Part shown: one piece after another, positions 1 through 53,637 of the stretch
Numbering within the stretch: the stretch's first letter is position 1
Layout: each line of letters starts with the position of its first letter
Assembly (NCBI GenBank): GCA_903902345.1
Contig: CAIUUR010000161.1
Location: forward strand, 1-53,637
Source of the DNA: an uncultured Geobacteraceae bacterium
Lineage (GTDB): Bacteria; Desulfobacterota; Desulfuromonadia; Geobacterales; CAIOGM01
Length of the DNA: 53,637 nucleotides
Reading direction: 5' to 3'
Program-made: the position numbers and the translations under genes
The notes under the pieces: model-generated
The model's database searches: none
What the model was told of the DNA's origin: nothing
The model's input: the letters and a program-made list of their open reading frames with translations, nothing else

Positions 1-409
1 CGTTGGCCCGGGAAAAATGGTTGGAGACCATGACGCCGTTGATCGGTTCGGCGGGATGGGACGGCCACCACCCCACCACGTTGGAGCTCATTCCGTGCAG
101 ATGGAGCATGTTCCAGAGCGCCCGGGTGCTGCGGGAGTAGCTGGAGACGGGGCGAATTCCTCCCCCGTGGGGGTTCGGTTCCGTAAAACCGTGGATGCCA
201 TGCTTGAACGGTCGTTTCCCGGTGGCGATGGAGGTCCAGAGCATGGGGGAGATGGCCGGGTGTAGGGTGGCCAGGTTTCCCATCACCCCTTCGTTCACCA
301 TCTTATTCAGGTTGGGCATCTTCCCTGCGTCCATGAGGGGGGTAATGATCTTCCAGTCGGCGGCGTCCCAGCCGATGAGAAGGACTTTGGGCTTTTGCTG
401 TTGCGGCAT
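1..409 (-). CDS. Type I phosphodiesterase / alkaline-phosphatase-fold protein, C-terminal part missing (window edge)
   Basis: This gene is absent from the ORF track because it runs off the left edge. Translating the minus strand from the ATG at 409 gives a start of the form [18 protein letters not shown], with an AAGGA Shine-Dalgarno upstream. The motif [10 protein letters not shown] supplies the first metal-binding aspartate of the alkaline phosphatase superfamily. The motif [16 protein letters not shown] matches the nucleophile-threonine region of type I phosphodiesterase/nucleotide pyrophosphatases. Proteins of this class hydrolyse phosphodiester or phosphate-ester substrates, but the actual substrate cannot be read from this fragment. 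There is no obvious signal peptide in the visible 136 residues. The next gene upstream on the same strand is the PEP-CTERM gene. Confidence 0.75.
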
Positions 410-435
410 GAAGGGGGTCCTTGTGGGGGGGGAAT

Positions 436-1113
436 CTACCCCTCTTTCTCCTGCTTCCGTTTGCGAAAGATCGCCAATCCTCCCGCCCCCATGGCGATGA
501 GAGCCAGGGAGGTCGGTTCGGGGACGGCCGCAGGGCCGATGGTGTCGCCCGCTAGAATGGCGGTGCCGTCGGTTTGATAGGCCCAGTCGGTAATTCTGTA
601 GGAGTCCGTACTGTTGGCGGCTATGTTTACCCAGCCGTAGTTTTTGGCCCCGCCTGCGGCATTGAATGAAATACCGATATATCCGGTTTTTCCGTTTTTG
701 AAATTGCCATAAGCACCGCCATACGTTGTCTTATAAAATAACAGCCCGTCTTTTCCCCAGCTTAACTTTGGGCCGATCGGATCATTTTTGTTGACTCTTT
801 GGGCAGCGGTGCTGGATGTCAGCGCAATAGTATCTCCCGGATTCTTTCCCGTAACCTGCGCTTTTATCCTTAAATAGGTAACAGGATTAGATGCGTAAGT
901 ATTGGGATTGGAAGTTCTGTGCAGTGAATGGCTGAAGGTGAAGGAGGCGTTGGCAATGTCCAGCTGGTAAGATCCCTCGCTGATGGTCTGATTCGCGGAG
1001 CCGTGAATGACCAAGGCATCCGCCGGGCCCGCTGCCGCCAGGACCGCGCCTGCCGCCGCGGCATAGGCAAGGAGCCGTTTTTCGTCGACGTTCAACTTTT
1101 TTGTTACTCTCAT
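436..1113 (-). CDS. PEP-CTERM sorting-domain exported protein
   Basis: The ORF track starts at 1227, but the ATG at 1113 ([15 protein letters not shown]) is better: it follows AAGGGGAT and opens directly into a signal peptide ending near AAAGPADA. The resulting protein has 225 residues. Its C-terminus carries [20 protein letters not shown] followed by RKRKQ, the PEP-CTERM signature of a VPEP motif, one membrane helix and a basic tail. Known family behaviour is export by Sec, processing by an exosortase and release to the surface or matrix. The middle part is beta-rich and I recognise no domain. The exosortase is not in this window. Confidence 0.8.
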
Positions 1114-1536
1114 GATCGTTGATCCCCTTATGCTACTGTATGCCGTTGCCGGTGAAATGCGTGCGAACAAAAGTTTATGCAATTTTTCATCCATAACGGT
1201 TATTGCAGTATTATTTTTTCTTGGCATGGTAAACGTTCAGTTTCGGTTGCTGCTGCCGCCATCCACGTAAATGTCATGAGGAAAGACGCCACACGTAACT
1301 ATCTGGTTTTATTTAGTATAGTTGGCGGGCGAGGATCGTGTCTTCCTCTGGTGCGATCCGGGATATGGCGCTTAGGAGAAGAATGAGGAAGGAAGAGTAT
1401 GAGGGAGGAAGGAGGAGTGCGCGGCGAGAGGAGAACGGATGGGTGGGCAACGGTGAGGCGGGCGTGAGGCTGTAAAGAAATTCGACAAAATGTGTAAGGA
1501 AAATCGACGGTTTCGACTTCCCTTGGACCATATGAT

Positions 1537-1560
1537 TGTAGGGACACGGCGCGCCGTGCC
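1537..1560. repeat. Palindromic intergenic element TGTAGGG...CACGGCGCGCCGTG
   Basis: The sequence contains the perfect 14-bp palindrome CACGGCGCGCCGTG preceded by TGTAGGGA. A near-identical arrangement (TGTAGGG followed by GGGGCACGGCGCACCGTGCCCC) occurs at 8181-8217, which suggests a dispersed REP-like family. Confidence 0.6.
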
Positions 1561-1708
1561 GCCACGCAAGCGCACCTGAAACGTGTTACTTCGCTCTCTT
1601 CGGGGAGTACCGCACTTTCGGGGATTAACTTTGTCCCTTCTTTCTGCTACTATGTACTGATACTGGAGTTCCCGCTCCGGTAATCATCAAAAAACGTATA
1701 AATCTGAT

Positions 1709-1734
1709 GAGGCGCGGCAGGGTAACCGCGCCTC
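1709..1734 (+). promoter_or_regulatory. Hairpin just upstream of rluD, terminator- or attenuator-like
   Basis: GAGGCGCGG (1709-1717) pairs perfectly with CCGCGCCTC (1726-1734) around an 8-nt loop and is followed by GTTTTG. It ends 18 nt before the chosen rluD start, so it could act as a weak intrinsic terminator, an attenuator or a structure limiting ribosome access. No coding gene on the plus strand lies upstream that it could terminate. Confidence 0.5.
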
Positions 1735-1752
1735 GTTTTGTGTGGACACTTT

Positions 1753-2703
1753 ATGGAAACCAGAAACTTCATCGTATCCGCCGAGGGTACGCTTTCCCGC
1801 CTTGATCTGACGATCTGCCGCGAGATGACCGAATTGAGCCGCTCCACGGTTCAGCGTCTCATTGACGAGGGGCGCGTGACGGTGGACGGTCGGTCGGAAC
1901 GCGCATCCCTCAAGCTAAGAGGAGGCGAAGAGATCTGCGTCATCGTCCCCCCTCCCGTCCCCGCCGAGCCGACAGCCGAGGAAATTCCCCTGGAGATTCT
2001 TTACGAGGACGCCGACCTGGTGGTGATCAACAAACCGGCGGGGATGGTGGTCCACCAGGGGGCGGGGAACAGCAGCGGCACCCTGGTGAACGCTCTCCTG
2101 GGGCACTGCCATGATCTCTCGGGGATCGGCGGTGAACTCCGTCCGGGGATCGTCCACCGCATCGACAAGGATACCTCCGGCATCCTGGTGGCGGCCAAAA
2201 ATGACCGGGCTCACCAGGCGCTGGCGGAACAGTTCCGGCTCCATACGGTCAAGCGGCTCTACCGGGCCATCGTCTTCGGTGCGCCGCTGGAAGAGAGTGG
2301 ACGGATCGAGTCGGAGATCGGACGCCATCCGGTGGACCGCAAAAAAATGTCATCAACGGCGCGTCACGGCAAGCGGGCGGTCACCCGCTGGAAGGTTCTG
2401 GCCCGCTATCCGCGGTTGACGTTTTTGGAAATCCGGCTGGAAACCGGCAGGACGCACCAGATTCGGGTCCATCTTTCGGAGAAGGGACATCAACTGGTGG
2501 GGGACGAGGTCTACGGCGGCGGGAGTCGTCTTGCCGGGATAGCAGATTCCCGCTTGAAGAAGCTGATCATTGATCTGAATCGACAGGCGCTTCACGCCAT
2601 GACCCTTGGCTTCGTCCATCCCGTGGATGGCCGCTACCTGGAATTCACCACCCCGCTGCCCCATGATATGCAGCGGATACTGGACCACCTGGAGAAATTA
2701 TGA
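1753..2703 (+). CDS. rluD: 23S rRNA pseudouridine synthase, RluD/RluA family
   Basis: The protein converts specific uridines of ribosomal RNA to pseudouridine in the cytoplasm. I chose the ATG at 1753 (METRNF) over the TTG at 1738 in the track; the result is 316 residues, typical for RluD. An S4 RNA-binding domain covers about residues 12-75 (ELSRSTVQRLIDEGRVTVDG). The catalytic motif HRIDKDTSG places the conserved nucleophilic aspartate at about residue 138, and a downstream RLETGRTHQIRVHL block is typical of the family. The Shine-Dalgarno is weak and the start lies just behind a hairpin. It overlaps pgeF by ATGA, so the two genes are translationally coupled. RluD versus another RluA-type specificity cannot be proven from sequence alone. 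Confidence 0.88.
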   Translation: METRNFIVSAEGTLSRLDLTICREMTELSRSTVQRLIDEGRVTVDGRSERASLKLRGGEEICVIVPPPVPAEPTAEEIPLEILYEDADLVVINKPAGMVVHQGAGNSSGTLVNALLGHCHDLSGIGGELRPGIVHRIDKDTSGILVAAKNDRAHQALAEQFRLHTVKRLYRAIVFGAPLEESGRIESEIGRHPVDRKKMSSTARHGKRAVTRWKVLARYPRLTFLEIRLETGRTHQIRVHLSEKGHQLVGDEVYGGGSRLAGIADSRLKKLIIDLNRQALHAMTLGFVHPVDGRYLEFTTPLPHDMQRILDHLEKL

Positions 2704-3497
2704 AGCAGAGCAAGGTCGAAAAAATACACTATCTCGAGCCTGAGCTCTTTACTGCAGCCGGGGTATCGTCACATGGATTCACGACCCGGCATGAGGGAGT
2801 CTCTCGCCCCCCGTATAATTCGTTGAACCTGGGGACGACCACTCTGGATGCAGCGCACAATGTGGAAGGAAACCGCCACCTCCTCGCCAACGCCTTTGGC
2901 GGGAGTCCGGAGCGGTTTGTGGCCGTCACCCAGGTACATGGCGTCGATCTTCTGATCATCGATGCTCCCAATCCCGACTATCTTCATTTCCAGCGACTGG
3001 CTTGCGACGGGATCATCACCAATCAGCCGGAGGTGATGATCGCGGTGAGCGTCGCCGATTGCGTTCCGGTACTCCTCCTGGACCCGGAGAAAAAGGTTGT
3101 TGCCGCACTTCATGCCGGGTGGAAGGGGACGGCGGGAAACATCAGCGGCAAGGGGGTGGCGGCCATGGTTGACCTCTTCGGCTCCGATCCGGCCCATATC
3201 CTTGCCACCATAGGTCCTGCCATCAGCCCCTGCTGTTACGAGGTGGATCTACCCGTGGTGGAGGCATTCCGCACCCAGGGTGGTGGGTATGAACGCTTCG
3301 CGGAACCCTCCGGTGAGGGAAGGTGGCGGCTGGATATGTCCGCGGCCAACGTGGCGCAACTCCGGGATGCGGGGCTGTCGGAGCAGAACATTGAGGTTGC
3401 CGGGCAGTGTGTCTCCTGCACCCCCGAACTCTTTTTCTCCCATCGTCGCGACAACGGCGTTACCGGAAGGCAGATGGGTTTCATCATGCTCAAATAA
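2700..3497 (+). CDS. pgeF: Peptidoglycan editing factor PgeF (YfiH/laccase-domain protein)
   Basis: The family is described as a zinc-dependent hydrolase that removes muropeptide precursors carrying a wrong first residue (L-Ser) from UDP-MurNAc, and it was earlier annotated as polyphenol oxidase. The conserved zinc triad is visible: His80 in TQVHGVD, Cys121 in VADCVPVLLLD and His138 in AALHAGWKGTAG. The motif IGPAISPCCYEV is also typical. At 265 residues it is of normal length. The start overlaps the rluD stop in an ATGA; the rluD-pgeF pair is a common arrangement in many bacteria. There is no signal peptide, as expected for a cytoplasmic enzyme. Confidence 0.88.
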   Translation: MKQSKVEKIHYLEPELFTAAGVSSHGFTTRHEGVSRPPYNSLNLGTTTLDAAHNVEGNRHLLANAFGGSPERFVAVTQVHGVDLLIIDAPNPDYLHFQRLACDGIITNQPEVMIAVSVADCVPVLLLDPEKKVVAALHAGWKGTAGNISGKGVAAMVDLFGSDPAHILATIGPAISPCCYEVDLPVVEAFRTQGGGYERFAEPSGEGRWRLDMSAANVAQLRDAGLSEQNIEVAGQCVSCTPELFFSHRRDNGVTGRQMGFIMLK

Positions 3498-3501
3498 AAA
3501 C

Positions 3502-3550
3502 GTTCAAGGTTCAAAGTTCTATGTTCTACGTTGAACCCTGAACCTTGAAC
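3502..3550. repeat. Inverted mini-repeat downstream of pgeF
   Basis: GTTCAAGGTTCA (3502-3513) is perfectly complementary to TGAACCTTGAAC (3539-3550), with further GTTC/GAAC units between and AACGTT at both outer ends. The transcript would fold into a long AU-rich hairpin between pgeF and the hydrolase gene. It has no U-tract, so it is not a standard terminator. Confidence 0.65.
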
Positions 3551-3582
3551 CTGGAACGTTCCGGGTGCAAAGGATTTCTGAC

Positions 3583-4374
3583 ATGAATGCAATCATAAAC
3601 GGGATTTCCCTGGCCTACGACGATGAGGGGAGCGGGCCGGCATTGCTCCTCATTCACGGCTTTCCGCTTTGCCGGAAGATGTGGCGTCCGCAATTCAACT
3701 CCCTCCCCCCTGCAGGATTTCGGCTGATAGCTCCGGACCTGAGAGGGTTCGGTGACAGCGATGCTCCGGATGGGCCTTATTCCATCGACCTCTTTGCCGA
3801 TGATCTGGTGGCGCTGCTGGACCATCTGGAGATCGACAGTGCGGTGGTGGGTGGGATGTCCATGGGCGGATATGTCCTCTTTAACCTTCTGGAACGGTAT
3901 CCCCAGCGGCTCTCCGGCGCCTGTTTCATCACCACCCGCGCCCATGCAGACGACGAGTTGGGGAAGTCGCAGCGGTTACGGGTCGCCCAGGAGGTGATGA
4001 AGTTTGGTCCGGATGTCATTGCCGAATCCTTCGAACAGGTACTCTTTGCCCAGGAGACCCTGCAGGAACGGCCGAAGCTGGTGGGGGAGGTTTACGGTTG
4101 GATGGTCGGAACCGACTCCCGGGGGCTTGCCGGTGGTCTTCTGGCCATGCGGGAGCGGAAAGATTACCGTGATCTTCTCCATACTTTCCGCGTCCCGTCT
4201 CTGTCCATCGGCGCCGAGGACGATAAGGCGGCGCCGCCGGAGAAGGCCCGGGAAATTGCGGCGGGAATTCCCGGTTGCCGCTTATCCATAATCCCCCATG
4301 CCGGACATATGGCAAATCTGGAGAACCCCGGCGCCTTCAATGATTGTCTGCTGGAATTTCTGCGGTCGCTTTAG
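3583..4374 (+). CDS. Alpha/beta-fold hydrolase
   Basis: This is a cytoplasmic serine hydrolase of 263 residues; the substrate is unknown. The ATG at 3583 is preferred over the upstream GTG at 3565 because AAAGGA sits eight bases upstream. The oxyanion-hole region is LLIHGFPLCRKMW. The nucleophile elbow GGMSMGG puts Ser at about residue 93, the acid is probably in GAEDDKAAPPE, and the catalytic His is about residue 242 in HAGHMANLE. The family includes esterases, lactonases and C-C hydrolases, and the sequence does not decide between them. Its stop codon overlaps that of the convergent phospholipase-D-like gene. Confidence 0.85.
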   Translation: MNAIINGISLAYDDEGSGPALLLIHGFPLCRKMWRPQFNSLPPAGFRLIAPDLRGFGDSDAPDGPYSIDLFADDLVALLDHLEIDSAVVGGMSMGGYVLFNLLERYPQRLSGACFITTRAHADDELGKSQRLRVAQEVMKFGPDVIAESFEQVLFAQETLQERPKLVGEVYGWMVGTDSRGLAGGLLAMRERKDYRDLLHTFRVPSLSIGAEDDKAAPPEKAREIAAGIPGCRLSIIPHAGHMANLENPGAFNDCLLEFLRSL

Positions 4375-4907
4375 AGCCGGTTGAGGTAGGAGAGTGTTTC
4401 TCCTGCAATTTCCGGGGAGTCGATGAGGACGGAAAGCTCATTGTTGTGCCGGAGAGCACCCTCGGTGAGGTTATGGCTCCCCAGGAAAACGTAGCGGCTG
4501 TCGATAACGGTCACTTTCAGATGGGTCACCACGTCGGGGGTGTCGAAGAAAACCTTGATCCCTCCACGGGCCAGCAGGGCCGCGGTATGGAGGTTTTCCT
4601 CATTTAACCGGTCTTTCTGCCGGGTCTTCTCCAGGATCACCCGGACCTCAACTCCGCGTCGACGCGCCTGGATCAACTCCTCCAGAACCTTCTCCGATTC
4701 ATTCTTCCCATGAACCACGAAGAGGTAATAGGAGCAGACGATGCTCTTCCGCGCATTTCTGATGCCGCCCATGATGGCCCCGGAAAATTCACCGTCTTTA
4801 AGGAGGGTGACTGCGGCGTCGCGGGGTTCCGCTACGACCGAAGAGGGGGCAGAGGCTATCCCCAACAGGGTCGCGGCAAGGAGGGCGCAGAGAGTTTTCC
4901 AGTTCAT
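4371..4907 (-). CDS. Exported phospholipase D-like protein with a single HKD motif
   Basis: The start at 4907 (MNWKTLCALLAATLLG) has GGGGGA upstream and begins a signal peptide ending near SSVVA, so the 48 extra residues in the ORF track are not used. The mature domain carries one complete HKD motif, HLKVTVIDSRYVFLGSHN, and the ARRRGVEVRVILE segment typical of this fold. At 178 residues it resembles small Nuc-type nucleases and other single-HKD proteins, which work as homodimers on phosphodiesters. Substrate (DNA or phospholipid) is not decided by sequence. The stop TAA overlaps the stop of the convergent hydrolase by a few bases. Confidence 0.82.
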   Translation of the reverse strand: MNWKTLCALLAATLLGIASAPSSVVAEPRDAAVTLLKDGEFSGAIMGGIRNARKSIVCSYYLFVVHGKNESEKVLEELIQARRRGVEVRVILEKTRQKDRLNEENLHTAALLARGGIKVFFDTPDVVTHLKVTVIDSRYVFLGSHNLTEGALRHNNELSVLIDSPEIAGETLSYLNRL

Positions 4908-4995
4908 ATTCGTCCCCCGGGAGAAGCCTTCGGCTGAGATACTCTGCATTATTGCCATTATCTGCCGGATCAGGCTGAACAGCTTAAAAAATATC

Positions 4996-5024
4996 TTGAA
5001 AAAGTGCAAGGGGCATTCTATTAA
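4996..5024 (+). promoter_or_regulatory. Candidate sigma-70 promoter of hemE
   Basis: TTGAAA (4996-5001) and TATTAA (5019-5024) are 17 bp apart, in the divergent gap between the phospholipase-D-like gene and hemE. Just downstream, AATGGGG (5023-5029) and CCCCATT (5046-5052) can pair and would lie in the leader in front of the AAGGAG ribosome site. Confidence 0.45.
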
Positions 5025-5071
5025 TGGGGTAGAAATCTTCCTATTCCCCATTTCCGAAAGGAGTAATTTTT

Positions 5072-6094
5072 ATGAATAATCGTTTTCTTGACGCCTGTTG
5101 GGGAAAACCCGTTGACCGGACACCCGTGTGGCTCATGCGCCAGGCCGGTCGTTATCTACCCGAGTATATGCGGGTCCGTTCCAAGTGCACCTTTCTGGAA
5201 CTCTGCAAAAGTCCCGAATTGGCCGCCGAGGTGACCCTTCAGCCGGTGGAGATCCTCAAGGTGGATGCCGCCATTCTCTTCTCGGATATACTTACCCCCG
5301 TGGAGCCCATGGGGATGAAGCTGGACTTCGTCCCCGGTCCGCTCTTCGAACACCCCATTCGGACCATGGCCGACGTGGAGGCGCTCCGGATTCCCCAGAT
5401 GGAACAGGATGTTCCTTACGTACTGGAAACCATCAAGATCCTCCGGAGGGAGCTGGAGGGGAAGGTGCCGCTCATCGGTTTCGGCGGGGCCCCTTTCACC
5501 CTGGCCTGCTACATGGTGGAAGGGAAGGGGTCCAAGGATTGGGCAACCATGAAGCGGATGATGTACACCGCTCCTGAGGTCTACCACGCCCTCATGGAGA
5601 AGGTTACCACCATGGATATGGAGTATCTCAATGCCCAGATCAAGGCAGGGGCTCAGGCGATACAGATTTTCGATACCTGGGGTGGCGTTCTCTCCCCGGC
5701 CGATTATGTCAGGTATGTTCTTCCCTATACGACGAAGCTCATCAATGGACTGAACCGGCTGGAGACCCCGGTCATCCACTTCGTGAAAGGGGCAGGGAGC
5801 ATGCTGGACATCGTCAAACAGGCGGGCGGAGACGTCATGGGGCTGGACTGGCACGTGGAGTTGGGGAAAGCCCGAGACATCCTGGGGCCGGATATGGCGG
5901 TGCAGGGGAACCTGGATCCCACCGTCCTCTTTGCGTCCCCCGAGATCATAGAGCGGGAGGTGAAGCGGGTTCTGGACGAAAACGCCGACCGGCCGGGGCA
6001 TATCTTCAATCTGGGACACGGCATTTTGCCGACGGTTCCGCCGGCAAACGCGATCCACATGGTGGAGTGTGTCCATCGGTTGTCGCAGAAATAG
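5072..6094 (+). CDS. hemE: Uroporphyrinogen decarboxylase
   Basis: HemE removes four carboxyl groups from uroporphyrinogen III to give coproporphyrinogen III in heme synthesis. The N-terminal signature PVWLMRQAGRYLPEY and the second signature GFGGAPFTLACYMVEG are both intact, as is the C-terminal GHGILPTVPP block. The length of 340 residues is normal. The start at 5072 has AAGGAG at a good distance. Later heme genes do not follow; instead a repeat-rich spacer separates it from the convergent MaoC/radical SAM pair, whose radical SAM member resembles heme-synthesis enzymes. Confidence 0.95.
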   Translation: MNNRFLDACWGKPVDRTPVWLMRQAGRYLPEYMRVRSKCTFLELCKSPELAAEVTLQPVEILKVDAAILFSDILTPVEPMGMKLDFVPGPLFEHPIRTMADVEALRIPQMEQDVPYVLETIKILRRELEGKVPLIGFGGAPFTLACYMVEGKGSKDWATMKRMMYTAPEVYHALMEKVTTMDMEYLNAQIKAGAQAIQIFDTWGGVLSPADYVRYVLPYTTKLINGLNRLETPVIHFVKGAGSMLDIVKQAGGDVMGLDWHVELGKARDILGPDMAVQGNLDPTVLFASPEIIEREVKRVLDENADRPGHIFNLGHGILPTVPPANAIHMVECVHRLSQK

Positions 6095-6110
6095 CTGGAG
6101 ACAAAGGCAA

Positions 6111-6165
6111 AAGCAATGGAACGCGAAGCAAATCTGGTCTGAGCGGATAAACGCAGATCAGGCAG
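6111..6165. repeat. Remnant of a dispersed GGAACGCG...GCGGATAAACG element
   Basis: CAATGGAACGCGAAGC followed by GAGCGGATAAACGCAGATC shares the words ATGGAACGCG and GCGGATA with the complete inverted element at 31912-31971. This copy lacks the closing arm. Confidence 0.45.
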
Positions 6166-6219
6166 GGGTATGTCTCAAGTGATTCGCACCTAAGAAGGTA
6201 TCCTTATAATGCAAAACAA

Positions 6220-6314
6220 TGTCATTCCGAGCGACTTGTGCTGAGCGAAGTCGAAGCAAGCGAAGGATCTGCTTCTCTTTGAAAAGCAGATCCTTCGCGT
6301 TGCTCAGGATGACA
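6220..6314. repeat. Long inverted repeat TGTCATTCCGAG...CAGGATGACA
   Basis: The outer ends TGTCATTCC and GGATGACA are complementary, and the core CGAAGGATCTGCTT pairs perfectly over 14 bp with AAGCAGATCCTTCG. Elements with these ends are widespread intergenic repeats in environmental bacteria (my recollection, not searched). It may also stop transcription between convergent genes. Confidence 0.7.
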
Positions 6315-6481
6315 GACGGTTGTTATATTTTTTCACGTTTGGTGGGTATCTGTGGCAGGCAGGGAATTAAAGAAAGCGGGGGGGGGGGCTATTCTATCAG
6401 CTTTATGAGCAGGTCGGCAACCAGTAATGTCCGGAGGAAGCCGGCGCCGATAATCCCGCGAACCAGGTTAGCTTCCAACGT

Positions 6482-6958
6482 CTACGGGTACACCCGCGCC
6501 ACGAATTCCGCCACGCAGGCGGGTTTTGCCACTCCTTCAATCTCCACGGTGTAACTATAGATTATCTGGACACCATCGCCCACCTTCTCCGCACCCAGGA
6601 GCATGGTCCGCGCCCTGATCCGGGAATCCACAACCACGGGGGCCGGATACCGGACCCTGTTCAGCCCGTAGTTGACCCGATAGCGCATTCCCGGATAGTT
6701 CTTCTGGAAATAATCGGGATGATTGCTCTCGGTGAGACAGGGGAGGAGCGCCAGGGTCAGATACCCATGAGCCACCGTGGCGCGGTAGGGGGATTCCTCT
6801 GCGGCCCGCTGGGGATCGGTGTGAATCCACTGAACGTCACCGGTCACCCGGGCAAACTCGTCGATCCGCTCCTGATCAACTGTCAGCCACTCTCCAAGAT
6901 GAATTTCGGCGCCCAGCTTCGGGGTCAGGAAGGAGATGAGGTTATCGGCCGGGGTCAT
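6482..6958 (-). CDS. MaoC-like (R)-specific enoyl-CoA hydratase / hot-dog dehydratase
   Basis: The 158-residue protein has the hot-dog MaoC hydratase signature: ARVTGDVQWIHTDPQRAA followed by the VAHGYLTLALL helix. In the family the Asp and His of the D-x(4)-H segment are catalytic; here they are the D of GDVQW and the H of WIHTD. Such enzymes hydrate or dehydrate (R)-3-hydroxyacyl-CoA or related substrates. It closely resembles the NodN-type subgroup. It begins three bases after the stop of the radical SAM gene on the same strand, so both are co-transcribed. Its actual substrate is not evident from the context. Confidence 0.82.
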   Translation of the reverse strand: MTPADNLISFLTPKLGAEIHLGEWLTVDQERIDEFARVTGDVQWIHTDPQRAAEESPYRATVAHGYLTLALLPCLTESNHPDYFQKNYPGMRYRVNYGLNRVRYPAPVVVDSRIRARTMLLGAEKVGDGVQIIYSYTVEIEGVAKPACVAEFVARVYP

Positions 6959-6961
6959 ACG

Positions 6962-8032
6962 TCACTCCCCCTTCTGAACCTTGAGGGGGATGTAGTTGCA
7001 GAACGGCTCCTCTTCCATGTAGTCGCCATGCACCGCATCGGCCCGGGCCCGACAGCCGCCACAGACGTTGATGTATTCGCACTGACCACACTTCCCCTTG
7101 TATGCCTTGAAATCCCGGAGGTTTCTAAAAATCTCCGAATTCTCCCAGATCTCACGGAAAGGTGTCTGCTTCACGTTGCCGGCGGTGCGATGGAAATAGG
7201 AGCAGGGTTTCACATTGCCGAAACAGTCGATGAGGCAGATGGACTGGGCCGCGATGCACCCCTTCCCCCCACCCGTGGAGAAGGTCAGCGATCGGCGGTG
7301 AAACTCCACCCCCTCGGTCTTGGCCTTCTGGGGGACGATGCGGTAGTAGTGGGGAGCGCAGGTGGGACGCATGAGGATATCATCTTCCTGTTTCTCCTGC
7401 TGGTAGTGCCAATCCAGGATCTCTTCGTAATCTTCCTTGGAGATCAGCTCGCTCATGATATCTTCGCCGCGACCGGTAGGAACTATCATGAACATGTACC
7501 AGGCCGTCGCCCCCAGGGACTTGGCCACCTTGAAGGTGTTGGCGATGTCGTGCTGATTTCGTTTGGTGAAGGATGAGTTTATGAGGAACTTCTGCCCATG
7601 CTTTCGGAACAGTTCGGCTGCATTGAGCACCCCCTGGAAGGCGCCGGGGGAGGAGCGGAAATCGTCGTGGACCGCTGCCGTGGAGCCGTCCAGCGAGAGG
7701 GAGACCATCTTGATATCAGCCTTCTTCATCTTCTCGCAGACCTCATCGGTAACGAGGGCGCCGTTACTGGCCATGCAGATCCGAAGTCCCAGCGACGTGC
7801 CGTACTGTGCCAGCTCAAAGATGTCCTTGCGCATGAGCGGTTCGCCGCCGGAGAGAACCACCACCGGCTTGGAAAAGTCGGAGATCTCCTTCAGTAGCTT
7901 TTTCCCTTCTTCCGTGGTGAAATCTCCCTCGGAGGAGGTCAAGTCCGAGGAACAGCGGCAGTGGACGCACTTAAGGTTACATTTTTGCGTAGTTTCCCAC
8001 GCAATCCATTTGGGGATATATTCTTCGGCCAT
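6962..8032 (-). CDS. Radical SAM/SPASM protein, AhbD/NirJ-like
   Basis: The N-terminal [13 protein letters not shown] gives the CxxxCxxC site for the radical SAM 4Fe-4S cluster, followed by the SAM-binding [13 protein letters not shown]. The C-terminal part is a SPASM domain with Cys in [20 protein letters not shown] and in the closing [17 protein letters not shown], for extra clusters. The segment [11 protein letters not shown] and the GGCRARA ending resemble the AhbD/NirJ group, which decarboxylates porphyrin propionates in alternative heme or heme d1 synthesis. The nearby hemE fits a porphyrin role, but a peptide-modifying SPASM enzyme is possible. The length is 356 residues, with the start at 8032 ([13 protein letters not shown]). 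Confidence 0.75.
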
Positions 8033-8195
8033 GATTTCTCCGTTTGTCGTGATTACCTGATGATACTACTATGGTTGCCGGAATAAAGACAAGCAGATTG
8101 TCCTTAAGCGCAGAGGAAATAAGAACGGGGATTATTCCGGTTACAAGCAATAAGGGGGATCGGTTTCAACGTTTGCGTGGTGTAGGGAGAAGGGA

Positions 8196-8223
8196 GGGGC
8201 ACGGCGCACCGTGCCCCTTTTTT
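8196..8223 (+). terminator. Strong GC hairpin with T-tract, part of a palindromic repeat family
   Basis: GGGGCACGG (8196-8204) pairs with CCGTGCCCC (8209-8217) around CGCA and is followed by six T. The T-tract lies on the plus strand, although no plus-strand gene precedes it; the minus-strand regulator ends at 8229, right beside it. It shares TGTAGGG and CACGGCGC-CCGTG with the element at 1537. Confidence 0.6.
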
Positions 8224-8228
8224 GCGGT

Positions 8229-8903
8229 TTACTCTTCGTCTCTGAGGATGTAGCCGACACCGCGGACGGTGTGGATCAGCTTCTTCTCGGCTTCGCGGTC
8301 GATCTTCTTCCGGAGATAATTGACGTAGACGTCGATGATGTTCGTGAAGCTGTCAAAAGTGTAATCCCAGACATGCTCGGCTATCATGGTACGGGTCAGG
8401 ACCTGGTTGGGATTGCGGACCAGGTATTCCAGGAGAGCATACTCCTTGGCGGTGAGATCAATCTCCTTCTCCGCGCGCCAGACCTTGTGCGTGACCGGGT
8501 CGAGACGGAGATCCGCGAAACGGATCTCGGCGCCCCGATCGAACTCGCTGCGACGGAGCAGTGCCCGGACCCGAGCCAGCAGTTCGGCAAAGGCGAAGGG
8601 CTTGGTCAGGTAGTCATCGGAACCCGAATCGAGACCGGCGACGATATCTTCCACTTCGTTCTTGGCGGTGAGCATCAGAACCGGGGTCAGGATCTTCCGA
8701 CTCCGCAGTTCCTTCATGATGGAGACCCCGTCCATTTTGGGGAGCATGACGTCCAGGATGATCAGGTCAAAGGACTTCTCGGAGGCCGTGGCGAGTCCTT
8801 CTTCTCCGTCATGGATCGTTACCACCTCGTACTTCTCTTCTTCCAGCCCACGCTTGATGAAGCTGGCTACTTTTTTCTCATCTTCCACAACCAGAATTTT
8901 CAT
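8229..8903 (-). CDS. OmpR/PhoB-family response regulator, orphan
   Basis: This DNA-binding response regulator has a receiver domain at residues 1-115 and a winged-helix Trans_Reg_C domain at about 125-222. The phospho-acceptor is Asp51 in LIILDVMLPKMDG, with the acidic pair in VVEDEK and the Lys in DYLTKPF. I placed the start at 8903 (MKILVVEDE), which has AAAGGAG upstream, rather than 8924. The output domain contains GVGYILRDEE, typical of the OmpR family (similar to CusR/CopR and MprA types). No histidine kinase gene is adjacent, so the signal is unknown; it is followed by a repeat element rather than a kinase. Confidence 0.88.
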   Translation of the reverse strand: MKILVVEDEKKVASFIKRGLEEEKYEVVTIHDGEEGLATASEKSFDLIILDVMLPKMDGVSIMKELRSRKILTPVLMLTAKNEVEDIVAGLDSGSDDYLTKPFAFAELLARVRALLRRSEFDRGAEIRFADLRLDPVTHKVWRAEKEIDLTAKEYALLEYLVRNPNQVLTRTMIAEHVWDYTFDSFTNIIDVYVNYLRKKIDREAEKKLIHTVRGVGYILRDEE

Positions 8904-8955
8904 GTCGCTCTCCTTTCGTGCCATGTGTGCTACTCCTCTGTTCTTAAAGTGATAG

Positions 8956-9768
8956 TCAGTAACTACCCGGGTTGAGATTTCGTTTTCTCAGGATTTCCGA
9001 CGCGGATTCTTCCACTGATTTGCGTGTTACATCAATAACCAGCCAGCCGGGGTTGGCTTTATACAAACGACGGCAGAAGGTCATCTCCTCTTCCACCCGG
9101 TCGAAATCACAGTAGCTGCTTCGCTCCGTCTGCCCCATGGAACGCAACCGCTCCCTCCTGATTTCGATGAGTCGGTTGGGATCGATGAGCAGGGCGATGA
9201 TCTTCTTCTGGTCAACTTCTTTCAATTCGGCCGGCGGTTCGATCCCCATGACCAGGGGAACGTTGGCGGTCTTGTAGCCGCGATGCGCCAGATACATGGA
9301 GAGTGGTGTCTTGGAGGTCCGTGAGATCCCCACCAGGATGAGGTCCGCCTTGGTAATGGCGGCGACTCCCTGACCGTCGTCATGCTGGACCGTGAAATTG
9401 ACCGCCTCGATCCGTTTGTAGTAATCGGCGTCCAACTGATACTGCAGTCCCGGTTCCTGCCTCGGCGCCACCAGGAGGAATTGGGAGAGTTTAAAGAGAA
9501 GGGGTGTGATCAGGTCCAGGGTGATGATCTCATGTTCCTCGCCCCAACTCCGGACCATTTGCGACAGGGATGAATCCACCAGGGTGTAGACGACAATACC
9601 CTTTACCGCGAGAACTTCATCCAGTGCTCGCTGAACATACTGCCTAGTCCGGAGCCGGTTCAGAAGGTGGAGTTGATAATCCACATCCTTGAACTGGGAA
9701 AGGGCGGCGCGAACGACCCGCTCTACGGTTTCACCGGTGGAATCCGACAGGAGAAAGATATGTTGCAT
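8956..9768 (-). CDS. ppsR: PEP synthase / pyruvate phosphate dikinase regulatory protein (DUF299)
   Basis: The family is a bifunctional ADP-dependent kinase and Pi-dependent phosphorylase that switches PEP synthase or pyruvate phosphate dikinase off and on by threonine phosphorylation. The signature IFLLSDSTGETVERVVRAAL is at the N-terminus. The P-loop-like GISRTSKT lies at about residues 147-154, followed by the NVPLVMGIEPP block. At 270 residues the length is normal. In an acetate-consuming Geobacter-type organism it would control PEP formation from pyruvate. Whether the target is PpsA or PpdK is not visible here. Confidence 0.88.
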   Translation of the reverse strand: MQHIFLLSDSTGETVERVVRAALSQFKDVDYQLHLLNRLRTRQYVQRALDEVLAVKGIVVYTLVDSSLSQMVRSWGEEHEIITLDLITPLLFKLSQFLLVAPRQEPGLQYQLDADYYKRIEAVNFTVQHDDGQGVAAITKADLILVGISRTSKTPLSMYLAHRGYKTANVPLVMGIEPPAELKEVDQKKIIALLIDPNRLIEIRRERLRSMGQTERSSYCDFDRVEEEMTFCRRLYKANPGWLVIDVTRKSVEESASEILRKRNLNPGSY

Positions 9769-9889
9769 GGGATGATATCTCCGGCTGGCTCTTCGTGGAA
9801 CGTGACACTCGATCTCTGCCGTACCGTGGCGCAGTTCTGTTTTTTTTGTTCATGAATACTACACTATTTTTGATATTAAGCGCAACAGA

Positions 9890-11068
9890 TTAATTTGAGT
9901 TTCTACACTTTTTTATCCTTTCCCGCAGTTCCGGCGACAGGGCCAGGTCGATGGCCGCCAGGGCCATGGCCCGCGCTCCCTCCAGGACCGCCTCGCCACC
10001 CCGCTGTGAACCGGCGGCGGCGGCAAAACCGGGGGTGTGGATATGAACCCCGTCACCTATGGGGACATGGGGATGGATGGTGGGGACAATCTGGGAGACA
10101 TTGCCGATGTCCGATGATCCTCGGCCACGGTCCGCCGGGCTGTCCGCCTCCGTGAGCCCCAGAAGGTGTAGCTGGGTTCTGTAGAGGTCGGCAAAGGGCT
10201 CATTGACATGGAACGGCGCCATGACCCGTCTTTCCTCTTCCGTGACCAGCGTGCACCCCGTAGCCAGGGCGGCTCCTTCGGCACAGGCGATGACTCGCCG
10301 CTTCACCTCGTGGAGCATGGGGAGATCTTCGGCGCGGATGTAAAAATAACAGGCGGCCCGGGCCGGGATGATATTGGGAGCAATCCCGCCATCGGTAACG
10401 ATGCCGTGAACCCGAACGTCCTGACGGAGTTGTTGGCGGAGGGCACTGACTCCGTTGAAGGTCTGGATGACCCCGTCCAAGGCGTTGATCCCCTCTTCGG
10501 GATAGGCCGCGGCATGTGCTGCCTTGCCGGAGAAGGTGAACCGGACCTTGGCCAGTCCCAGATACAGCTTCGTTACCTTCCGTCTCGCCGAGGGATGAAC
10601 CATCATGGCGAATTCGATATCACCGAAGTAACCCTTATCGATGAGATCCACCTTGCCGATCCCCTGCTCTTCCGCAGGGGTGCCCAGTACGACGATTCTG
10701 GCGGCATGGGGGGGGAGGGCTTGCCGGAGGGCCAGGGCCGCGCCGATGGCCGCTGCTGCGATGATGTTGTGGCCGCAGGCATGGCCCAGCTCAGGGAGTG
10801 CGTCCATCTCGGCCAGCAGGGCTATGACCGGCCCTGCCGTGCCATATTCGGCACGAAAGGCGGTGGGCATATCGGCAATCCCCCGTTGTACGGTGAAGCC
10901 ACTACCTTCCAGGGTGTTGGCCAGGAGAAGCGAGCTTTTATACTCGTTTAATCCGATTTCGGGGTTGGCATGCAGCTCCTGGGCAATGGCCATGAGGAGC
11001 TCCGCCTGTCGCGCAACTTCCGTCAGCGCTGTTTGCTTCAAGTTATATTGTTCAGATGTCTGTCCCAT
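9890..11068 (-). CDS. M20-family amidohydrolase (N-acyl-amino-acid/peptidase type)
   Basis: This metal-dependent hydrolase of 392 residues belongs to the M20D/HipO-like group, which cleaves N-acyl or aminoacyl amide bonds. The motif ELGHACGHN puts metal ligands at about Cys98 and His100. The catalytic glutamate pair is in GTPAEEQGIGK at about 133-134, and a dimerisation domain follows (FSGKAAHAAAYPEEG). It resembles aminobenzoyl-glutamate or indole-acetyl hydrolases as closely as others, so the substrate is open. It stands alone, divergent from prmA, with a shared promoter region of about 120 bp. Confidence 0.82.
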   Translation of the reverse strand: MGQTSEQYNLKQTALTEVARQAELLMAIAQELHANPEIGLNEYKSSLLLANTLEGSGFTVQRGIADMPTAFRAEYGTAGPVIALLAEMDALPELGHACGHNIIAAAAIGAALALRQALPPHAARIVVLGTPAEEQGIGKVDLIDKGYFGDIEFAMMVHPSARRKVTKLYLGLAKVRFTFSGKAAHAAAYPEEGINALDGVIQTFNGVSALRQQLRQDVRVHGIVTDGGIAPNIIPARAACYFYIRAEDLPMLHEVKRRVIACAEGAALATGCTLVTEEERRVMAPFHVNEPFADLYRTQLHLLGLTEADSPADRGRGSSDIGNVSQIVPTIHPHVPIGDGVHIHTPGFAAAAGSQRGGEAVLEGARAMALAAIDLALSPELRERIKKCRNSN

Positions 11069-11186
11069 ATTTCTAATGAGGACTACACCCGTTGCACCGG
11101 CTTGTCAAGGTTTTTATTGTGTTTGTTTTACGGTTTTGCTACCGTTATCCGTTGCTTTCCCTACTTACTCATGAAAAAGGATCGAA

Positions 11187-12128
11187 ATGATTGAATCTTG
11201 TGCCGAAGTAACTTGCCGCGCTCCTGCCGCCGCCGTTGACCTCCTCTCTTCCTATCTGGTGGAACTTTCCGGAGCCGGGGTATGCACCGAGAATCGGGAG
11301 GTGGATACCTTCAGCGTGGAAGGGCTCGACGACGGGGCAGAGGCCGCCATCAAGTCGTATTTTCCTGACGATGACGCCCTGCCGGCCCAGCTCCAGCGAA
11401 TTACCTCGTATCTGGCGGAACTGACCCTGCTCAATCCCGACTGGAACTTTGCTCCTCCCGTGGTGACGCTGGTCAGGCAGGAAGAGTGGGCACATACCTG
11501 GAAGGAGCATTTCAAGCCCTTCCGTGTGGGAGAGCGACTGGTCGTCAAACCTACGTGGGAGGAGTACGCGGGGGGGGAAGGAGACCTGATTCTGGAGATA
11601 GATCCGGGGATGGCTTTCGGTACGGGGAGCCACGAGACCACCAAGCTCTGCTTGGAAGCGTTGGAAGGGATCTGCGGCCGGAGCGGCGAGTTTGCGGGGG
11701 TGTCATATCCTCCTCCGGTCGCCTGTCTTGATGTGGGGACCGGATCCGGCATCCTGGGTATCGGGGCGATCAAGCTGGGGATTCCGTCCGTTGTGGGGGT
11801 GGACATCGACCCCGAGGCGGTGAAGGTGGCAGCGGAGAATGCCGGGGTGAACGGTGTGGAAAAGGAGATGACGGTATCCACGACCCCTCTGGAGGTGGTG
11901 GAGGGAACCTTTTCGGTGGTGGTCGCCAACATCCTGGCCGAGGAGCTGGTCCGGATGGCTTCTACCCTGGTGGAGCGGGTTGCACCGGGGGGCTTTCTTA
12001 TCCTTTCCGGAATTCTGGTGGTAAAAGAGCAGCTGGTTCTGGAGGGGTTCGCTCACTTCGGGTTGGTTCCGCTTCCCCCCGCACGGGAAGGGGAGTGGAG
12101 TTGCCTCGTCTACCGCCGGACGGCCTGA
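11187..12128 (+). CDS. prmA: Ribosomal protein L11 methyltransferase
   Basis: PrmA trimethylates ribosomal protein L11 using SAM. The C-terminal Rossmann methyltransferase domain has motif I in CLDVGTGSGILGIGA, the acidic residue in VVGVDIDPEAV and the PrmA-typical VVANILAEELV. The N-terminal substrate-binding half contains the characteristic LTLLNPDWNFAPP and EEWAHTWKEHFKPFRV. The length of 313 residues is normal. AAAAGGA precedes the ATG at 11187. Its stop overlaps the rsmE start (TGATG), a frequent bacterial pairing. Confidence 0.93.
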   Translation: MIESCAEVTCRAPAAAVDLLSSYLVELSGAGVCTENREVDTFSVEGLDDGAEAAIKSYFPDDDALPAQLQRITSYLAELTLLNPDWNFAPPVVTLVRQEEWAHTWKEHFKPFRVGERLVVKPTWEEYAGGEGDLILEIDPGMAFGTGSHETTKLCLEALEGICGRSGEFAGVSYPPPVACLDVGTGSGILGIGAIKLGIPSVVGVDIDPEAVKVAAENAGVNGVEKEMTVSTTPLEVVEGTFSVVVANILAEELVRMASTLVERVAPGGFLILSGILVVKEQLVLEGFAHFGLVPLPPAREGEWSCLVYRRTA

Positions 12129-12868
12129 TGCGCCGCTTTTTTATTCAGAAAAGCACGGTGGCCGATGGGGTGGTGAACGTCAGCGGAGAGCTGTTCCGCC
12201 ATCTCATCAAGGTGCTCCGCCTCAAGGTGGGAGACCGGATGATCCTGGCCGACGGTGAGGGGGGGGAATACGAGGGGGTGCTGGCTTCTGTGGAAGGGGA
12301 GCGGGCTGTCGTCCGGATAACGGCGGTTGCGTCGATCCCTGTTGGCGCCGCAACCCCCGAAATAGTCCTACTCCAGGGAATTCCCAAGGGGGAAAGGATG
12401 GAGCTGATCCTCCAGAAGGGCGCCGAACTGGGGGTCAACCGTTTCGTCCCTCTCCTCTCCTCACGGGCAATTCCCCGCCTCACCGGCGATAAGGCCGTGG
12501 AGCGGGTTCGGCGCTGGGAGCGGATTGTCAGTGAGGCGTCCCGACAGTCCCGGCGTAGTGACATCCCGGCGGTGGGGGCCATCGTTCCGCTGACCGAAGC
12601 CCTGGCTTCGGCCCATCAGGAGGTAAAACTCCTCCTTTGGGAAGGAGAGAGTCTGCGGGGGTTGCGGGAGGTTCTGGAAGGAGTCACTCCTCCTCTGTCG
12701 GTGGCGCTCCTCGTGGGACCGGAGGGGGGATTTTCCCGGGAGGAAGCGGAGCAGGCGATGGCGGCGGGCTTTGTCCCGGTGACCCTGGGGCGGCGTATCC
12801 TTCGCACCGAGACCGCCGGCCTGGCGGTCCTGGCGATTCTTCAGTACGTCTGGGGGGATGTGGGGTAG
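12128..12868 (+). CDS. rsmE: 16S rRNA m3U1498 methyltransferase
   Basis: RsmE methylates U1498 of 16S rRNA. I moved the start from 12095 to the ATG at 12128 (MRRFFIQKS), which overlaps the prmA stop as TGATG and leaves 246 residues, the usual size. The SPOUT-fold knot is seen in ALLVGPEGGFSREEAEQA and LGRRILRTETAGLAVL, and the PUA-like N-terminal domain has RHLIKVLRLKVGDR. It is coupled to prmA; ltaE begins six bases after its stop. Confidence 0.93.
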   Translation: MRRFFIQKSTVADGVVNVSGELFRHLIKVLRLKVGDRMILADGEGGEYEGVLASVEGERAVVRITAVASIPVGAATPEIVLLQGIPKGERMELILQKGAELGVNRFVPLLSSRAIPRLTGDKAVERVRRWERIVSEASRQSRRSDIPAVGAIVPLTEALASAHQEVKLLLWEGESLRGLREVLEGVTPPLSVALLVGPEGGFSREEAEQAMAAGFVPVTLGRRILRTETAGLAVLAILQYVWGDVG

Positions 12869-12874
12869 CTTTGG

Positions 12875-13882
12875 ATGAAAATTATTGATCTGCGGAGCGA
12901 TACGGTGACTCAGCCTACCGCTGCCATGCGCAGCGCCATGGCAGGGGCCGCCGTGGGAGATGATGTCTATGGCGAGGACCCGACGGTTAACCGTCTGGAG
13001 GCGCTGGGGGGAGAGCTGACCGGAAAGGAAGCGGCGCTCTTCGTTCCTTCGGGGACCATGGCTAATCTTTTGGCCATTATGAGCGTCTGCAGTCGGGGGG
13101 ATGAGTATATCTGCGGTCAGGAGGCCCACTGTTACCGGCTGGAGGGGGGGGGCGCTGCGGTCCTGGGGAGCGTCCAGCCCCAACCGTTGACGTTCCAGGC
13201 GGATGGCACTCTTGATTTGGGGCAGGTGGCGGAGTTCATCAAGCCTGACGATCCCCACTGCGCCCGTACCCGCCTCCTCTGCCTGGAAAATACCCAGGGG
13301 GGGAAGGTTCTTCCCCTTTCCTACCTGGCGCAGGCCGGGGAGCTCTGCCGGGAGCGGGGCCTTTCCCTTCATCTGGACGGGGCGCGGGTGGCCAACGCGG
13401 CGGTGGTGCTGGGGGTTCCCCTGGAGGAAGTCACCCGGCAGGTGGATTCGGTCTCGCTCTGTCTCTCCAAGGGGTTGGGCGCCCCTGCCGGCTCACTCCT
13501 GTGCGGCCGCAGCGAGGTCGTGGCAATCGCCCGTCGGTGGCGCAAGGTCCTGGGGGGGGGGATGCGTCAGGCCGGCGTTCTGGCTGCGGCCGGGATCGTG
13601 GCGTTGACCCGGGAGATGTCTCGGCTGGCAATGGATCACGAAAATGCCCGAATCCTGGCGGAGGGAGTGGCCGGTGTGGATGAGCTTGAGGTGACCTGGA
13701 GCTCCACCAATATGCTCTTTATCCGGGTGAGTGGGGGGAGGGAAGGAGAGTTGACGGCCTGGCTGAAGGCCAGGGGAATCCTGGTGGGTGGGCGGGGATC
13801 CCTTCGTCTGGTCACCCACCGGGACGTGGCGCGGGAGGATCTGGAGCGTGTGGTGAGGGAGGTGAAGGGGTTCTTTCGATGA
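12875..13882 (+). CDS. ltaE: Low-specificity L-threonine aldolase (PLP enzyme)
   Basis: The enzyme cleaves threonine or allo-threonine to glycine and acetaldehyde. The N-terminal [12 protein letters not shown] and the [12 protein letters not shown] block are family hallmarks. The PLP lysine lies in [18 protein letters not shown], and the aspartate that pairs with the PLP ring nitrogen is in [13 protein letters not shown]. The length is 335 residues. It closes the prmA-rsmE-ltaE operon. Its last 71 bases overlap the antisense 3' end of the fused glycosyltransferase gene. Confidence 0.9.
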
Positions 13883-16439
13883 CCGAGGTGAAGAAGTCAC
13901 ACTGTTGCCGGGTCATTTCCCGTGCCGTGAACGGCTCGAAGGCTTCCCAGTCGGTTTCGGGTTTGATGGGGAGTTTTTGGAGCAGCTGGGTGAGTACCGG
14001 TTGCAGACGTTCCGCCACACCGGTGGCCGTGTCATCATTACTGAATGTCACCATCTCCCCGGCGTGGGTATTCTTGAGAATCTCCACCACGCTGCTTGCC
14101 CGGTTGAAGACGGCCAGGATTGCTTTGCGCGCCTTGATATAGGGGTAGAGTTTGGAGGCGGTATAGCTGCTATCCGTGGAGCCCGGCATGAACAGCAGGT
14201 CGGCTTCTTGAAGTCTCTTGAGCGAGTGGAAATAGGGGAGACGGTCGGTCTGTTCGGTGACATAGCTGCCGATACCGATCCGCTCCGCCAGAGGTTGGAT
14301 GCTCTTGATCCCCTTTCCCGTCGCCGCATAGCTGGTGCCGATAAAGGTGAAACGAACCCGGGAGTAGAGCTCCGGATGGCTTTTGAGTCCCCTGCTGAAG
14401 GCGGTGAAGAGAGCCGTCACCGCCAGGGACATATCGCTTCCCCCTCTCCCTATGTAGAGGATATCGGTGACATCGTAGTTTGTCCGGATACCCGGCAGGG
14501 ATGTGGCTATCCGGAAATCATGGGGAAGCGCTCCGAAGGGGAGGGTGAGGCAGGGGGGAAGCGTCGACGCCCCATACCGTTCTCGGATCATCCTGATGTA
14601 GCCGGAAGATACGGTGACGATGCCGGAGCAGTGCGGAACGGTGCGTGCCTCCAGGAACTTGTTCAGACGATAGTCGAACCAGAATTTTTTCGGCCGCTTG
14701 CTCCGGGGGGTGGAGAGGTGAAAATCGTTGCGCCAGGGATCCTGAAGGTCTATGACGAAGGGGATGCCGAACTTTCGCTTCCAGTGGGGCCCCAAGGCCA
14801 CCGAGACGAAGACGGTGGTGCTGAAATAGATGAGATCAACCCGGTGTTCCTTCAGATAGCGATCAACGGCTTTCTTCAGGTGGAAAAGTGACCGTATCCC
14901 CAAATTGCCCACACCGACGGTCCGGGTCAGTGAGGCGGGAAGGGCCTTGACGTAGTGGATCTCCGTCCCCGGCGGCAGGCTCTCCATCAGCAGGCTATCC
15001 TTGTCACCTTCCACATACTCCGGTTCCACGGCGAAGACCACCGGATCCCAGCCGAACTCTCCAAAATAGGGGAGGCTCTGGCGCACCCGATGCATATCCG
15101 CGGCGTTTACCGGGGGGAAGTGAGGGGATATGATTAGTACCCGCCTATTCATGGGGAGAAGCGAATCGAAAAACGCGCACTGTCGGTGGACCATGTTGAC
15201 TGCAGAGTAGGGTTCAAACGCATGCCAATCGGTTTCCGGTTCACAGGGGAGTTTCCCCAGGAACATCGTCAGCAGGGGGAGAAGGCGATCGCCCAGGGGG
15301 GCTACTCCTTCTCCGGAAGTGAAAGTTACTACCTCGCCGGCGCGGGTACTCCGGACGATCTCGGCGACACTGCTACGTTCATTGCAGATGGCCATGATCG
15401 GTTTTTGGGACAGGATGTAGGGATAGAGCCTTGAGGAGGTGTATCCGTTATCCAGCGATCCCGGCAGGAGAAGAAGGTCCGCGTCCAGGAGCAGCCTCAG
15501 CGCGGAGAAGTAGGGCTCTCTTGCCGTCTGCTCGCGTACCAGATGCCCTATGCCGTACTCCGTTGCCAGCCGCTCCACCAACCCTGTTCCCGTGCCGGGA
15601 GGAGCGTAGCTGGTCCCCACGAAGAAAAAACGAAGCTTGGAAAAGAGCGATGGATTAACGACGAGCCCTTTTTTTACCGCAGCGAACAGGGCGCTGATGC
15701 TCTGGACCATGTTTGGTGCCACTGCCCCGATGCTGAGCACATTAACACGCCCGGGCTTTGCCGTAAACAGTAGATTCGTGATCTCGGGAGAAGCGGCAAC
15801 CTGGAAGTCAATTTCCAGGGCGCTGAAGGGGAGTGTCAGCATCGGCATGGTTGCGGTGGAGGGATAGCGCCGCCTGAGTTCCTCCGGGTACGCCGGGGAT
15901 ACGGAGATGATCCCGGAGGCCTTGGGAATGGTGGTTGCCTCCAGATATTTGTTGAGCCGGTAGTCGAACCAGAATTTTTTTGGCCGTTCCCGGAGGGGGG
16001 TCGACAGATGGAAATCGTTACGCCAGGGATCCTGGAGGTCGATGACAAAGGGGATGCCGAACGTACGCTTCCAGTGGGGGCCCAGGGCCATGGAGACGAA
16101 GACGGTGGTGCTGAAATAGATGAGATCCACCCGATGTTCGGTGAGATAGCGATCAACGGCCTTTTTCAGCTGCAGGTATGACCTGATTCCCAGGTTGCCG
16201 AGACCGATCTTCCGGGTCCAGTAGGTGGGGAGAGCCTTGACGCGGTGGATTTCCAATCCCGGCGGGAGGGTCTGCACCAGCAGGGGATCTCTGGTCCCCT
16301 CCACCTGCTCCGGTTCAACGGTGAAGAGCACCGGTTGCCAGCCGAACGTACCCAGGTAAGGGAGGCTCTGGCGCACCCTCTGCATATCCGGGGCGTTTAC
16401 GGGGGGGAAGTGTGGGGAGATGATGAGTATCTTTTTCAT
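13812..16439 (-). CDS. Glycosyltransferase with two fused tandem copies of one GT4-like module
   Basis: The 875-residue ORF consists of two homologous modules of about 430 residues joined without a stop. Copy 1 starts [19 protein letters not shown] and copy 2 starts [20 protein letters not shown], right after FFDSLLP. Both repeat [32 protein letters not shown] and [11 protein letters not shown]. This looks like an N-terminal GT-B (GT4-like) domain plus an acceptor domain, with a late segment on nucleotide-sugar binding ([19 protein letters not shown] / [20 protein letters not shown]). The second ATG looks like the start of a once separate gene. The last 20 residues ([20 protein letters not shown]) are encoded antisense to ltaE and look like read-through. 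The sugar and acceptor are unknown. Confidence 0.8.
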
Positions 16440-16461
16440 GGATAGAGTTGGTCCGCCTGAT

Positions 16462-16728
16462 TCAATGACCGCTCCCCCGAGGTTCTCTGTTCATTGTTGA
16501 CGGACCCGGTGTGGCGCCTCCGCTCCTGAACTCGTTATTTTTTTTGTTTTCCGCCGTGTAAATTGCACATGATCTGAAATCGCCGCCGCACAAGGACAAT
16601 AGCTTGGTGATTTGTCTGCTGGAGACGTTCAGGCAATGGCATTCTCCGAACGGCTGCTCCAGGAACTGGCAGACGTCGCCTCCATGGTGAAGCCGTTTTT
16701 CCCCTGAATCGTCGATTGCTTTCTTCAT
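16462..16728 (-). CDS. Small Cys-rich protein, unknown function, behind a sigma-54 promoter
   Basis: This is the C-terminal 88 residues of the 16462-17124 ORF, read from the ATG at 16728 (MKKAIDDSGEK) with GGACGGGACC upstream. The core holds five cysteines at residues 20, 30, 32, 47 and 54 in the pattern C-x9-C-x-C-x14-C-x6-C (DVCQFLEQPFGECHCL and LLSLCGGDFRSCAIY). That spacing suggests a metal or Fe-S site, but this is inference. The C-terminal 25 residues are low complexity and may be recent. A consensus sigma-54 promoter lies about 60 bases upstream, and a sigma-54 activator gene sits next to it. I do not recognise a named family. Confidence 0.6.
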   Translation of the reverse strand: MKKAIDDSGEKRLHHGGDVCQFLEQPFGECHCLNVSSRQITKLLSLCGGDFRSCAIYTAENKKNNEFRSGGATPGPSTMNREPRGSGH

Positions 16729-16783
16729 GGGTCCCGTCCGTTGGTGAATCCGGAGGATTATTCTTCTCCGTGGGCACACATTA

Positions 16784-16799
16784 AGCAATAATAGTGCCA
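16784..16799 (-). promoter_or_regulatory. Sigma-54 (RpoN) promoter
   Basis: On the minus strand the sequence reads TGGCACTATTATTGCT, an exact match to the -24/-12 consensus TGGCAC-N5-TTGCW with GG and GC correctly spaced. It points toward the Cys-rich gene at 16728 and lies just downstream of the sigma-54 response regulator gene, its probable activator. Confidence 0.72.
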
Positions 16800-16903
16800 T
16801 AGTCGCAGCATCCTGTAAACGCTGAATTGTCGGTTCGTGGTGAACCGGAGGGGTCGGCGGAATGGGGAGTGGCGGGGAATAGTGATGGGCAAAATGCGGA
16901 GTG

Positions 16904-18247
16904 TTACAGTTTGTATTTGTCCAGCATCCGTTTGAACGTGCTGTAGTCCAGTTCCAGGAGGCGGGCTGCCTCCATTTTTCTTCCGTTTGTGGCGGCAAGG
17001 GCCTGCCGGATGGCCTGACGCTTGGACTCTTCCAGGGTCCGGGGAGCGCCGATGGCGACACTCCCCACGGCCTGATTGGCCAAGGCGGTGGCGAGTTCGT
17101 CAGCGGTAATGGACTCTTCCGCAAAGAGTACGGCCCGCTTCATGACGCTCTTCAATTCCCGCAGGTTGCCGGGCCAGGAATGCCGGTTCAACTGCGCCAC
17201 CGCCTCCGGGGGAAGCCGTGGAGGGACCCGTTGCAACTCCGACGCGATGCTGTTGAGAAATCTGCGGGCCAGCAGGGGGATGTCTTCCCCCCGCTCCCTC
17301 AGTGGCGGCAGGGTGATGACCAGATCGCTGAGGCGGTAATAGAGGTCTTCACGAAAGCTTCCTTGTCGGGCCTCCTCCAGGAGATCACGGTTACTGGCGG
17401 TGATGATCCGCACATCCACCTCAACCGGTTTGGTTCCCCCCACGGGGAGGAACCGTTTTTGTTCTACGGCATGAAGAATCTTGGCCTGGACCGCAGCGGT
17501 GGCGCAATCGATATCATCCAGAAAGAGGGTCCCGCCGTCGGCTTCCTCGAAGAGCCCCTTCCTGGCCCCCCCGGCTCCGGTGAATGCCCCCCGCACGTGA
17601 CCGAAGAGATGGCTCTCGGCCAGTGATTCCGGGAGGGCGCTGACGGTAACGGTCACCAGGGGATTTTGCCGGCGGGGGCTCAACCCGTGGATGAGTTCCG
17701 CCAGATAAGACTTGCCGACACCGGTCTCACCCTGGATGACCAGTGAATACGTGGTCTGTGCGATCCGCTGCGCCTGCCGGATGACCTCTTGCATGACCGG
17801 ACTCTCTCCCAACAGCAGCGCCAGGGACGACTGTTCGCGCTGTCGCATGATCTCCAGTTCCCGCCTCTGCAGGATGGGGGTGGCGGCTCTGGCGATAGTT
17901 TCCACGAGTTGGCGGCAGTCCAGCGGTTTGCGAACATAGGCGGAGACCCCCAGTTCGATGGCCTTGAGCAGGTAGGCGGTGTCGGTAAAGGCCGTGGTGA
18001 GGATCACCGGTGTTTCCGGGGAACGCTCTCGCACCGCTTGTGTCAGCGCGAGCCCATCCATGATCGGCATCCTGATATCGCTGACGACCAGATCGGGTTG
18101 CTCACGGGAAAAGAGCTCCACTCCCTCTTTTCCGTTGGCGGCGGAGAGCACCCGGGTAAAATGCATCTCCAGCACGATGCCGATCCTTTCGCGCAGATCC
18201 GGCTCATCTTCCACAAAGAGAATCGTGAGGGGTAACTTGTCAGCCAT
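16904..18247 (-). CDS. Sigma-54-dependent response regulator (NtrC family)
   Basis: The 447-residue protein has a receiver domain (1-120, phospho-acceptor Asp57 in LVVSDIRMPIMDG), an AAA+ sigma-54 activation domain and a Fis-type helix-turn-helix at about 405-447. The Walker A motif GETGVGKS is at 173-180 and the sigma-54-contacting loop GAFTGA at 220-225, with the Walker B segment GGTLFLDDID after it. All the residues needed to activate RpoN promoters are present. It overlaps the upstream kinase gene by 8 bases, so the two form an operon and a likely cognate pair. One candidate target is the sigma-54 promoter at 16784. Confidence 0.93.
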   Translation of the reverse strand: MADKLPLTILFVEDEPDLRERIGIVLEMHFTRVLSAANGKEGVELFSREQPDLVVSDIRMPIMDGLALTQAVRERSPETPVILTTAFTDTAYLLKAIELGVSAYVRKPLDCRQLVETIARAATPILQRRELEIMRQREQSSLALLLGESPVMQEVIRQAQRIAQTTYSLVIQGETGVGKSYLAELIHGLSPRRQNPLVTVTVSALPESLAESHLFGHVRGAFTGAGGARKGLFEEADGGTLFLDDIDCATAAVQAKILHAVEQKRFLPVGGTKPVEVDVRIITASNRDLLEEARQGSFREDLYYRLSDLVITLPPLRERGEDIPLLARRFLNSIASELQRVPPRLPPEAVAQLNRHSWPGNLRELKSVMKRAVLFAEESITADELATALANQAVGSVAIGAPRTLEESKRQAIRQALAATNGRKMEAARLLELDYSTFKRMLDKYKL

Positions 18248-20558
18248 GGGGAGCTCCTTCCGGGGAGAAATCGCGCGGCAGGAGCATCCGGAAGGTGGTC
18301 CCTTCCTGTCCGCTGGTGAACCCCAGCGTTCCCGCCATACTCTCCTGAATGATCAGCCTGCACATATAAAGTCCGATACCGGTTCCCTTCGATCCCGACT
18401 TGCTGGTGAAGTAGGGGTCGAAGACCTTGTCGCCATATTCGGGGGGGATGCCGCAGCCGTTGTCCCGCACCTGGATGACCACCGAGTCCGCGGAACCGGA
18501 GAAGGTGATCTCCACCAGGCCGTCGAACTGCGTGTCTCCCCGCTCTCTTCTTTCCATAATGGCGTCAAAGGAGTTGCTGACGAGGTTCAGGAGCGCTTGC
18601 TTGAATTCGTTCTGATATCCCCTGATCTCCAGGGCCTCTCCTTGCGAAACCACTGATATCCGGAGGGTGACCCCGGCGTGGGTGAACTGAGGGTGGATGA
18701 GAATCACCGCCTCGCGTCCCTTTTCAACGGCGTCGAAACGTTCCGTCACCTTGTCCTGCCGGAAGAAATTTCTGAAATCTTCAATGGTGTCGGACATATA
18801 GTAGAGCTGTTTTTGCGCATCCATTTCCGCTTTCAAAAGAAATGCGGTGTCGAGACACTCCTGTTCCCGGGCCATGCCGATGCTCTGAATGGTTGCCCCC
18901 AGGGTGGCCAGTGGTTGGCGCCACTGGTGGGCGATCGCCTCCAGCATCTCTCCCAGTGCAGCCAGGCGGGTATGGCGCGCCAGCAACCGTTCATGTCGCA
19001 GCCGCCGCTCGGTCTCATCCTCCACCCTTTTGGACAGATTCTGGTTCAGTTCGGTGAGGCGACGCGCCACCAGGGTTCGTTCGGTTATATCAAAGGTGGT
19101 GCTTCGGCTCGCCAGAAATGCTCCATCTGCGTCATAAATGGCGGAGGCGTTCAGAAGAACCGGAAAGAGAGTGCCATCCTTGCGGACCATGTCAAATTCC
19201 AAGTCGCGGATCATCCCCTCCTTCTTCAGCGTGGCGAAACTTTCCACATATGCCGCGACCCCTGCCGGAGTGATGATGGCGGTGAAATGGATCTTGCCTA
19301 CAATATCTTCCCGGGCATATCCCAGCCAGCTCAGTTCGGTGTCGTTGATCCGGACAATGGCGCCGTCTTTATCCAGGGAGTGATACCCGCAGGGGGCCTT
19401 GTTGTAGAGGTCGTCCAGTTCCCGTTCACTCTTCACCAGTTCCACCCCGCGCAGGCGGAGCTTTGCGGCCATCTGGTCGAAGGCCTCCCCCAATTCCCAC
19501 AGCTCCCCGCCGCTGACCAGTTCGGAGGCCCTGACCTCCAGCTCTCCGTCGGCCAGACGATGCGCCGCCTCCCGAAGCCTGTCGATGGGGCCCACAAAGC
19601 AGACGGTTCCCAGGCGTTGCACCAGGGCGAAGCTGAGGAGGAGGAAGGGGGAGAGGATTGCAATGTTGTTGATCAGGGCCTGCTTTGCCTTTTCCTGGGT
19701 CTCCCGGAGAGGAATGCTGGTGAGGATGGAGAGGTAGGGGAACTCTTCGCCCGTCAGGCGGAGCTTACGACTGGTGTAGAGGTACTTTTCTCCCGTGGGA
19801 TCAGAGTCAATGAAATTCCCCTCCTCACCGCACTCCTCCATCTGCCGGGCGAGTTGAGGGTTCACCCTTCTTCCGATGGCCTTCTGGGCGTCCAGGTTCC
19901 GGTCGATGATGAACCCGTTATGATCGATGATACTGTAGACCGCGCCTCCGGGGAGACCGATCTCCCCTAACGCCTGTTTCAGATTGCCGAAATTGAGGCT
20001 TACCAGGATGACATCCTTCACCTCGCCCGATGCGGCCAGCACGGGGTAGCCGAAGCCGATGGTGGCTTTTTTCGTGAATATGTCCAGGTTGTGCTCTCCG
20101 GAAGAAAACTGCCGGGAGCGGATGGCATGGAGAAATGATCGTCTCCCCCGGAGAGATTGTTTCTCCTTCAAGGGGAGAGCCGAAGCCCAGACTTCCCCCT
20201 CCTTGTCGGCAATGACGATATTGGCGTACTGGGGGGAGAGCCTGAGGATATTCCCCAGAATGGCGCCGGCGCCGGAGAGATCACGCACCCTTATCTCCGG
20301 GAGTTGAGAGAGCACGGTGGCGAGTTGCTTGGCGTCTCCGACAATATTGTACTGTTCCATGGCGATTCTGGCGGAGAGTTTGTTTCCCGCTGCGATCCCT
20401 TCCCGAATGGACTCTTTCTTCTTGTTCAGTCCCGAGAAAACGATCAGGAGAATGGCGGGGAAGGCCAAAAACAGTGCCATGAGCAGCAGATGGGTGCGCA
20501 GCGGCCAGGAAAGAAAGCGCCGCAGGGTGGGTGTTCCGTAGCCGCGCTGATGCTTCAT
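18240..20558 (-). CDS. Membrane sensor histidine kinase (Cache-HAMP-PAS-HisKA-HATPase)
   Basis: I place the start at 20558 (MKHQRGYG); the 110 extra track residues overlap the neighbouring gene in another frame. A membrane helix at about 22-42 is followed by a periplasmic Cache-type sensor to about 290, a second helix near 293-312, HAMP (GPIDRLREAAHRLADGE) and PAS (NKAPCGYHSLDKDG). The phospho-His lies in LEAIAHQWRQPLATLGA and the ATPase motifs are LLNLVSNSFDA, VRDNGCGIPPEY and SGSKGTGIGLYM. Such kinases in acetate oxidisers often sense organic acids, and the location between actP/DUF294 and the sigma-54 regulator supports that as inference. The Shine-Dalgarno is weak, which suggests coupling to the upstream DUF294 gene. 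Confidence 0.88.
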   Translation of the reverse strand: MKHQRGYGTPTLRRFLSWPLRTHLLLMALFLAFPAILLIVFSGLNKKKESIREGIAAGNKLSARIAMEQYNIVGDAKQLATVLSQLPEIRVRDLSGAGAILGNILRLSPQYANIVIADKEGEVWASALPLKEKQSLRGRRSFLHAIRSRQFSSGEHNLDIFTKKATIGFGYPVLAASGEVKDVILVSLNFGNLKQALGEIGLPGGAVYSIIDHNGFIIDRNLDAQKAIGRRVNPQLARQMEECGEEGNFIDSDPTGEKYLYTSRKLRLTGEEFPYLSILTSIPLRETQEKAKQALINNIAILSPFLLLSFALVQRLGTVCFVGPIDRLREAAHRLADGELEVRASELVSGGELWELGEAFDQMAAKLRLRGVELVKSERELDDLYNKAPCGYHSLDKDGAIVRINDTELSWLGYAREDIVGKIHFTAIITPAGVAAYVESFATLKKEGMIRDLEFDMVRKDGTLFPVLLNASAIYDADGAFLASRSTTFDITERTLVARRLTELNQNLSKRVEDETERRLRHERLLARHTRLAALGEMLEAIAHQWRQPLATLGATIQSIGMAREQECLDTAFLLKAEMDAQKQLYYMSDTIEDFRNFFRQDKVTERFDAVEKGREAVILIHPQFTHAGVTLRISVVSQGEALEIRGYQNEFKQALLNLVSNSFDAIMERRERGDTQFDGLVEITFSGSADSVVIQVRDNGCGIPPEYGDKVFDPYFTSKSGSKGTGIGLYMCRLIIQESMAGTLGFTSGQEGTTFRMLLPRDFSPEGAPHG

Positions 20559-20586
20559 GCTCTGGGAAGGCTTAGGGAAATCCGGC

Positions 20587-21810
20587 TCAGACAATGGAAA
20601 AGTTGGTGTGAATCGTCCGCTGGAGCTCTTCGATGCGAAGCAGCGCCTGACGGATTTTCTCTCGCTCGTCGGTGGCGAGTTCGTAGGGATTGAGATAGTG
20701 GGACTCCTTCTGGATTCCCTTGATGACCCGGATTTGCAGGAGTATCCGGTGGCGGGTAAGAACTTCATACCCCTCGCAGAGGCTGGCGGCAAAGGATGGG
20801 GAGAAGCTTCGTTCCTGCTGGAGAAGTTCGATCCGCCGGATGGTGTTCGTGGCGGGGATTCCCTGATTGATGGCCAGTATCCGGACATTCATGATCAGCG
20901 GCGCCCAGGCGAGGAGTTTGAGGTTGAACTCTCCCTTGTGCTCTCCTGACCCCTCGGTCCAGAGCCGTTTGAGAAAACCGAGGGGGAGTCTCATCTCCGT
21001 GGCCGCCTTGGCCATCCCCCAGAGCGCCTGGAAATAATCCCGTTCCACCGACCGGATGGTTTCCACCAGCATCCCGGCCAGCTCCTGATCACCTGCCACG
21101 TACCGGGCGTCGGAGAGGACAATAAGGGACATCATGTTTTTGCCGAAATCTTCGGGGTCACATTCGTAGCGGACGATGCTGCTGAGCCGGCGTTGCCACT
21201 GTTGATAGGAGCCGCGCCAGGTGGGATTGGACGGCATCATGTCGCCGGTGCATTTAGCAAATCCGATCTCTGCCAGTCGCTCCACCAGGAGGAGGGAGAA
21301 GTGAGCAAACCAGACGTCGGCGTCGTCCCCTCCGTCGTCTCCGTAGACGATGAGGTGATCCTGGTCGGTGATGAGGGTCTGCTCGTCACGACCGTCGCTT
21401 CCGGTACTGAGCAGGGCGAAGGTAACGGGAGGAGGACCCTCGCCGTTTTCCAGGAGCTCATCCTGAACCAGTTTCAGCGCACGCCGTGCCAGGAGGTCTC
21501 GGTATTCGGTACAGTTGTGATGGAGGGTAAAAACGGCGTGGACCTTCAGGAATTCCGCCATCTCCAACTCATTGAGGAGCCGATGGAGTTCGCCCAGACG
21601 GGCGTAGTCGCGGCAGGTGGGGATCTCCTGCAGCAGTCGCCCGCGTTGGTGGGAAAACCCTTCTATCTGATGGATCTCGCCATCCAGTTGGTCCCGAAAA
21701 GCGGTCAGAAACCGGAGGATTTCGTCGCTTTCCAGGTAGCGGGTTCGGTCCAGCAACTGTTTGAGGAGAGCGGTGGCGACCTGCTCTGGGGGGGAGTTGG
21801 CGACGGTCAC
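20587..21810 (-). CDS. DUF294 putative nucleotidyltransferase (GlnD-like)
   Basis: The 407-residue protein has the nucleotidyltransferase signature STGSDGRDEQTLITDQDHLIVY (shown here in parts: GSDGRDEQTL and TDQDHLI), as in the GlnD and DUF294 families, with a DUF294 C-terminal substrate-binding domain. Unlike many relatives it lacks CBS and cNMP domains before the catalytic part. In other bacteria related genes lie next to acetate symporters, and here it lies between actP and the histidine kinase. A role in acetate-linked signalling is likely but unproven. Its start at 21810 (ATG or GTG reading MTVANSPPEQ) lies downstream of the actP terminator. Confidence 0.8.
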   Translation of the reverse strand: MTVANSPPEQVATALLKQLLDRTRYLESDEILRFLTAFRDQLDGEIHQIEGFSHQRGRLLQEIPTCRDYARLGELHRLLNELEMAEFLKVHAVFTLHHNCTEYRDLLARRALKLVQDELLENGEGPPPVTFALLSTGSDGRDEQTLITDQDHLIVYGDDGGDDADVWFAHFSLLLVERLAEIGFAKCTGDMMPSNPTWRGSYQQWQRRLSSIVRYECDPEDFGKNMMSLIVLSDARYVAGDQELAGMLVETIRSVERDYFQALWGMAKAATEMRLPLGFLKRLWTEGSGEHKGEFNLKLLAWAPLIMNVRILAINQGIPATNTIRRIELLQQERSFSPSFAASLCEGYEVLTRHRILLQIRVIKGIQKESHYLNPYELATDEREKIRQALLRIEELQRTIHTNFSIV

Positions 21811-21835
21811 GGGATTCCTGCCTTACTCATGAGCA

Positions 21836-21866
21836 AAACGGGGAAGGCAATCCGCCTTCCCCGTTT
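21836..21866 (-). terminator. Intrinsic terminator after actP
   Basis: AAACGGGGAAGGC (21836-21848) and GCCTTCCCCGTTT (21854-21866) form a 13-bp stem with a 5-nt loop, followed on the minus strand by TTTTG. It lies 20 bases past the actP stop and before the DUF294 gene. Confidence 0.75.
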
Positions 21867-21887
21867 CCATGGTGACTAACGACCGTA

Positions 21888-23876
21888 TCAGTGGTCGATG
21901 GCCTTGGCCATGCCGATGCCGGTATTCTGGCGGACATAGACTTCGTCGAACATATCCTCGGAACGTTTGCTGGGGAAGGCCAAGGCTGCGAGAATAGCGG
22001 CCAGGAAGCCCAGCGGAATGGAGATGATCCCCGGGTTTTTCAGCGTCAGGATGGGAGCGTCCAGGCCAAGGATGGACTTGCCGTCCTTGTTCAGCACGTC
22101 GGCTTTTGCCTTATCCAGGGCTTTCAGATCCTTGGCGTCAAGGGTTGCGCCGGGAGCCAGTGCGGCCATCTTTTTTTCCATGGCGTGGATGATCTTTTCA
22201 CCCTTGGCCGCTTCCAGCTTGGGATAGGTCATGTTGGGGGAGACCATAACCAGACCGATGGAGGCGATGGTTCCCACCACCAGACCGGCGATAACTCCGG
22301 CGGTGTTGAACTTCTTCCAGAAGAGGGAGAGCACTACCACCGGAAGGTTCCCCGAGGAAGCTACGGCAAAGGCCAGGGCCACCAGGTGGGCAACGTTTTG
22401 TTTCTCGGCGGCGATGCCGATGATGATCCCCACTATCCCCACGACCAGTGAGGTGATCCGGGCTGCCATGACCTGCTCATGCTGGTCGGCGTGGCCGTCC
22501 TTGATGACGTTGACATAGATGTCGTGGGCGATGGCTGCCGACGCAGCCAGAACCAGACCGGAAACAACGGCCAGGATGGTGGCAAAGGCGACGGAGCAGA
22601 GGAAGGCAAGGAAGATGTCACCCAGTACCGGAGAGATGTCTGCGCCCAACTGTTGTGCCAGGAGGAGGGTGGCCATGTTGCCACCGGCATCGACCTGGGT
22701 GATTCCCTGGGGGGTGACGTGGATGGCGGCGCCGAAGCCCAGCAGGGTGGTCAGGACGTAGAACATCCCGATGATCCACATGGCAATGATGACTGACTTA
22801 CGGGCAGCCTGGGCCGTGGGGACGGTGAAGAAGCGCATGAGGATGTGCGGCATTCCCGCCGTGCCGAAAACCAATGCCATTCCCAGGGAGATCTGGTCAA
22901 GAGGATTTTTGAGATAAAGACCCGGTTCAAGGAAACGCTGTCCGGCATCCACGCCGGTGAGGAGGTCGGCGCCGGTCTTGCCGTCTTTCAGCAGCATCTT
23001 GGTGACATGGTCCTGGATGTCAGGGCTGTTGACGATCATTTCGAAGAAGCGGAGCGGGTTGAAGCCGGCCTTGGCCATGACCAGGGTGGAAAGGAGGAAG
23101 GCGCCGGACATGAGGAGGCCGGCCTTGATGATCTGAACCCACGTGGTGGCGGTCATGCCGCCGAAGACGACGTACCCAACCATCAGGATGCCGACTCCTA
23201 CGATGGCGGTCCGGTAGGGGACCCCTACCAACAGAGCCATCAGCTTCCCTGCTCCCACCATCTGGGCGGTGAGGTAGAAGGTGGTGACGGACACTGTGGC
23301 GATGGCGGCTACGGCCCGGACCGGTTTCGGATCGGTGCGGAAAGAGAGGATATCTCCCATGGTGTACTTGCCGGCGTTGCGGCACGGTTCGGCCACGATG
23401 AGGAGCACGGTGATGTAGGCCACCAGCCACCCCACGGAGTACATGAACCCGTCATAGCCGTAAAGCGAGATCATCCCGGAAATTCCCAGGAAAGAGGCCG
23501 CAGACATATAATCGCCGGCGATGGCCCAACCATTCTGGGCGCCGGTGATCCCCCCGCCGGCTGCGTAGAAGTCCGCCGCGGTCTTGTTCTTGCTGGCGGC
23601 CCTGATGACGACGGCAAGAGTAATGCCGATGATGAAGGCGAACATGGTGAGGGTGATGGCCTTGTTGGCCTTCAGTTCCTTCTTTACGGTGAGCTTGGGC
23701 GCCGGCGCGGCGGCTGCCGGTTCTGCCGCGACCGCAGCAGGGGCGGCCATGGCCGGCGCGGAGGCTGCAGTGGCGTCAGTCGGTGCGGTTGGTGTTTTCT
23801 GGGGCTCTTCGGCAAAGGCGGCCGTAGCGACGGTGAGTGCCAGCGAAGCGGCGATGATGAACTTGTTAAATGTCAT
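21888..23876 (-). CDS. actP: Cation/acetate symporter ActP (sodium:solute symporter family)
   Basis: ActP imports acetate and related short-chain carboxylates with Na+ or H+ across the inner membrane. The start at 23876 (MTFNKFIIAA) has a strong AAAGGAGG and gives 662 residues; the 79 upstream residues in the track overlap the DUF485 gene. An N-terminal signal-like segment is followed by an Ala/Pro-rich linker. Then come many membrane helices with SSS family motifs, including AGGGITGAQNGWAIAGDYMSAASFLG and the long GAGKLMALLVGVPYRTAIVG region. A soluble insertion lies near EKIIHAMEKKMAAL. The 17-base spacing behind the DUF485 gene fits the yjcH-actP pair. Geobacter acetate permeases have this arrangement. 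Confidence 0.92.
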   Translation of the reverse strand: MTFNKFIIAASLALTVATAAFAEEPQKTPTAPTDATAASAPAMAAPAAVAAEPAAAAPAPKLTVKKELKANKAITLTMFAFIIGITLAVVIRAASKNKTAADFYAAGGGITGAQNGWAIAGDYMSAASFLGISGMISLYGYDGFMYSVGWLVAYITVLLIVAEPCRNAGKYTMGDILSFRTDPKPVRAVAAIATVSVTTFYLTAQMVGAGKLMALLVGVPYRTAIVGVGILMVGYVVFGGMTATTWVQIIKAGLLMSGAFLLSTLVMAKAGFNPLRFFEMIVNSPDIQDHVTKMLLKDGKTGADLLTGVDAGQRFLEPGLYLKNPLDQISLGMALVFGTAGMPHILMRFFTVPTAQAARKSVIIAMWIIGMFYVLTTLLGFGAAIHVTPQGITQVDAGGNMATLLLAQQLGADISPVLGDIFLAFLCSVAFATILAVVSGLVLAASAAIAHDIYVNVIKDGHADQHEQVMAARITSLVVGIVGIIIGIAAEKQNVAHLVALAFAVASSGNLPVVVLSLFWKKFNTAGVIAGLVVGTIASIGLVMVSPNMTYPKLEAAKGEKIIHAMEKKMAALAPGATLDAKDLKALDKAKADVLNKDGKSILGLDAPILTLKNPGIISIPLGFLAAILAALAFPSKRSEDMFDEVYVRQNTGIGMAKAIDH

Positions 23877-23893
23877 GTGAAATCCTCCTTTAC

Positions 23894-24205
23894 CTAGAGA
23901 TGAAGTTCGTCGATCAGGTTTCTGGTCATCCGATCGAAATCCTTGTTGGCCACATGGGCATAGTAATGGGCCAGACCCCAGGAGACGAAGAACTGGGAAA
24001 GGGCGAAGACGTAACCGAAGTTGATGACGCCGATGATCTTGATCTTGAACAAGCCCGGGGCATAGGCGGCGCCGATGGGGAGGAGGAAGTAGTAAAGGGT
24101 GGAGAAGATCCACCAGCCGAACAGAAATGCGCTCTTCTTGTGGTGGAGTTCGACGAACTTCGGGTTTCTGGCGATTGCGCCCCAGTCATACTTTTTTTCT
24201 GCCAT
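23894..24205 (-). CDS. DUF485 membrane protein, ActP partner (YjcH-like)
   Basis: This 103-residue protein has two predicted membrane helices (FLFGWWIFSTLYYFLLPIGA and GYVFALSQFFVSWGLAHYYA, each near 20 residues), the hallmark of DUF485. The family is nearly always encoded directly before an acetate or solute symporter. Its function is not settled; an accessory or regulatory subunit is likely. The ATG at 24205 has AAGGAG upstream. It is cotranscribed with actP, 17 bases apart. Confidence 0.88.
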   Translation of the reverse strand: MAEKKYDWGAIARNPKFVELHHKKSAFLFGWWIFSTLYYFLLPIGAAYAPGLFKIKIIGVINFGYVFALSQFFVSWGLAHYYAHVANKDFDRMTRNLIDELHL

Positions 24206-24305
24206 GGTAGTTGCTCCTTTCGTGAGAGATTGCAGGGTAACCTGTGGTATCCGCGCTGACTGCTTCCGTTGCTCCCCCTTTCACAGTTGTCTGGATTGAC
24301 GCCGG

Positions 24306-25076
24306 TCAGATCTTGGCATATCCGAATTTGAATGACAGTATGTCCGCCCCTTCCACCAGGGAAGGGATAATCTCGGTTTCCAGTCGCTCGGTGAGCATCC
24401 GGAAAGAGGGGCCCAGCATGGTCAGGGCTCCGACCACCTTGCCGGCATAATCACGTACGGCAACCGCGACGGTAATGATTCCTTCGCCCAGTCCCTCGGT
24501 CCCCACGGCTACTCCGCTGTTACGGATCTGATTGAGCTCTTCTTCCAGGAGTTTCACATCCACGGTGGACTGGCGACGGGGACGTTTCCGGAAAACCCGC
24601 TCCAGGATGTCTCGGGAATCCAGCGCCCGAATCGCCTTTCCCGCGGCATTGGTGAAGAAGGGGAAACGTTCACCCACCAGTGACGCCGCCTTGATCTGTT
24701 GCCCCGAATCCACCATGTCGAGAAAGAGGACCTCGTCGCCGGAGAGTACGGTCATGTACACAGCCTCGTTATGTTTGCGGGCAAGGGTTTCCATGACGGG
24801 ATGGGCGATCCGGATGAGACTGAGACTCTTCAACATTTTCTGCGCCAGTTCCGCCGCCGGAAGTCCCAGTCGATAGTAGCCGCTACTCTCCTCTTTTTCC
24901 ACTAAACCCCGCTCTTCCAGGGTCGCCAGGAGCCGGAAAAGCTTGTTCCGGGAAAGCCCCATGGCCTCTGCCAAGTACGGGAGTGTCGGCGCCGCGTGCT
25001 CCCCGGTGAGCAGTTCCAGAAGTTCCAAGGCGCTTTGCACGGCTTGAACCGAGTAGGGGGATCTTTCGCGGGGCAT
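24306..25076 (-). CDS. IclR-family transcriptional regulator
   Basis: This is a 256-residue IclR protein. The winged helix-turn-helix is at about residues 8-68 (LPYLAEAMGLSRNKLFRLLATLEE), and the C-terminal IclR effector domain has the signature TNAAGKAIRAL and the GVAVGTEGLGEGI loop. Regulators of this type bind small carboxylic acids and sit next to the transporters they control. The position directly upstream of the DUF485-actP pair suggests control of acetate uptake. A 14-bp palindrome 27 bases upstream of its start could be an autoregulatory operator. Confidence 0.87.
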   Translation of the reverse strand: MPRERSPYSVQAVQSALELLELLTGEHAAPTLPYLAEAMGLSRNKLFRLLATLEERGLVEKEESSGYYRLGLPAAELAQKMLKSLSLIRIAHPVMETLARKHNEAVYMTVLSGDEVLFLDMVDSGQQIKAASLVGERFPFFTNAAGKAIRALDSRDILERVFRKRPRRQSTVDVKLLEEELNQIRNSGVAVGTEGLGEGIITVAVAVRDYAGKVVGALTMLGPSFRMLTERLETEIIPSLVEGADILSFKFGYAKI

Positions 25077-25479
25077 CGTAGTGTTTCCAATAACGTTCGT
25101 GGTAAACAGCTGTTTAAAAAGAGACGTAATGATTCGTGGAAATTTCTAGCACGACGTTTTAATATAGTCAAGCAGATTTTTGCGCACATTTTGGGTAATG
25201 AAAAAAAAATACCGAGAAAACGGTATGATACTTTATGAAATGGTGGAGTATAGAAATTATTTTTTTGGATTTCTTTCTGTTTAGAACGAAGTTTATATTC
25301 TCATTATTGATCTTTCCGAAGCGGAGGGAGTCGCGGGAAGGACGTGGTAGCTAACCTCCCCCGGAAACTCCGGCGGAAGCCGAATTTCCCGCTTTACATC
25401 CTTCGGTGCGCTGTGCTAGCATTTCCCGGTTTACCGGGAGCATAAATGAAGTCACTTCGGCAGCAAGGGGAGTCGGATC
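25077..25479. other. Divergent intergenic region between iclR-type gene and yebC
   Basis: About 400 bp with no supported gene. It contains the palindrome at 25103-25116 and an AT-rich stretch around 25195-25270. TTTACA about 18 bases before TAGCAT, near 25394-25425, is a weak candidate promoter for yebC. Confidence 0.5.
25103..25116. promoter_or_regulatory. Perfect palindrome TAAACAGCTGTTTA, candidate IclR operator
   Basis: The 14-bp sequence is a perfect palindrome located 26-40 bases upstream of the IclR start, in the position where a dimeric repressor would block its own promoter. I infer an operator; no second copy was found upstream of the DUF485 gene. Confidence 0.45.
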
Positions 25480-26223
25480 ATGTCGGGTCATAATAAGTGG
25501 AGCACCATCAAGCACAAGAAGGGGGCCGCTGACGCCAAGCGGGGGAAGGTTTTCACCAAGATTATCAAGGAGATCTCGGTGGCGGCAAAGCTTGGAGGGG
25601 GGGACCCCGGTGGAAATCCGCGTTTGCGGACTGCCATCGACAAGGCCAAGGCCGAGAACATGCCCAAGGACAATGTGGAGCGGGCTATCAAGAAGGGGAC
25701 CGGCGGGATGGAAGGGGTCGTCTACGAAGAGATCGTCTACGAGGGGTATGGCCCCGGCGGGGTCGCGGTGCTCGTGGAGGTTCTGACCGACAACCGTAAC
25801 CGCTCCGTTTCCGATATCCGGAGCATTTTCAGCAAGTGCAACGGCAACATGGGGGAGGCGGGGTGTGTCGCCTGGATGTTCGACAAAAAGGGACTCATCG
25901 TCTTCCCGAAATCGGTGGATTTCGACAAGCTCTTCGAGGCGGCCATCGAGGCGGGAGCCGACGATGTTGTGGATGAAGAGGAGCAGATCGAGGTGCTTAC
26001 CGACCCTTCCGCTTTCATGGCGGTGCGGGACCTCCTCATCGCCGCGGGTTTCAAGCCGGACTCCGCCGAAGTCACCAGTATTCCCCAGACCACGGTGGAG
26101 CTGGAGGGGAAGAATGCCGAGAATATGCTCAAACTCATGGACCGGATGGAAGACAATGACGACGTCCAGAATGTTTACGCCAATTTCGACATCTCCTCCG
26201 AGGAGATGGAAAAGATGATGTGA
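25480..26223 (+). CDS. yebC: YebC/PmpR-family DNA-binding and translation-related protein
   Basis: The signature [21 protein letters not shown] and [17 protein letters not shown] mark a full-length 247-residue YebC/TACO1 protein. Members have been reported as transcription regulators and as ribosome-associated factors acting on proline-rich stretches, so the exact job here is open. The ATG at 25480 follows AAGGGGAG. It leads the yebC-ruvC-ruvA operon, an arrangement conserved in many bacteria. Confidence 0.93.
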
Positions 26224-26241
26224 GGAGGGTGAGCTGATTTC

Positions 26242-26736
26242 ATGATCATTCTCGGCATCGACCCCGGGTCGCGCATTACCGGCTATGGTCTCATCAGGAC
26301 GGAAGGTACGCGCCTTATTCACCTGGACAACGGCGGGATCCGCACTGACGCTGCGTCAGATTTCCCCGGTCGGTTGGGGCGGATTTTCGCCGGGATAACC
26401 GAAATCATCGAAAGGTACGCCCCGGAGGCCGTGGCGGTGGAGAACATCTTCTTCTCCAACAACGCGCAGAGCGCCCTGAAGCTGGGGCAGGCCAGGGGGG
26501 CTGCCGTGGTGGCCGCCGTCGTGCAGGGGATTCCGCTCTTCGAATACTCGGCCCTGCAGGTCAAGCAGGCGGTGGTGGGGCACGGGAAGGCTGCCAAGGA
26601 GCAGGTGCAGCATATGGTAAAGGTATTGCTCAATCTGGCGGAACCGGCTCAGGCCGACGCCTCCGATGCCCTGGCGGTGGCCATCTGCCATGCCAATTCC
26701 ATGGGGTTGGCGCGCAGGATAAAGGCGATGGGATAA
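26242..26736 (+). CDS. ruvC: Holliday junction resolvase RuvC
   Basis: RuvC cuts Holliday junctions after branch migration by RuvAB. The four acidic catalytic residues are present at expected positions: Asp7 (ILGIDPGS), Glu67 (AVENIFF), Asp139 and Asp142 ([14 protein letters not shown]). The length of 164 residues is normal. The ATG at 26242 has a GAGGAGGG site upstream. It is 18 bases after yebC and 4 bases before ruvA. Confidence 0.96.
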
Positions 26737-26740
26737 TGTC

Positions 26741-27343
26741 ATGATTGCACTTCTCAGCGGCATCATTGCCCACAAGTCTCCGGAACAGATCATCCTCGAC
26801 GTTAATGGCGTCGGGTATCGGGTCCAGATTCCTTTTTCCACCTACTACGACCTCCCCGATGAGGGGGGGAGGAGCACGCTTCAGATCCATACGTACGTGA
26901 AGGAAGACGCCATTCACCTCTATGGTTTTCGGACGGTGGCGGAAAAAAGTTTTTTTCAGCTTCTCATCAGCGTTTCCGGGGTTGGCCCCAAGTTGGCCAA
27001 CGGCATCCTCTCCAACAGTCCTGTGGAGGAGCTCCGGCGCGCCCTCATGACCGGCGACCTGGTCAGGTTGGCGGCGGTGCCGGGAATCGGGAAGAAGACC
27101 GCTGAACGACTCGTACTGGAACTTCGGGAGAAGGCCTTGAAGCTGGATCCGGGAGGGGAGCCGGCGGGAGCCGGCGAACTTCCCACGGCGCTGCCGGGGG
27201 TCACCGACGATGTGGCCTCGGCCCTCGTCAACCTGGGGTATAAGGAGGCCGTGGTGAAAAAGGCGCTGAGCGAACTCCCCACAACCCCCCAGGATACCGT
27301 GGAAACACTCCTCAAGCAGGTCCTCAAGCTGCTGATGAAATAA
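26741..27343 (+). CDS. ruvA: Holliday junction branch migration protein RuvA
   Basis: RuvA binds the four-way junction as a tetramer and loads RuvB. The 200-residue protein has the N-terminal OB domain, two helix-hairpin-helix motifs (LISVSGVGPKLANGIL and LAAVPGIGKKTAERLVL) and the C-terminal domain III (YKEAVVKKALSEL) that contacts RuvB. The usual ruvB is not next: the gene is followed by a convergent ABC permease, so ruvB must lie elsewhere. Confidence 0.95.
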   Translation: MIALLSGIIAHKSPEQIILDVNGVGYRVQIPFSTYYDLPDEGGRSTLQIHTYVKEDAIHLYGFRTVAEKSFFQLLISVSGVGPKLANGILSNSPVEELRRALMTGDLVRLAAVPGIGKKTAERLVLELREKALKLDPGGEPAGAGELPTALPGVTDDVASALVNLGYKEAVVKKALSELPTTPQDTVETLLKQVLKLLMK

Positions 27344-27358
27344 TCCCTCGTTTAATCC

Positions 27359-28501
27359 TCAATCAAGAGTTTTCCGGTAGAACTTCACTGCGATGGCCAT
27401 CATGATGAGCGTAAAGAGGAGGAGCGGCCAGATGTTGGGCCAGAGGAGCGGCAGGGTGCTTCCCTTGAGGAAGATCCCCCGGATGAGTCGGTTGAAGTAG
27501 GTGAGGGGAAGAAGGTTCCCCAGGATCTGCGCCCACCGGGGCATGCCGTGGAAGGGGAACATGAAGCCGGACAACAGCATGTTCGGGAGAAAGTAGAACA
27601 TGGTGAGCTGCATGGCCTGTAACTGGTTTTGCGCCAGGGAGGAGATGGTCATCCCCACCGTCAGGTTGGCTATGACAAAGAGGAACGCTGCCAGGTACAT
27701 GGTGACGACGCTCCCGGTAAAGGGGACGTTAAATATCAGGCGTGCGGCCAGGAAGATGATCGTGGACTGGATCATTCCGATGGCGATGTAGGGGACGAGC
27801 TTGCCGGTCATCACCTCCAGGGGGCGAACCGGCATGGCCAGCAGGTTTTCCATGGTTCCCCGTTCGCGTTCCCGGGTAATGGCCAGCCCCGTCATGAGGA
27901 CCATCATCAACGTGAGAATGACCCCCATGATGCCGGGTACGATGTTGTAGGAGCTTATCCCCTCCGGATTGTAGAGGCGGTGGACCAGTATCCGGAAGGG
28001 GGGCTCTCCCCCCGCCAGAGCCGCCAGGGGGCCGGTGAGATCTTTCACGGAGACGGAGTGGGAAAGCTGGGTAACGGAGGCCAGGGCCATTCCCGTTGCC
28101 GTGGGGTCGGTGGCATCGGCTTCCAGCAGCAGGGAGGGGTGCTCTCCCCGGAGCAGGCTTCGGGTGAAGCCGGCGGGGATGGTCAGGACGAAGAGGACCT
28201 CCCCCTGGGCCAGGGCCCTGCGGCCGGCCTCCTCGCTGGGGAGTTCGCCGACGATGCGAAAGTAGCCCGATCCCTTCATCGTGGAGATAATCGTGCGGGT
28301 AATGTCGCTACCATCGGCGCTGATGATCGCCATGGGCATCTGTTTCGGGTCGGTGTTGATGGCGAAGCCGAAGAGGGCCAACTGTGCCAGGGGGATGCCG
28401 ATGATCATGGCAAAGGTAAGGCGGTCGCGTCTCAGCTGCAGAAACTCCTTGAGGACCATGCCCCACCAGCGCGCCGGAGAAAATTCGTCGGAGAGCCTCA
28501 T
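27359..28501 (-). CDS. ABC-2 type exporter permease
   Basis: This is a 380-residue ABC-2 membrane protein with one N-terminal helix (FAMIIGIPLAQLALFGFAI), a large extracytoplasmic domain to about residue 170 and five C-terminal helices. The TRERERGTMENLLAMPVRPLE segment is typical of the YbhR/YhhJ exporter type. It pairs with the ATPase, which overlaps its start by ATGA-like 4 bases, and with the HlyD protein. Only one permease is present, so it probably acts as a homodimer. The cargo (drug, lipid or metabolite) is unknown. Confidence 0.87.
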   Translation of the reverse strand: MRLSDEFSPARWWGMVLKEFLQLRRDRLTFAMIIGIPLAQLALFGFAINTDPKQMPMAIISADGSDITRTIISTMKGSGYFRIVGELPSEEAGRRALAQGEVLFVLTIPAGFTRSLLRGEHPSLLLEADATDPTATGMALASVTQLSHSVSVKDLTGPLAALAGGEPPFRILVHRLYNPEGISSYNIVPGIMGVILTLMMVLMTGLAITRERERGTMENLLAMPVRPLEVMTGKLVPYIAIGMIQSTIIFLAARLIFNVPFTGSVVTMYLAAFLFVIANLTVGMTISSLAQNQLQAMQLTMFYFLPNMLLSGFMFPFHGMPRWAQILGNLLPLTYFNRLIRGIFLKGSTLPLLWPNIWPLLLFTLIMMAIAVKFYRKTLD

Positions 28502-29433
28502 GGCGCGTTCGTACCCGGAGTGTCGACGCGGTTCATCATGTAGATAAAGATATCTTCCAGGGAGGTCTCAAATCGCTCCATTCGGCAGCAGCTGTCCGCT
28601 GTTATGGCCCGGAGCGTACTTTCCAGCAGCAGTCCGTCCGTCCCGCTGGCGTGGAGCATGGCGCCGAAGAGGACGGTCTGCAACACCCCGGGGAGCCCCT
28701 GCAATTTCCGGGAAAGCCCGGTGAGATCGTTGCCCCGGAGGAGCCAGGTGGTCAACCCCTGGGCGTGGATGATCTCGGCGGCGCTTCCCTGGGCAAGGAG
28801 TTTCCCCGAGGCGATGTACGCCAGCTTGTGGCACCGTTCCGCTTCGTCCATGTAGTGGGTGCTTACCAGCACGGAGATCCCCCTGGCCGAGAGGCTATGC
28901 AGCTCTTCCCAGAAGTCTCGCCGTGCCGCAGGATCGACGCCGGCCGTCGGCTCGTCCAGGAGCAACAGCTCCGGGTCGTGCAGCAGGGAGGCTGCCAGGG
29001 CCAGGCGCTGTTTCCACCCGCCGGAGAGTGCACCGGTCAGTTGGCGGCTCCGATTCGTCAGTCCCAACCCCTCCAAGGCACGGTCAACCACCTCCCGGCG
29101 GCGGGGGATGCCGTACATCCGTGCGGCGAAATCCAGGTTTTCCCGCACCGTCAGGTCATCCCAGTAGGAGAACTTCTGAGTCATGTACCCCACCCGGCGC
29201 TTGATGCCGGCGCTCTCCCGGAGGATATCGTACCCCAGGCAGGCGCCGGATCCCGTGTCAGGGAGGAGGAGGCCGCAGAGCATCCTGATGGTGGTCGTCT
29301 TGCCGCTGCCGTTGGGGCCGAGAAATCCGAAAATTTCCCCCCGCCTGACCTGCAGGGAAAGATCCCTGACGGCATGCCGGTCGCCAAAATGCTTGTTCAG
29401 TCCGCTGACCTGGATGGCAAGGTCGGCGTTCAT
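28498..29433 (-). CDS. ABC transporter ATPase (exporter)
   Basis: The 311-residue ATPase has Walker A GPNGSGKTTT, the Q-loop in YMTQKFSYWDD, the signature LSGGWKQRL, Walker B LLLLDEPTAGVDP and the switch His in VLVSTHYMDEAE. The signature has W in place of the usual Q after SGG, seen in this exporter group. A C-terminal domain of about 90 residues follows. It overlaps both neighbours by about four bases, so HlyD-ATPase-permease are one translationally coupled operon. Confidence 0.9.
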   Translation of the reverse strand: MNADLAIQVSGLNKHFGDRHAVRDLSLQVRRGEIFGFLGPNGSGKTTTIRMLCGLLLPDTGSGACLGYDILRESAGIKRRVGYMTQKFSYWDDLTVRENLDFAARMYGIPRRREVVDRALEGLGLTNRSRQLTGALSGGWKQRLALAASLLHDPELLLLDEPTAGVDPAARRDFWEELHSLSARGISVLVSTHYMDEAERCHKLAYIASGKLLAQGSAAEIIHAQGLTTWLLRGNDLTGLSRKLQGLPGVLQTVLFGAMLHASGTDGLLLESTLRAITADSCCRMERFETSLEDIFIYMMNRVDTPGTNAP

Positions 29434-30407
29434 GGCATCCTCACGGAAACCGGTTGTCCGGGATGGAGTTGGGGCGCGGCGGTGGTGGGGCGAGCCTCCA
29501 GAAGGAATACCAGCTTGGCCCTGGTCTCGTTACTGTAGATGACGGGGGGGGTATACTCGGCTTCGGTGGAGATATAGGTGATCCTGGCCGGGATCTCGGC
29601 CGGGGAACCGTCGCAGCTGAGGACCACCACCTTTCCCGGGGAGAGTCTCCCCAGGAGCGGTTGGGGGACGAAAAATCGAACCTTCACGTTTTCCGGAGGG
29701 AGCAGGCGAACCACCGGCGCACCCGCAGGAACCCACTCCCCTTCCTTGTAGAGGGTGTCAAAGACCAGCGCGGCGGCGGGTGCGGCGACCCCTTTCTCCC
29801 CCAGCTTCCAGACGGCCTGGTCGAGGGTTGCCCGGGCGGCGGCGGTGGTGGCCGTCTGTTCCCTGATCTGTTCGTCCCGGGCAGCCAGGCGGGCCACCGT
29901 CAACTGCCCCTCCAGCTCGCGTACCCGTGCGGTGTCCTCTTCCGCCAGGGCACGGATGTCGTCCAGTTCTCCACGGGAAACGATCCCTGCGTCGAAGAGC
30001 GTACTCTCCCGTGCCAGGTTTTGGGCCGCCACTTTCTCCCTTGCCAGTGCCTGGGCCAGCTGAGCCCGGATCACTTCCAGTTCCTGATCCCGTTTCCCGC
30101 TGCGCAGATCCCTGAGCCGGGCCTGGGCGGCGGACCACTGCCGGTCGGTCTGACGGAGGAGGAGGGCTTCGTTCCTGGATTCCAGGGTGAACAGGGGGGC
30201 GCCGGCGGGTACCCGTTCCCCCTTGGTTACCAGGAGGCGCTCCAGGCGTCCTCCCTCGGAAGACGCCATGGAGACGAACTCCCCCTCCACATACCCCTGA
30301 AGTGTGGGTGAACTACTACCCTGGCAGCCGGACAGGATCAGCAGGGTGGCGGCGACGGCCACGAGCCGCAGGGAGGCGTCCCACGGTTTGACGGTGAAGT
30401 GCGACAT
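29430..30407 (-). CDS. HlyD-family membrane fusion lipoprotein
   Basis: The 325-residue protein has a lipobox LILSGC with Cys28, so it is probably a lipoprotein of the inner membrane facing the periplasm. It contains a barrel-sandwich lipoyl half (GYVEGEFVSMASSEGGRLE), a long coiled-coil hairpin at about 75-185 (EEDTARVRELEGQL) and a beta-barrel end. It resembles YbhG, the adaptor for the YbhF-YbhSR exporter, and would link the exporter to an outer-membrane channel. No TolC gene is adjacent; the nearest in this window is at 37048. Confidence 0.87.
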   Translation of the reverse strand: MSHFTVKPWDASLRLVAVAATLLILSGCQGSSSPTLQGYVEGEFVSMASSEGGRLERLLVTKGERVPAGAPLFTLESRNEALLLRQTDRQWSAAQARLRDLRSGKRDQELEVIRAQLAQALAREKVAAQNLARESTLFDAGIVSRGELDDIRALAEEDTARVRELEGQLTVARLAARDEQIREQTATTAAARATLDQAVWKLGEKGVAAPAAALVFDTLYKEGEWVPAGAPVVRLLPPENVKVRFFVPQPLLGRLSPGKVVVLSCDGSPAEIPARITYISTEAEYTPPVIYSNETRAKLVFLLEARPTTAAPQLHPGQPVSVRMP

Positions 30408-30417
30408 GACCCCTTTC

Positions 30418-30873
30418 CTACCCTTTCACGATATATACCGAGCAGGGGGAATGCTGGACGACCTTGTGGGAGACGCTTCCCACCAGTTTTCGTTTGAGGA
30501 ACCCCTTGCCGGAACTGCCGATGACAATGACATCGATATCCTCTTTTTTGGCGCAGGAGATCAGCTCATCCGCCGGATCGCCGTAGGCGATGCGGATCTC
30601 CAGAGGGATCTCCATTTCCCGGGCGTCCTTTTCCACGATGAGGAAGACCCTTTGGCGGAGCTCTTCCCACTCCTTGGTCTGGGTGACCGGTCCCTTGGGG
30701 ATGAAATCGGCGAAGGTGGGGTTGGGGGTATTGGGAAGGACCAGCATGGCGTAGACGGTGCTCTTGAACTTGCTGGGATTACCCGCCGCAAGTCTGACCG
30801 CCTCCTGGGCCGCCTTGTCCGACTGGGGAGATCCGTCAATGGCCACGAGGATCTTCTTGGCGAGATTCAGCAT
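30418..30873 (-). CDS. Universal stress protein (UspA family)
   Basis: This 151-residue protein begins KKILVAIDGSPQSDKAAQEA and carries the ATP-binding G-x2-G-x9-G-S motif as GSSGKGFLKRKLVGS near its C-terminus, followed by CSVYIVK. It is therefore an ATP-binding UspA member. It lies ten bases upstream of the HlyD gene on the same strand, so it may be cotranscribed with the exporter. The start has AAAGGAG, and the leader contains a perfect 9-bp hairpin. Confidence 0.9.
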   Translation of the reverse strand: MLNLAKKILVAIDGSPQSDKAAQEAVRLAAGNPSKFKSTVYAMLVLPNTPNPTFADFIPKGPVTQTKEWEELRQRVFLIVEKDAREMEIPLEIRIAYGDPADELISCAKKEDIDVIVIGSSGKGFLKRKLVGSVSHKVVQHSPCSVYIVKG

Positions 30874-30902
30874 ATCGTCTCCTTTGTCCGGGGATGATGC
30901 CG

Positions 30903-30925
30903 CTCCGGAGGAAAAACCTCCGGAG
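30903..30925 (-). promoter_or_regulatory. Perfect hairpin in the uspA leader
   Basis: CTCCGGAGG (30903-30911) pairs with CCTCCGGAG (30917-30925) around five A (five U on the minus strand). It sits about 30 bases upstream of uspA. It could be a protein operator or an RNA structure controlling uspA, and the sequence alone does not decide. Confidence 0.4.
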
Positions 30926-30938
30926 TCGCTTTTCTGAC

Positions 30939-30967
30939 TTGACTTTCGTAAAACATAATTCTATATT
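30939..30967 (+). promoter_or_regulatory. Candidate sigma-70 promoter for the IclR-type gene
   Basis: TTGACT (30939-30944) and TATATT (30962-30967) are separated by exactly 17 bp, giving a 5' leader of about 135 bases before the ATG at 31109. Confidence 0.5.
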
Positions 30968-31108
30968 TCTCGTGAGCAACAATACCATGTATGATCGGCA
31001 GTTGGGGAGAAGTTTTTTCTTTCGTTGTTGCAAAAATGAAGACAATATTTAATAAATAAAACAGTTGGAAAAGCGTTTTATCTACGAAGAGGGAAGCAGG
31101 TACCGAAA

Positions 31109-31891
31109 ATGGCACGAAAAGAAAAGACCGAATATATTATCCAGGCGGTTTCCCATGCTCTGGACCTGCTGGAACAGTTCCATGACGAAGTGGACGAACT
31201 GGGAGTTACGGAGCTTTCCAAACGGCTGAAGCTCCATAAAAACAACGTATTTCGGCTCCTGGCGACGCTGGAGTCCCGCGGGTACATCGAGCAGAACCGG
31301 GTGACGGAGAACTACCGCCTGGGACTCAAGACCCTGGAACTGGGGCAGACCTTCATCCGGCAGATGGGGCTGCTGCGTCAGTCCCGGCCGGTGTTGGAAG
31401 AGCTGGTCCGGCAGTGTAACGAGACCTCCTACGTGGCGATCCTGAAGGATTTTCATATCATCTACCTGGATGTGGTGGAGACCGACCTGACCGTCCGGGT
31501 GGTCCCGCGGGTCGGTTCGCGGCTCCCGGCCTACTGCACAGCGGCGGGGAAGGTGCAGATCGCCTACATGACCGACGAGGAACTGGAACAGTACCTTCCC
31601 ACCAAGGAGCTCAAGCGATACACCCCCTCCACCGTCACCGACCGGGACCTGCTGAAGTCGCAGCTCAAAGTCATCGCGGAGCAGGGGTACGCCATCGACA
31701 ACGAGGAGTTGGATCTGGGGGTCCGCTGCGCCGGGGCGCCTATCCGGGATTACACCCGTCGGATCATTGGCGCAGTGAGCCTCTCCGGCCCCTCCATGCG
31801 GTTCAGCGACGAGCGGCTGGAGCAGGAACTGATCCCGTTGGTGAAGCGGGCCGCGGAAGAGATCTCCGGCAAGCTGGGATATCACAAGTAA
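31109..31891 (+). CDS. IclR-family transcriptional regulator
   Basis: This is a 260-residue IclR regulator. The N-terminal winged helix-turn-helix is at about 10-70 (LSKRLKLHKNNVFRLLATLES) and the effector domain contains CTAAGKVQIAYM and YAIDNEELDLGVRC, both typical. It differs from the acetate-linked IclR at 24306 and stands alone, divergent from uspA, so its targets cannot be inferred from adjacency; aromatic or carboxylic-acid catabolic genes are common for the family. It ends just before a 60-bp inverted repeat. Confidence 0.87.
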   Translation: MARKEKTEYIIQAVSHALDLLEQFHDEVDELGVTELSKRLKLHKNNVFRLLATLESRGYIEQNRVTENYRLGLKTLELGQTFIRQMGLLRQSRPVLEELVRQCNETSYVAILKDFHIIYLDVVETDLTVRVVPRVGSRLPAYCTAAGKVQIAYMTDEELEQYLPTKELKRYTPSTVTDRDLLKSQLKVIAEQGYAIDNEELDLGVRCAGAPIRDYTRRIIGAVSLSGPSMRFSDERLEQELIPLVKRAAEEISGKLGYHK

Positions 31892-31911
31892 CGAAAAAAG
31901 GTAACGATCCA

Positions 31912-31971
31912 AACCATGGAACGCGGATCTTGCGGATACGTGCGGATACGCGTTAGCCGCGTTCCATGGTT
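31912..31971. repeat. 60-bp inverted repeat with inner GCGGATACG units
   Basis: AACCATGGAACGCGG (31912-31926) is a perfect 15-bp inverted repeat of CCGCGTTCCATGGTT (31957-31971). The 30-nt loop holds tandem TGCGGATACG units. The same words appear in the remnant at 6111-6165. It fills the gap between two convergent genes and could act as a transcription stop or as an anchor for a mobile mini-element. Confidence 0.75.
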
Positions 31972-31972
31972 G

Positions 31973-33289
31973 TTATGCTTCATTCCCCTGTAGTTCGTTC
32001 CGATACCATCGCTCATACTCCGCCACCAGCTCTCGCACCTGCTTCTTCAGCGGTGGCGTAAGCGGTCCCACCGCCACCAGGTTGAGATTGCCGGGGGCGA
32101 AAAGGATGCGGGCCACTTCCCGGAGGTTCTCACTTCCCACCGCCAAAACCTCCCGCTGCTCTTCTTCGGGGGGCCATACCACCCCCACCACCTCGCCCCA
32201 ACCGAACCTCACCTGCATATCGTAACAGGAATCAAAGCCGAATTCCAGCTCGTAGAGATACCAGCTCCTCACTCGCGCCAGTTCGTCAGGGGGGACGAGC
32301 TCCGTCACGATCCTTCGGAGTTCGTTCAGGGTTGCAGCCACCGCTGCCACCAGGTTATCCGGCGCCGTGGAGAAATCCAGGGAAAAACTCCCGGTCTCGG
32401 TGTATGCGGCGATGACGGCGTCCACCGAGTAGACTACCCCCATCTCCTCCCGGAGTTTCAGGTGGAGGCGTGAACTCCCCCCCCCGGAGAGAAGCCGCCT
32501 CAGGAGGCGGACCGCCATGAGACGACCATCACTGATGGGGAATCCTCGAAAGGCGAGCTGCAGATCCACCTGGCTGTCTTCATCCTGAACGAAGAGGGTC
32601 CGGGGGATGCTCTGGACACCTGCGAACGGGACAGCGGGGGGCGAGGTCCCCTCCTCCCAACTCCCGAACGCCTCTTCCGCTGCCCGGAGCAGCCCGGAAT
32701 GATCGACCCTGCCCACTGCCACCAGCACCGCGTTGTTCGGGCGATAATAGCGCCCCAGATGCTCCCGGAGCTCTTCCCGGGTAAAGGAGCTGATACTCGC
32801 CAGAGTTCCCACGGTGGGCATCCCCAGCGGGTGTTCCGGCCAGAGGAGCCGGGAGGTGACCGTGTCGATGTCCACCTCCTCCCCCTTTTCATTCAGGTCG
32901 TCCAGTGCCTCCTCGATGACGATACGTTGTTCGGTCTCCATATCGGTGAGGAGCGGGGTGCGGAGCATGGAGGCGAAGAGCGCTACCCCTTGCGCCACGT
33001 GGTCCGGATGAATCCGGGAATAGACACAGGTTGTCTCCGCGTCGGTGGCGGCATTGACGGCGCCGCCGATGGCCTCGAAGGCGGTTTCCAACTCCAGTCC
33101 GGTGGGATATCCCTGGGAGCCTCGAAAGAGCATATGCTCCAGGAAGTGGGAAAGCCCCTCTTTTGCCGGAGGATCATCTCGCCCTCCGACCTTTATATAG
33201 AGAGCCACCTCCGCGGTATGAAGATGCGGCATGGCCACGGTAACGACTCGCAACCCGTTACCCAGGAGCGTTTTGTCCCACTGTATCAT
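31973..33289 (-). CDS. M16-family zinc metallopeptidase
   Basis: The inverted zinc motif HxxEH is present as SHFLEHMLF (His48, Glu51, His52 from the start at 33289), with the further ligand Glu in the IVIEEALDDL block. The start at 33289 (MIQWDKTLLGNG) has AAGAGGGA upstream, giving 438 residues, typical for single-chain M16B peptidases. Both M16 halves (active and inactive) are visible. The family degrades peptides or processes proteins; the target here is unknown. There is no signal peptide. Confidence 0.9.
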   Translation of the reverse strand: MIQWDKTLLGNGLRVVTVAMPHLHTAEVALYIKVGGRDDPPAKEGLSHFLEHMLFRGSQGYPTGLELETAFEAIGGAVNAATDAETTCVYSRIHPDHVAQGVALFASMLRTPLLTDMETEQRIVIEEALDDLNEKGEEVDIDTVTSRLLWPEHPLGMPTVGTLASISSFTREELREHLGRYYRPNNAVLVAVGRVDHSGLLRAAEEAFGSWEEGTSPPAVPFAGVQSIPRTLFVQDEDSQVDLQLAFRGFPISDGRLMAVRLLRRLLSGGGSSRLHLKLREEMGVVYSVDAVIAAYTETGSFSLDFSTAPDNLVAAVAATLNELRRIVTELVPPDELARVRSWYLYELEFGFDSCYDMQVRFGWGEVVGVVWPPEEEQREVLAVGSENLREVARILFAPGNLNLVAVGPLTPPLKKQVRELVAEYERWYRNELQGNEA

Positions 33290-33483
33290 AGTAGTCCCTC
33301 TTTCCCGCCGGTCACAGCCTGTCGGCGGATCTGATGACACCCTAGACGAAAGCGGGGCGGATGTCAAAGGTTCCCCCGGCGTAGCCGTGGCGGCAGCGGG
33401 GTAATGTATGGTGGTGTGGTTTTTATGTTGATTTTCCCCGATCTCTTGGCTATGTTCTTCCTTTACCGGACAAGGAGCAGATC

Positions 33484-34308
33484 ATGACCATGATGCACGC
33501 GGCACTCCTGGGAATCATCCAGGGGCTTACCGAGGTTCTTCCCATCAGCAGTTCCGCCCATCTGATCCTCATTCCCCGGTTCCTGGGATGGCCCGAGTCG
33601 GGGCTCACCTTTGACGTCGCCCTGCATCTGGGAACATTCATGGCTCTGGCGATCTATTTCCGGCGGGACATCGTCGATCTGGCGGCCAATTTTTCCAGCG
33701 GACTTAAACAGGGGCGGTTCCGGACTCCTGCTGCTCGCCTCCCCCTCTATCTCATTGCCGGGACGATTCCCGCCGCCATCTTCGGCAAGACACTGGAGAA
33801 GCCCATCGAGGAGCTCTTCAGGCATAGCCCCCTCCTCATCGCCGGCTTTCTCATCGGTTTCGGTCTCCTCCTTGGTTTTGCCGACACGGTGGGTCAGAAA
33901 AGATGGAAACTCGACCGGATCACACTCAAGTCGGCCCTCATCATCGGCATCGCCCAGTGCCTGGCGCTCTGTCCCGGCGTCTCCCGTTCCGGGATTACCA
34001 TCACCGCGGCGCTTCTCCTGGGGTTCAACCGGGAGAGCGCGGCTCGCTTTTCCTTCCTTCTTTCTTTACCCATCGTGGCCGGCGCCGCCCTCCTCAAGGT
34101 GGGGCATCTGATGAGAAGCGGCATCCCGGTGGGGGAGGGGGGAATCCTCCTGGTGGGGATCGTCACCTCAGCTTTCTTCGGTTACTTCAGCGTCGCCTTC
34201 CTCCTTAAACTGGTTCAGCGCCGTTCTCTTTACCCCTTTGTCTGGTACCGTGTCGTCGCGGGGATCGGCTTTATTGCCTCGATTCTGCTTGTGCGCCAAG
34301 GAGGATGA
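33484..34308 (+). CDS. uppP: Undecaprenyl-diphosphatase UppP (BacA family)
   Basis: UppP is an integral membrane enzyme that recycles the lipid carrier for peptidoglycan and other glycans by cleaving undecaprenyl diphosphate. The signatures QGLTEVLPISSSAHLILIP and CPGVSRSGITITAALLLG, with the catalytic Glu and Ser residues, are intact. The length is 274 residues with about seven or eight membrane helices. Its stop overlaps the radC start (ATGA). Confidence 0.94.
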   Translation: MTMMHAALLGIIQGLTEVLPISSSAHLILIPRFLGWPESGLTFDVALHLGTFMALAIYFRRDIVDLAANFSSGLKQGRFRTPAARLPLYLIAGTIPAAIFGKTLEKPIEELFRHSPLLIAGFLIGFGLLLGFADTVGQKRWKLDRITLKSALIIGIAQCLALCPGVSRSGITITAALLLGFNRESAARFSFLLSLPIVAGAALLKVGHLMRSGIPVGEGGILLVGIVTSAFFGYFSVAFLLKLVQRRSLYPFVWYRVVAGIGFIASILLVRQGG

Positions 34309-35000
34309 GGATGACCGGAGGGATCAAGGAGTGGCCCGTGGCGGAACGTCCCCGGGAAAAACTGCTGAAGTTCGGCGTGGAAAAACTCTCCGAGGCGGAA
34401 CTCCTGGCCATTATCCTTCGGACGGGAGATTTTTCCAGCCACCGCACGGCCCTGGATATGGGGCGGTTGCTCATGGTCCGGTTCGGCACTCTTCGGGGGA
34501 TGGTTCGGGCCTCCGTGGCGGAGATTTGCGAGGTTTCGGGAATCGGTCCCGCCAAGGCTGCTTCCCTCAAGGCGGCCTTTCAACTTGCCACGAAGCTGAG
34601 TCAGGAAACTCTCAGGATCGGCGCCGACCGCTATACCGACCCATCCCAGGTCTTTGAATACTATCGCTTCCGCTACCGGGAGGAGCGTAAGGAGTATTTT
34701 ATCGCCATGCTCCTGGACGGGAAGAACCGTATCCTCAGGGAGGTGCAAATCTCCGAGGGATCCCTCAACCAGAGCATCGTACACCCTCGCGAACTCTTCA
34801 TGCCGGCGGTGCGGGAATCCGCTGCCGCCGTCATTCTCGTCCACAACCACCCCACCGGCGATCCCACTCCCAGTCGTGAGGATCTGGCCATCACCCGGAG
34901 GCTACGGGAGGCCGGCGATATCATGGGGATCAAGATCCTCGACCATATCATCATCGGTGATGAGCAGTTTACCAGTTTCGTCAGTCAGGGGCTACTGTAG
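34305..35000 (+). CDS. radC: RadC-family JAB/MPN metallo-domain protein
   Basis: The 231-residue protein has the N-terminal helix-hairpin-helix (GIGPAKAASLKAAF) and the C-terminal JAMM motif, with the zinc ligands in LVHNHPTGDPTPSRED and a glutamate upstream in the HPRELF region. Despite its name the role in DNA repair is doubtful. It starts at 34305 in an ATGA overlap with uppP; a second ATG at 34311 is an alternative. It ends two bases before mlaE. Confidence 0.9.
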   Translation: MRMTGGIKEWPVAERPREKLLKFGVEKLSEAELLAIILRTGDFSSHRTALDMGRLLMVRFGTLRGMVRASVAEICEVSGIGPAKAASLKAAFQLATKLSQETLRIGADRYTDPSQVFEYYRFRYREERKEYFIAMLLDGKNRILREVQISEGSLNQSIVHPRELFMPAVRESAAAVILVHNHPTGDPTPSREDLAITRRLREAGDIMGIKILDHIIIGDEQFTSFVSQGLL

Positions 35001-35001
35001 C

Positions 35002-35778
35002 ATGGCTATCCGTTTTCTACTCCAACAGTTGGGCGGTTCGGCCCTGACCCTTCTTCGTGAGATGGGGCGAATGCTGACCTTCCTGGGATACGCGCTCTAT
35101 ATCGTTGTCCGTCGCCCCGGCCGTCCCATCCATATCCTCAAACAGCTCCATTTTATCGGCACCAAATCCCTCTTCGTCATCTGTCTCACCGCCGTCTTCA
35201 CCGGCATGGTCCTGGGGCTCCAGGGGTACTATACTCTGGCTAAGTTCGGCTCGGAAGGAATGCTCGGTTCCGCGGTGGCTCTTTCGCTGATCCGGGAGTT
35301 GGGACCAGTCCTGACGGCGCTCATGGTGACCGGTCGGGCAGGGAGCGCCATCACCGCCGAGATCGGGATCATGAAGATTACCGAGCAGATCGACGCCCTC
35401 AAGAGCATGGCCCTGGAGCCGTTCAAGTACTTGGTCTCCCCCAAGATTATCGCCGCAGTCCTTGCCGTCCCACTCCTGTGCGCCCTGTTCGACGTGGTGG
35501 GGATTGCGGGGGGGTATCTGGTGGGGGTCAAGCTGCTGGGGATCAATCCGGGAACCTACTTTTTCGAGATGGAGAAGAGTGTGGTGGGGAGGGACGTGCT
35601 CTCCGGATTCGTGAAGTCGCTCTCCTTCGGGCTCATCATCTCCTGGGTCTGCTGTTTCAAGGGATATACCGCCGGTCATGGCGCGGAGGGGGTCTCACGG
35701 GGGACTACGGCGGCGGTGGTCATGTCGTCGGTGCTGATCCTGGTCTGGGATTACTTCCTTACGTCGGTGCTGCTGTGA
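35002..35778 (+). CDS. mlaE: Lipid asymmetry transport permease MlaE
   Basis: I place the start at 35002 (MAIRFLLQQL), two bases after the radC stop; the 116 preceding residues in the track overlap radC. MlaE is the inner-membrane permease of the Mla complex, which moves phospholipids between the membranes. Several membrane helices are visible, and the segments FTGMVLGLQGYYTLAKFG, GPVLTALMVTGRAGSAITAEIG and ITEQIDALKSMALEPFKYLV match the MlaE (DUF140) family closely. The length of 258 residues is normal. Confidence 0.93.
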   Translation: MAIRFLLQQLGGSALTLLREMGRMLTFLGYALYIVVRRPGRPIHILKQLHFIGTKSLFVICLTAVFTGMVLGLQGYYTLAKFGSEGMLGSAVALSLIRELGPVLTALMVTGRAGSAITAEIGIMKITEQIDALKSMALEPFKYLVSPKIIAAVLAVPLLCALFDVVGIAGGYLVGVKLLGINPGTYFFEMEKSVVGRDVLSGFVKSLSFGLIISWVCCFKGYTAGHGAEGVSRGTTAAVVMSSVLILVWDYFLTSVLL

Positions 35779-36524
35779 TCAAACTTGTAAATGTCTGTAA
35801 ATCCTTCGGTTCCCAGGCCGTGCTCAACAACCTCTGTCTGGATATCCGTCGCGGAGAGATCACCGCCATCGTCGGGCCCAGCGGTGAGGGGAAGAGCGTT
35901 CTCCTCAAGCAGTTGATCGGCCTCCAGGCCCCGGATAGTGGCCAGGTGCTGGTGGATGGGACGGATATCACGGCTCTGGGACGCTCCGGTATGAACCGTA
36001 TTCGGGAAAAGTTCGGTATGTTGTTCCAGAATGCGGCCCTCTTTGATTCCCTGACGGTGTTCGAGAATGTCGCCTTTCCTCTGGAGGAGAAAACGCGCCT
36101 TTCCCGGGAGGAGATCAGGAGCAAGGTTCATGAGGCGTTGCGGCATGTGGGGCTTTCGGGGATCGACGACAAATACCCCGACGAACTCTCCGGGGGGATG
36201 AAGAAGCGGGTGGGGTTGGCTCGGGCGCTCCTCCTGAAGCCGCAGATCATCCTTTTTGATGAGCCGACCACGGGGCTCGATCCCATCATCTGCCGGGCGA
36301 TTCACCAGCTCATTGCCGACACCCACAGGCTTTTCGGTTTCACTGCGATCATTGTTTCCCATGAAATTCCCGATATTTTTGATATTTCCCACCGGGTCGC
36401 CATGCTCTTTCGGGGGGAGATCATTGAAGAAGGGCCCACTGAGATCTTCCGGAACTCCCGGCATCCGGTGGTCCGCCAGTTCATTGACGGGAGCCTGGAC
36501 GGTCCCATTCAGTTTCTCAAATAG
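35775..36524 (+). CDS. mlaF: Lipid asymmetry transport ATPase MlaF
   Basis: The start is a GTG at 35775 inside the mlaE stop (GTGA), giving 249 residues; upstream codons in the track are the mlaE frame. Walker A is GPSGEGKSVLL, the signature is ELSGGMKKRVGLARALLL and Walker B is IILFDEPTTGLDP, followed by the switch His in IIVSHEIPDIF. Use of GE in place of GS/GA in Walker A is typical of MlaF. It is translationally coupled to mlaE, and mlaD follows after 30 bases. Confidence 0.92.
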   Translation: MIKLVNVCKSFGSQAVLNNLCLDIRRGEITAIVGPSGEGKSVLLKQLIGLQAPDSGQVLVDGTDITALGRSGMNRIREKFGMLFQNAALFDSLTVFENVAFPLEEKTRLSREEIRSKVHEALRHVGLSGIDDKYPDELSGGMKKRVGLARALLLKPQIILFDEPTTGLDPIICRAIHQLIADTHRLFGFTAIIVSHEIPDIFDISHRVAMLFRGEIIEEGPTEIFRNSRHPVVRQFIDGSLDGPIQFLK

Positions 36525-36554
36525 ACAAAGCGCCGTTAGGTTAAAGGAACGGAT

Positions 36555-37004
36555 ATGAAAAAAGGTAATCTGGAACTTTCCGTGGGAATCTTCATGCTGG
36601 TCGGGATCCTCTGCCTCGGGTATCTCTCCATCAAACTGGGGAAGATGGAGTTCGTTGGGGGGGACACCTACGGTCTCTACGCCGAGTTTGAGTCGGTCTC
36701 CGGCCTGAAGCAGGGGGCGTTCGTGGAGATTGCCGGAGTTGAGGTGGGGCGGGTGGAGAGCATCGCTTTTCTTCCCGCCAAGGGGGTGGCCCGGGTGAAC
36801 CTGAGGATCAATGGCGGGGTAAAACTCCAGGATGACGTCATCGCCGCAGTCCGTACCAGGGGGATCATCGGTGACAAGTTTGTCAAGTTGAAACCGGGGG
36901 GATCGGAAAAGCTCCTGACGTCGGGGGGGCGGATCCGGGAGACCGAATCCTCGGTGGATATAGAGGAACTTCTGAGCAAGTATATTCATGGTAAGGTGGA
37001 GTGA
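36555..37004 (+). CDS. mlaD: MCE-domain lipid-binding protein MlaD
   Basis: The 149-residue protein has one N-terminal membrane helix (VGIFMLVGILCLGYLSI) and a single MCE domain, with the signatures VSGLKQGAFVEIAGVEVGRVE and RTRGIIGDKFVKLKPGG. MlaD forms a hexameric periplasmic ring anchored to MlaE. It is of usual length for the single-MCE type and begins with a good AAAGGA ribosome site. Confidence 0.92.
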   Translation: MKKGNLELSVGIFMLVGILCLGYLSIKLGKMEFVGGDTYGLYAEFESVSGLKQGAFVEIAGVEVGRVESIAFLPAKGVARVNLRINGGVKLQDDVIAAVRTRGIIGDKFVKLKPGGSEKLLTSGGRIRETESSVDIEELLSKYIHGKVE

Positions 37005-37047
37005 AATCGGTTACCGGTAATCGGTGACTGGTGACGGGGAGGGAAAG

Positions 37048-38415
37048 ATGGCGAAATTTAACATGGTACTGGCGGCAGTGGCGGCGATCTGTTTCTGCTC
37101 CGGACCGCTTTTTGCTGCGGAAACGGAGACCCCCGGGAAGTTGGTGGTCGGCCTGGAGGAGGCGATCAGTCGGGCTTTGAGTCAGGCTCCGGAGCTGGGG
37201 GAATCCCAGGCGGATATTGATCTGGCCGAGTCGAAGCTCAGGGAGGCAGGGGGGTACCGGTTTCCCCGCATTGATTTCCTCGCGCTGACGGGACCCGCTC
37301 CTCAAGCCGACAAGCGGGATTTTGCACAGGCTGACACCGGCTATGGCCTCAGTCACCTCACCTGGTTTGGTTCGGGAGACCTTCTTCTCACTCAGCCGCT
37401 GTATACCTTCGGCAAGATCAGCGAGAATATGAAGGCCGCCGGGTTCGGCATAGAAGTGGACCGGGCGAAAAAAGAGCAGCGGCGCAACGAGATCGTCCGC
37501 ACTGTCCGCGAATATTATTACGGATTGCTGTTGGCACGGGAGATGAAGGGGCTCATTCAGGAGGTCCAGGGGTACCTTGATTCGGCGAGAACCAGCACCA
37601 GGAGGCTGCTGGATCAGGGTTCACCCAATTCAGACGAATTGGATATTTACAAGCTTGACGCCTTTACGGGGGAGGCCGCCAAGTACCTTAATGAGGCGAA
37701 TCGCGGTGAGGAACTGGCCCTGGCAGCACTTCGGGTCCGGCTGGGACTCCCTTCCGGGGCAGATCTGGATATTGCCGACGAACATCTCACCCTGGGCGAC
37801 GCCGGGATCAAGGATCTCTCCCTTCATCTGGCCGACGCGGAAAACCGTCGCCCCGAGTACCGCCAGATCCGCGATGGGCTCAAGGCCCGAGCTTCTTTGG
37901 TGGAGGCGGCCCAGGCGACCTTCTATCCCGATGTCTTTCTTGCCGTCGCCTACAGCGCTGCTTATTCCCCAGGTCGCGACAAGATCAACAACCCCTATGT
38001 GACGGACTTTTTCCGGCACAACTGGGGGGGAGTCTCTCTGGGGGTCAAGTGGCATCTTGATTTCGGGATCACTGCCGCCAGGGTCGCCGCGGAGCAGGCT
38101 CAGTACGAACGTCTTCAAAAGACCGGGGAGTATGCTGCGGCCAACATTCCTCTGCAGGTTCGAAAGTATCAGCTGGAGCTGGTGGAGGCGAAGCGGAGTG
38201 CGGAAAATCTGCAGACGGCCTGGACCAATGCCCGGAAGTGGACCGTGGCCGGCGTGGCCAACTTTGACTTCGGGGTCGGGCCGGCCCGGGAGATCTTCGA
38301 GGGGTTGCAGAACTACGCCCGGATGAAGGGTGAGTATTATCAGACGTTGTACCATTTTCGGGTCGCCCAGGCGAACCTCCTGCTGGCCACGGGAGAACCC
38401 CCGGGGGAAAAATAG
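37048..38415 (+). CDS. TolC-family outer membrane channel
   Basis: I choose the ATG at 37048 (MAKFNMVLAAVAA), which follows GGGGAGGGAA and starts a signal peptide ending near GPLFA; the earlier GTG lies in a tandem-repeat spacer. The protein has 455 residues with the outer-membrane efflux protein duplication: AISRALSQAPELGESQADIDLAESKLREA and, later, ENRRPEYRQIRDGLKAR. It should be a trimeric channel through the outer membrane. Its place between mlaD and mlaC is unusual, because classical Mla systems use MlaA, not a TolC channel. Confidence 0.85.
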   Translation: MAKFNMVLAAVAAICFCSGPLFAAETETPGKLVVGLEEAISRALSQAPELGESQADIDLAESKLREAGGYRFPRIDFLALTGPAPQADKRDFAQADTGYGLSHLTWFGSGDLLLTQPLYTFGKISENMKAAGFGIEVDRAKKEQRRNEIVRTVREYYYGLLLAREMKGLIQEVQGYLDSARTSTRRLLDQGSPNSDELDIYKLDAFTGEAAKYLNEANRGEELALAALRVRLGLPSGADLDIADEHLTLGDAGIKDLSLHLADAENRRPEYRQIRDGLKARASLVEAAQATFYPDVFLAVAYSAAYSPGRDKINNPYVTDFFRHNWGGVSLGVKWHLDFGITAARVAAEQAQYERLQKTGEYAAANIPLQVRKYQLELVEAKRSAENLQTAWTNARKWTVAGVANFDFGVGPAREIFEGLQNYARMKGEYYQTLYHFRVAQANLLLATGEPPGEK

Positions 38416-38444
38416 TTCTTTTCGCACAGAAGGAGATAAAGGAA

Positions 38445-39041
38445 ATGCGTGTTTTCGGTTGTATGTTGCTGCTGGTTCTGGTCCTGGCTGTTCCCTCCTG
38501 GGGGGCGTCGCCGACGGTGGAGGTGAGAACGACGGTGGACGAGGTGGTCCGGATCGTCGCCGACAAGGAGCTCAAGAAGCCGCATAATGAACAGAAGCGG
38601 CGCAAGGCGCTGAAGGGGGCTATCGGGCTACTCTTCGATCACGGCGAGATGGCGAAACGTTCCATGGGGCAGAACTGGAAGGAGATCTCGCCACTCCAGC
38701 AGAAGGAGTTCACCGACCTCTTTGCGACCCTCCTGGAGAACTCCTACGCCGGCAAGATCGAATCGTACAACAACGAAAAGATCGTCTATCTGAAAGAGGT
38801 CGTGGAGGGGGAGTATGCCGAGGTCAAATCGCGCATCGTCACGGCAAAGCGGGACGAATTTTCCCTTGAGTATCGCCTCCTGCGGGAAGGAGAGCGGTGG
38901 AAGGTCTATGATGTGGTGATTGAAGGGGTGAGTCTGGTCTCCAACTATCGATCCCAGTTCAACAAGATCATCAAGTCGCAGGGGTACCCGGAGTTGGTGA
39001 AAAGGCTGAAGGTCAAGAAAGAAGAGCTCACGGCGCCTTGA
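38445..39041 (+). CDS. mlaC: Periplasmic phospholipid-binding protein MlaC (Ttg2D)
   Basis: The 198-residue protein has a signal peptide (MLLLVLVLAVPSWGA) and the MlaC/Ttg2 fold signatures FDHGEMAKRSMGQNWKEISPLQQ and VYDVVIEGVSLVSNYRSQF. MlaC ferries phospholipids between the outer-membrane complex and the MlaFED ring. It is the last gene of the operon; mlaB (STAS) and mlaA are absent. Confidence 0.92.
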   Translation: MRVFGCMLLLVLVLAVPSWGASPTVEVRTTVDEVVRIVADKELKKPHNEQKRRKALKGAIGLLFDHGEMAKRSMGQNWKEISPLQQKEFTDLFATLLENSYAGKIESYNNEKIVYLKEVVEGEYAEVKSRIVTAKRDEFSLEYRLLREGERWKVYDVVIEGVSLVSNYRSQFNKIIKSQGYPELVKRLKVKKEELTAP

Positions 39042-39107
39042 TCCACCGCGTAAATAACTCCTCAGACCCCGAGTTCGACAGAAGTATGATTGGAAGCTAC
39101 TATTGTA

Positions 39108-39137
39108 TTGATTTGTAATTATTAATTATGGTAGTAT
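39108..39137 (+). promoter_or_regulatory. Candidate promoter of the receiver-like/PilB-like operon
   Basis: TTGATT (39108-39113) and TAGTAT (39132-39137) are 18 bp apart in an AT-rich gap after mlaC. They precede the operon start at 39186, which has GGGGGATGAT as ribosome site. Confidence 0.4.
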
Positions 39138-39185
39138 CGTTCCCCTGTGGATAGTCGCTAAATCCAAACAGGGGGATGATATGCC

Positions 39186-40322
39186 ATGAACAGTATCATT
39201 ATGATCTGCGATGATTCACATATCGCTACGATCAAGGAGAGCCTCCAGCCCCTCCTGGTGGAGAAGATCGGTATCCTTTCTGATTTCGACACCGGCCTCA
39301 AGGAGGTTTTTGAAAAGCGTCCCCACGTCGTCTTCATTCAGGATGAAATAGCCGGGATAAGAGGGGAAACGGTTACCCGGCACATCAGGTCTCTTCTTCA
39401 GAGTAAATCACCAGAGTTTATCCAGCTGAATCATCTTCCCGCTGTTTCCGGTACGCTCACCGGTCTTGGTAACGATATCAATCTGAACCTTCCCCAGGAG
39501 GAGCTGCTGGCGCTCTTCAGGGAGCGGTTGGAGCAGTTCCCCGGTATCTCCTGGAGGAAGGAGGTGGCGGAAGGGGGCGATATCCAGCCGGTTGAGCGTC
39601 CCCTCCCGCTTTTCCACGAAGAACCGGGAGCGACGCCTCCACCAGCAGCACCGGCGTTTTCCCTCCCCACGTCACCTCCGTCGTCGGGTACTGCTGCGGT
39701 CCCCCCACCTGGGGATATGGACGCTGCCGTCTCAGTTACCTTGTTCCCGGCAGGGTCCGGACCTCCCCTGTCACGGTATCGATGGGCGTTGCTGAGTGGG
39801 GGAGCCATGGTGCTCCTCTGCGGCGCCGTGTCGTATTACCTCCTTCCTGTCCCCCCCGCACTCCGGCTGAAAAGCGCATCTTCACAACAGATGATACCCG
39901 TTTCCGGTCCGTTACCGCCGGCTCACCCAAGAATGGCACTCCCGCCGAGACTCCCTTCGTGTATCCCCAAGGAAGGGTTCGATCCGGCGTACGGCGCGGC
40001 CAGGCCGGGGTGGGAGCGTTATGTGTCATCAGGGCAGGAGTACCTCGTTTTTAGAGAAAAAGGAGCCTTACGGGCGCTTCAGGCCATCGCTCTGGGGGAG
40101 GACCCCCTTCCTCCCCCCATGGTTTCCTCACTACTCCGCGAACTCTCCGGGGAGAGCAACTGCGTCATCCTCTCCCGCTCCAGTCGCGACGGCTATCTTA
40201 TCGAACAAGGAAGAGGCTCTCAAGGAATTGAAGTCATCTTCTATAAAAAGAAAGGCACCGGTGCAACTCGCGGGGTTGTGGTCTCGATCCCCCGACCGGG
40301 TGACGATGGACCCAGAACATGA
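39186..40322 (+). CDS. Membrane-anchored protein with receiver-like N-terminus, unknown function
   Basis: The first 115 residues read like a response-regulator receiver (acidic IMICDDSHIATI and HVVFIQDEI in strand 3 position), but the phospho-acceptor neighbourhood is atypical, so it may be a pseudo-receiver. A Pro-rich linker follows (about 145-195). One membrane helix at about 199-221 (WALLSGGAMVLLCGAVSYYL) separates it from a C-terminal domain of about 150 residues with no recognised family. The topology would put the receiver-like part in the cytoplasm. It overlaps the next gene by ATGA and forms an operon with a PilB-type ATPase. I do not recognise a named family. Confidence 0.6.
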   Translation: MNSIIMICDDSHIATIKESLQPLLVEKIGILSDFDTGLKEVFEKRPHVVFIQDEIAGIRGETVTRHIRSLLQSKSPEFIQLNHLPAVSGTLTGLGNDINLNLPQEELLALFRERLEQFPGISWRKEVAEGGDIQPVERPLPLFHEEPGATPPPAAPAFSLPTSPPSSGTAAVPPPGDMDAAVSVTLFPAGSGPPLSRYRWALLSGGAMVLLCGAVSYYLLPVPPALRLKSASSQQMIPVSGPLPPAHPRMALPPRLPSCIPKEGFDPAYGAARPGWERYVSSGQEYLVFREKGALRALQAIALGEDPLPPPMVSSLLRELSGESNCVILSRSSRDGYLIEQGRGSQGIEVIFYKKKGTGATRGVVVSIPRPGDDGPRT

Positions 40323-41644
40323 ACGTATCCATAACGTACGGTGTCCTCCTTTCCGTCCCGCTTCTCCTGGTGCTACTCGGCGGCAGGGCTGACGCCCTGG
40401 ATCGCCGTTTCGAACTGGATCCCCAGCTTCTGGAACAGAAGAGTGTCCCCGCAGTAAAGGCGAAACGGCTGGTCTCCCCTCAGCGACCACCCGGCAGATC
40501 GGAGGTACGACTCCGGCGATCAGCGGTTCCGGACGGATCGCTCCCGCGACGGGGGAAAACGTCGGGAAGTGGCGTCGGGGGGGTAGTTATGAAAATCGTT
40601 CCCCCCTCCGGACGACAGGAGATGGCGTCGTTGCATACGCTCTGGGACAAGCTGATCCCCGGAGTTCAGATGGAGGGAGGGCTTGAGCTGGGTGCGGACA
40701 ACTTCTCCCTGGCGCTGGCTGGCGGAGCATATGAGATCATCCCTGCCGCCGACGGAGGGCGGATCATCATCGACGCCAACCGGACCATTCCTCCCCTGGT
40801 CGGGGCTCTCATTCGGGAGAAGGAGCCAGCCATCAGGATCGTCACCGGAACACCGGGTAGTGGAAAACGTTTTTACTCCCAACTGCTGAACTCTGCGGGA
40901 TTCTATTCCGTTGAGCCTGATTTTACGGTGGAATTCGGTGATGATCCGCGCCTGTCGGTATCGGCGGAGTACCGGATTGAGCGGACGGCGGAAAGCTTTT
41001 TACACAATGAAACGGTTCTCCTCTATACCCATGTGGGCCGTTACGCTATTCCTCCGTCACTGCAGGGGTTTCTGGGAGCGGCAGGCTTCCGGGTGGTCGA
41101 GCCTGACCTCCCGCCCCATGATTCACCCCCCTTGCGGGACCGTTTCATTCCGCTGTCCGGGGGGGGGCGGTTACAGGTTGTTGATACGGTACTGGATGCG
41201 GTGGGAGTGGCGCCGGAAGCGGGCAAGTCCATCGAATTTCCGGGATGGGTACCCCAGGGGATCACCCTCAAGGTCCGGGTGGATCGTTTCTTTGCCGTCA
41301 AGGGGAGATACTATGCCCTCACCGTATACGATGGGAACCCGGCAAGCTACACCCTTGTGCGTCTTCTGGAGAGCAAGGGGGTCACGGTCGTGCTCCTTGC
41401 TCCCGAGGACGAACAGCGTACGGTCATCGGCAAGCTCCTGGCCGCCCTTAATCTTCCCGCCACGTTGGAACCCCATCGTCTCTGGCCACTGCGGGATACC
41501 CCTTACACGGTACAGATGAGCGGATACCTGCTGCGCGACCCGGCCAGCGGTCGTACCACCTTTCTCACCGATCGGGAGGTCTCACCACTCATGCTGGAGC
41601 TCATCGCCCGTAACGGTTACGCCGTGACCGGGATGCAGCCGTAG
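40319..41644 (+). CDS. Exported protein of unknown family, PilB-like operon
   Basis: The 441-residue protein begins with a signal peptide (ITYGVLLSVPLLLVLLGGRADA), so it is probably periplasmic or surface-located. A basic, low-complexity stretch at about 45-85 is followed by a folded part with two similar alpha/beta units (RIVTGTPGSGKRFYSQLLNS and YTLVRLLESKGVTVVLLAPE). GTPGSGKR resembles a P-loop but has Arg instead of Thr/Ser and lies in an exported protein, so I do not call an ATPase. Its coupling to both neighbours suggests a shared envelope function. No recognised family. Confidence 0.6.
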   Translation: MNVSITYGVLLSVPLLLVLLGGRADALDRRFELDPQLLEQKSVPAVKAKRLVSPQRPPGRSEVRLRRSAVPDGSLPRRGKTSGSGVGGVVMKIVPPSGRQEMASLHTLWDKLIPGVQMEGGLELGADNFSLALAGGAYEIIPAADGGRIIIDANRTIPPLVGALIREKEPAIRIVTGTPGSGKRFYSQLLNSAGFYSVEPDFTVEFGDDPRLSVSAEYRIERTAESFLHNETVLLYTHVGRYAIPPSLQGFLGAAGFRVVEPDLPPHDSPPLRDRFIPLSGGGRLQVVDTVLDAVGVAPEAGKSIEFPGWVPQGITLKVRVDRFFAVKGRYYALTVYDGNPASYTLVRLLESKGVTVVLLAPEDEQRTVIGKLLAALNLPATLEPHRLWPLRDTPYTVQMSGYLLRDPASGRTTFLTDREVSPLMLELIARNGYAVTGMQP

Positions 41645-41658
41645 CGGAAACGGCCGCC

Positions 41659-43584
41659 ATGGAGACGAAAAAAAAACTGGGCGAGATCCTCATCAAGGAT
41701 CGGCTCATTACGACGGAGCAGCTGGGGGAGGCGCTGGAACTTCAGAAACTGTTCCCTGAGCAGACCATCGGGCAACTTCTCTGTCGACTTGAGTTCATAA
41801 ATGAGGTGGACCTGGGGTATATTCTGGAACAGAAGGGGAGCCGTCAGGAACTCCGGCAGATTCTTGTCCGGAAAAAGTTCCTGGCTGAAGAGGCGGTGCA
41901 GGAGGCCGTGGAGCTGAGTAGCAAGGAACGGATTCCTCTCCCCCGGATGCTTCTCAAGCTTCAGCTGCTGGATGAAGAGGGGATCGCCCAGGCTCTTGCG
42001 CTTCAGTACGATCTCCCTTGTGTTCATCTGGACAGCATTACCATCGATGAGGGGATGAACCGGTATATCTGCGCGAGCTACGCCCAGAAGCGGCGGATCA
42101 TTCCGGTATCTAAAATCGGCAACACCCTCACCCTGGCCATGGCGACCCCTCTGGATCTGGACGAAATCAAGGAGCTTTCTTCTTCACTCCGGCTGAAGGT
42201 TATTCCGGTGGTTGCCAGCGAGAGCGAGATCCTCCTTGCCCAACAACGACTCTACAAGGGGGTCCCCGCCGCGCCCACCCGTCTGGAGTCGGAGCTGGAG
42301 GATATTCCGGACAGTATCGTGGAGATCCTTTCCGAAGGGGGAGATGAGCCGGAGATTGACGAAGAGGTTACCAGGGTCACCGAGAGAGACAGTATCCTCG
42401 TCAAGTTGGTGAACAAGATCATCTTCGATGCTTACCAGCAGAATGCTTCGGACATTCATATCGAACCGGCCATGGGGCGTGAGGATGTCATCGTCCGGAT
42501 CAGGATTGACGGTCGCTGCAAACTTTATCAGAAGATTCCGTACAAGTACAAATACGCCCTGGCTTCCCGCATCAAGATCATGGCCGAACTTGATATTGCC
42601 GAGCGACGCAAGCCCCAGGACGGCAAGATTAATTTCAGGAATTTCGGACCGGCCGACCTGGAGCTCCGGGTTGCGACCATGCCCACCGTGGGGCATCTGG
42701 AGGATGTGGTGATTCGGCTCCTTCGGGACGAGAAGGCGCGTCCCCTGGAAAATTTGGGGCTCTCTCCCCGGGATCGGAAGGAGTTGGAGGGAGCGCTGGT
42801 CCAGCCCTACGGGATGATTCTTGTCGTGGGACCCACCGGTTCCGGGAAGACGACGACGCTTCATTCCGGTATCGCTCTCATCAACAGGAGCGATATCAAG
42901 ATCTGGACCGTGGAGGATCCGGTGGAGATCACCCAGAAAGGGCTGCGTCAGGTGCAGATCAATACGAAGATCGGGCTGAACTTCGCCACCGTAATCCGCT
43001 CCTTCCTCCGTCTTGATCCGGACGTGATCATGGTGGGGGAGATGCGGGACCAGGAAACGGCGGATATTGCCGTGGAGGCCTCGCTCACCGGACACCTGGT
43101 TCTCTCCACCCTGCACACAAACTCGGCGCCGGAAACCGTATCCCGCCTCCTGGAGATGGGGCTGGACCCCTACAGCTTCTCCGATTCACTTCTCTGCATC
43201 CTGGCTCAGCGACTGGCGCGGGCGCTCTGCGAGGAGTGTCAGGAGACGTACCTCCCCAGTGACCTGGAGGTAGCCGAAATCATGGAGACCTTCGGGGAAG
43301 GTAGTTTGGACAAACTGGGGATTGCCCAAGGTGAGCTGCGACTTTCCCGTGCCGCCGGATGCAACCGCTGTCTCAATACCGGTTATCGGGGGCGGATCGG
43401 ACTCTATGAACTCCTCGTCTGCACCGAAGAGATCAAGTCGCTGGTCAAAAAACGTTCCCCCAGCGACCTCATCCGCTGTCAGGCCTTGGCCCAGGGGATG
43501 CGTACGCTCAAACAGGACGGCCTTCTCAAGGTCTTTCAGGGAATCACCGATATTCATGAGGTCCGGCGAGTATGCATCCGGTGA
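41659..43584 (+). CDS. PilB/GspE-type secretion ATPase
   Basis: The 641-residue protein has N-terminal MshEN-like regions (LGEILIKDRLITTEQLGEAL, then LPRMLLKLQLLDEEGIAQALA) and a C-terminal secretion ATPase. Walker A is GPTGSGKTTT at about 391-400, the Asp box is near WTVEDPVEITQKGLRQVQI and Walker B is DPDVIMVGEMRDQETA. The zinc site has CEEC and CNRCLNTGYRGR. Such ATPases drive pilus extension or type II secretion, but no pilin, PilC or PilT gene is adjacent. It may serve machinery encoded elsewhere or a different complex, together with the two preceding proteins. N-terminal MshEN domains in this family can bind c-di-GMP. Confidence 0.87.
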   Translation: METKKKLGEILIKDRLITTEQLGEALELQKLFPEQTIGQLLCRLEFINEVDLGYILEQKGSRQELRQILVRKKFLAEEAVQEAVELSSKERIPLPRMLLKLQLLDEEGIAQALALQYDLPCVHLDSITIDEGMNRYICASYAQKRRIIPVSKIGNTLTLAMATPLDLDEIKELSSSLRLKVIPVVASESEILLAQQRLYKGVPAAPTRLESELEDIPDSIVEILSEGGDEPEIDEEVTRVTERDSILVKLVNKIIFDAYQQNASDIHIEPAMGREDVIVRIRIDGRCKLYQKIPYKYKYALASRIKIMAELDIAERRKPQDGKINFRNFGPADLELRVATMPTVGHLEDVVIRLLRDEKARPLENLGLSPRDRKELEGALVQPYGMILVVGPTGSGKTTTLHSGIALINRSDIKIWTVEDPVEITQKGLRQVQINTKIGLNFATVIRSFLRLDPDVIMVGEMRDQETADIAVEASLTGHLVLSTLHTNSAPETVSRLLEMGLDPYSFSDSLLCILAQRLARALCEECQETYLPSDLEVAEIMETFGEGSLDKLGIAQGELRLSRAAGCNRCLNTGYRGRIGLYELLVCTEEIKSLVKKRSPSDLIRCQALAQGMRTLKQDGLLKVFQGITDIHEVRRVCIR

Positions 43585-43675
43585 TGGGCGCCGAAAAAAA
43601 AGTTTGCTTTTTTTTGACCGTTAGGCTAAATTTCCCATCTTTCTAGCCTCCATAACCCCCGCCTTCGGTGACTGA

Positions 43676-44755
43676 TTGCAGAACGAACCTACGCTTGACC
43701 AGTTACGTACCGAGATCGACTCCGTTGACGATACGATTCTCGACCTCCTGAACCGTCGGGCGACCCTTGCCCAGGCCGTCGGCCGGATCAAGGCCGGAAG
43801 TCACCGGGATTTCCACGTTCCGGGTCGGGAACGGGAGATCTACGAGAGGCTCACCGCCCGGAACAGGGGGCCGTTTCCCACGGAGGCGGTCCGCAGCGTC
43901 TACCGGGAGATCATCTCTGCCTCACTTTCCCTGGAGGCGCCCATGCGGGTGGCCTTTCTCGGTCCTATGGCAACCTTCAGCCACCTGGCGGCTCTTCAGC
44001 AGTTCGGGCTCTCGGCGGAACTTGTCCCCCAGAAATCGATCCCGGCGGTCTTTGAAGAGGTGGAAAAAGGGCGCGCCCTCTATGGGGTGGTGCCGGTGGA
44101 GAACTCCACCGAAGGGGTGGTCTCCCACACCCTGGATATGTTCATGGAGAGTGAGCTGAAGATAAACGCCGAGGTGCTGCTGGAGGTTTCCCACTTCCTC
44201 CTCTCTCGCACCGGCCGGCTGGAGGATATCCGAAAAGTCTATTCGCACCCGCAACCCCTGGCTCAGTGTCGGGGATGGCTGTCCGACAACCTCCCCAACG
44301 TTCCGCAGGTGGATGTGGCCTCCACGACACTGGCGGCTCAGATTGTCAGCGAGGATTACAATGCGGCGGCCATCGCCAGTGAGTACGCCGCTACGGTCTA
44401 CAACCTGAAGGTGGTGAAGGAACGGATTGAAGACCAGGTGAACAATGTCACCCGCTTCCTGGTCATCGGGAAGAAAGGGGTGGATCGGGGACCCTACGAC
44501 AAGAGTTCCCTCATGTTTTCGGTAAAAGACGAACCGGGGATTCTCTATCGAATGCTGGAGCCCTTTGCCAAGCGGGGGCTCAACCTGAGCAAGATCGAAT
44601 CACGCCCCTTCAAGAAAAAGGCGTGGGAGTATATTTTTTTCCTGGATCTTATCGGCCATATTTCGGACCCCGAGGTGGCCGCCGCTGTGCGGGAATTGGG
44701 GGAATGCTGCCAGTTCGTCAAGGTTCTCGGATCGTATCCCAAGGCCAAAGTATGA
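43676..44755 (+). CDS. pheA: Bifunctional chorismate mutase / prephenate dehydratase (P-protein)
   Basis: The protein makes phenylpyruvate from chorismate. An AroQ chorismate mutase is at 1-85 (LRTEIDSVDDTILDLLNRRATLA), a prephenate dehydratase at about 95-270 (VAFLGPMATFSHLAALQQF and the VVPVENSTEGVVSHTLD motif) and a C-terminal ACT domain (DEPGILYRMLEPFAKRGLNLSKIESRP) for phenylalanine feedback. The start is TTG at 43676; no upstream ATG or GTG in frame exists and the next ATG lies inside the mutase domain. The TTG start and a weak ribosome site suggest modest expression. It overlaps the next gene by ATGA. Confidence 0.9.
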   Translation: MQNEPTLDQLRTEIDSVDDTILDLLNRRATLAQAVGRIKAGSHRDFHVPGREREIYERLTARNRGPFPTEAVRSVYREIISASLSLEAPMRVAFLGPMATFSHLAALQQFGLSAELVPQKSIPAVFEEVEKGRALYGVVPVENSTEGVVSHTLDMFMESELKINAEVLLEVSHFLLSRTGRLEDIRKVYSHPQPLAQCRGWLSDNLPNVPQVDVASTTLAAQIVSEDYNAAAIASEYAATVYNLKVVKERIEDQVNNVTRFLVIGKKGVDRGPYDKSSLMFSVKDEPGILYRMLEPFAKRGLNLSKIESRPFKKKAWEYIFFLDLIGHISDPEVAAAVRELGECCQFVKVLGSYPKAKV

Positions 44756-45708
44756 AACCCGGCGCGGGGCACGTGGCCAGAGACGCGGGAGGAAACCCGG
44801 CGCCCCGTGTCCGGCGCCCGGCGCCCGGCGCCCGGCGCCCCGTGTCCAGCTTTATGATCAAAAGGTTAGCTATCATCGGTGTCGGTCTCATTGGCGGCTC
44901 GCTGGCCTTGGCGCTTCGCAAGCGGGGTCTGGTGGGAGAGGTGGTGGGGATCGGCCGCGGAGAGGCAAATCTCCGACGGGGGGTGGAGCTGGAGGTTATC
45001 GACCGCTACTCCCTTGACCCTCGGGAGGGGGTAAGAGACGCCGACCTGGTTTTTATCGCCACCCCCGTCTGCACCATTGCCGGAATTGTCGCCGCCATCG
45101 CCCCGCATCTGGCGCCCGGCGCCATCGTCACCGATGGCGGGAGTGTGAAGGAGGAGATTGTCGCCGCCTGTGAACCTCTCATGCCAAAGGGGAGTTTCTT
45201 CGTGGGTGGTCATCCCATCGCCGGGACCGAGCACTCCGGAGTTGAGGCGGCCTTTTCGTCCCTTTACGAGCGGCGGCGTTGCATTCTGACCCCTACCCCC
45301 CGTACTGACCCGTCGGCTCTGGCGCTTGTGGCGCGGATGTGGGAGGAAGCCGGCTCCCAGGTCGTGCTCATGGATGTTCACAAGCACGACCGGGTTCTGG
45401 CCGCCATTTCTCACCTCCCCCACATGGTGGCCTACAGCCTCGTCAATGCCGTGGGGGGGTACGACCGGTTCGAGGAGAATATTCTCCGGTATTCCGCCGG
45501 CGGTTTCCGGGACTTCACCCGGATAGCCTCCTCCGATCCGGTCATGTGGCGAGATATTGCCGTAATGAACCGGGATGCGGTTCTGGAGATGTTGGATCTC
45601 TTCGCCGGCTCCCTCTCCGACCTGCGGCGTCTCGTCGCAGCAGGTGACGAGGCAGGGTTGGAGCGGTTCTTCGCCCGATCCAAGGAACAGCGGGATGGAA
45701 TAAATTAG
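44752..45708 (+). CDS. tyrA: Prephenate dehydrogenase (start uncertain)
   Basis: TyrA oxidises prephenate to 4-hydroxyphenylpyruvate in tyrosine synthesis. The NAD-binding motif is IIGVGLIGGSLALALRKRG, and GGHPIAGTEHSGVEAA is the family core with the catalytic histidine. Two starts are possible: 44752, an ATGA overlap with pheA with AAGG seven bases upstream (318 residues), and 44854 (MIKRLAIIGVG, 284 residues, family-typical but without a ribosome site). Between them lies a GGCGCCC tandem repeat coding a Pro/Arg-rich string. I annotate the coupled start; the shorter protein is equally possible. Confidence 0.8.
   Translation: MKPGAGHVARDAGGNPAPRVRRPAPGARRPVSSFMIKRLAIIGVGLIGGSLALALRKRGLVGEVVGIGRGEANLRRGVELEVIDRYSLDPREGVRDADLVFIATPVCTIAGIVAAIAPHLAPGAIVTDGGSVKEEIVAACEPLMPKGSFFVGGHPIAGTEHSGVEAAFSSLYERRRCILTPTPRTDPSALALVARMWEEAGSQVVLMDVHKHDRVLAAISHLPHMVAYSLVNAVGGYDRFEENILRYSAGGFRDFTRIASSDPVMWRDIAVMNRDAVLEMLDLFAGSLSDLRRLVAAGDEAGLERFFARSKEQRDGIN
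44796..44847 (+). repeat. Tandem GGCGCCC array with flanking 17-bp direct repeats at the tyrA start
   Basis: CCCGGCGCCCCGTGTCC occurs at 44796-44812 and again at 44831-44847. Between and overlapping them are four tandem heptamers GGCGCCC (44813-44840). The unit is not a multiple of three, so gain or loss of one copy would shift the frame between the two possible tyrA starts. Confidence 0.7.
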
Positions 45709-45751
45709 GTTCTACGTTCTAGGTTATCTGTCGGGAGTTTTAGGGAGTTCC

Positions 45752-47041
45752 ATGGAGAGTTATACCGTACGGCCCGCCACTGGGGTGAAGGGTGAGATCA
45801 GCGTCCCGGGGGACAAGTCCATCTCCCACCGCTCCATCATGTTCGGCTCCCTGGCTCGGGGGACGACCACCGTCCGGGGTTTTCTCCGGGGGGAGGACAA
45901 CATGGCGACTCTCAACGCCTTCCGTTCCATGGGTGTGGAGATCGCCGATGACGGCGAGATCCTGACCATTGTCGGCCGGGGACTTCACGGACTCCGGGAA
46001 CCGGGGGATGTCATTGATTGCGGTAACTCCGGTACCTCCATCAGGCTCCTCACCGGACTGTTGTCGGGACAGCGGTTCTTCTCGGTGCTTACCGGCGATC
46101 AGTATCTCAGGAAGCGCCCCATGAAACGTGTGGTCGGCCCGCTGGGAGAGATGGGAGCGGTCATTCATGGTCGTGACGGGGGTGAAAAGGCGCCGCTGGC
46201 CATCGTGGGAGGAGCGCTCTCCGGCATCAACTACCGTTCGCCGGTGGCCAGTGCCCAGGTAAAATCGGCGATTCTCCTGGCCGGACTGTACGCCGATGGG
46301 GTAACCACGGTAACCGAACCCCACCGTTCGCGGGATCATTCGGAGCGGATGTTGGCCCACTTCGGCGCCGACATCAGGGTGACCGACACCGGGGCGGGAA
46401 TCGCGGGAGGCCGGGAGATGCAGGGACAGGAGATCGTGGTCCCCGGTGACATCTCTTCCGCAGCCTTCTTTCTCGTGGCCGGGCTGATCGTTCCCGGCTC
46501 GGAGATTCTCATCAAGGGGGTAGGGGTCAACCCGACCCGGACCGGGATTATCGACATCCTCATCGCCATGGGGGGGGATATCCGGCTCCAGAACCAGCGA
46601 ACTCTCTCGGGAGAGCCGGTGGCGGATCTCCTGGTCCGCTCCTCGTCCCTGAAAGGGATAACGATTGGCGGGGATCTTGTCCCCCGGGCCATCGACGAAT
46701 TTCCCGTGGTGGCGGTTGCCGCGGCCTTGGCCGAGGGGGTGACGACGATCAGCGATGCCAGGGAACTTCGGGTCAAGGAGACCGACCGGATTGCCGCCAC
46801 GGCGGCCAACCTCCGTGCCGCCGGAGTTTCCGTTACCGAGACCGACGACGGCATGATTGTTACCGGTCGTGGAGTTCTGGACAGCTGCGCCGTGGATAGT
46901 CGAGGGGACCACCGGATTGCCATGGCGATGTTGGTGGGGGGGCTGGCGGCAGCCGGACCTATTACCGTATCCGACACCGGTTGTATCGCCACCTCTTTCC
47001 CCCGATTTCTGCCGCTCCTGGAAGAGGTCGCCCGGCGATGA
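45752..47041 (+). CDS. aroA: 3-phosphoshikimate 1-carboxyvinyltransferase (EPSP synthase)
   Basis: AroA joins shikimate-3-phosphate and PEP. The signatures VPGDKSISHRSIMFGSLARG, DCGNSGTSIRLLTGLL and RVKETDRIAATAANLRAAG are intact, with the GDISSAAFFLVAGL block, giving 429 residues. The ATG at 45752 follows AGGGAGTT. A TTCTACGTTCTA mini-repeat separates it from tyrA, and its stop overlaps the cmk start (ATGA). Confidence 0.96.
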   Translation: MESYTVRPATGVKGEISVPGDKSISHRSIMFGSLARGTTTVRGFLRGEDNMATLNAFRSMGVEIADDGEILTIVGRGLHGLREPGDVIDCGNSGTSIRLLTGLLSGQRFFSVLTGDQYLRKRPMKRVVGPLGEMGAVIHGRDGGEKAPLAIVGGALSGINYRSPVASAQVKSAILLAGLYADGVTTVTEPHRSRDHSERMLAHFGADIRVTDTGAGIAGGREMQGQEIVVPGDISSAAFFLVAGLIVPGSEILIKGVGVNPTRTGIIDILIAMGGDIRLQNQRTLSGEPVADLLVRSSSLKGITIGGDLVPRAIDEFPVVAVAAALAEGVTTISDARELRVKETDRIAATAANLRAAGVSVTETDDGMIVTGRGVLDSCAVDSRGDHRIAMAMLVGGLAAAGPITVSDTGCIATSFPRFLPLLEEVARR

Positions 47042-47730
47042 GGAGTGGGAGAAACAACGGACTGGTTATTGCCATCGACGGCCCTTCCGGGGCCGGCAAG
47101 AGTACCCTGACCCGCCTTCTGGCCCAGCGCCTTGGTTATATTCATATCGATACCGGCGCCATGTACCGGACTCTGGCGTTGGCCGTCAGTCGGTCGGGGC
47201 TCCCGCTTGATGATGAAGCTGCGGTGGCGGCACTCTGCGGTGGGATAGAGATCCGCTTTCGCCGTGATGATGGTGGTTATCGGGTGATCGCCAACGGCGA
47301 GGATGTCTCCCTGGCGATCCGGACCCCCGAAATCAGCATGCTGACCTCGCAGATTTCCGCTCAGGGAGGGGTTCGCGAAATTCTTCTCAAACTCCAGCAT
47401 GAAATGGGGCGTGAGGGTGGAGTGATCCTGGAGGGAAGAGACATCGGTACGGTGGTCTTTCCCGATGCCGAGGTGAAGTTTTTTCTTTCCGCCACCCCCC
47501 TGGAGCGGGGGCAGCGGCGTTTTTTGGAGTTGCGTGATAAAGGGGTTCAGGCGACTCTGGAGGATACGGTGGCGGCGGTGGTACAGCGGGACGAGCAGGA
47601 TGCCGCCCGGGAACTGGCGCCGCTTAAAAAGGCTCCCGACGCTGTTGAGATCGACTCCACCGGAATAACCATCGAGGAAGTCCTGAGCCGGATGGAACAA
47701 CTGGTTCGGGAACGAGTACCGTCACCTTAA
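47038..47730 (+). CDS. cmk: Cytidylate kinase
   Basis: Cmk phosphorylates CMP and dCMP. I move the start to the ATG at 47038, which overlaps the aroA stop, giving 230 residues. The P-loop is AIDGPSGAGKSTLTRLLAQ, followed by the HIDTGAMYR motif and the ILEGRDIGTVVFPDAEVKFFL segment typical of cytidylate kinase. The aroA-cmk-ispH-rpsA order is conserved in this group. Confidence 0.95.
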   Translation: MRSGRNNGLVIAIDGPSGAGKSTLTRLLAQRLGYIHIDTGAMYRTLALAVSRSGLPLDDEAAVAALCGGIEIRFRRDDGGYRVIANGEDVSLAIRTPEISMLTSQISAQGGVREILLKLQHEMGREGGVILEGRDIGTVVFPDAEVKFFLSATPLERGQRRFLELRDKGVQATLEDTVAAVVQRDEQDAARELAPLKKAPDAVEIDSTGITIEEVLSRMEQLVRERVPSP

Positions 47731-47760
47731 CCTTTACCTGACTCTGACGTGGGCGGTTAC

Positions 47761-48615
47761 ATGAAAATATCTCTTGCCAAACGCGCTGGTTTCTGCTTTG
47801 GTGTCAAACGTGCTACTCAGATGGCCTTTGAGGCCGCTGACCGTGGTGGCCAGACCTGTACCTTGGGACCGATCATCCACTCACCTCAGGTCGTGCAGCG
47901 ACTGGAGGAGTTGGGAGTGCATGTCGTCAGCGATGCGGCGCACCTGGAAGGGGGGACGGTCATCATCCGTTCCCACGGGGTCGCATCAGAGGAACTGGAG
48001 ACCGCCATCATGAAGGAGATGGAGATCATTGATGCCACCTGTCCCTTTGTCAAGAAGGCCCAGGAGCATGTGAAGAGTCTTTCTCTGGCGGGGTATGACG
48101 TGGTGGTGGTGGGTGATGAAGATCATCCGGAAGTTCAGGGAATTGTTTCCTATGCCAGGGGGAGGGTTTTCGTCATCGGTTCGGGAGAAGAGGCGAGTCG
48201 CCTTCCCAAGATGGCGAAGGTGGGGGTGGTTGCCCAGACAACCCAATCCTTCGAGAACCTCAAACAGGTTGTTCTTGAATGTCTCATGAAAGGGAATGAG
48301 ACCCGGGTCTTCAACACTATCTGCGACGCCACGGCGGTGCGTCAGGAAGAGGCCAAGGAGCTCGCCAAGCAGGCCGACTGCATGATCGTCATCGGTGGCT
48401 ACAATAGCGCCAATACTCGCCGTTTGGCCGAGGTCTGCACCGAGCTTCAGCCCCGCACCTATCACATCGAGACCGCCCAGCAGCTCAATCGGGAGTGGTT
48501 CACGGGAGTGGACACGGTGGGGGTTACGGCGGGAGCGTCCACACCCAAATGGGTCATTGACGAGGTCTTGCGGCAGATAGAGCATTCAGGGTCGACGTCG
48601 GAGTCGCAGTCATAG
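47761..48615 (+). CDS. ispH: 4-hydroxy-3-methylbut-2-enyl diphosphate reductase
   Basis: IspH makes IPP and DMAPP in the non-mevalonate isoprenoid pathway with a [4Fe-4S] cluster. The three cluster cysteines are in AGFCFGVKRA, DATCPFVKKAQ and FNTICDATAVRQ; the motif VGVTAGASTPKWVIDEV closes the family. I use the ATG at 47761 (MKISLAKR) rather than the GTG at 47749. The length is 284 residues. Confidence 0.95.
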   Translation: MKISLAKRAGFCFGVKRATQMAFEAADRGGQTCTLGPIIHSPQVVQRLEELGVHVVSDAAHLEGGTVIIRSHGVASEELETAIMKEMEIIDATCPFVKKAQEHVKSLSLAGYDVVVVGDEDHPEVQGIVSYARGRVFVIGSGEEASRLPKMAKVGVVAQTTQSFENLKQVVLECLMKGNETRVFNTICDATAVRQEEAKELAKQADCMIVIGGYNSANTRRLAEVCTELQPRTYHIETAQQLNREWFTGVDTVGVTAGASTPKWVIDEVLRQIEHSGSTSESQS

Positions 48616-48628
48616 TAGAAAATAGCGG

Positions 48629-48660
48629 TAGGGACGACGTATGCGTCGCCCGTATGTAGG
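48629..48660. repeat. Palindromic intergenic element GACGACGTATGCGTCGCC
   Basis: TAGGGACGACGTATGCGTCGCCC between ispH and rpsA forms a near-palindrome and, like the elements at 1537 and 8181, starts with GTAGGG. The core differs, so it is only tentatively of the same kind. Confidence 0.5.
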
Positions 48661-48717
48661 ACACAAAAGAAAGCAGAAAAATCGACAGGGGGTACGGTGG
48701 CAATGGAGGAGAACAAC

Positions 48718-50448
48718 ATGGCTCTGCCTGATGACAACATCACGGCGCAACAGGTGGACGAAGAAGAGACGATGGGCGGTATTGGTGAGTTTGAGGAACT
48801 CTTTAATGAAAGTCTTCGGCAGTTTCAGTCGGGGGAGCTCATCAAAGGGGTAGTCGTCAAGGTCGATGCTGATACTGTTCTGGTGGACATCGGACATAAA
48901 TCGGAGGGGAGGATCAACGCCGCCGAATTCATGGACGAGCAGGGAAACATGACGGTGAAGGTGGGAGACGAGGTCAGCGTCTTGCTGGAGCGGGGTGAAG
49001 ACGAAAAAGGGCACCTGATCCTTTCCCGGCGCAAGGCTGAGCGGCAGGCGGTCTGGGACAGGATTGCCGCGTCCGGCGGTGAAGGTGGAACCATAGAAGG
49101 GAAGATTGTGGCCAAGGTCAAGGGGGGGATGACGGTGGATATTGGTCTGCCTGCCTTCCTGCCCGCCTCGCAGGTGGATCTGCGTCCCACGGCCAATCTC
49201 GATAAATATTTGGGTCAGACTGCCACGTTCAAGATCCTCAAGCTGAACAAGAAGCGGGGCAACGTGGTTCTTTCCCGCAGGGTCCTCATGGAGGAAGAGC
49301 GTGAGTCCATGCGCGATCAGACCCTGGAAGTGCTGGCCGAGGGGCAGATCGTGGAGGGGATTGTCAAAAACATCACCGACTACGGCGCCTTTCTCGACCT
49401 GGGTGGTATCGATGGCCTGCTTCATGTCACCGATATGTCTTGGGGGCGGCTGGGGCATCCCTCCGAGGCGATCAAGGTGGGGGATCAGCTCAAGGTCATG
49501 GTCCTCAAGTACGACCGGAACAAGGGAAAGATCTCCCTGGGACTCAAACAGGCCCTTCCCGATCCCTGGCTCAACGTGGAAGGAAAGTTCCCGGTTGGTT
49601 CCAAGATCAGCGGCAAGGTGGTGAGTCTCACCGAATATGGCGCCTTCGTGGCGCTGGAGGAAGGGGTCGAGGGACTCATTCATGTCTCCGAGATGTCATG
49701 GACCAAACGGGTCCGTCATCCCTCGGATATTCTCACTGTGGGTGACGAGGTGGAAGTGCTGGTTCTCGGGATGGATCTGGGGAACCGTCGGATCTCCCTG
49801 GGGCTCAAGCAGGTAACCGCAAATCCCTGGACCGAGATTCAGGAGCGTTACCCGGTGGGGACCAAGATTGAGGGACAGATCAAGAACGTCACCGATTTCG
49901 GCGTCTTTATTGGCGTTGAGGAGGGGATCGACGGTCTTGTTCATGTTTCCGACATCTCCTGGACGCGACGGATCAAACATCCGGGCGAGCTTTTCAGCAA
50001 GGGACAGACGGTCCTTGCGGTGGTTCTCAATATCGATCCGGAGAACGAGCGGCTTTCTCTGGGGATGAAGCAACTCACTCCTGATCCCTGGAGCGAGATC
50101 CCCGTCAAGTACAAACCGGGGACCAAGGTCAAAGGCAAGGTTACCTCCGTTACCGAATTCGGCATCTTCCTGGAGATTGAGGAAGGGATCGAAGGGCTGA
50201 TCCACGTTTCGGAACTCTCCCGGGAAAAAGTGCCGACTCCCAAGGGGTTTGCCAATGTGGGCGATGAGCTTGAGGCGCTGGTTCTCACCATCGATACGAT
50301 GGAAAAGAAAATTTCCCTTTCTGTCAAGGCTTTGCAGGCCGCCACAGAAAAGGCGGAGATGAACTCGTACATGGATTCGGCTCCGGGTGAAGGGCTGGGT
50401 AATTTCGGTTCGCTTCTTGAAAGCTTTAAAAAGAGTTCCGAAGAGTAA
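48718..50448 (+). CDS. rpsA: 30S ribosomal protein S1
   Basis: S1 binds mRNA on the small ribosomal subunit. The start is the ATG at 48718 (MALPDDN), preceded by GGAGGAG; the track start at 48697 would overlap that site. The 576-residue chain holds six S1 OB-fold repeats, for example VKNITDYGAFLDLGGIDGLLH and VTDFGVFIGVEEGIDGLVH. The acidic N-terminus and length are usual. ihfB follows directly. Confidence 0.96.
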   Translation: MALPDDNITAQQVDEEETMGGIGEFEELFNESLRQFQSGELIKGVVVKVDADTVLVDIGHKSEGRINAAEFMDEQGNMTVKVGDEVSVLLERGEDEKGHLILSRRKAERQAVWDRIAASGGEGGTIEGKIVAKVKGGMTVDIGLPAFLPASQVDLRPTANLDKYLGQTATFKILKLNKKRGNVVLSRRVLMEEERESMRDQTLEVLAEGQIVEGIVKNITDYGAFLDLGGIDGLLHVTDMSWGRLGHPSEAIKVGDQLKVMVLKYDRNKGKISLGLKQALPDPWLNVEGKFPVGSKISGKVVSLTEYGAFVALEEGVEGLIHVSEMSWTKRVRHPSDILTVGDEVEVLVLGMDLGNRRISLGLKQVTANPWTEIQERYPVGTKIEGQIKNVTDFGVFIGVEEGIDGLVHVSDISWTRRIKHPGELFSKGQTVLAVVLNIDPENERLSLGMKQLTPDPWSEIPVKYKPGTKVKGKVTSVTEFGIFLEIEEGIEGLIHVSELSREKVPTPKGFANVGDELEALVLTIDTMEKKISLSVKALQAATEKAEMNSYMDSAPGEGLGNFGSLLESFKKSSEE

Positions 50449-50459
50449 GGATGGTCAAA

Positions 50460-50492
50460 GTCGCCCGGTCGGTATTTTTCCGGGCCGGGCGA
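50460..50492 (+). promoter_or_regulatory. Hairpin between rpsA and ihfB
   Basis: GTCGCCCGG (50460-50468) and CCGGGCGAC (50484-50492) form a 9-bp stem around a loop containing TATTTTT, 22 bases upstream of the ihfB start. It may protect the rpsA transcript end or tune ihfB translation. Confidence 0.45.
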
Positions 50493-50513
50493 CGCCCCTG
50501 CAAGGAGATACGC

Positions 50514-50798
50514 ATGACAAAGAGTGAACTGGTGGAAAAACTTGCCGAGACCCACGGCATACTTTCCATGAAAGAGGCGGAATCGGTGATCAATATCGTC
50601 TTTGACGGGATTGCCGATGCCCTCAATTCCGGAGAAAAGGTCGAGATTCGCGGCTTCGGCAGTTTCACGGTCCGTGAACGCGACGGCCGGGAGGCGCGCA
50701 ATCCGAAAAGTGGTGAAGTCGTCAAGATTCCGCCCAAGAAGACGCCGTTTTTCAAAACCGGCAAGGAGCTTCGGGAGCGGGTCAACGGCAGCATCTAG
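50514..50798 (+). CDS. ihfB: Integration host factor, HU-family DNA-binding protein
   Basis: This 94-residue nucleoid protein bends DNA. The start is the ATG at 50514 (MTKSELVEKLAE) after CAAGGAGA, not 50451. The HU/IHF signature RGFGSFTVRERDGREARNPKSGE includes the DNA-intercalating Pro region (RNPKSG). Location behind rpsA is the classic place for ihfB. The sequence alone does not exclude an alpha-type partner or HU. Confidence 0.9.
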   Translation: MTKSELVEKLAETHGILSMKEAESVINIVFDGIADALNSGEKVEIRGFGSFTVRERDGREARNPKSGEVVKIPPKKTPFFKTGKELRERVNGSI

Positions 50799-50806
50799 GT
50801 TAATCA

Positions 50807-50842
50807 GGTTGAGGTCGAGGTTGAGGTCGAGGTTGAGGTCGG
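50807..50842 (+). repeat. Three tandem 12-mers GGTTGAGGTCGA
   Basis: Units at 50807-50818, 50819-50830 and 50831-50842 are identical except for the last base. A second, partly inverted run (TTAACCTTAATCTTAACCTT) follows at about 50876-50895, so the spacer between ihfB and the tRNA can fold back on itself. Confidence 0.7.
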
Positions 50843-50902
50843 AGAGCTGAGGCAATACCGGCGGTTGTTTGTATCTTAACCTTAATCTTAACCTTGCTTT
50901 TC

Positions 50903-50989
50903 GCCCGGATGGCGGAATTGGTAGACGCAAGGGACTTAAAATCCCTCGGTCGTGAGGCTGTGCCGGTTCGATCCCGGCTCCGGGCACCA
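50903..50989 (+). tRNA. tRNA-Leu (anticodon UAA)
   Basis: The 87-nt gene begins GCCCGGA and ends TCCGGGCACCA, a complete 7-bp acceptor stem with an encoded CCA. The anticodon stem AGGGA-CTTAAAA-TCCCT gives anticodon TAA at 50937-50939. The extended variable arm and the D-loop GGTAGACGC and T-loop GTTCGATCC fit leucine class II tRNA. The adjacent accessory segment suggests use as an integration site. Confidence 0.96.
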
Positions 50990-51012
50990 ATAAAATTGAA
51001 TACTTACACGAG

Positions 51013-51038
51013 AAAAGCCGGGAGAGATCCCGGCTTTT
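51013..51038 (+). terminator. Intrinsic terminator of tRNA-Leu
   Basis: AAAAGCCGGGA (51013-51023) pairs with TCCCGGCTTTT (51028-51038) around GAGA, with a T-tract at the end. Confidence 0.9.
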
Positions 51039-51143
51039 TGCTGTTTTATGGTCCTGTTTTGGGGTCAACAATTACAGATGGTTACGGTTTTACGGGGTTT
51101 TGCAAGGTTTTGTGCCGTCAACAAAACATCAACAGCGGACGTT

Positions 51144-51794
51144 TTAGTGTGAGGTAAATCCCGTTGTCAGGTCGGGAGGATTTTCCGGCAGGTTATCCGC
51201 CGGGCTCCACCAGTATGATGTTCCGTTCTGCTCTTTCAGGCGTCGTTCCATGCGTCGCAGGTAACCGGGGTTAAGCGCCTCTTGCGCTTTGTTGAAGAGG
51301 ATATGGTCAATGGCGGCTCGGGCATATTACGACGTTGGGCCTCGGCTTCCACGGCCAGTGCTCGACGATGTAACCCCTGATCGGTGACGGTGGTGGAGAG
51401 CACATCCTCACCGGACATACTGCGGGACAGGGCGTCTTCCAGTGCGCCCACGACCGGTTTACCGTGTTCATCGCGGGGCAGGAAGCCGTCTTCGGCGAGA
51501 TTCTCCGTAATGCGCTCGATGCTTCGTCCGTTCTTGCGATAGGGGTTCTTGCCGTTGGTCTTTGCTCCTTCCACCAGCGTGGAGCCCCATTGCTCCATGG
51601 CCTGTTCTTTGTCGATGCCTCCCAGGCGGTTGATGGCCTGGATGATGGTCTCTGCTTCGCCTTTTTGGCGGCGGGGTTGCGGGGGAGACGGTGGCGTCTC
51701 CCCCGTGGTGTCGGTCTCCTCGGGGAACCATTCCCCCAGGGGTTTAGGGGTTACCGGTTCAGCACTTCTTTCCGCCGCTTTTCTTTTTTACCAT
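51144..51794 (-). pseudogene. Degraded phage-polyprotein-associated gene with two frameshifts
   Basis: A perfect AAGGAGGTGA precedes an ATG at 51794 (MVKKKSGGKKC then stop), which overlaps the stop of the previous gene. Removing one A from the A6 run after GGT would open the next frame, which reads AERSAEPVTPKPLGEW... and contains ERITENLAEDGFLPRDE, a motif I associate with large phage polyproteins. Near 51325 the frame is lost again; the third frame then reads RAAIDHILFNKAQEALN and ends SPADNLPENPP...TSH with a TAA at 51144. The gene is thus interrupted twice and absent as a single ORF from the track. Function unknown. Confidence 0.65.
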
Positions 51795-52564
51795 TCGAAA
51801 TCACCTCCTTCTTGTTGTGTCGTTGTTGCTTCGGTCAGTGCTTCAGCTACCGCTTTCCGATACTCCACATCCTGCGGCTTGCCTTCCTTGGTGAGCATGG
51901 TGTCAAACATGTGGCGGACGAGGCCGGTTATCTGGCCTTCCAGGGGACTCCCGACGATGCCGCGATAGATATCCACCAGCCAGCTCTTGAACTTCTCGAA
52001 CACTCCTTTCAGCTCTTCCGACGGGCTCTTGCCGTCGCTCAAATACTTCTCAAAGGCGCGGGCGAATCTCTCTTCAGAGTTGCGCGAAAATTTACCGTTG
52101 GGTTCACCATAGAACGTGAAGGCTATTTTCATCTCTGCCGGTTCCAACTGCCGCCGCCAGACGTGGGCCAGTTCGTGCATAACGGTGGAGATATCGGGAT
52201 TCTTCAGCGCATGGAGTACGGCGCGACCGTCATTGAGGAAGGAGACTGCGCCCTTCGCGTTCTGGTACAATGAATCATTGACAGTCAGAATATCATTGAG
52301 TATTCTTTCCTTAGAAGAGGGCCGCTGTGCAGGATTCGATCCGGGTAATGCCGTCTCGCCCTGCTTTGAAGCATCGGCCCTCTTTGTTTCAATAATCTCC
52401 GGTATGTCATAGAAGTAATTACCGTTGTTGTCCTCCCTCACGACCAGTCTGACAAAGAGTTCTTCTCCGTTTAACTCCGTTTTTGCTCCGTAATGATGAA
52501 ATGCTTTGATGTTGCGTTCTGTACCGTCAGGCGGTCGGGTAACCGAGTAAAAGTTTTCGCTGAA
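51788..52564 (-). pseudogene. C-terminal fragment of a large phage polyvalent protein with HELAH protease motif
   Basis: The track starts this ORF at a GTG at 52441, but the open frame continues upstream to 52564, just after a TGA, and conserved-looking sequence fills it: NIKAFHHYGAKTELNG, then EELFVRLVVREDNNGNYFYD. There is no start codon before that, so the 5' end is missing. Downstream is STVMHELAHVW with the zinc HExxH motif, then a region rich in charged residues ending GGDFEW. I associate both motifs with large polyvalent phage proteins whose exact activity is unknown. The fragment overlaps the end of the small helix-turn-helix gene at 52527. Confidence 0.65.
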
Positions 52565-52718
52565 TCATCTCTCGGAGCCATTCGACTTCACAGTGGCAGA
52601 TCTCCGCCGCTTCCTTCAGCGGCAAAGGAACTTCTCGGACCGGGGAAATCAAGGCTTTCAGTTCATCCCGGAGAGCGGAGGCAATCATCTGAACCATTTT
52701 GATTTCTTCACTGCTCAT
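52527..52718 (-). CDS. Small phage-type DNA-binding protein
   Basis: The start at 52718 (MSSEEIKMVQ) has GAGGGGGG upstream and is preferred over 52748. The 63-residue protein contains a helix-turn-helix-like segment (PLKEAAEICHCEVEWLREMI). The C-terminal residues lie in the region shared out of frame with the polyprotein fragment, so its original end may have been different. Small excisionase or Cox-like regulators have this size. Function is not identified. Confidence 0.5.
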   Translation of the reverse strand: MSSEEIKMVQMIASALRDELKALISPVREVPLPLKEAAEICHCEVEWLREMIQRKLLLGYPTA

Positions 52719-52761
52719 AACCGCCCCCCTCAGAAACTTGCTTGACATACATAAATTAAGA

Positions 52762-52773
52762 ATTAAGCTTAAT
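52762..52773. promoter_or_regulatory. AT-rich palindrome ATTAAGCTTAAT, candidate operator
   Basis: The 12-bp perfect palindrome lies in the 45-bp gap upstream of the small DNA-binding gene, within AT-rich sequence unlike the surrounding chromosome. It may be an operator for a phage regulator. Confidence 0.35.
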
Positions 52774-52793
52774 CACTTTCAATCCGTGTACGA

Positions 52794-53003
52794 TTAAGTC
52801 GCGCATACGTGCGGTATCGTCAGAATCTTCAGGTCACTCCGTCGGTAGTACTTCTTTGACTTATGTGACGGGAGCATGATTTGAGGGATACCGCGTTCCC
52901 GGCAGGCAATCAGGAGCGTTCTCTTGCTGCCGAAGCCGGTAAACGTCATGGCGCTCTTTTGGTCCAACAGTTCGGAAACATCGACAACAGGTTCATCTTC
53001 CAT
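52794..53003 (-). CDS. Small MerR/excisionase-type helix-turn-helix protein
   Basis: The 69-residue protein reads RTLLIACRERGIPQIMLPSHKSKKYYRRSDL, typical of HTH_17/excisionase-like proteins (quoted here in two parts: LIACRERGIPQIML, KYYRRSDL). Such proteins direct excision or early phage transcription. It lies divergent from the CI-type repressor, the usual position of a phage switch gene. ATG at 53003 with AGGGAG upstream. Confidence 0.6.
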   Translation of the reverse strand: MEDEPVVDVSELLDQKSAMTFTGFGSKRTLLIACRERGIPQIMLPSHKSKKYYRRSDLKILTIPHVCAT

Positions 53004-53103
53004 TGTTTTTTCTCCCTTCCGGTGATAGAGTCGGGACTGTTTTTCTAAGTTCGTTCCACTTTTAACTATGTTATTGACATTACAATATAGTGGAGTTCAC
53101 ATA

Positions 53104-53553
53104 ATGTCAGCTGAAAAAGTGACAAAAAGTGATTTATCCGGCGTCATAAGTAGACTCATGGCGATGCTTGATAAGACCTATGAATATGAAATCGGCCAAC
53201 TTCTTGACATTGAGAGGACTGCGCTTTCCCAGCGGAAAAAGCGGGGTAGTGTGCCTGTTGACAAGGTTGTGAATTTGTGTCGAGAATATGGTTTGGATGT
53301 CAACTGGGTGCTTACCGGAGATTTCAGTGATCCTGTTGCCGTAAGAAATACAACATATGGTGAGCAATTGGAGTTGACACCGGAAGAGATGGACGCATTA
53401 AGAATTATGCGAAGATGTCCAGAGGCTGTCGCGGTAGTGCGGATGATGGGTGCAATGGATGGTGACACGCAGAAGAATATTCAGCTCAGTGTTCAGAAAG
53501 AGGAACTGCTCAGGGAGCTGATGCGAGAACGGAACGGGAAGAGAGCGGCGTGA
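53104..53553 (+). CDS. CI-like phage repressor, helix-turn-helix
   Basis: I take the ATG at 53104 (MSAEKVTKSDL), giving 149 residues. The N-terminal domain resembles the phage CI repressor helix-turn-helix family (Pfam Phage_CI_repr): IGQLLDIERTALSQRKKRG and REYGLDVNWVLTG. The C-terminal half is helical and lacks the Ser-Lys peptidase of LexA-type repressors. It is divergent from the small MerR-type gene, and the 100-bp gap holds TTGACA and an imperfect CCACT...AGTGG inverted repeat. Base composition is clearly lower in GC than the chromosome. Confidence 0.8.
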   Translation: MSAEKVTKSDLSGVISRLMAMLDKTYEYEIGQLLDIERTALSQRKKRGSVPVDKVVNLCREYGLDVNWVLTGDFSDPVAVRNTTYGEQLELTPEEMDALRIMRRCPEAVAVVRMMGAMDGDTQKNIQLSVQKEELLRELMRERNGKRAA

Positions 53554-53637
53554 ATACGACAATAGGTTTAGCGGGAGCGGCGTTTATTGCATTTCTTTTA
53601 CAATTATGGTCCATGGGTCCAACCGGTGATTTTGTAG
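53550..53637 (+). CDS. Small membrane protein, truncated by window end
   Basis: A GTG at 53550 overlaps the repressor stop (GTGA) and opens a frame reading MNTTIGLAGAAFIAFLLQLW, one hydrophobic segment, to the end of the window. It is translationally coupled to the repressor. It has no recognisable family in the visible 29 residues. Confidence 0.5.
   Translation, partial: MNTTIGLAGAAFIAFLLQLWSMGPTGDFV

Follow-up and report, generated by a model that had tools for sequence, protein, structure and literature searches.

Many sigma-54 regulators in Geobacter-like bacteria are still without assigned targets, and the locus described here raises the question of what one of them, together with its sensor kinase, switches on. 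The window, a stretch of 53,637 nt belonging to contig C161 of an uncultured Geobacteraceae bacterium, carries on its minus strand, in this order, genes for a kinase and an NtrC-type regulator, an intergenic region with the putative promoter TGGCACTATTATTGCT, a small cysteine-rich ORF (hereafter the Cys gene) and a double glycosyltransferase-4-like gene. A model working from the letters of the DNA (the sequence-only reading) had proposed that this unlisted frame is a gene under sigma-54 control, located beside its activator and encoding a stimulus-driven, metal- or redox-active protein. Through a sigma-54 promoter, the adjoining sensor-regulator pair appears to switch on the Cys gene as its main target, and units of these three genes are found again in Geobacter-like bacteria and in some more distant relatives.

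The Cys gene and its relatives

The Cys gene (16462..16728, minus strand) runs from an ATG at 16728 to a stop codon ending at 16462 and encodes 88 residues. Its cysteines lie at positions 20, 30, 32, 47 and 54, that is, C-x9-C-x-C-x14-C-x6-C, which bears out the frame and spacing of the sequence-only reading. No significant family was found in Pfam or NCBIfam for the Cys protein and its family, a PDB search with the same set returned no solved relative, and the literature searched yielded no paper describing the family. AlphaFold, run on 10 family sequences, gave a pLDDT of 49 and an unusable model. The N-terminus, MKKAIDDSGEKRLHHGGDVC, is polar, and an export signal was not evident in the protein, as judged by eye and not by a predictor.

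A search of 58 relatives with the window protein alone detected the pattern in 14 genomes; leaving aside the window's own copy, identities were 26-45%. A tighter pattern scan (A3) retrieved nine named loci, from Geobacter, Geomonas, Geomesophilobacter and Desulfuromonadales, and by these named loci the relatives of the window genome include Geobacter-like bacteria. Two cultured relatives, Geomonas sp. Red32 and Geomesophilobacter sediminis, are among the carriers of the Cys gene. A profile search, named as a check by the sequence-only reading, was run with 15 members and detected homologues that keep the frame and the Cys spacing in 53 of 112 genomes and 15 of 25 genera within the order, with up to nine copies per genome. 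In the family alignment, C20, C30, C47 and C54 are invariant and C32 and P26 nearly invariant; the usual pattern, C-x-[FY]-x3-PF-x-[ED]-C-[YH]-C...C-x6-C-x-[IV]-Y, is retained by members at 20-40% identity. In a wider sample of 394 genomes across the phylum, 14 had a match, and at all seven out-of-order loci of this first family a kinase and a sigma-54 regulator precede the Cys gene.

A sister family (CPFYGKNDDYCDVGC..., CPFYGKNDDYCDVGCGYISPHDV...) has the spacing C-x9-C-x3-C-x14-C-x6-C and is present, nearly always in single copy, in 87 of 109 genomes of the order; the window's own genome gave no match to it at the threshold used. A sigma-54 site was detected at 27 of 30 sister-family loci (L205-L234), mostly 27-44 nt before the ATG. 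At several sister-family loci examined (L110-L113, L126, L127, L138), an MFS carrier is encoded nearby or fused.

Promoter, regulator and predicted enhancer sites

The predicted -24/-12 sigma-54 promoter TGGCACTATTATTGCT (16784..16799, minus strand, with a predicted +1 near 16773) is an exact consensus match, as had been claimed, and lies 55 nt from the ATG, close to the "about 60 bases" given earlier. It is the sole match in the window when one mismatch is allowed. Because chance alone would give about 1.3 such matches (one mismatch or none) in the window, it is the exactness of the site and its oriented intergenic position that carry weight. The 4.9-Mb genome as a whole contains ten exact -24/-12 matches, compared with two for a reversed control.

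Across loci, the stretch up to 200 nt from the start was scored for GG-N10-GC sites that match the consensus at 9 or more of 11 positions. Such sites were found at 35 of 61 loci (six sister-family loci included) versus 2% of random stretches from the same loci. With the sister family left out, they were present at 23 of 25 loci where a GAFTGA regulator adjoins the Cys gene versus 8 of 30 where none does (Fisher p=1e-6, for sequences that are not independent, their kinship being uncorrected). Conservation of the -24/-12 motif upstream of homologues, another check named beforehand, is observed where the regulator adjoins. Both grounds for refutation given in the sequence-only reading that comparison can address, homologues lacking the frame and Cys spacing and an unconserved motif, therefore fall away. 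At L077, one of the two site-less exceptions, a 9/11 site overlaps the chosen start codon. L101 has a regulator without GAFTGA, and its sigma-54 site is gone too; there is likewise no site at L083, L096 and L098, where the gene next to the Cys gene ends in a LuxR-type domain. At 22 in-order copies both the sigma-54 site and an adjacent GAFTGA regulator are missing, so the Cys protein is not tied everywhere to sigma-54 regulation.

The out-of-order regulators are of a different lineage, and the one that was read (L130) has a receiver-PAS-AAA-HTH arrangement with GAFTGA. Each of the seven out-of-order loci carries [TC]GGCAY-N5-TTG[AT], located 14-107 nt upstream of a possible start, versus 3% in the control; this pattern was set after inspection of those loci and has an unusual -12 element (TTGA or TTGT, not TTGC). 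Requiring GC at -12 had missed these promoters.

In the window, the regulator gene (16904..18247, minus strand) encodes an NtrC-family response regulator with a receiver, an AAA+ domain and a Fis-type HTH (PF00072, PF00158, PF02954), and GAFTGA is intact at residues 220-225 (window 17590-17573). The kinase gene (18240..20501, minus strand) has domain matches to dCache, HAMP, PAS and HATPase; its ORF extends to 20888 from an earlier ATG, and the start near 20501 is our choice. The kinase H-box, IAHQWRQPL, is common to the group. The presence of an intact NtrC-type activator and its sensor kinase upstream of the Cys gene was thereby confirmed. Elsewhere, the best matches of the window regulator (64-70%, then 46-49% identity) adjoin Cys genes; most other NtrC-type regulators reach at most 41%, and three at 48-51% have no downstream Cys gene. 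In a maximum-likelihood tree, all 24 Cys-linked regulators fall in one clade (100/100) with only two others, whereas 15 further NtrC-type regulators encoded in these genomes lie outside it; the label (Cys-linked or not) changes 3 times on this tree versus 13 in shuffles. The sensor domains of the 24 kinases are varied (dCache in 11, NMT1-like in 5, 7TM in one), and therefore the inputs would vary while the output stays constant.

Two paralogous regulators were also noted. One, at L159, has no Cys gene, and a 9/11 sigma-54 site there lies in front of a gene for a small, lipoprotein-like coiled-coil protein; the other, at L169 on contig C337 of the window's genome, is followed by a dyad, GGTATCCATTCCGGATA, and a gene for a PEP-CTERM-like protein.

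Two candidate enhancer sites resembling TCATTTTGCCCACC lie between the regulator gene and the promoter, both on the minus strand. The predicted proximal site, CCATTCCGCCGACC (16852..16865, 10/14 positions, centre about -86), has a shuffle control of 0.4%, and the predicted distal site, GCATTTTGCCCATC (16884..16897, 12/14 positions, centre about -118), one of 4e-5; both together at those positions occurred in 0 of 200,000 shuffles. In six loci (the window and five related ones), TCATTTTGCCCACC-like sites are centred at -118 to -120 and at -86 to -87, and these positions are fixed while the promoter-to-ATG distance varies from 55 to 148 nt. In a genome-wide search with one mismatch allowed, two relatives, G066 and G060, had the tandem pair at the Cys locus and nowhere else; the single-locus result applies to these two genomes, the pattern being too strict for the weaker sites of the window genome. 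Dyads of another kind, for example GCTATCTATTTTAGATACC, are seen at loci belonging to the other regulator clade. An inverted repeat at 16831-16847, CGGTTCACCACGAACCG, was considered as an enhancer and dropped, as it had no counterpart in the related loci compared.

At L056, L057, L060, L061, L062, L069, L070, L073, L079, L080 and L108, exactly 14 nt separate the end of the sigma-54 site from the ATG, and at three further loci 11-12 nt. No Shine-Dalgarno sequence was seen by eye in the 14-nt gaps. With the usual sigma-54 spacing, leaders of about 1-5 nt would result, and leaderless sigma-54 transcripts are predicted for the 14-nt loci. The short-leader loci whose regulators are in the tree belong to a second regulator clade, not to that of the window.

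Altogether, the regulatory architecture proposed for the Cys gene is well supported, and the gene, its promoter, the predicted enhancer sites and the linkage to kinase and regulator are each supported by comparison between genomes. The unlisted frame as a real and conserved gene, the core of the earlier proposal, has strong support from its homologues, its promoter and the neighbouring activator.

Neighbouring genes and the role of the protein

The glycosyltransferase gene (13812..16439, minus strand), which encodes two fused glycosyltransferase-4-like copies in 875 aa, begins 22 nt downstream of the Cys gene and may be a co-transcribed neighbour; it is probably outside the module, since it is not conserved beside homologues. 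Genes downstream of Cys genes are often convergent or unrelated, which points to the Cys gene itself as the constant product. Upstream of the kinase (20587-24205, minus strand), genes for nucleotidyltransferase-like, sodium/solute symporter-like and small DUF485-like membrane proteins were recognized by eye, and the dCache kinase might be linked to acetate-type transport. At L062, multihaem c-type cytochrome genes lie downstream of the Cys gene, and parts of this gene set recur near L060, L061, L068 and L069. At L066, L072, L081 and L103, a Cys gene without a sigma-54 site follows an ORF of 142-143 aa by 11-23 nt; the reading of this ORF as a hemerythrin comes from a residue pattern, for which Pfam gave no confirmation. 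A C..YC..CARY-type motif had two matches in G066, a loose resemblance.

The Cys domain also occurs in fusions. It shares one open frame with HisKA (E=5e-13) and an MFS carrier at L127, and is fused to an MFS carrier at L126, to a Gpr1/Fun34/YaaH carrier at L128 and to a HisKA_3-like protein, in which the expected His reads Lys, at L096; each of these frames comes from a single assembly, in which sequencing errors are possible. With HisKA, a HisKA_3-like protein and carriers as its fusion partners, the Cys domain is associated with signalling and transport.

On these grounds, a circuit can be proposed in which the membrane kinase would phosphorylate the NtrC-type regulator, which would then bind two sites at about -119 and -86 and drive sigma-54 RNA polymerase at the TGGCAC-N5-TTGCT promoter. 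The small cytoplasmic five-cysteine protein would then be made, and its cysteines might bind metal (zinc or Fe-S) or undergo thiol chemistry. It might feed back on its kinase, as ZraP does toward ZraSR, or alternatively adjust neighbouring signalling or transport proteins, presumably with no role as an enzyme. The reading in which the Cys protein is made as the dedicated output of the two-component system next to it, as a sigma-54-driven cytoplasmic protein with metal or thiol chemistry and feedback on the kinase or an action on neighbouring proteins, is about as likely as not. Within it, the protein is probably a cytoplasmic metal- or redox-binding modulator, whose metal binding and target are both presumed. 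Of the two functional terms in the sequence-only reading, "metal- or redox-active" is plausible in view of the four invariant and one near-invariant cysteines, and "stimulus-driven" expression is what we infer from the kinase and regulator.

The protein could instead be an effector that does not touch its kinase, such as a metal or redox buffer or a chaperone of metalloproteins (e.g. multihaem cytochromes). This is rather unlikely, but the five-cysteine site would suit it, as would the carriers adjoining the sister family and the position of the Cys gene upstream of the conserved gene set at L060, L061, L062, L068 and L069, with its multihaem c-type cytochromes in L062. However, cytochromes are abundant in Geobacter-like genomes anyway, downstream genes differ widely between loci whereas the kinase and regulator are constant, and the HisKA-type fusions point to signalling. 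A role as modulator of signalling is therefore favoured, because the sensor inputs vary and the domain is fused to HisKA-type domains and carriers. It is improbable that the Cys ORF acts mainly as a leader driving downstream genes, its peptide being dispensable: the 22-nt spacing in the window and the close same-strand gene at several copies are compatible with this, but the amino-acid pattern is kept at such low identity, and several Cys genes (e.g. at L059, L086 and L099) are followed by a gene that runs the other way. A random ORF beside a random -24/-12 match, as might be thought of a short frame without a Pfam or NCBIfam match and for which a plain-protein pattern scan of named genomes found zero relatives, is refuted, with next to no probability left to it: comparison across many genera shows a conserved frame with conserved cysteines, and conservation of the promoter, the enhancer sites and the neighbours as well.

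More broadly, and tentatively, the modulator may belong to an undescribed superfamily of small five-cysteine proteins in which, for the order and some relatives, sigma-54 two-component systems would routinely end, one member being exchangeable for another. Coupled to varied sensors and several regulator lineages, it would respond to metal or redox state in the cytoplasm and connect to kinases or, for the sister family, also to carboxylate carriers; in one regulator clade its messages may be nearly leaderless (promoter 11-16 nt before the ATG, without Shine-Dalgarno). If one whole clade of regulators mainly targets a small Cys protein, inputs, regulator sites and output become testable together. 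A protein missing from family libraries would then be a candidate link between signalling and metal/redox physiology in metal-reducing bacteria.

Comparison with known systems

The RpoN regulon of Geobacter sulfurreducens, according to the main text of its description, has the promoter consensus TTGGCACGGTTTTTGCT and includes RpoN-dependent operons headed by hypothetical genes, for example GSU2750-dcuB (PMC2725144). The present locus resembles it in promoter consensus and in having a hypothetical gene at the head of an operon. That main text does not describe the Cys family, and neither "cysteine" nor "small" occurs in it. According to the same paper, no rpoN deletion was obtainable in G. sulfurreducens. 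In the PrsK/PrsR PEP-CTERM system, a sigma-54 regulator is associated with an upstream site and a -24/-12 site before single-gene targets (PMC1569441). The window regulator has some likeness to PrsR, scoring 315 bits on TIGR02915, under the cut-off of 502.6, but the PrsK/PrsR targets are PEP-CTERM proteins whereas the window target is a presumably cytoplasmic Cys protein.

ZraSR/ZraP, which responds to zinc and envelope stress in E. coli, likewise combines a kinase, an NtrC-family regulator, a sigma-54 promoter and one adjacent small-protein gene. ZraR is described as having zraP as its only target (PMC8249747), and ZraP is called a repressor of ZraSR in the title of a reference cited in PMC7657598. 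ZraP is a metal-binding accessory protein, and metal binding is presumed for the Cys protein. However, no sequence relation between the two was found, the Cys protein matching no Pfam or NCBIfam family. ZraP is periplasmic whereas the Cys protein has no evident signal sequence, and the Cys gene lies downstream of its regulator in the same direction, not divergently as in ZraSR/ZraP. The locus is best read as an arrangement like that of ZraSR/ZraP, built around a protein that is not a ZraP homologue.
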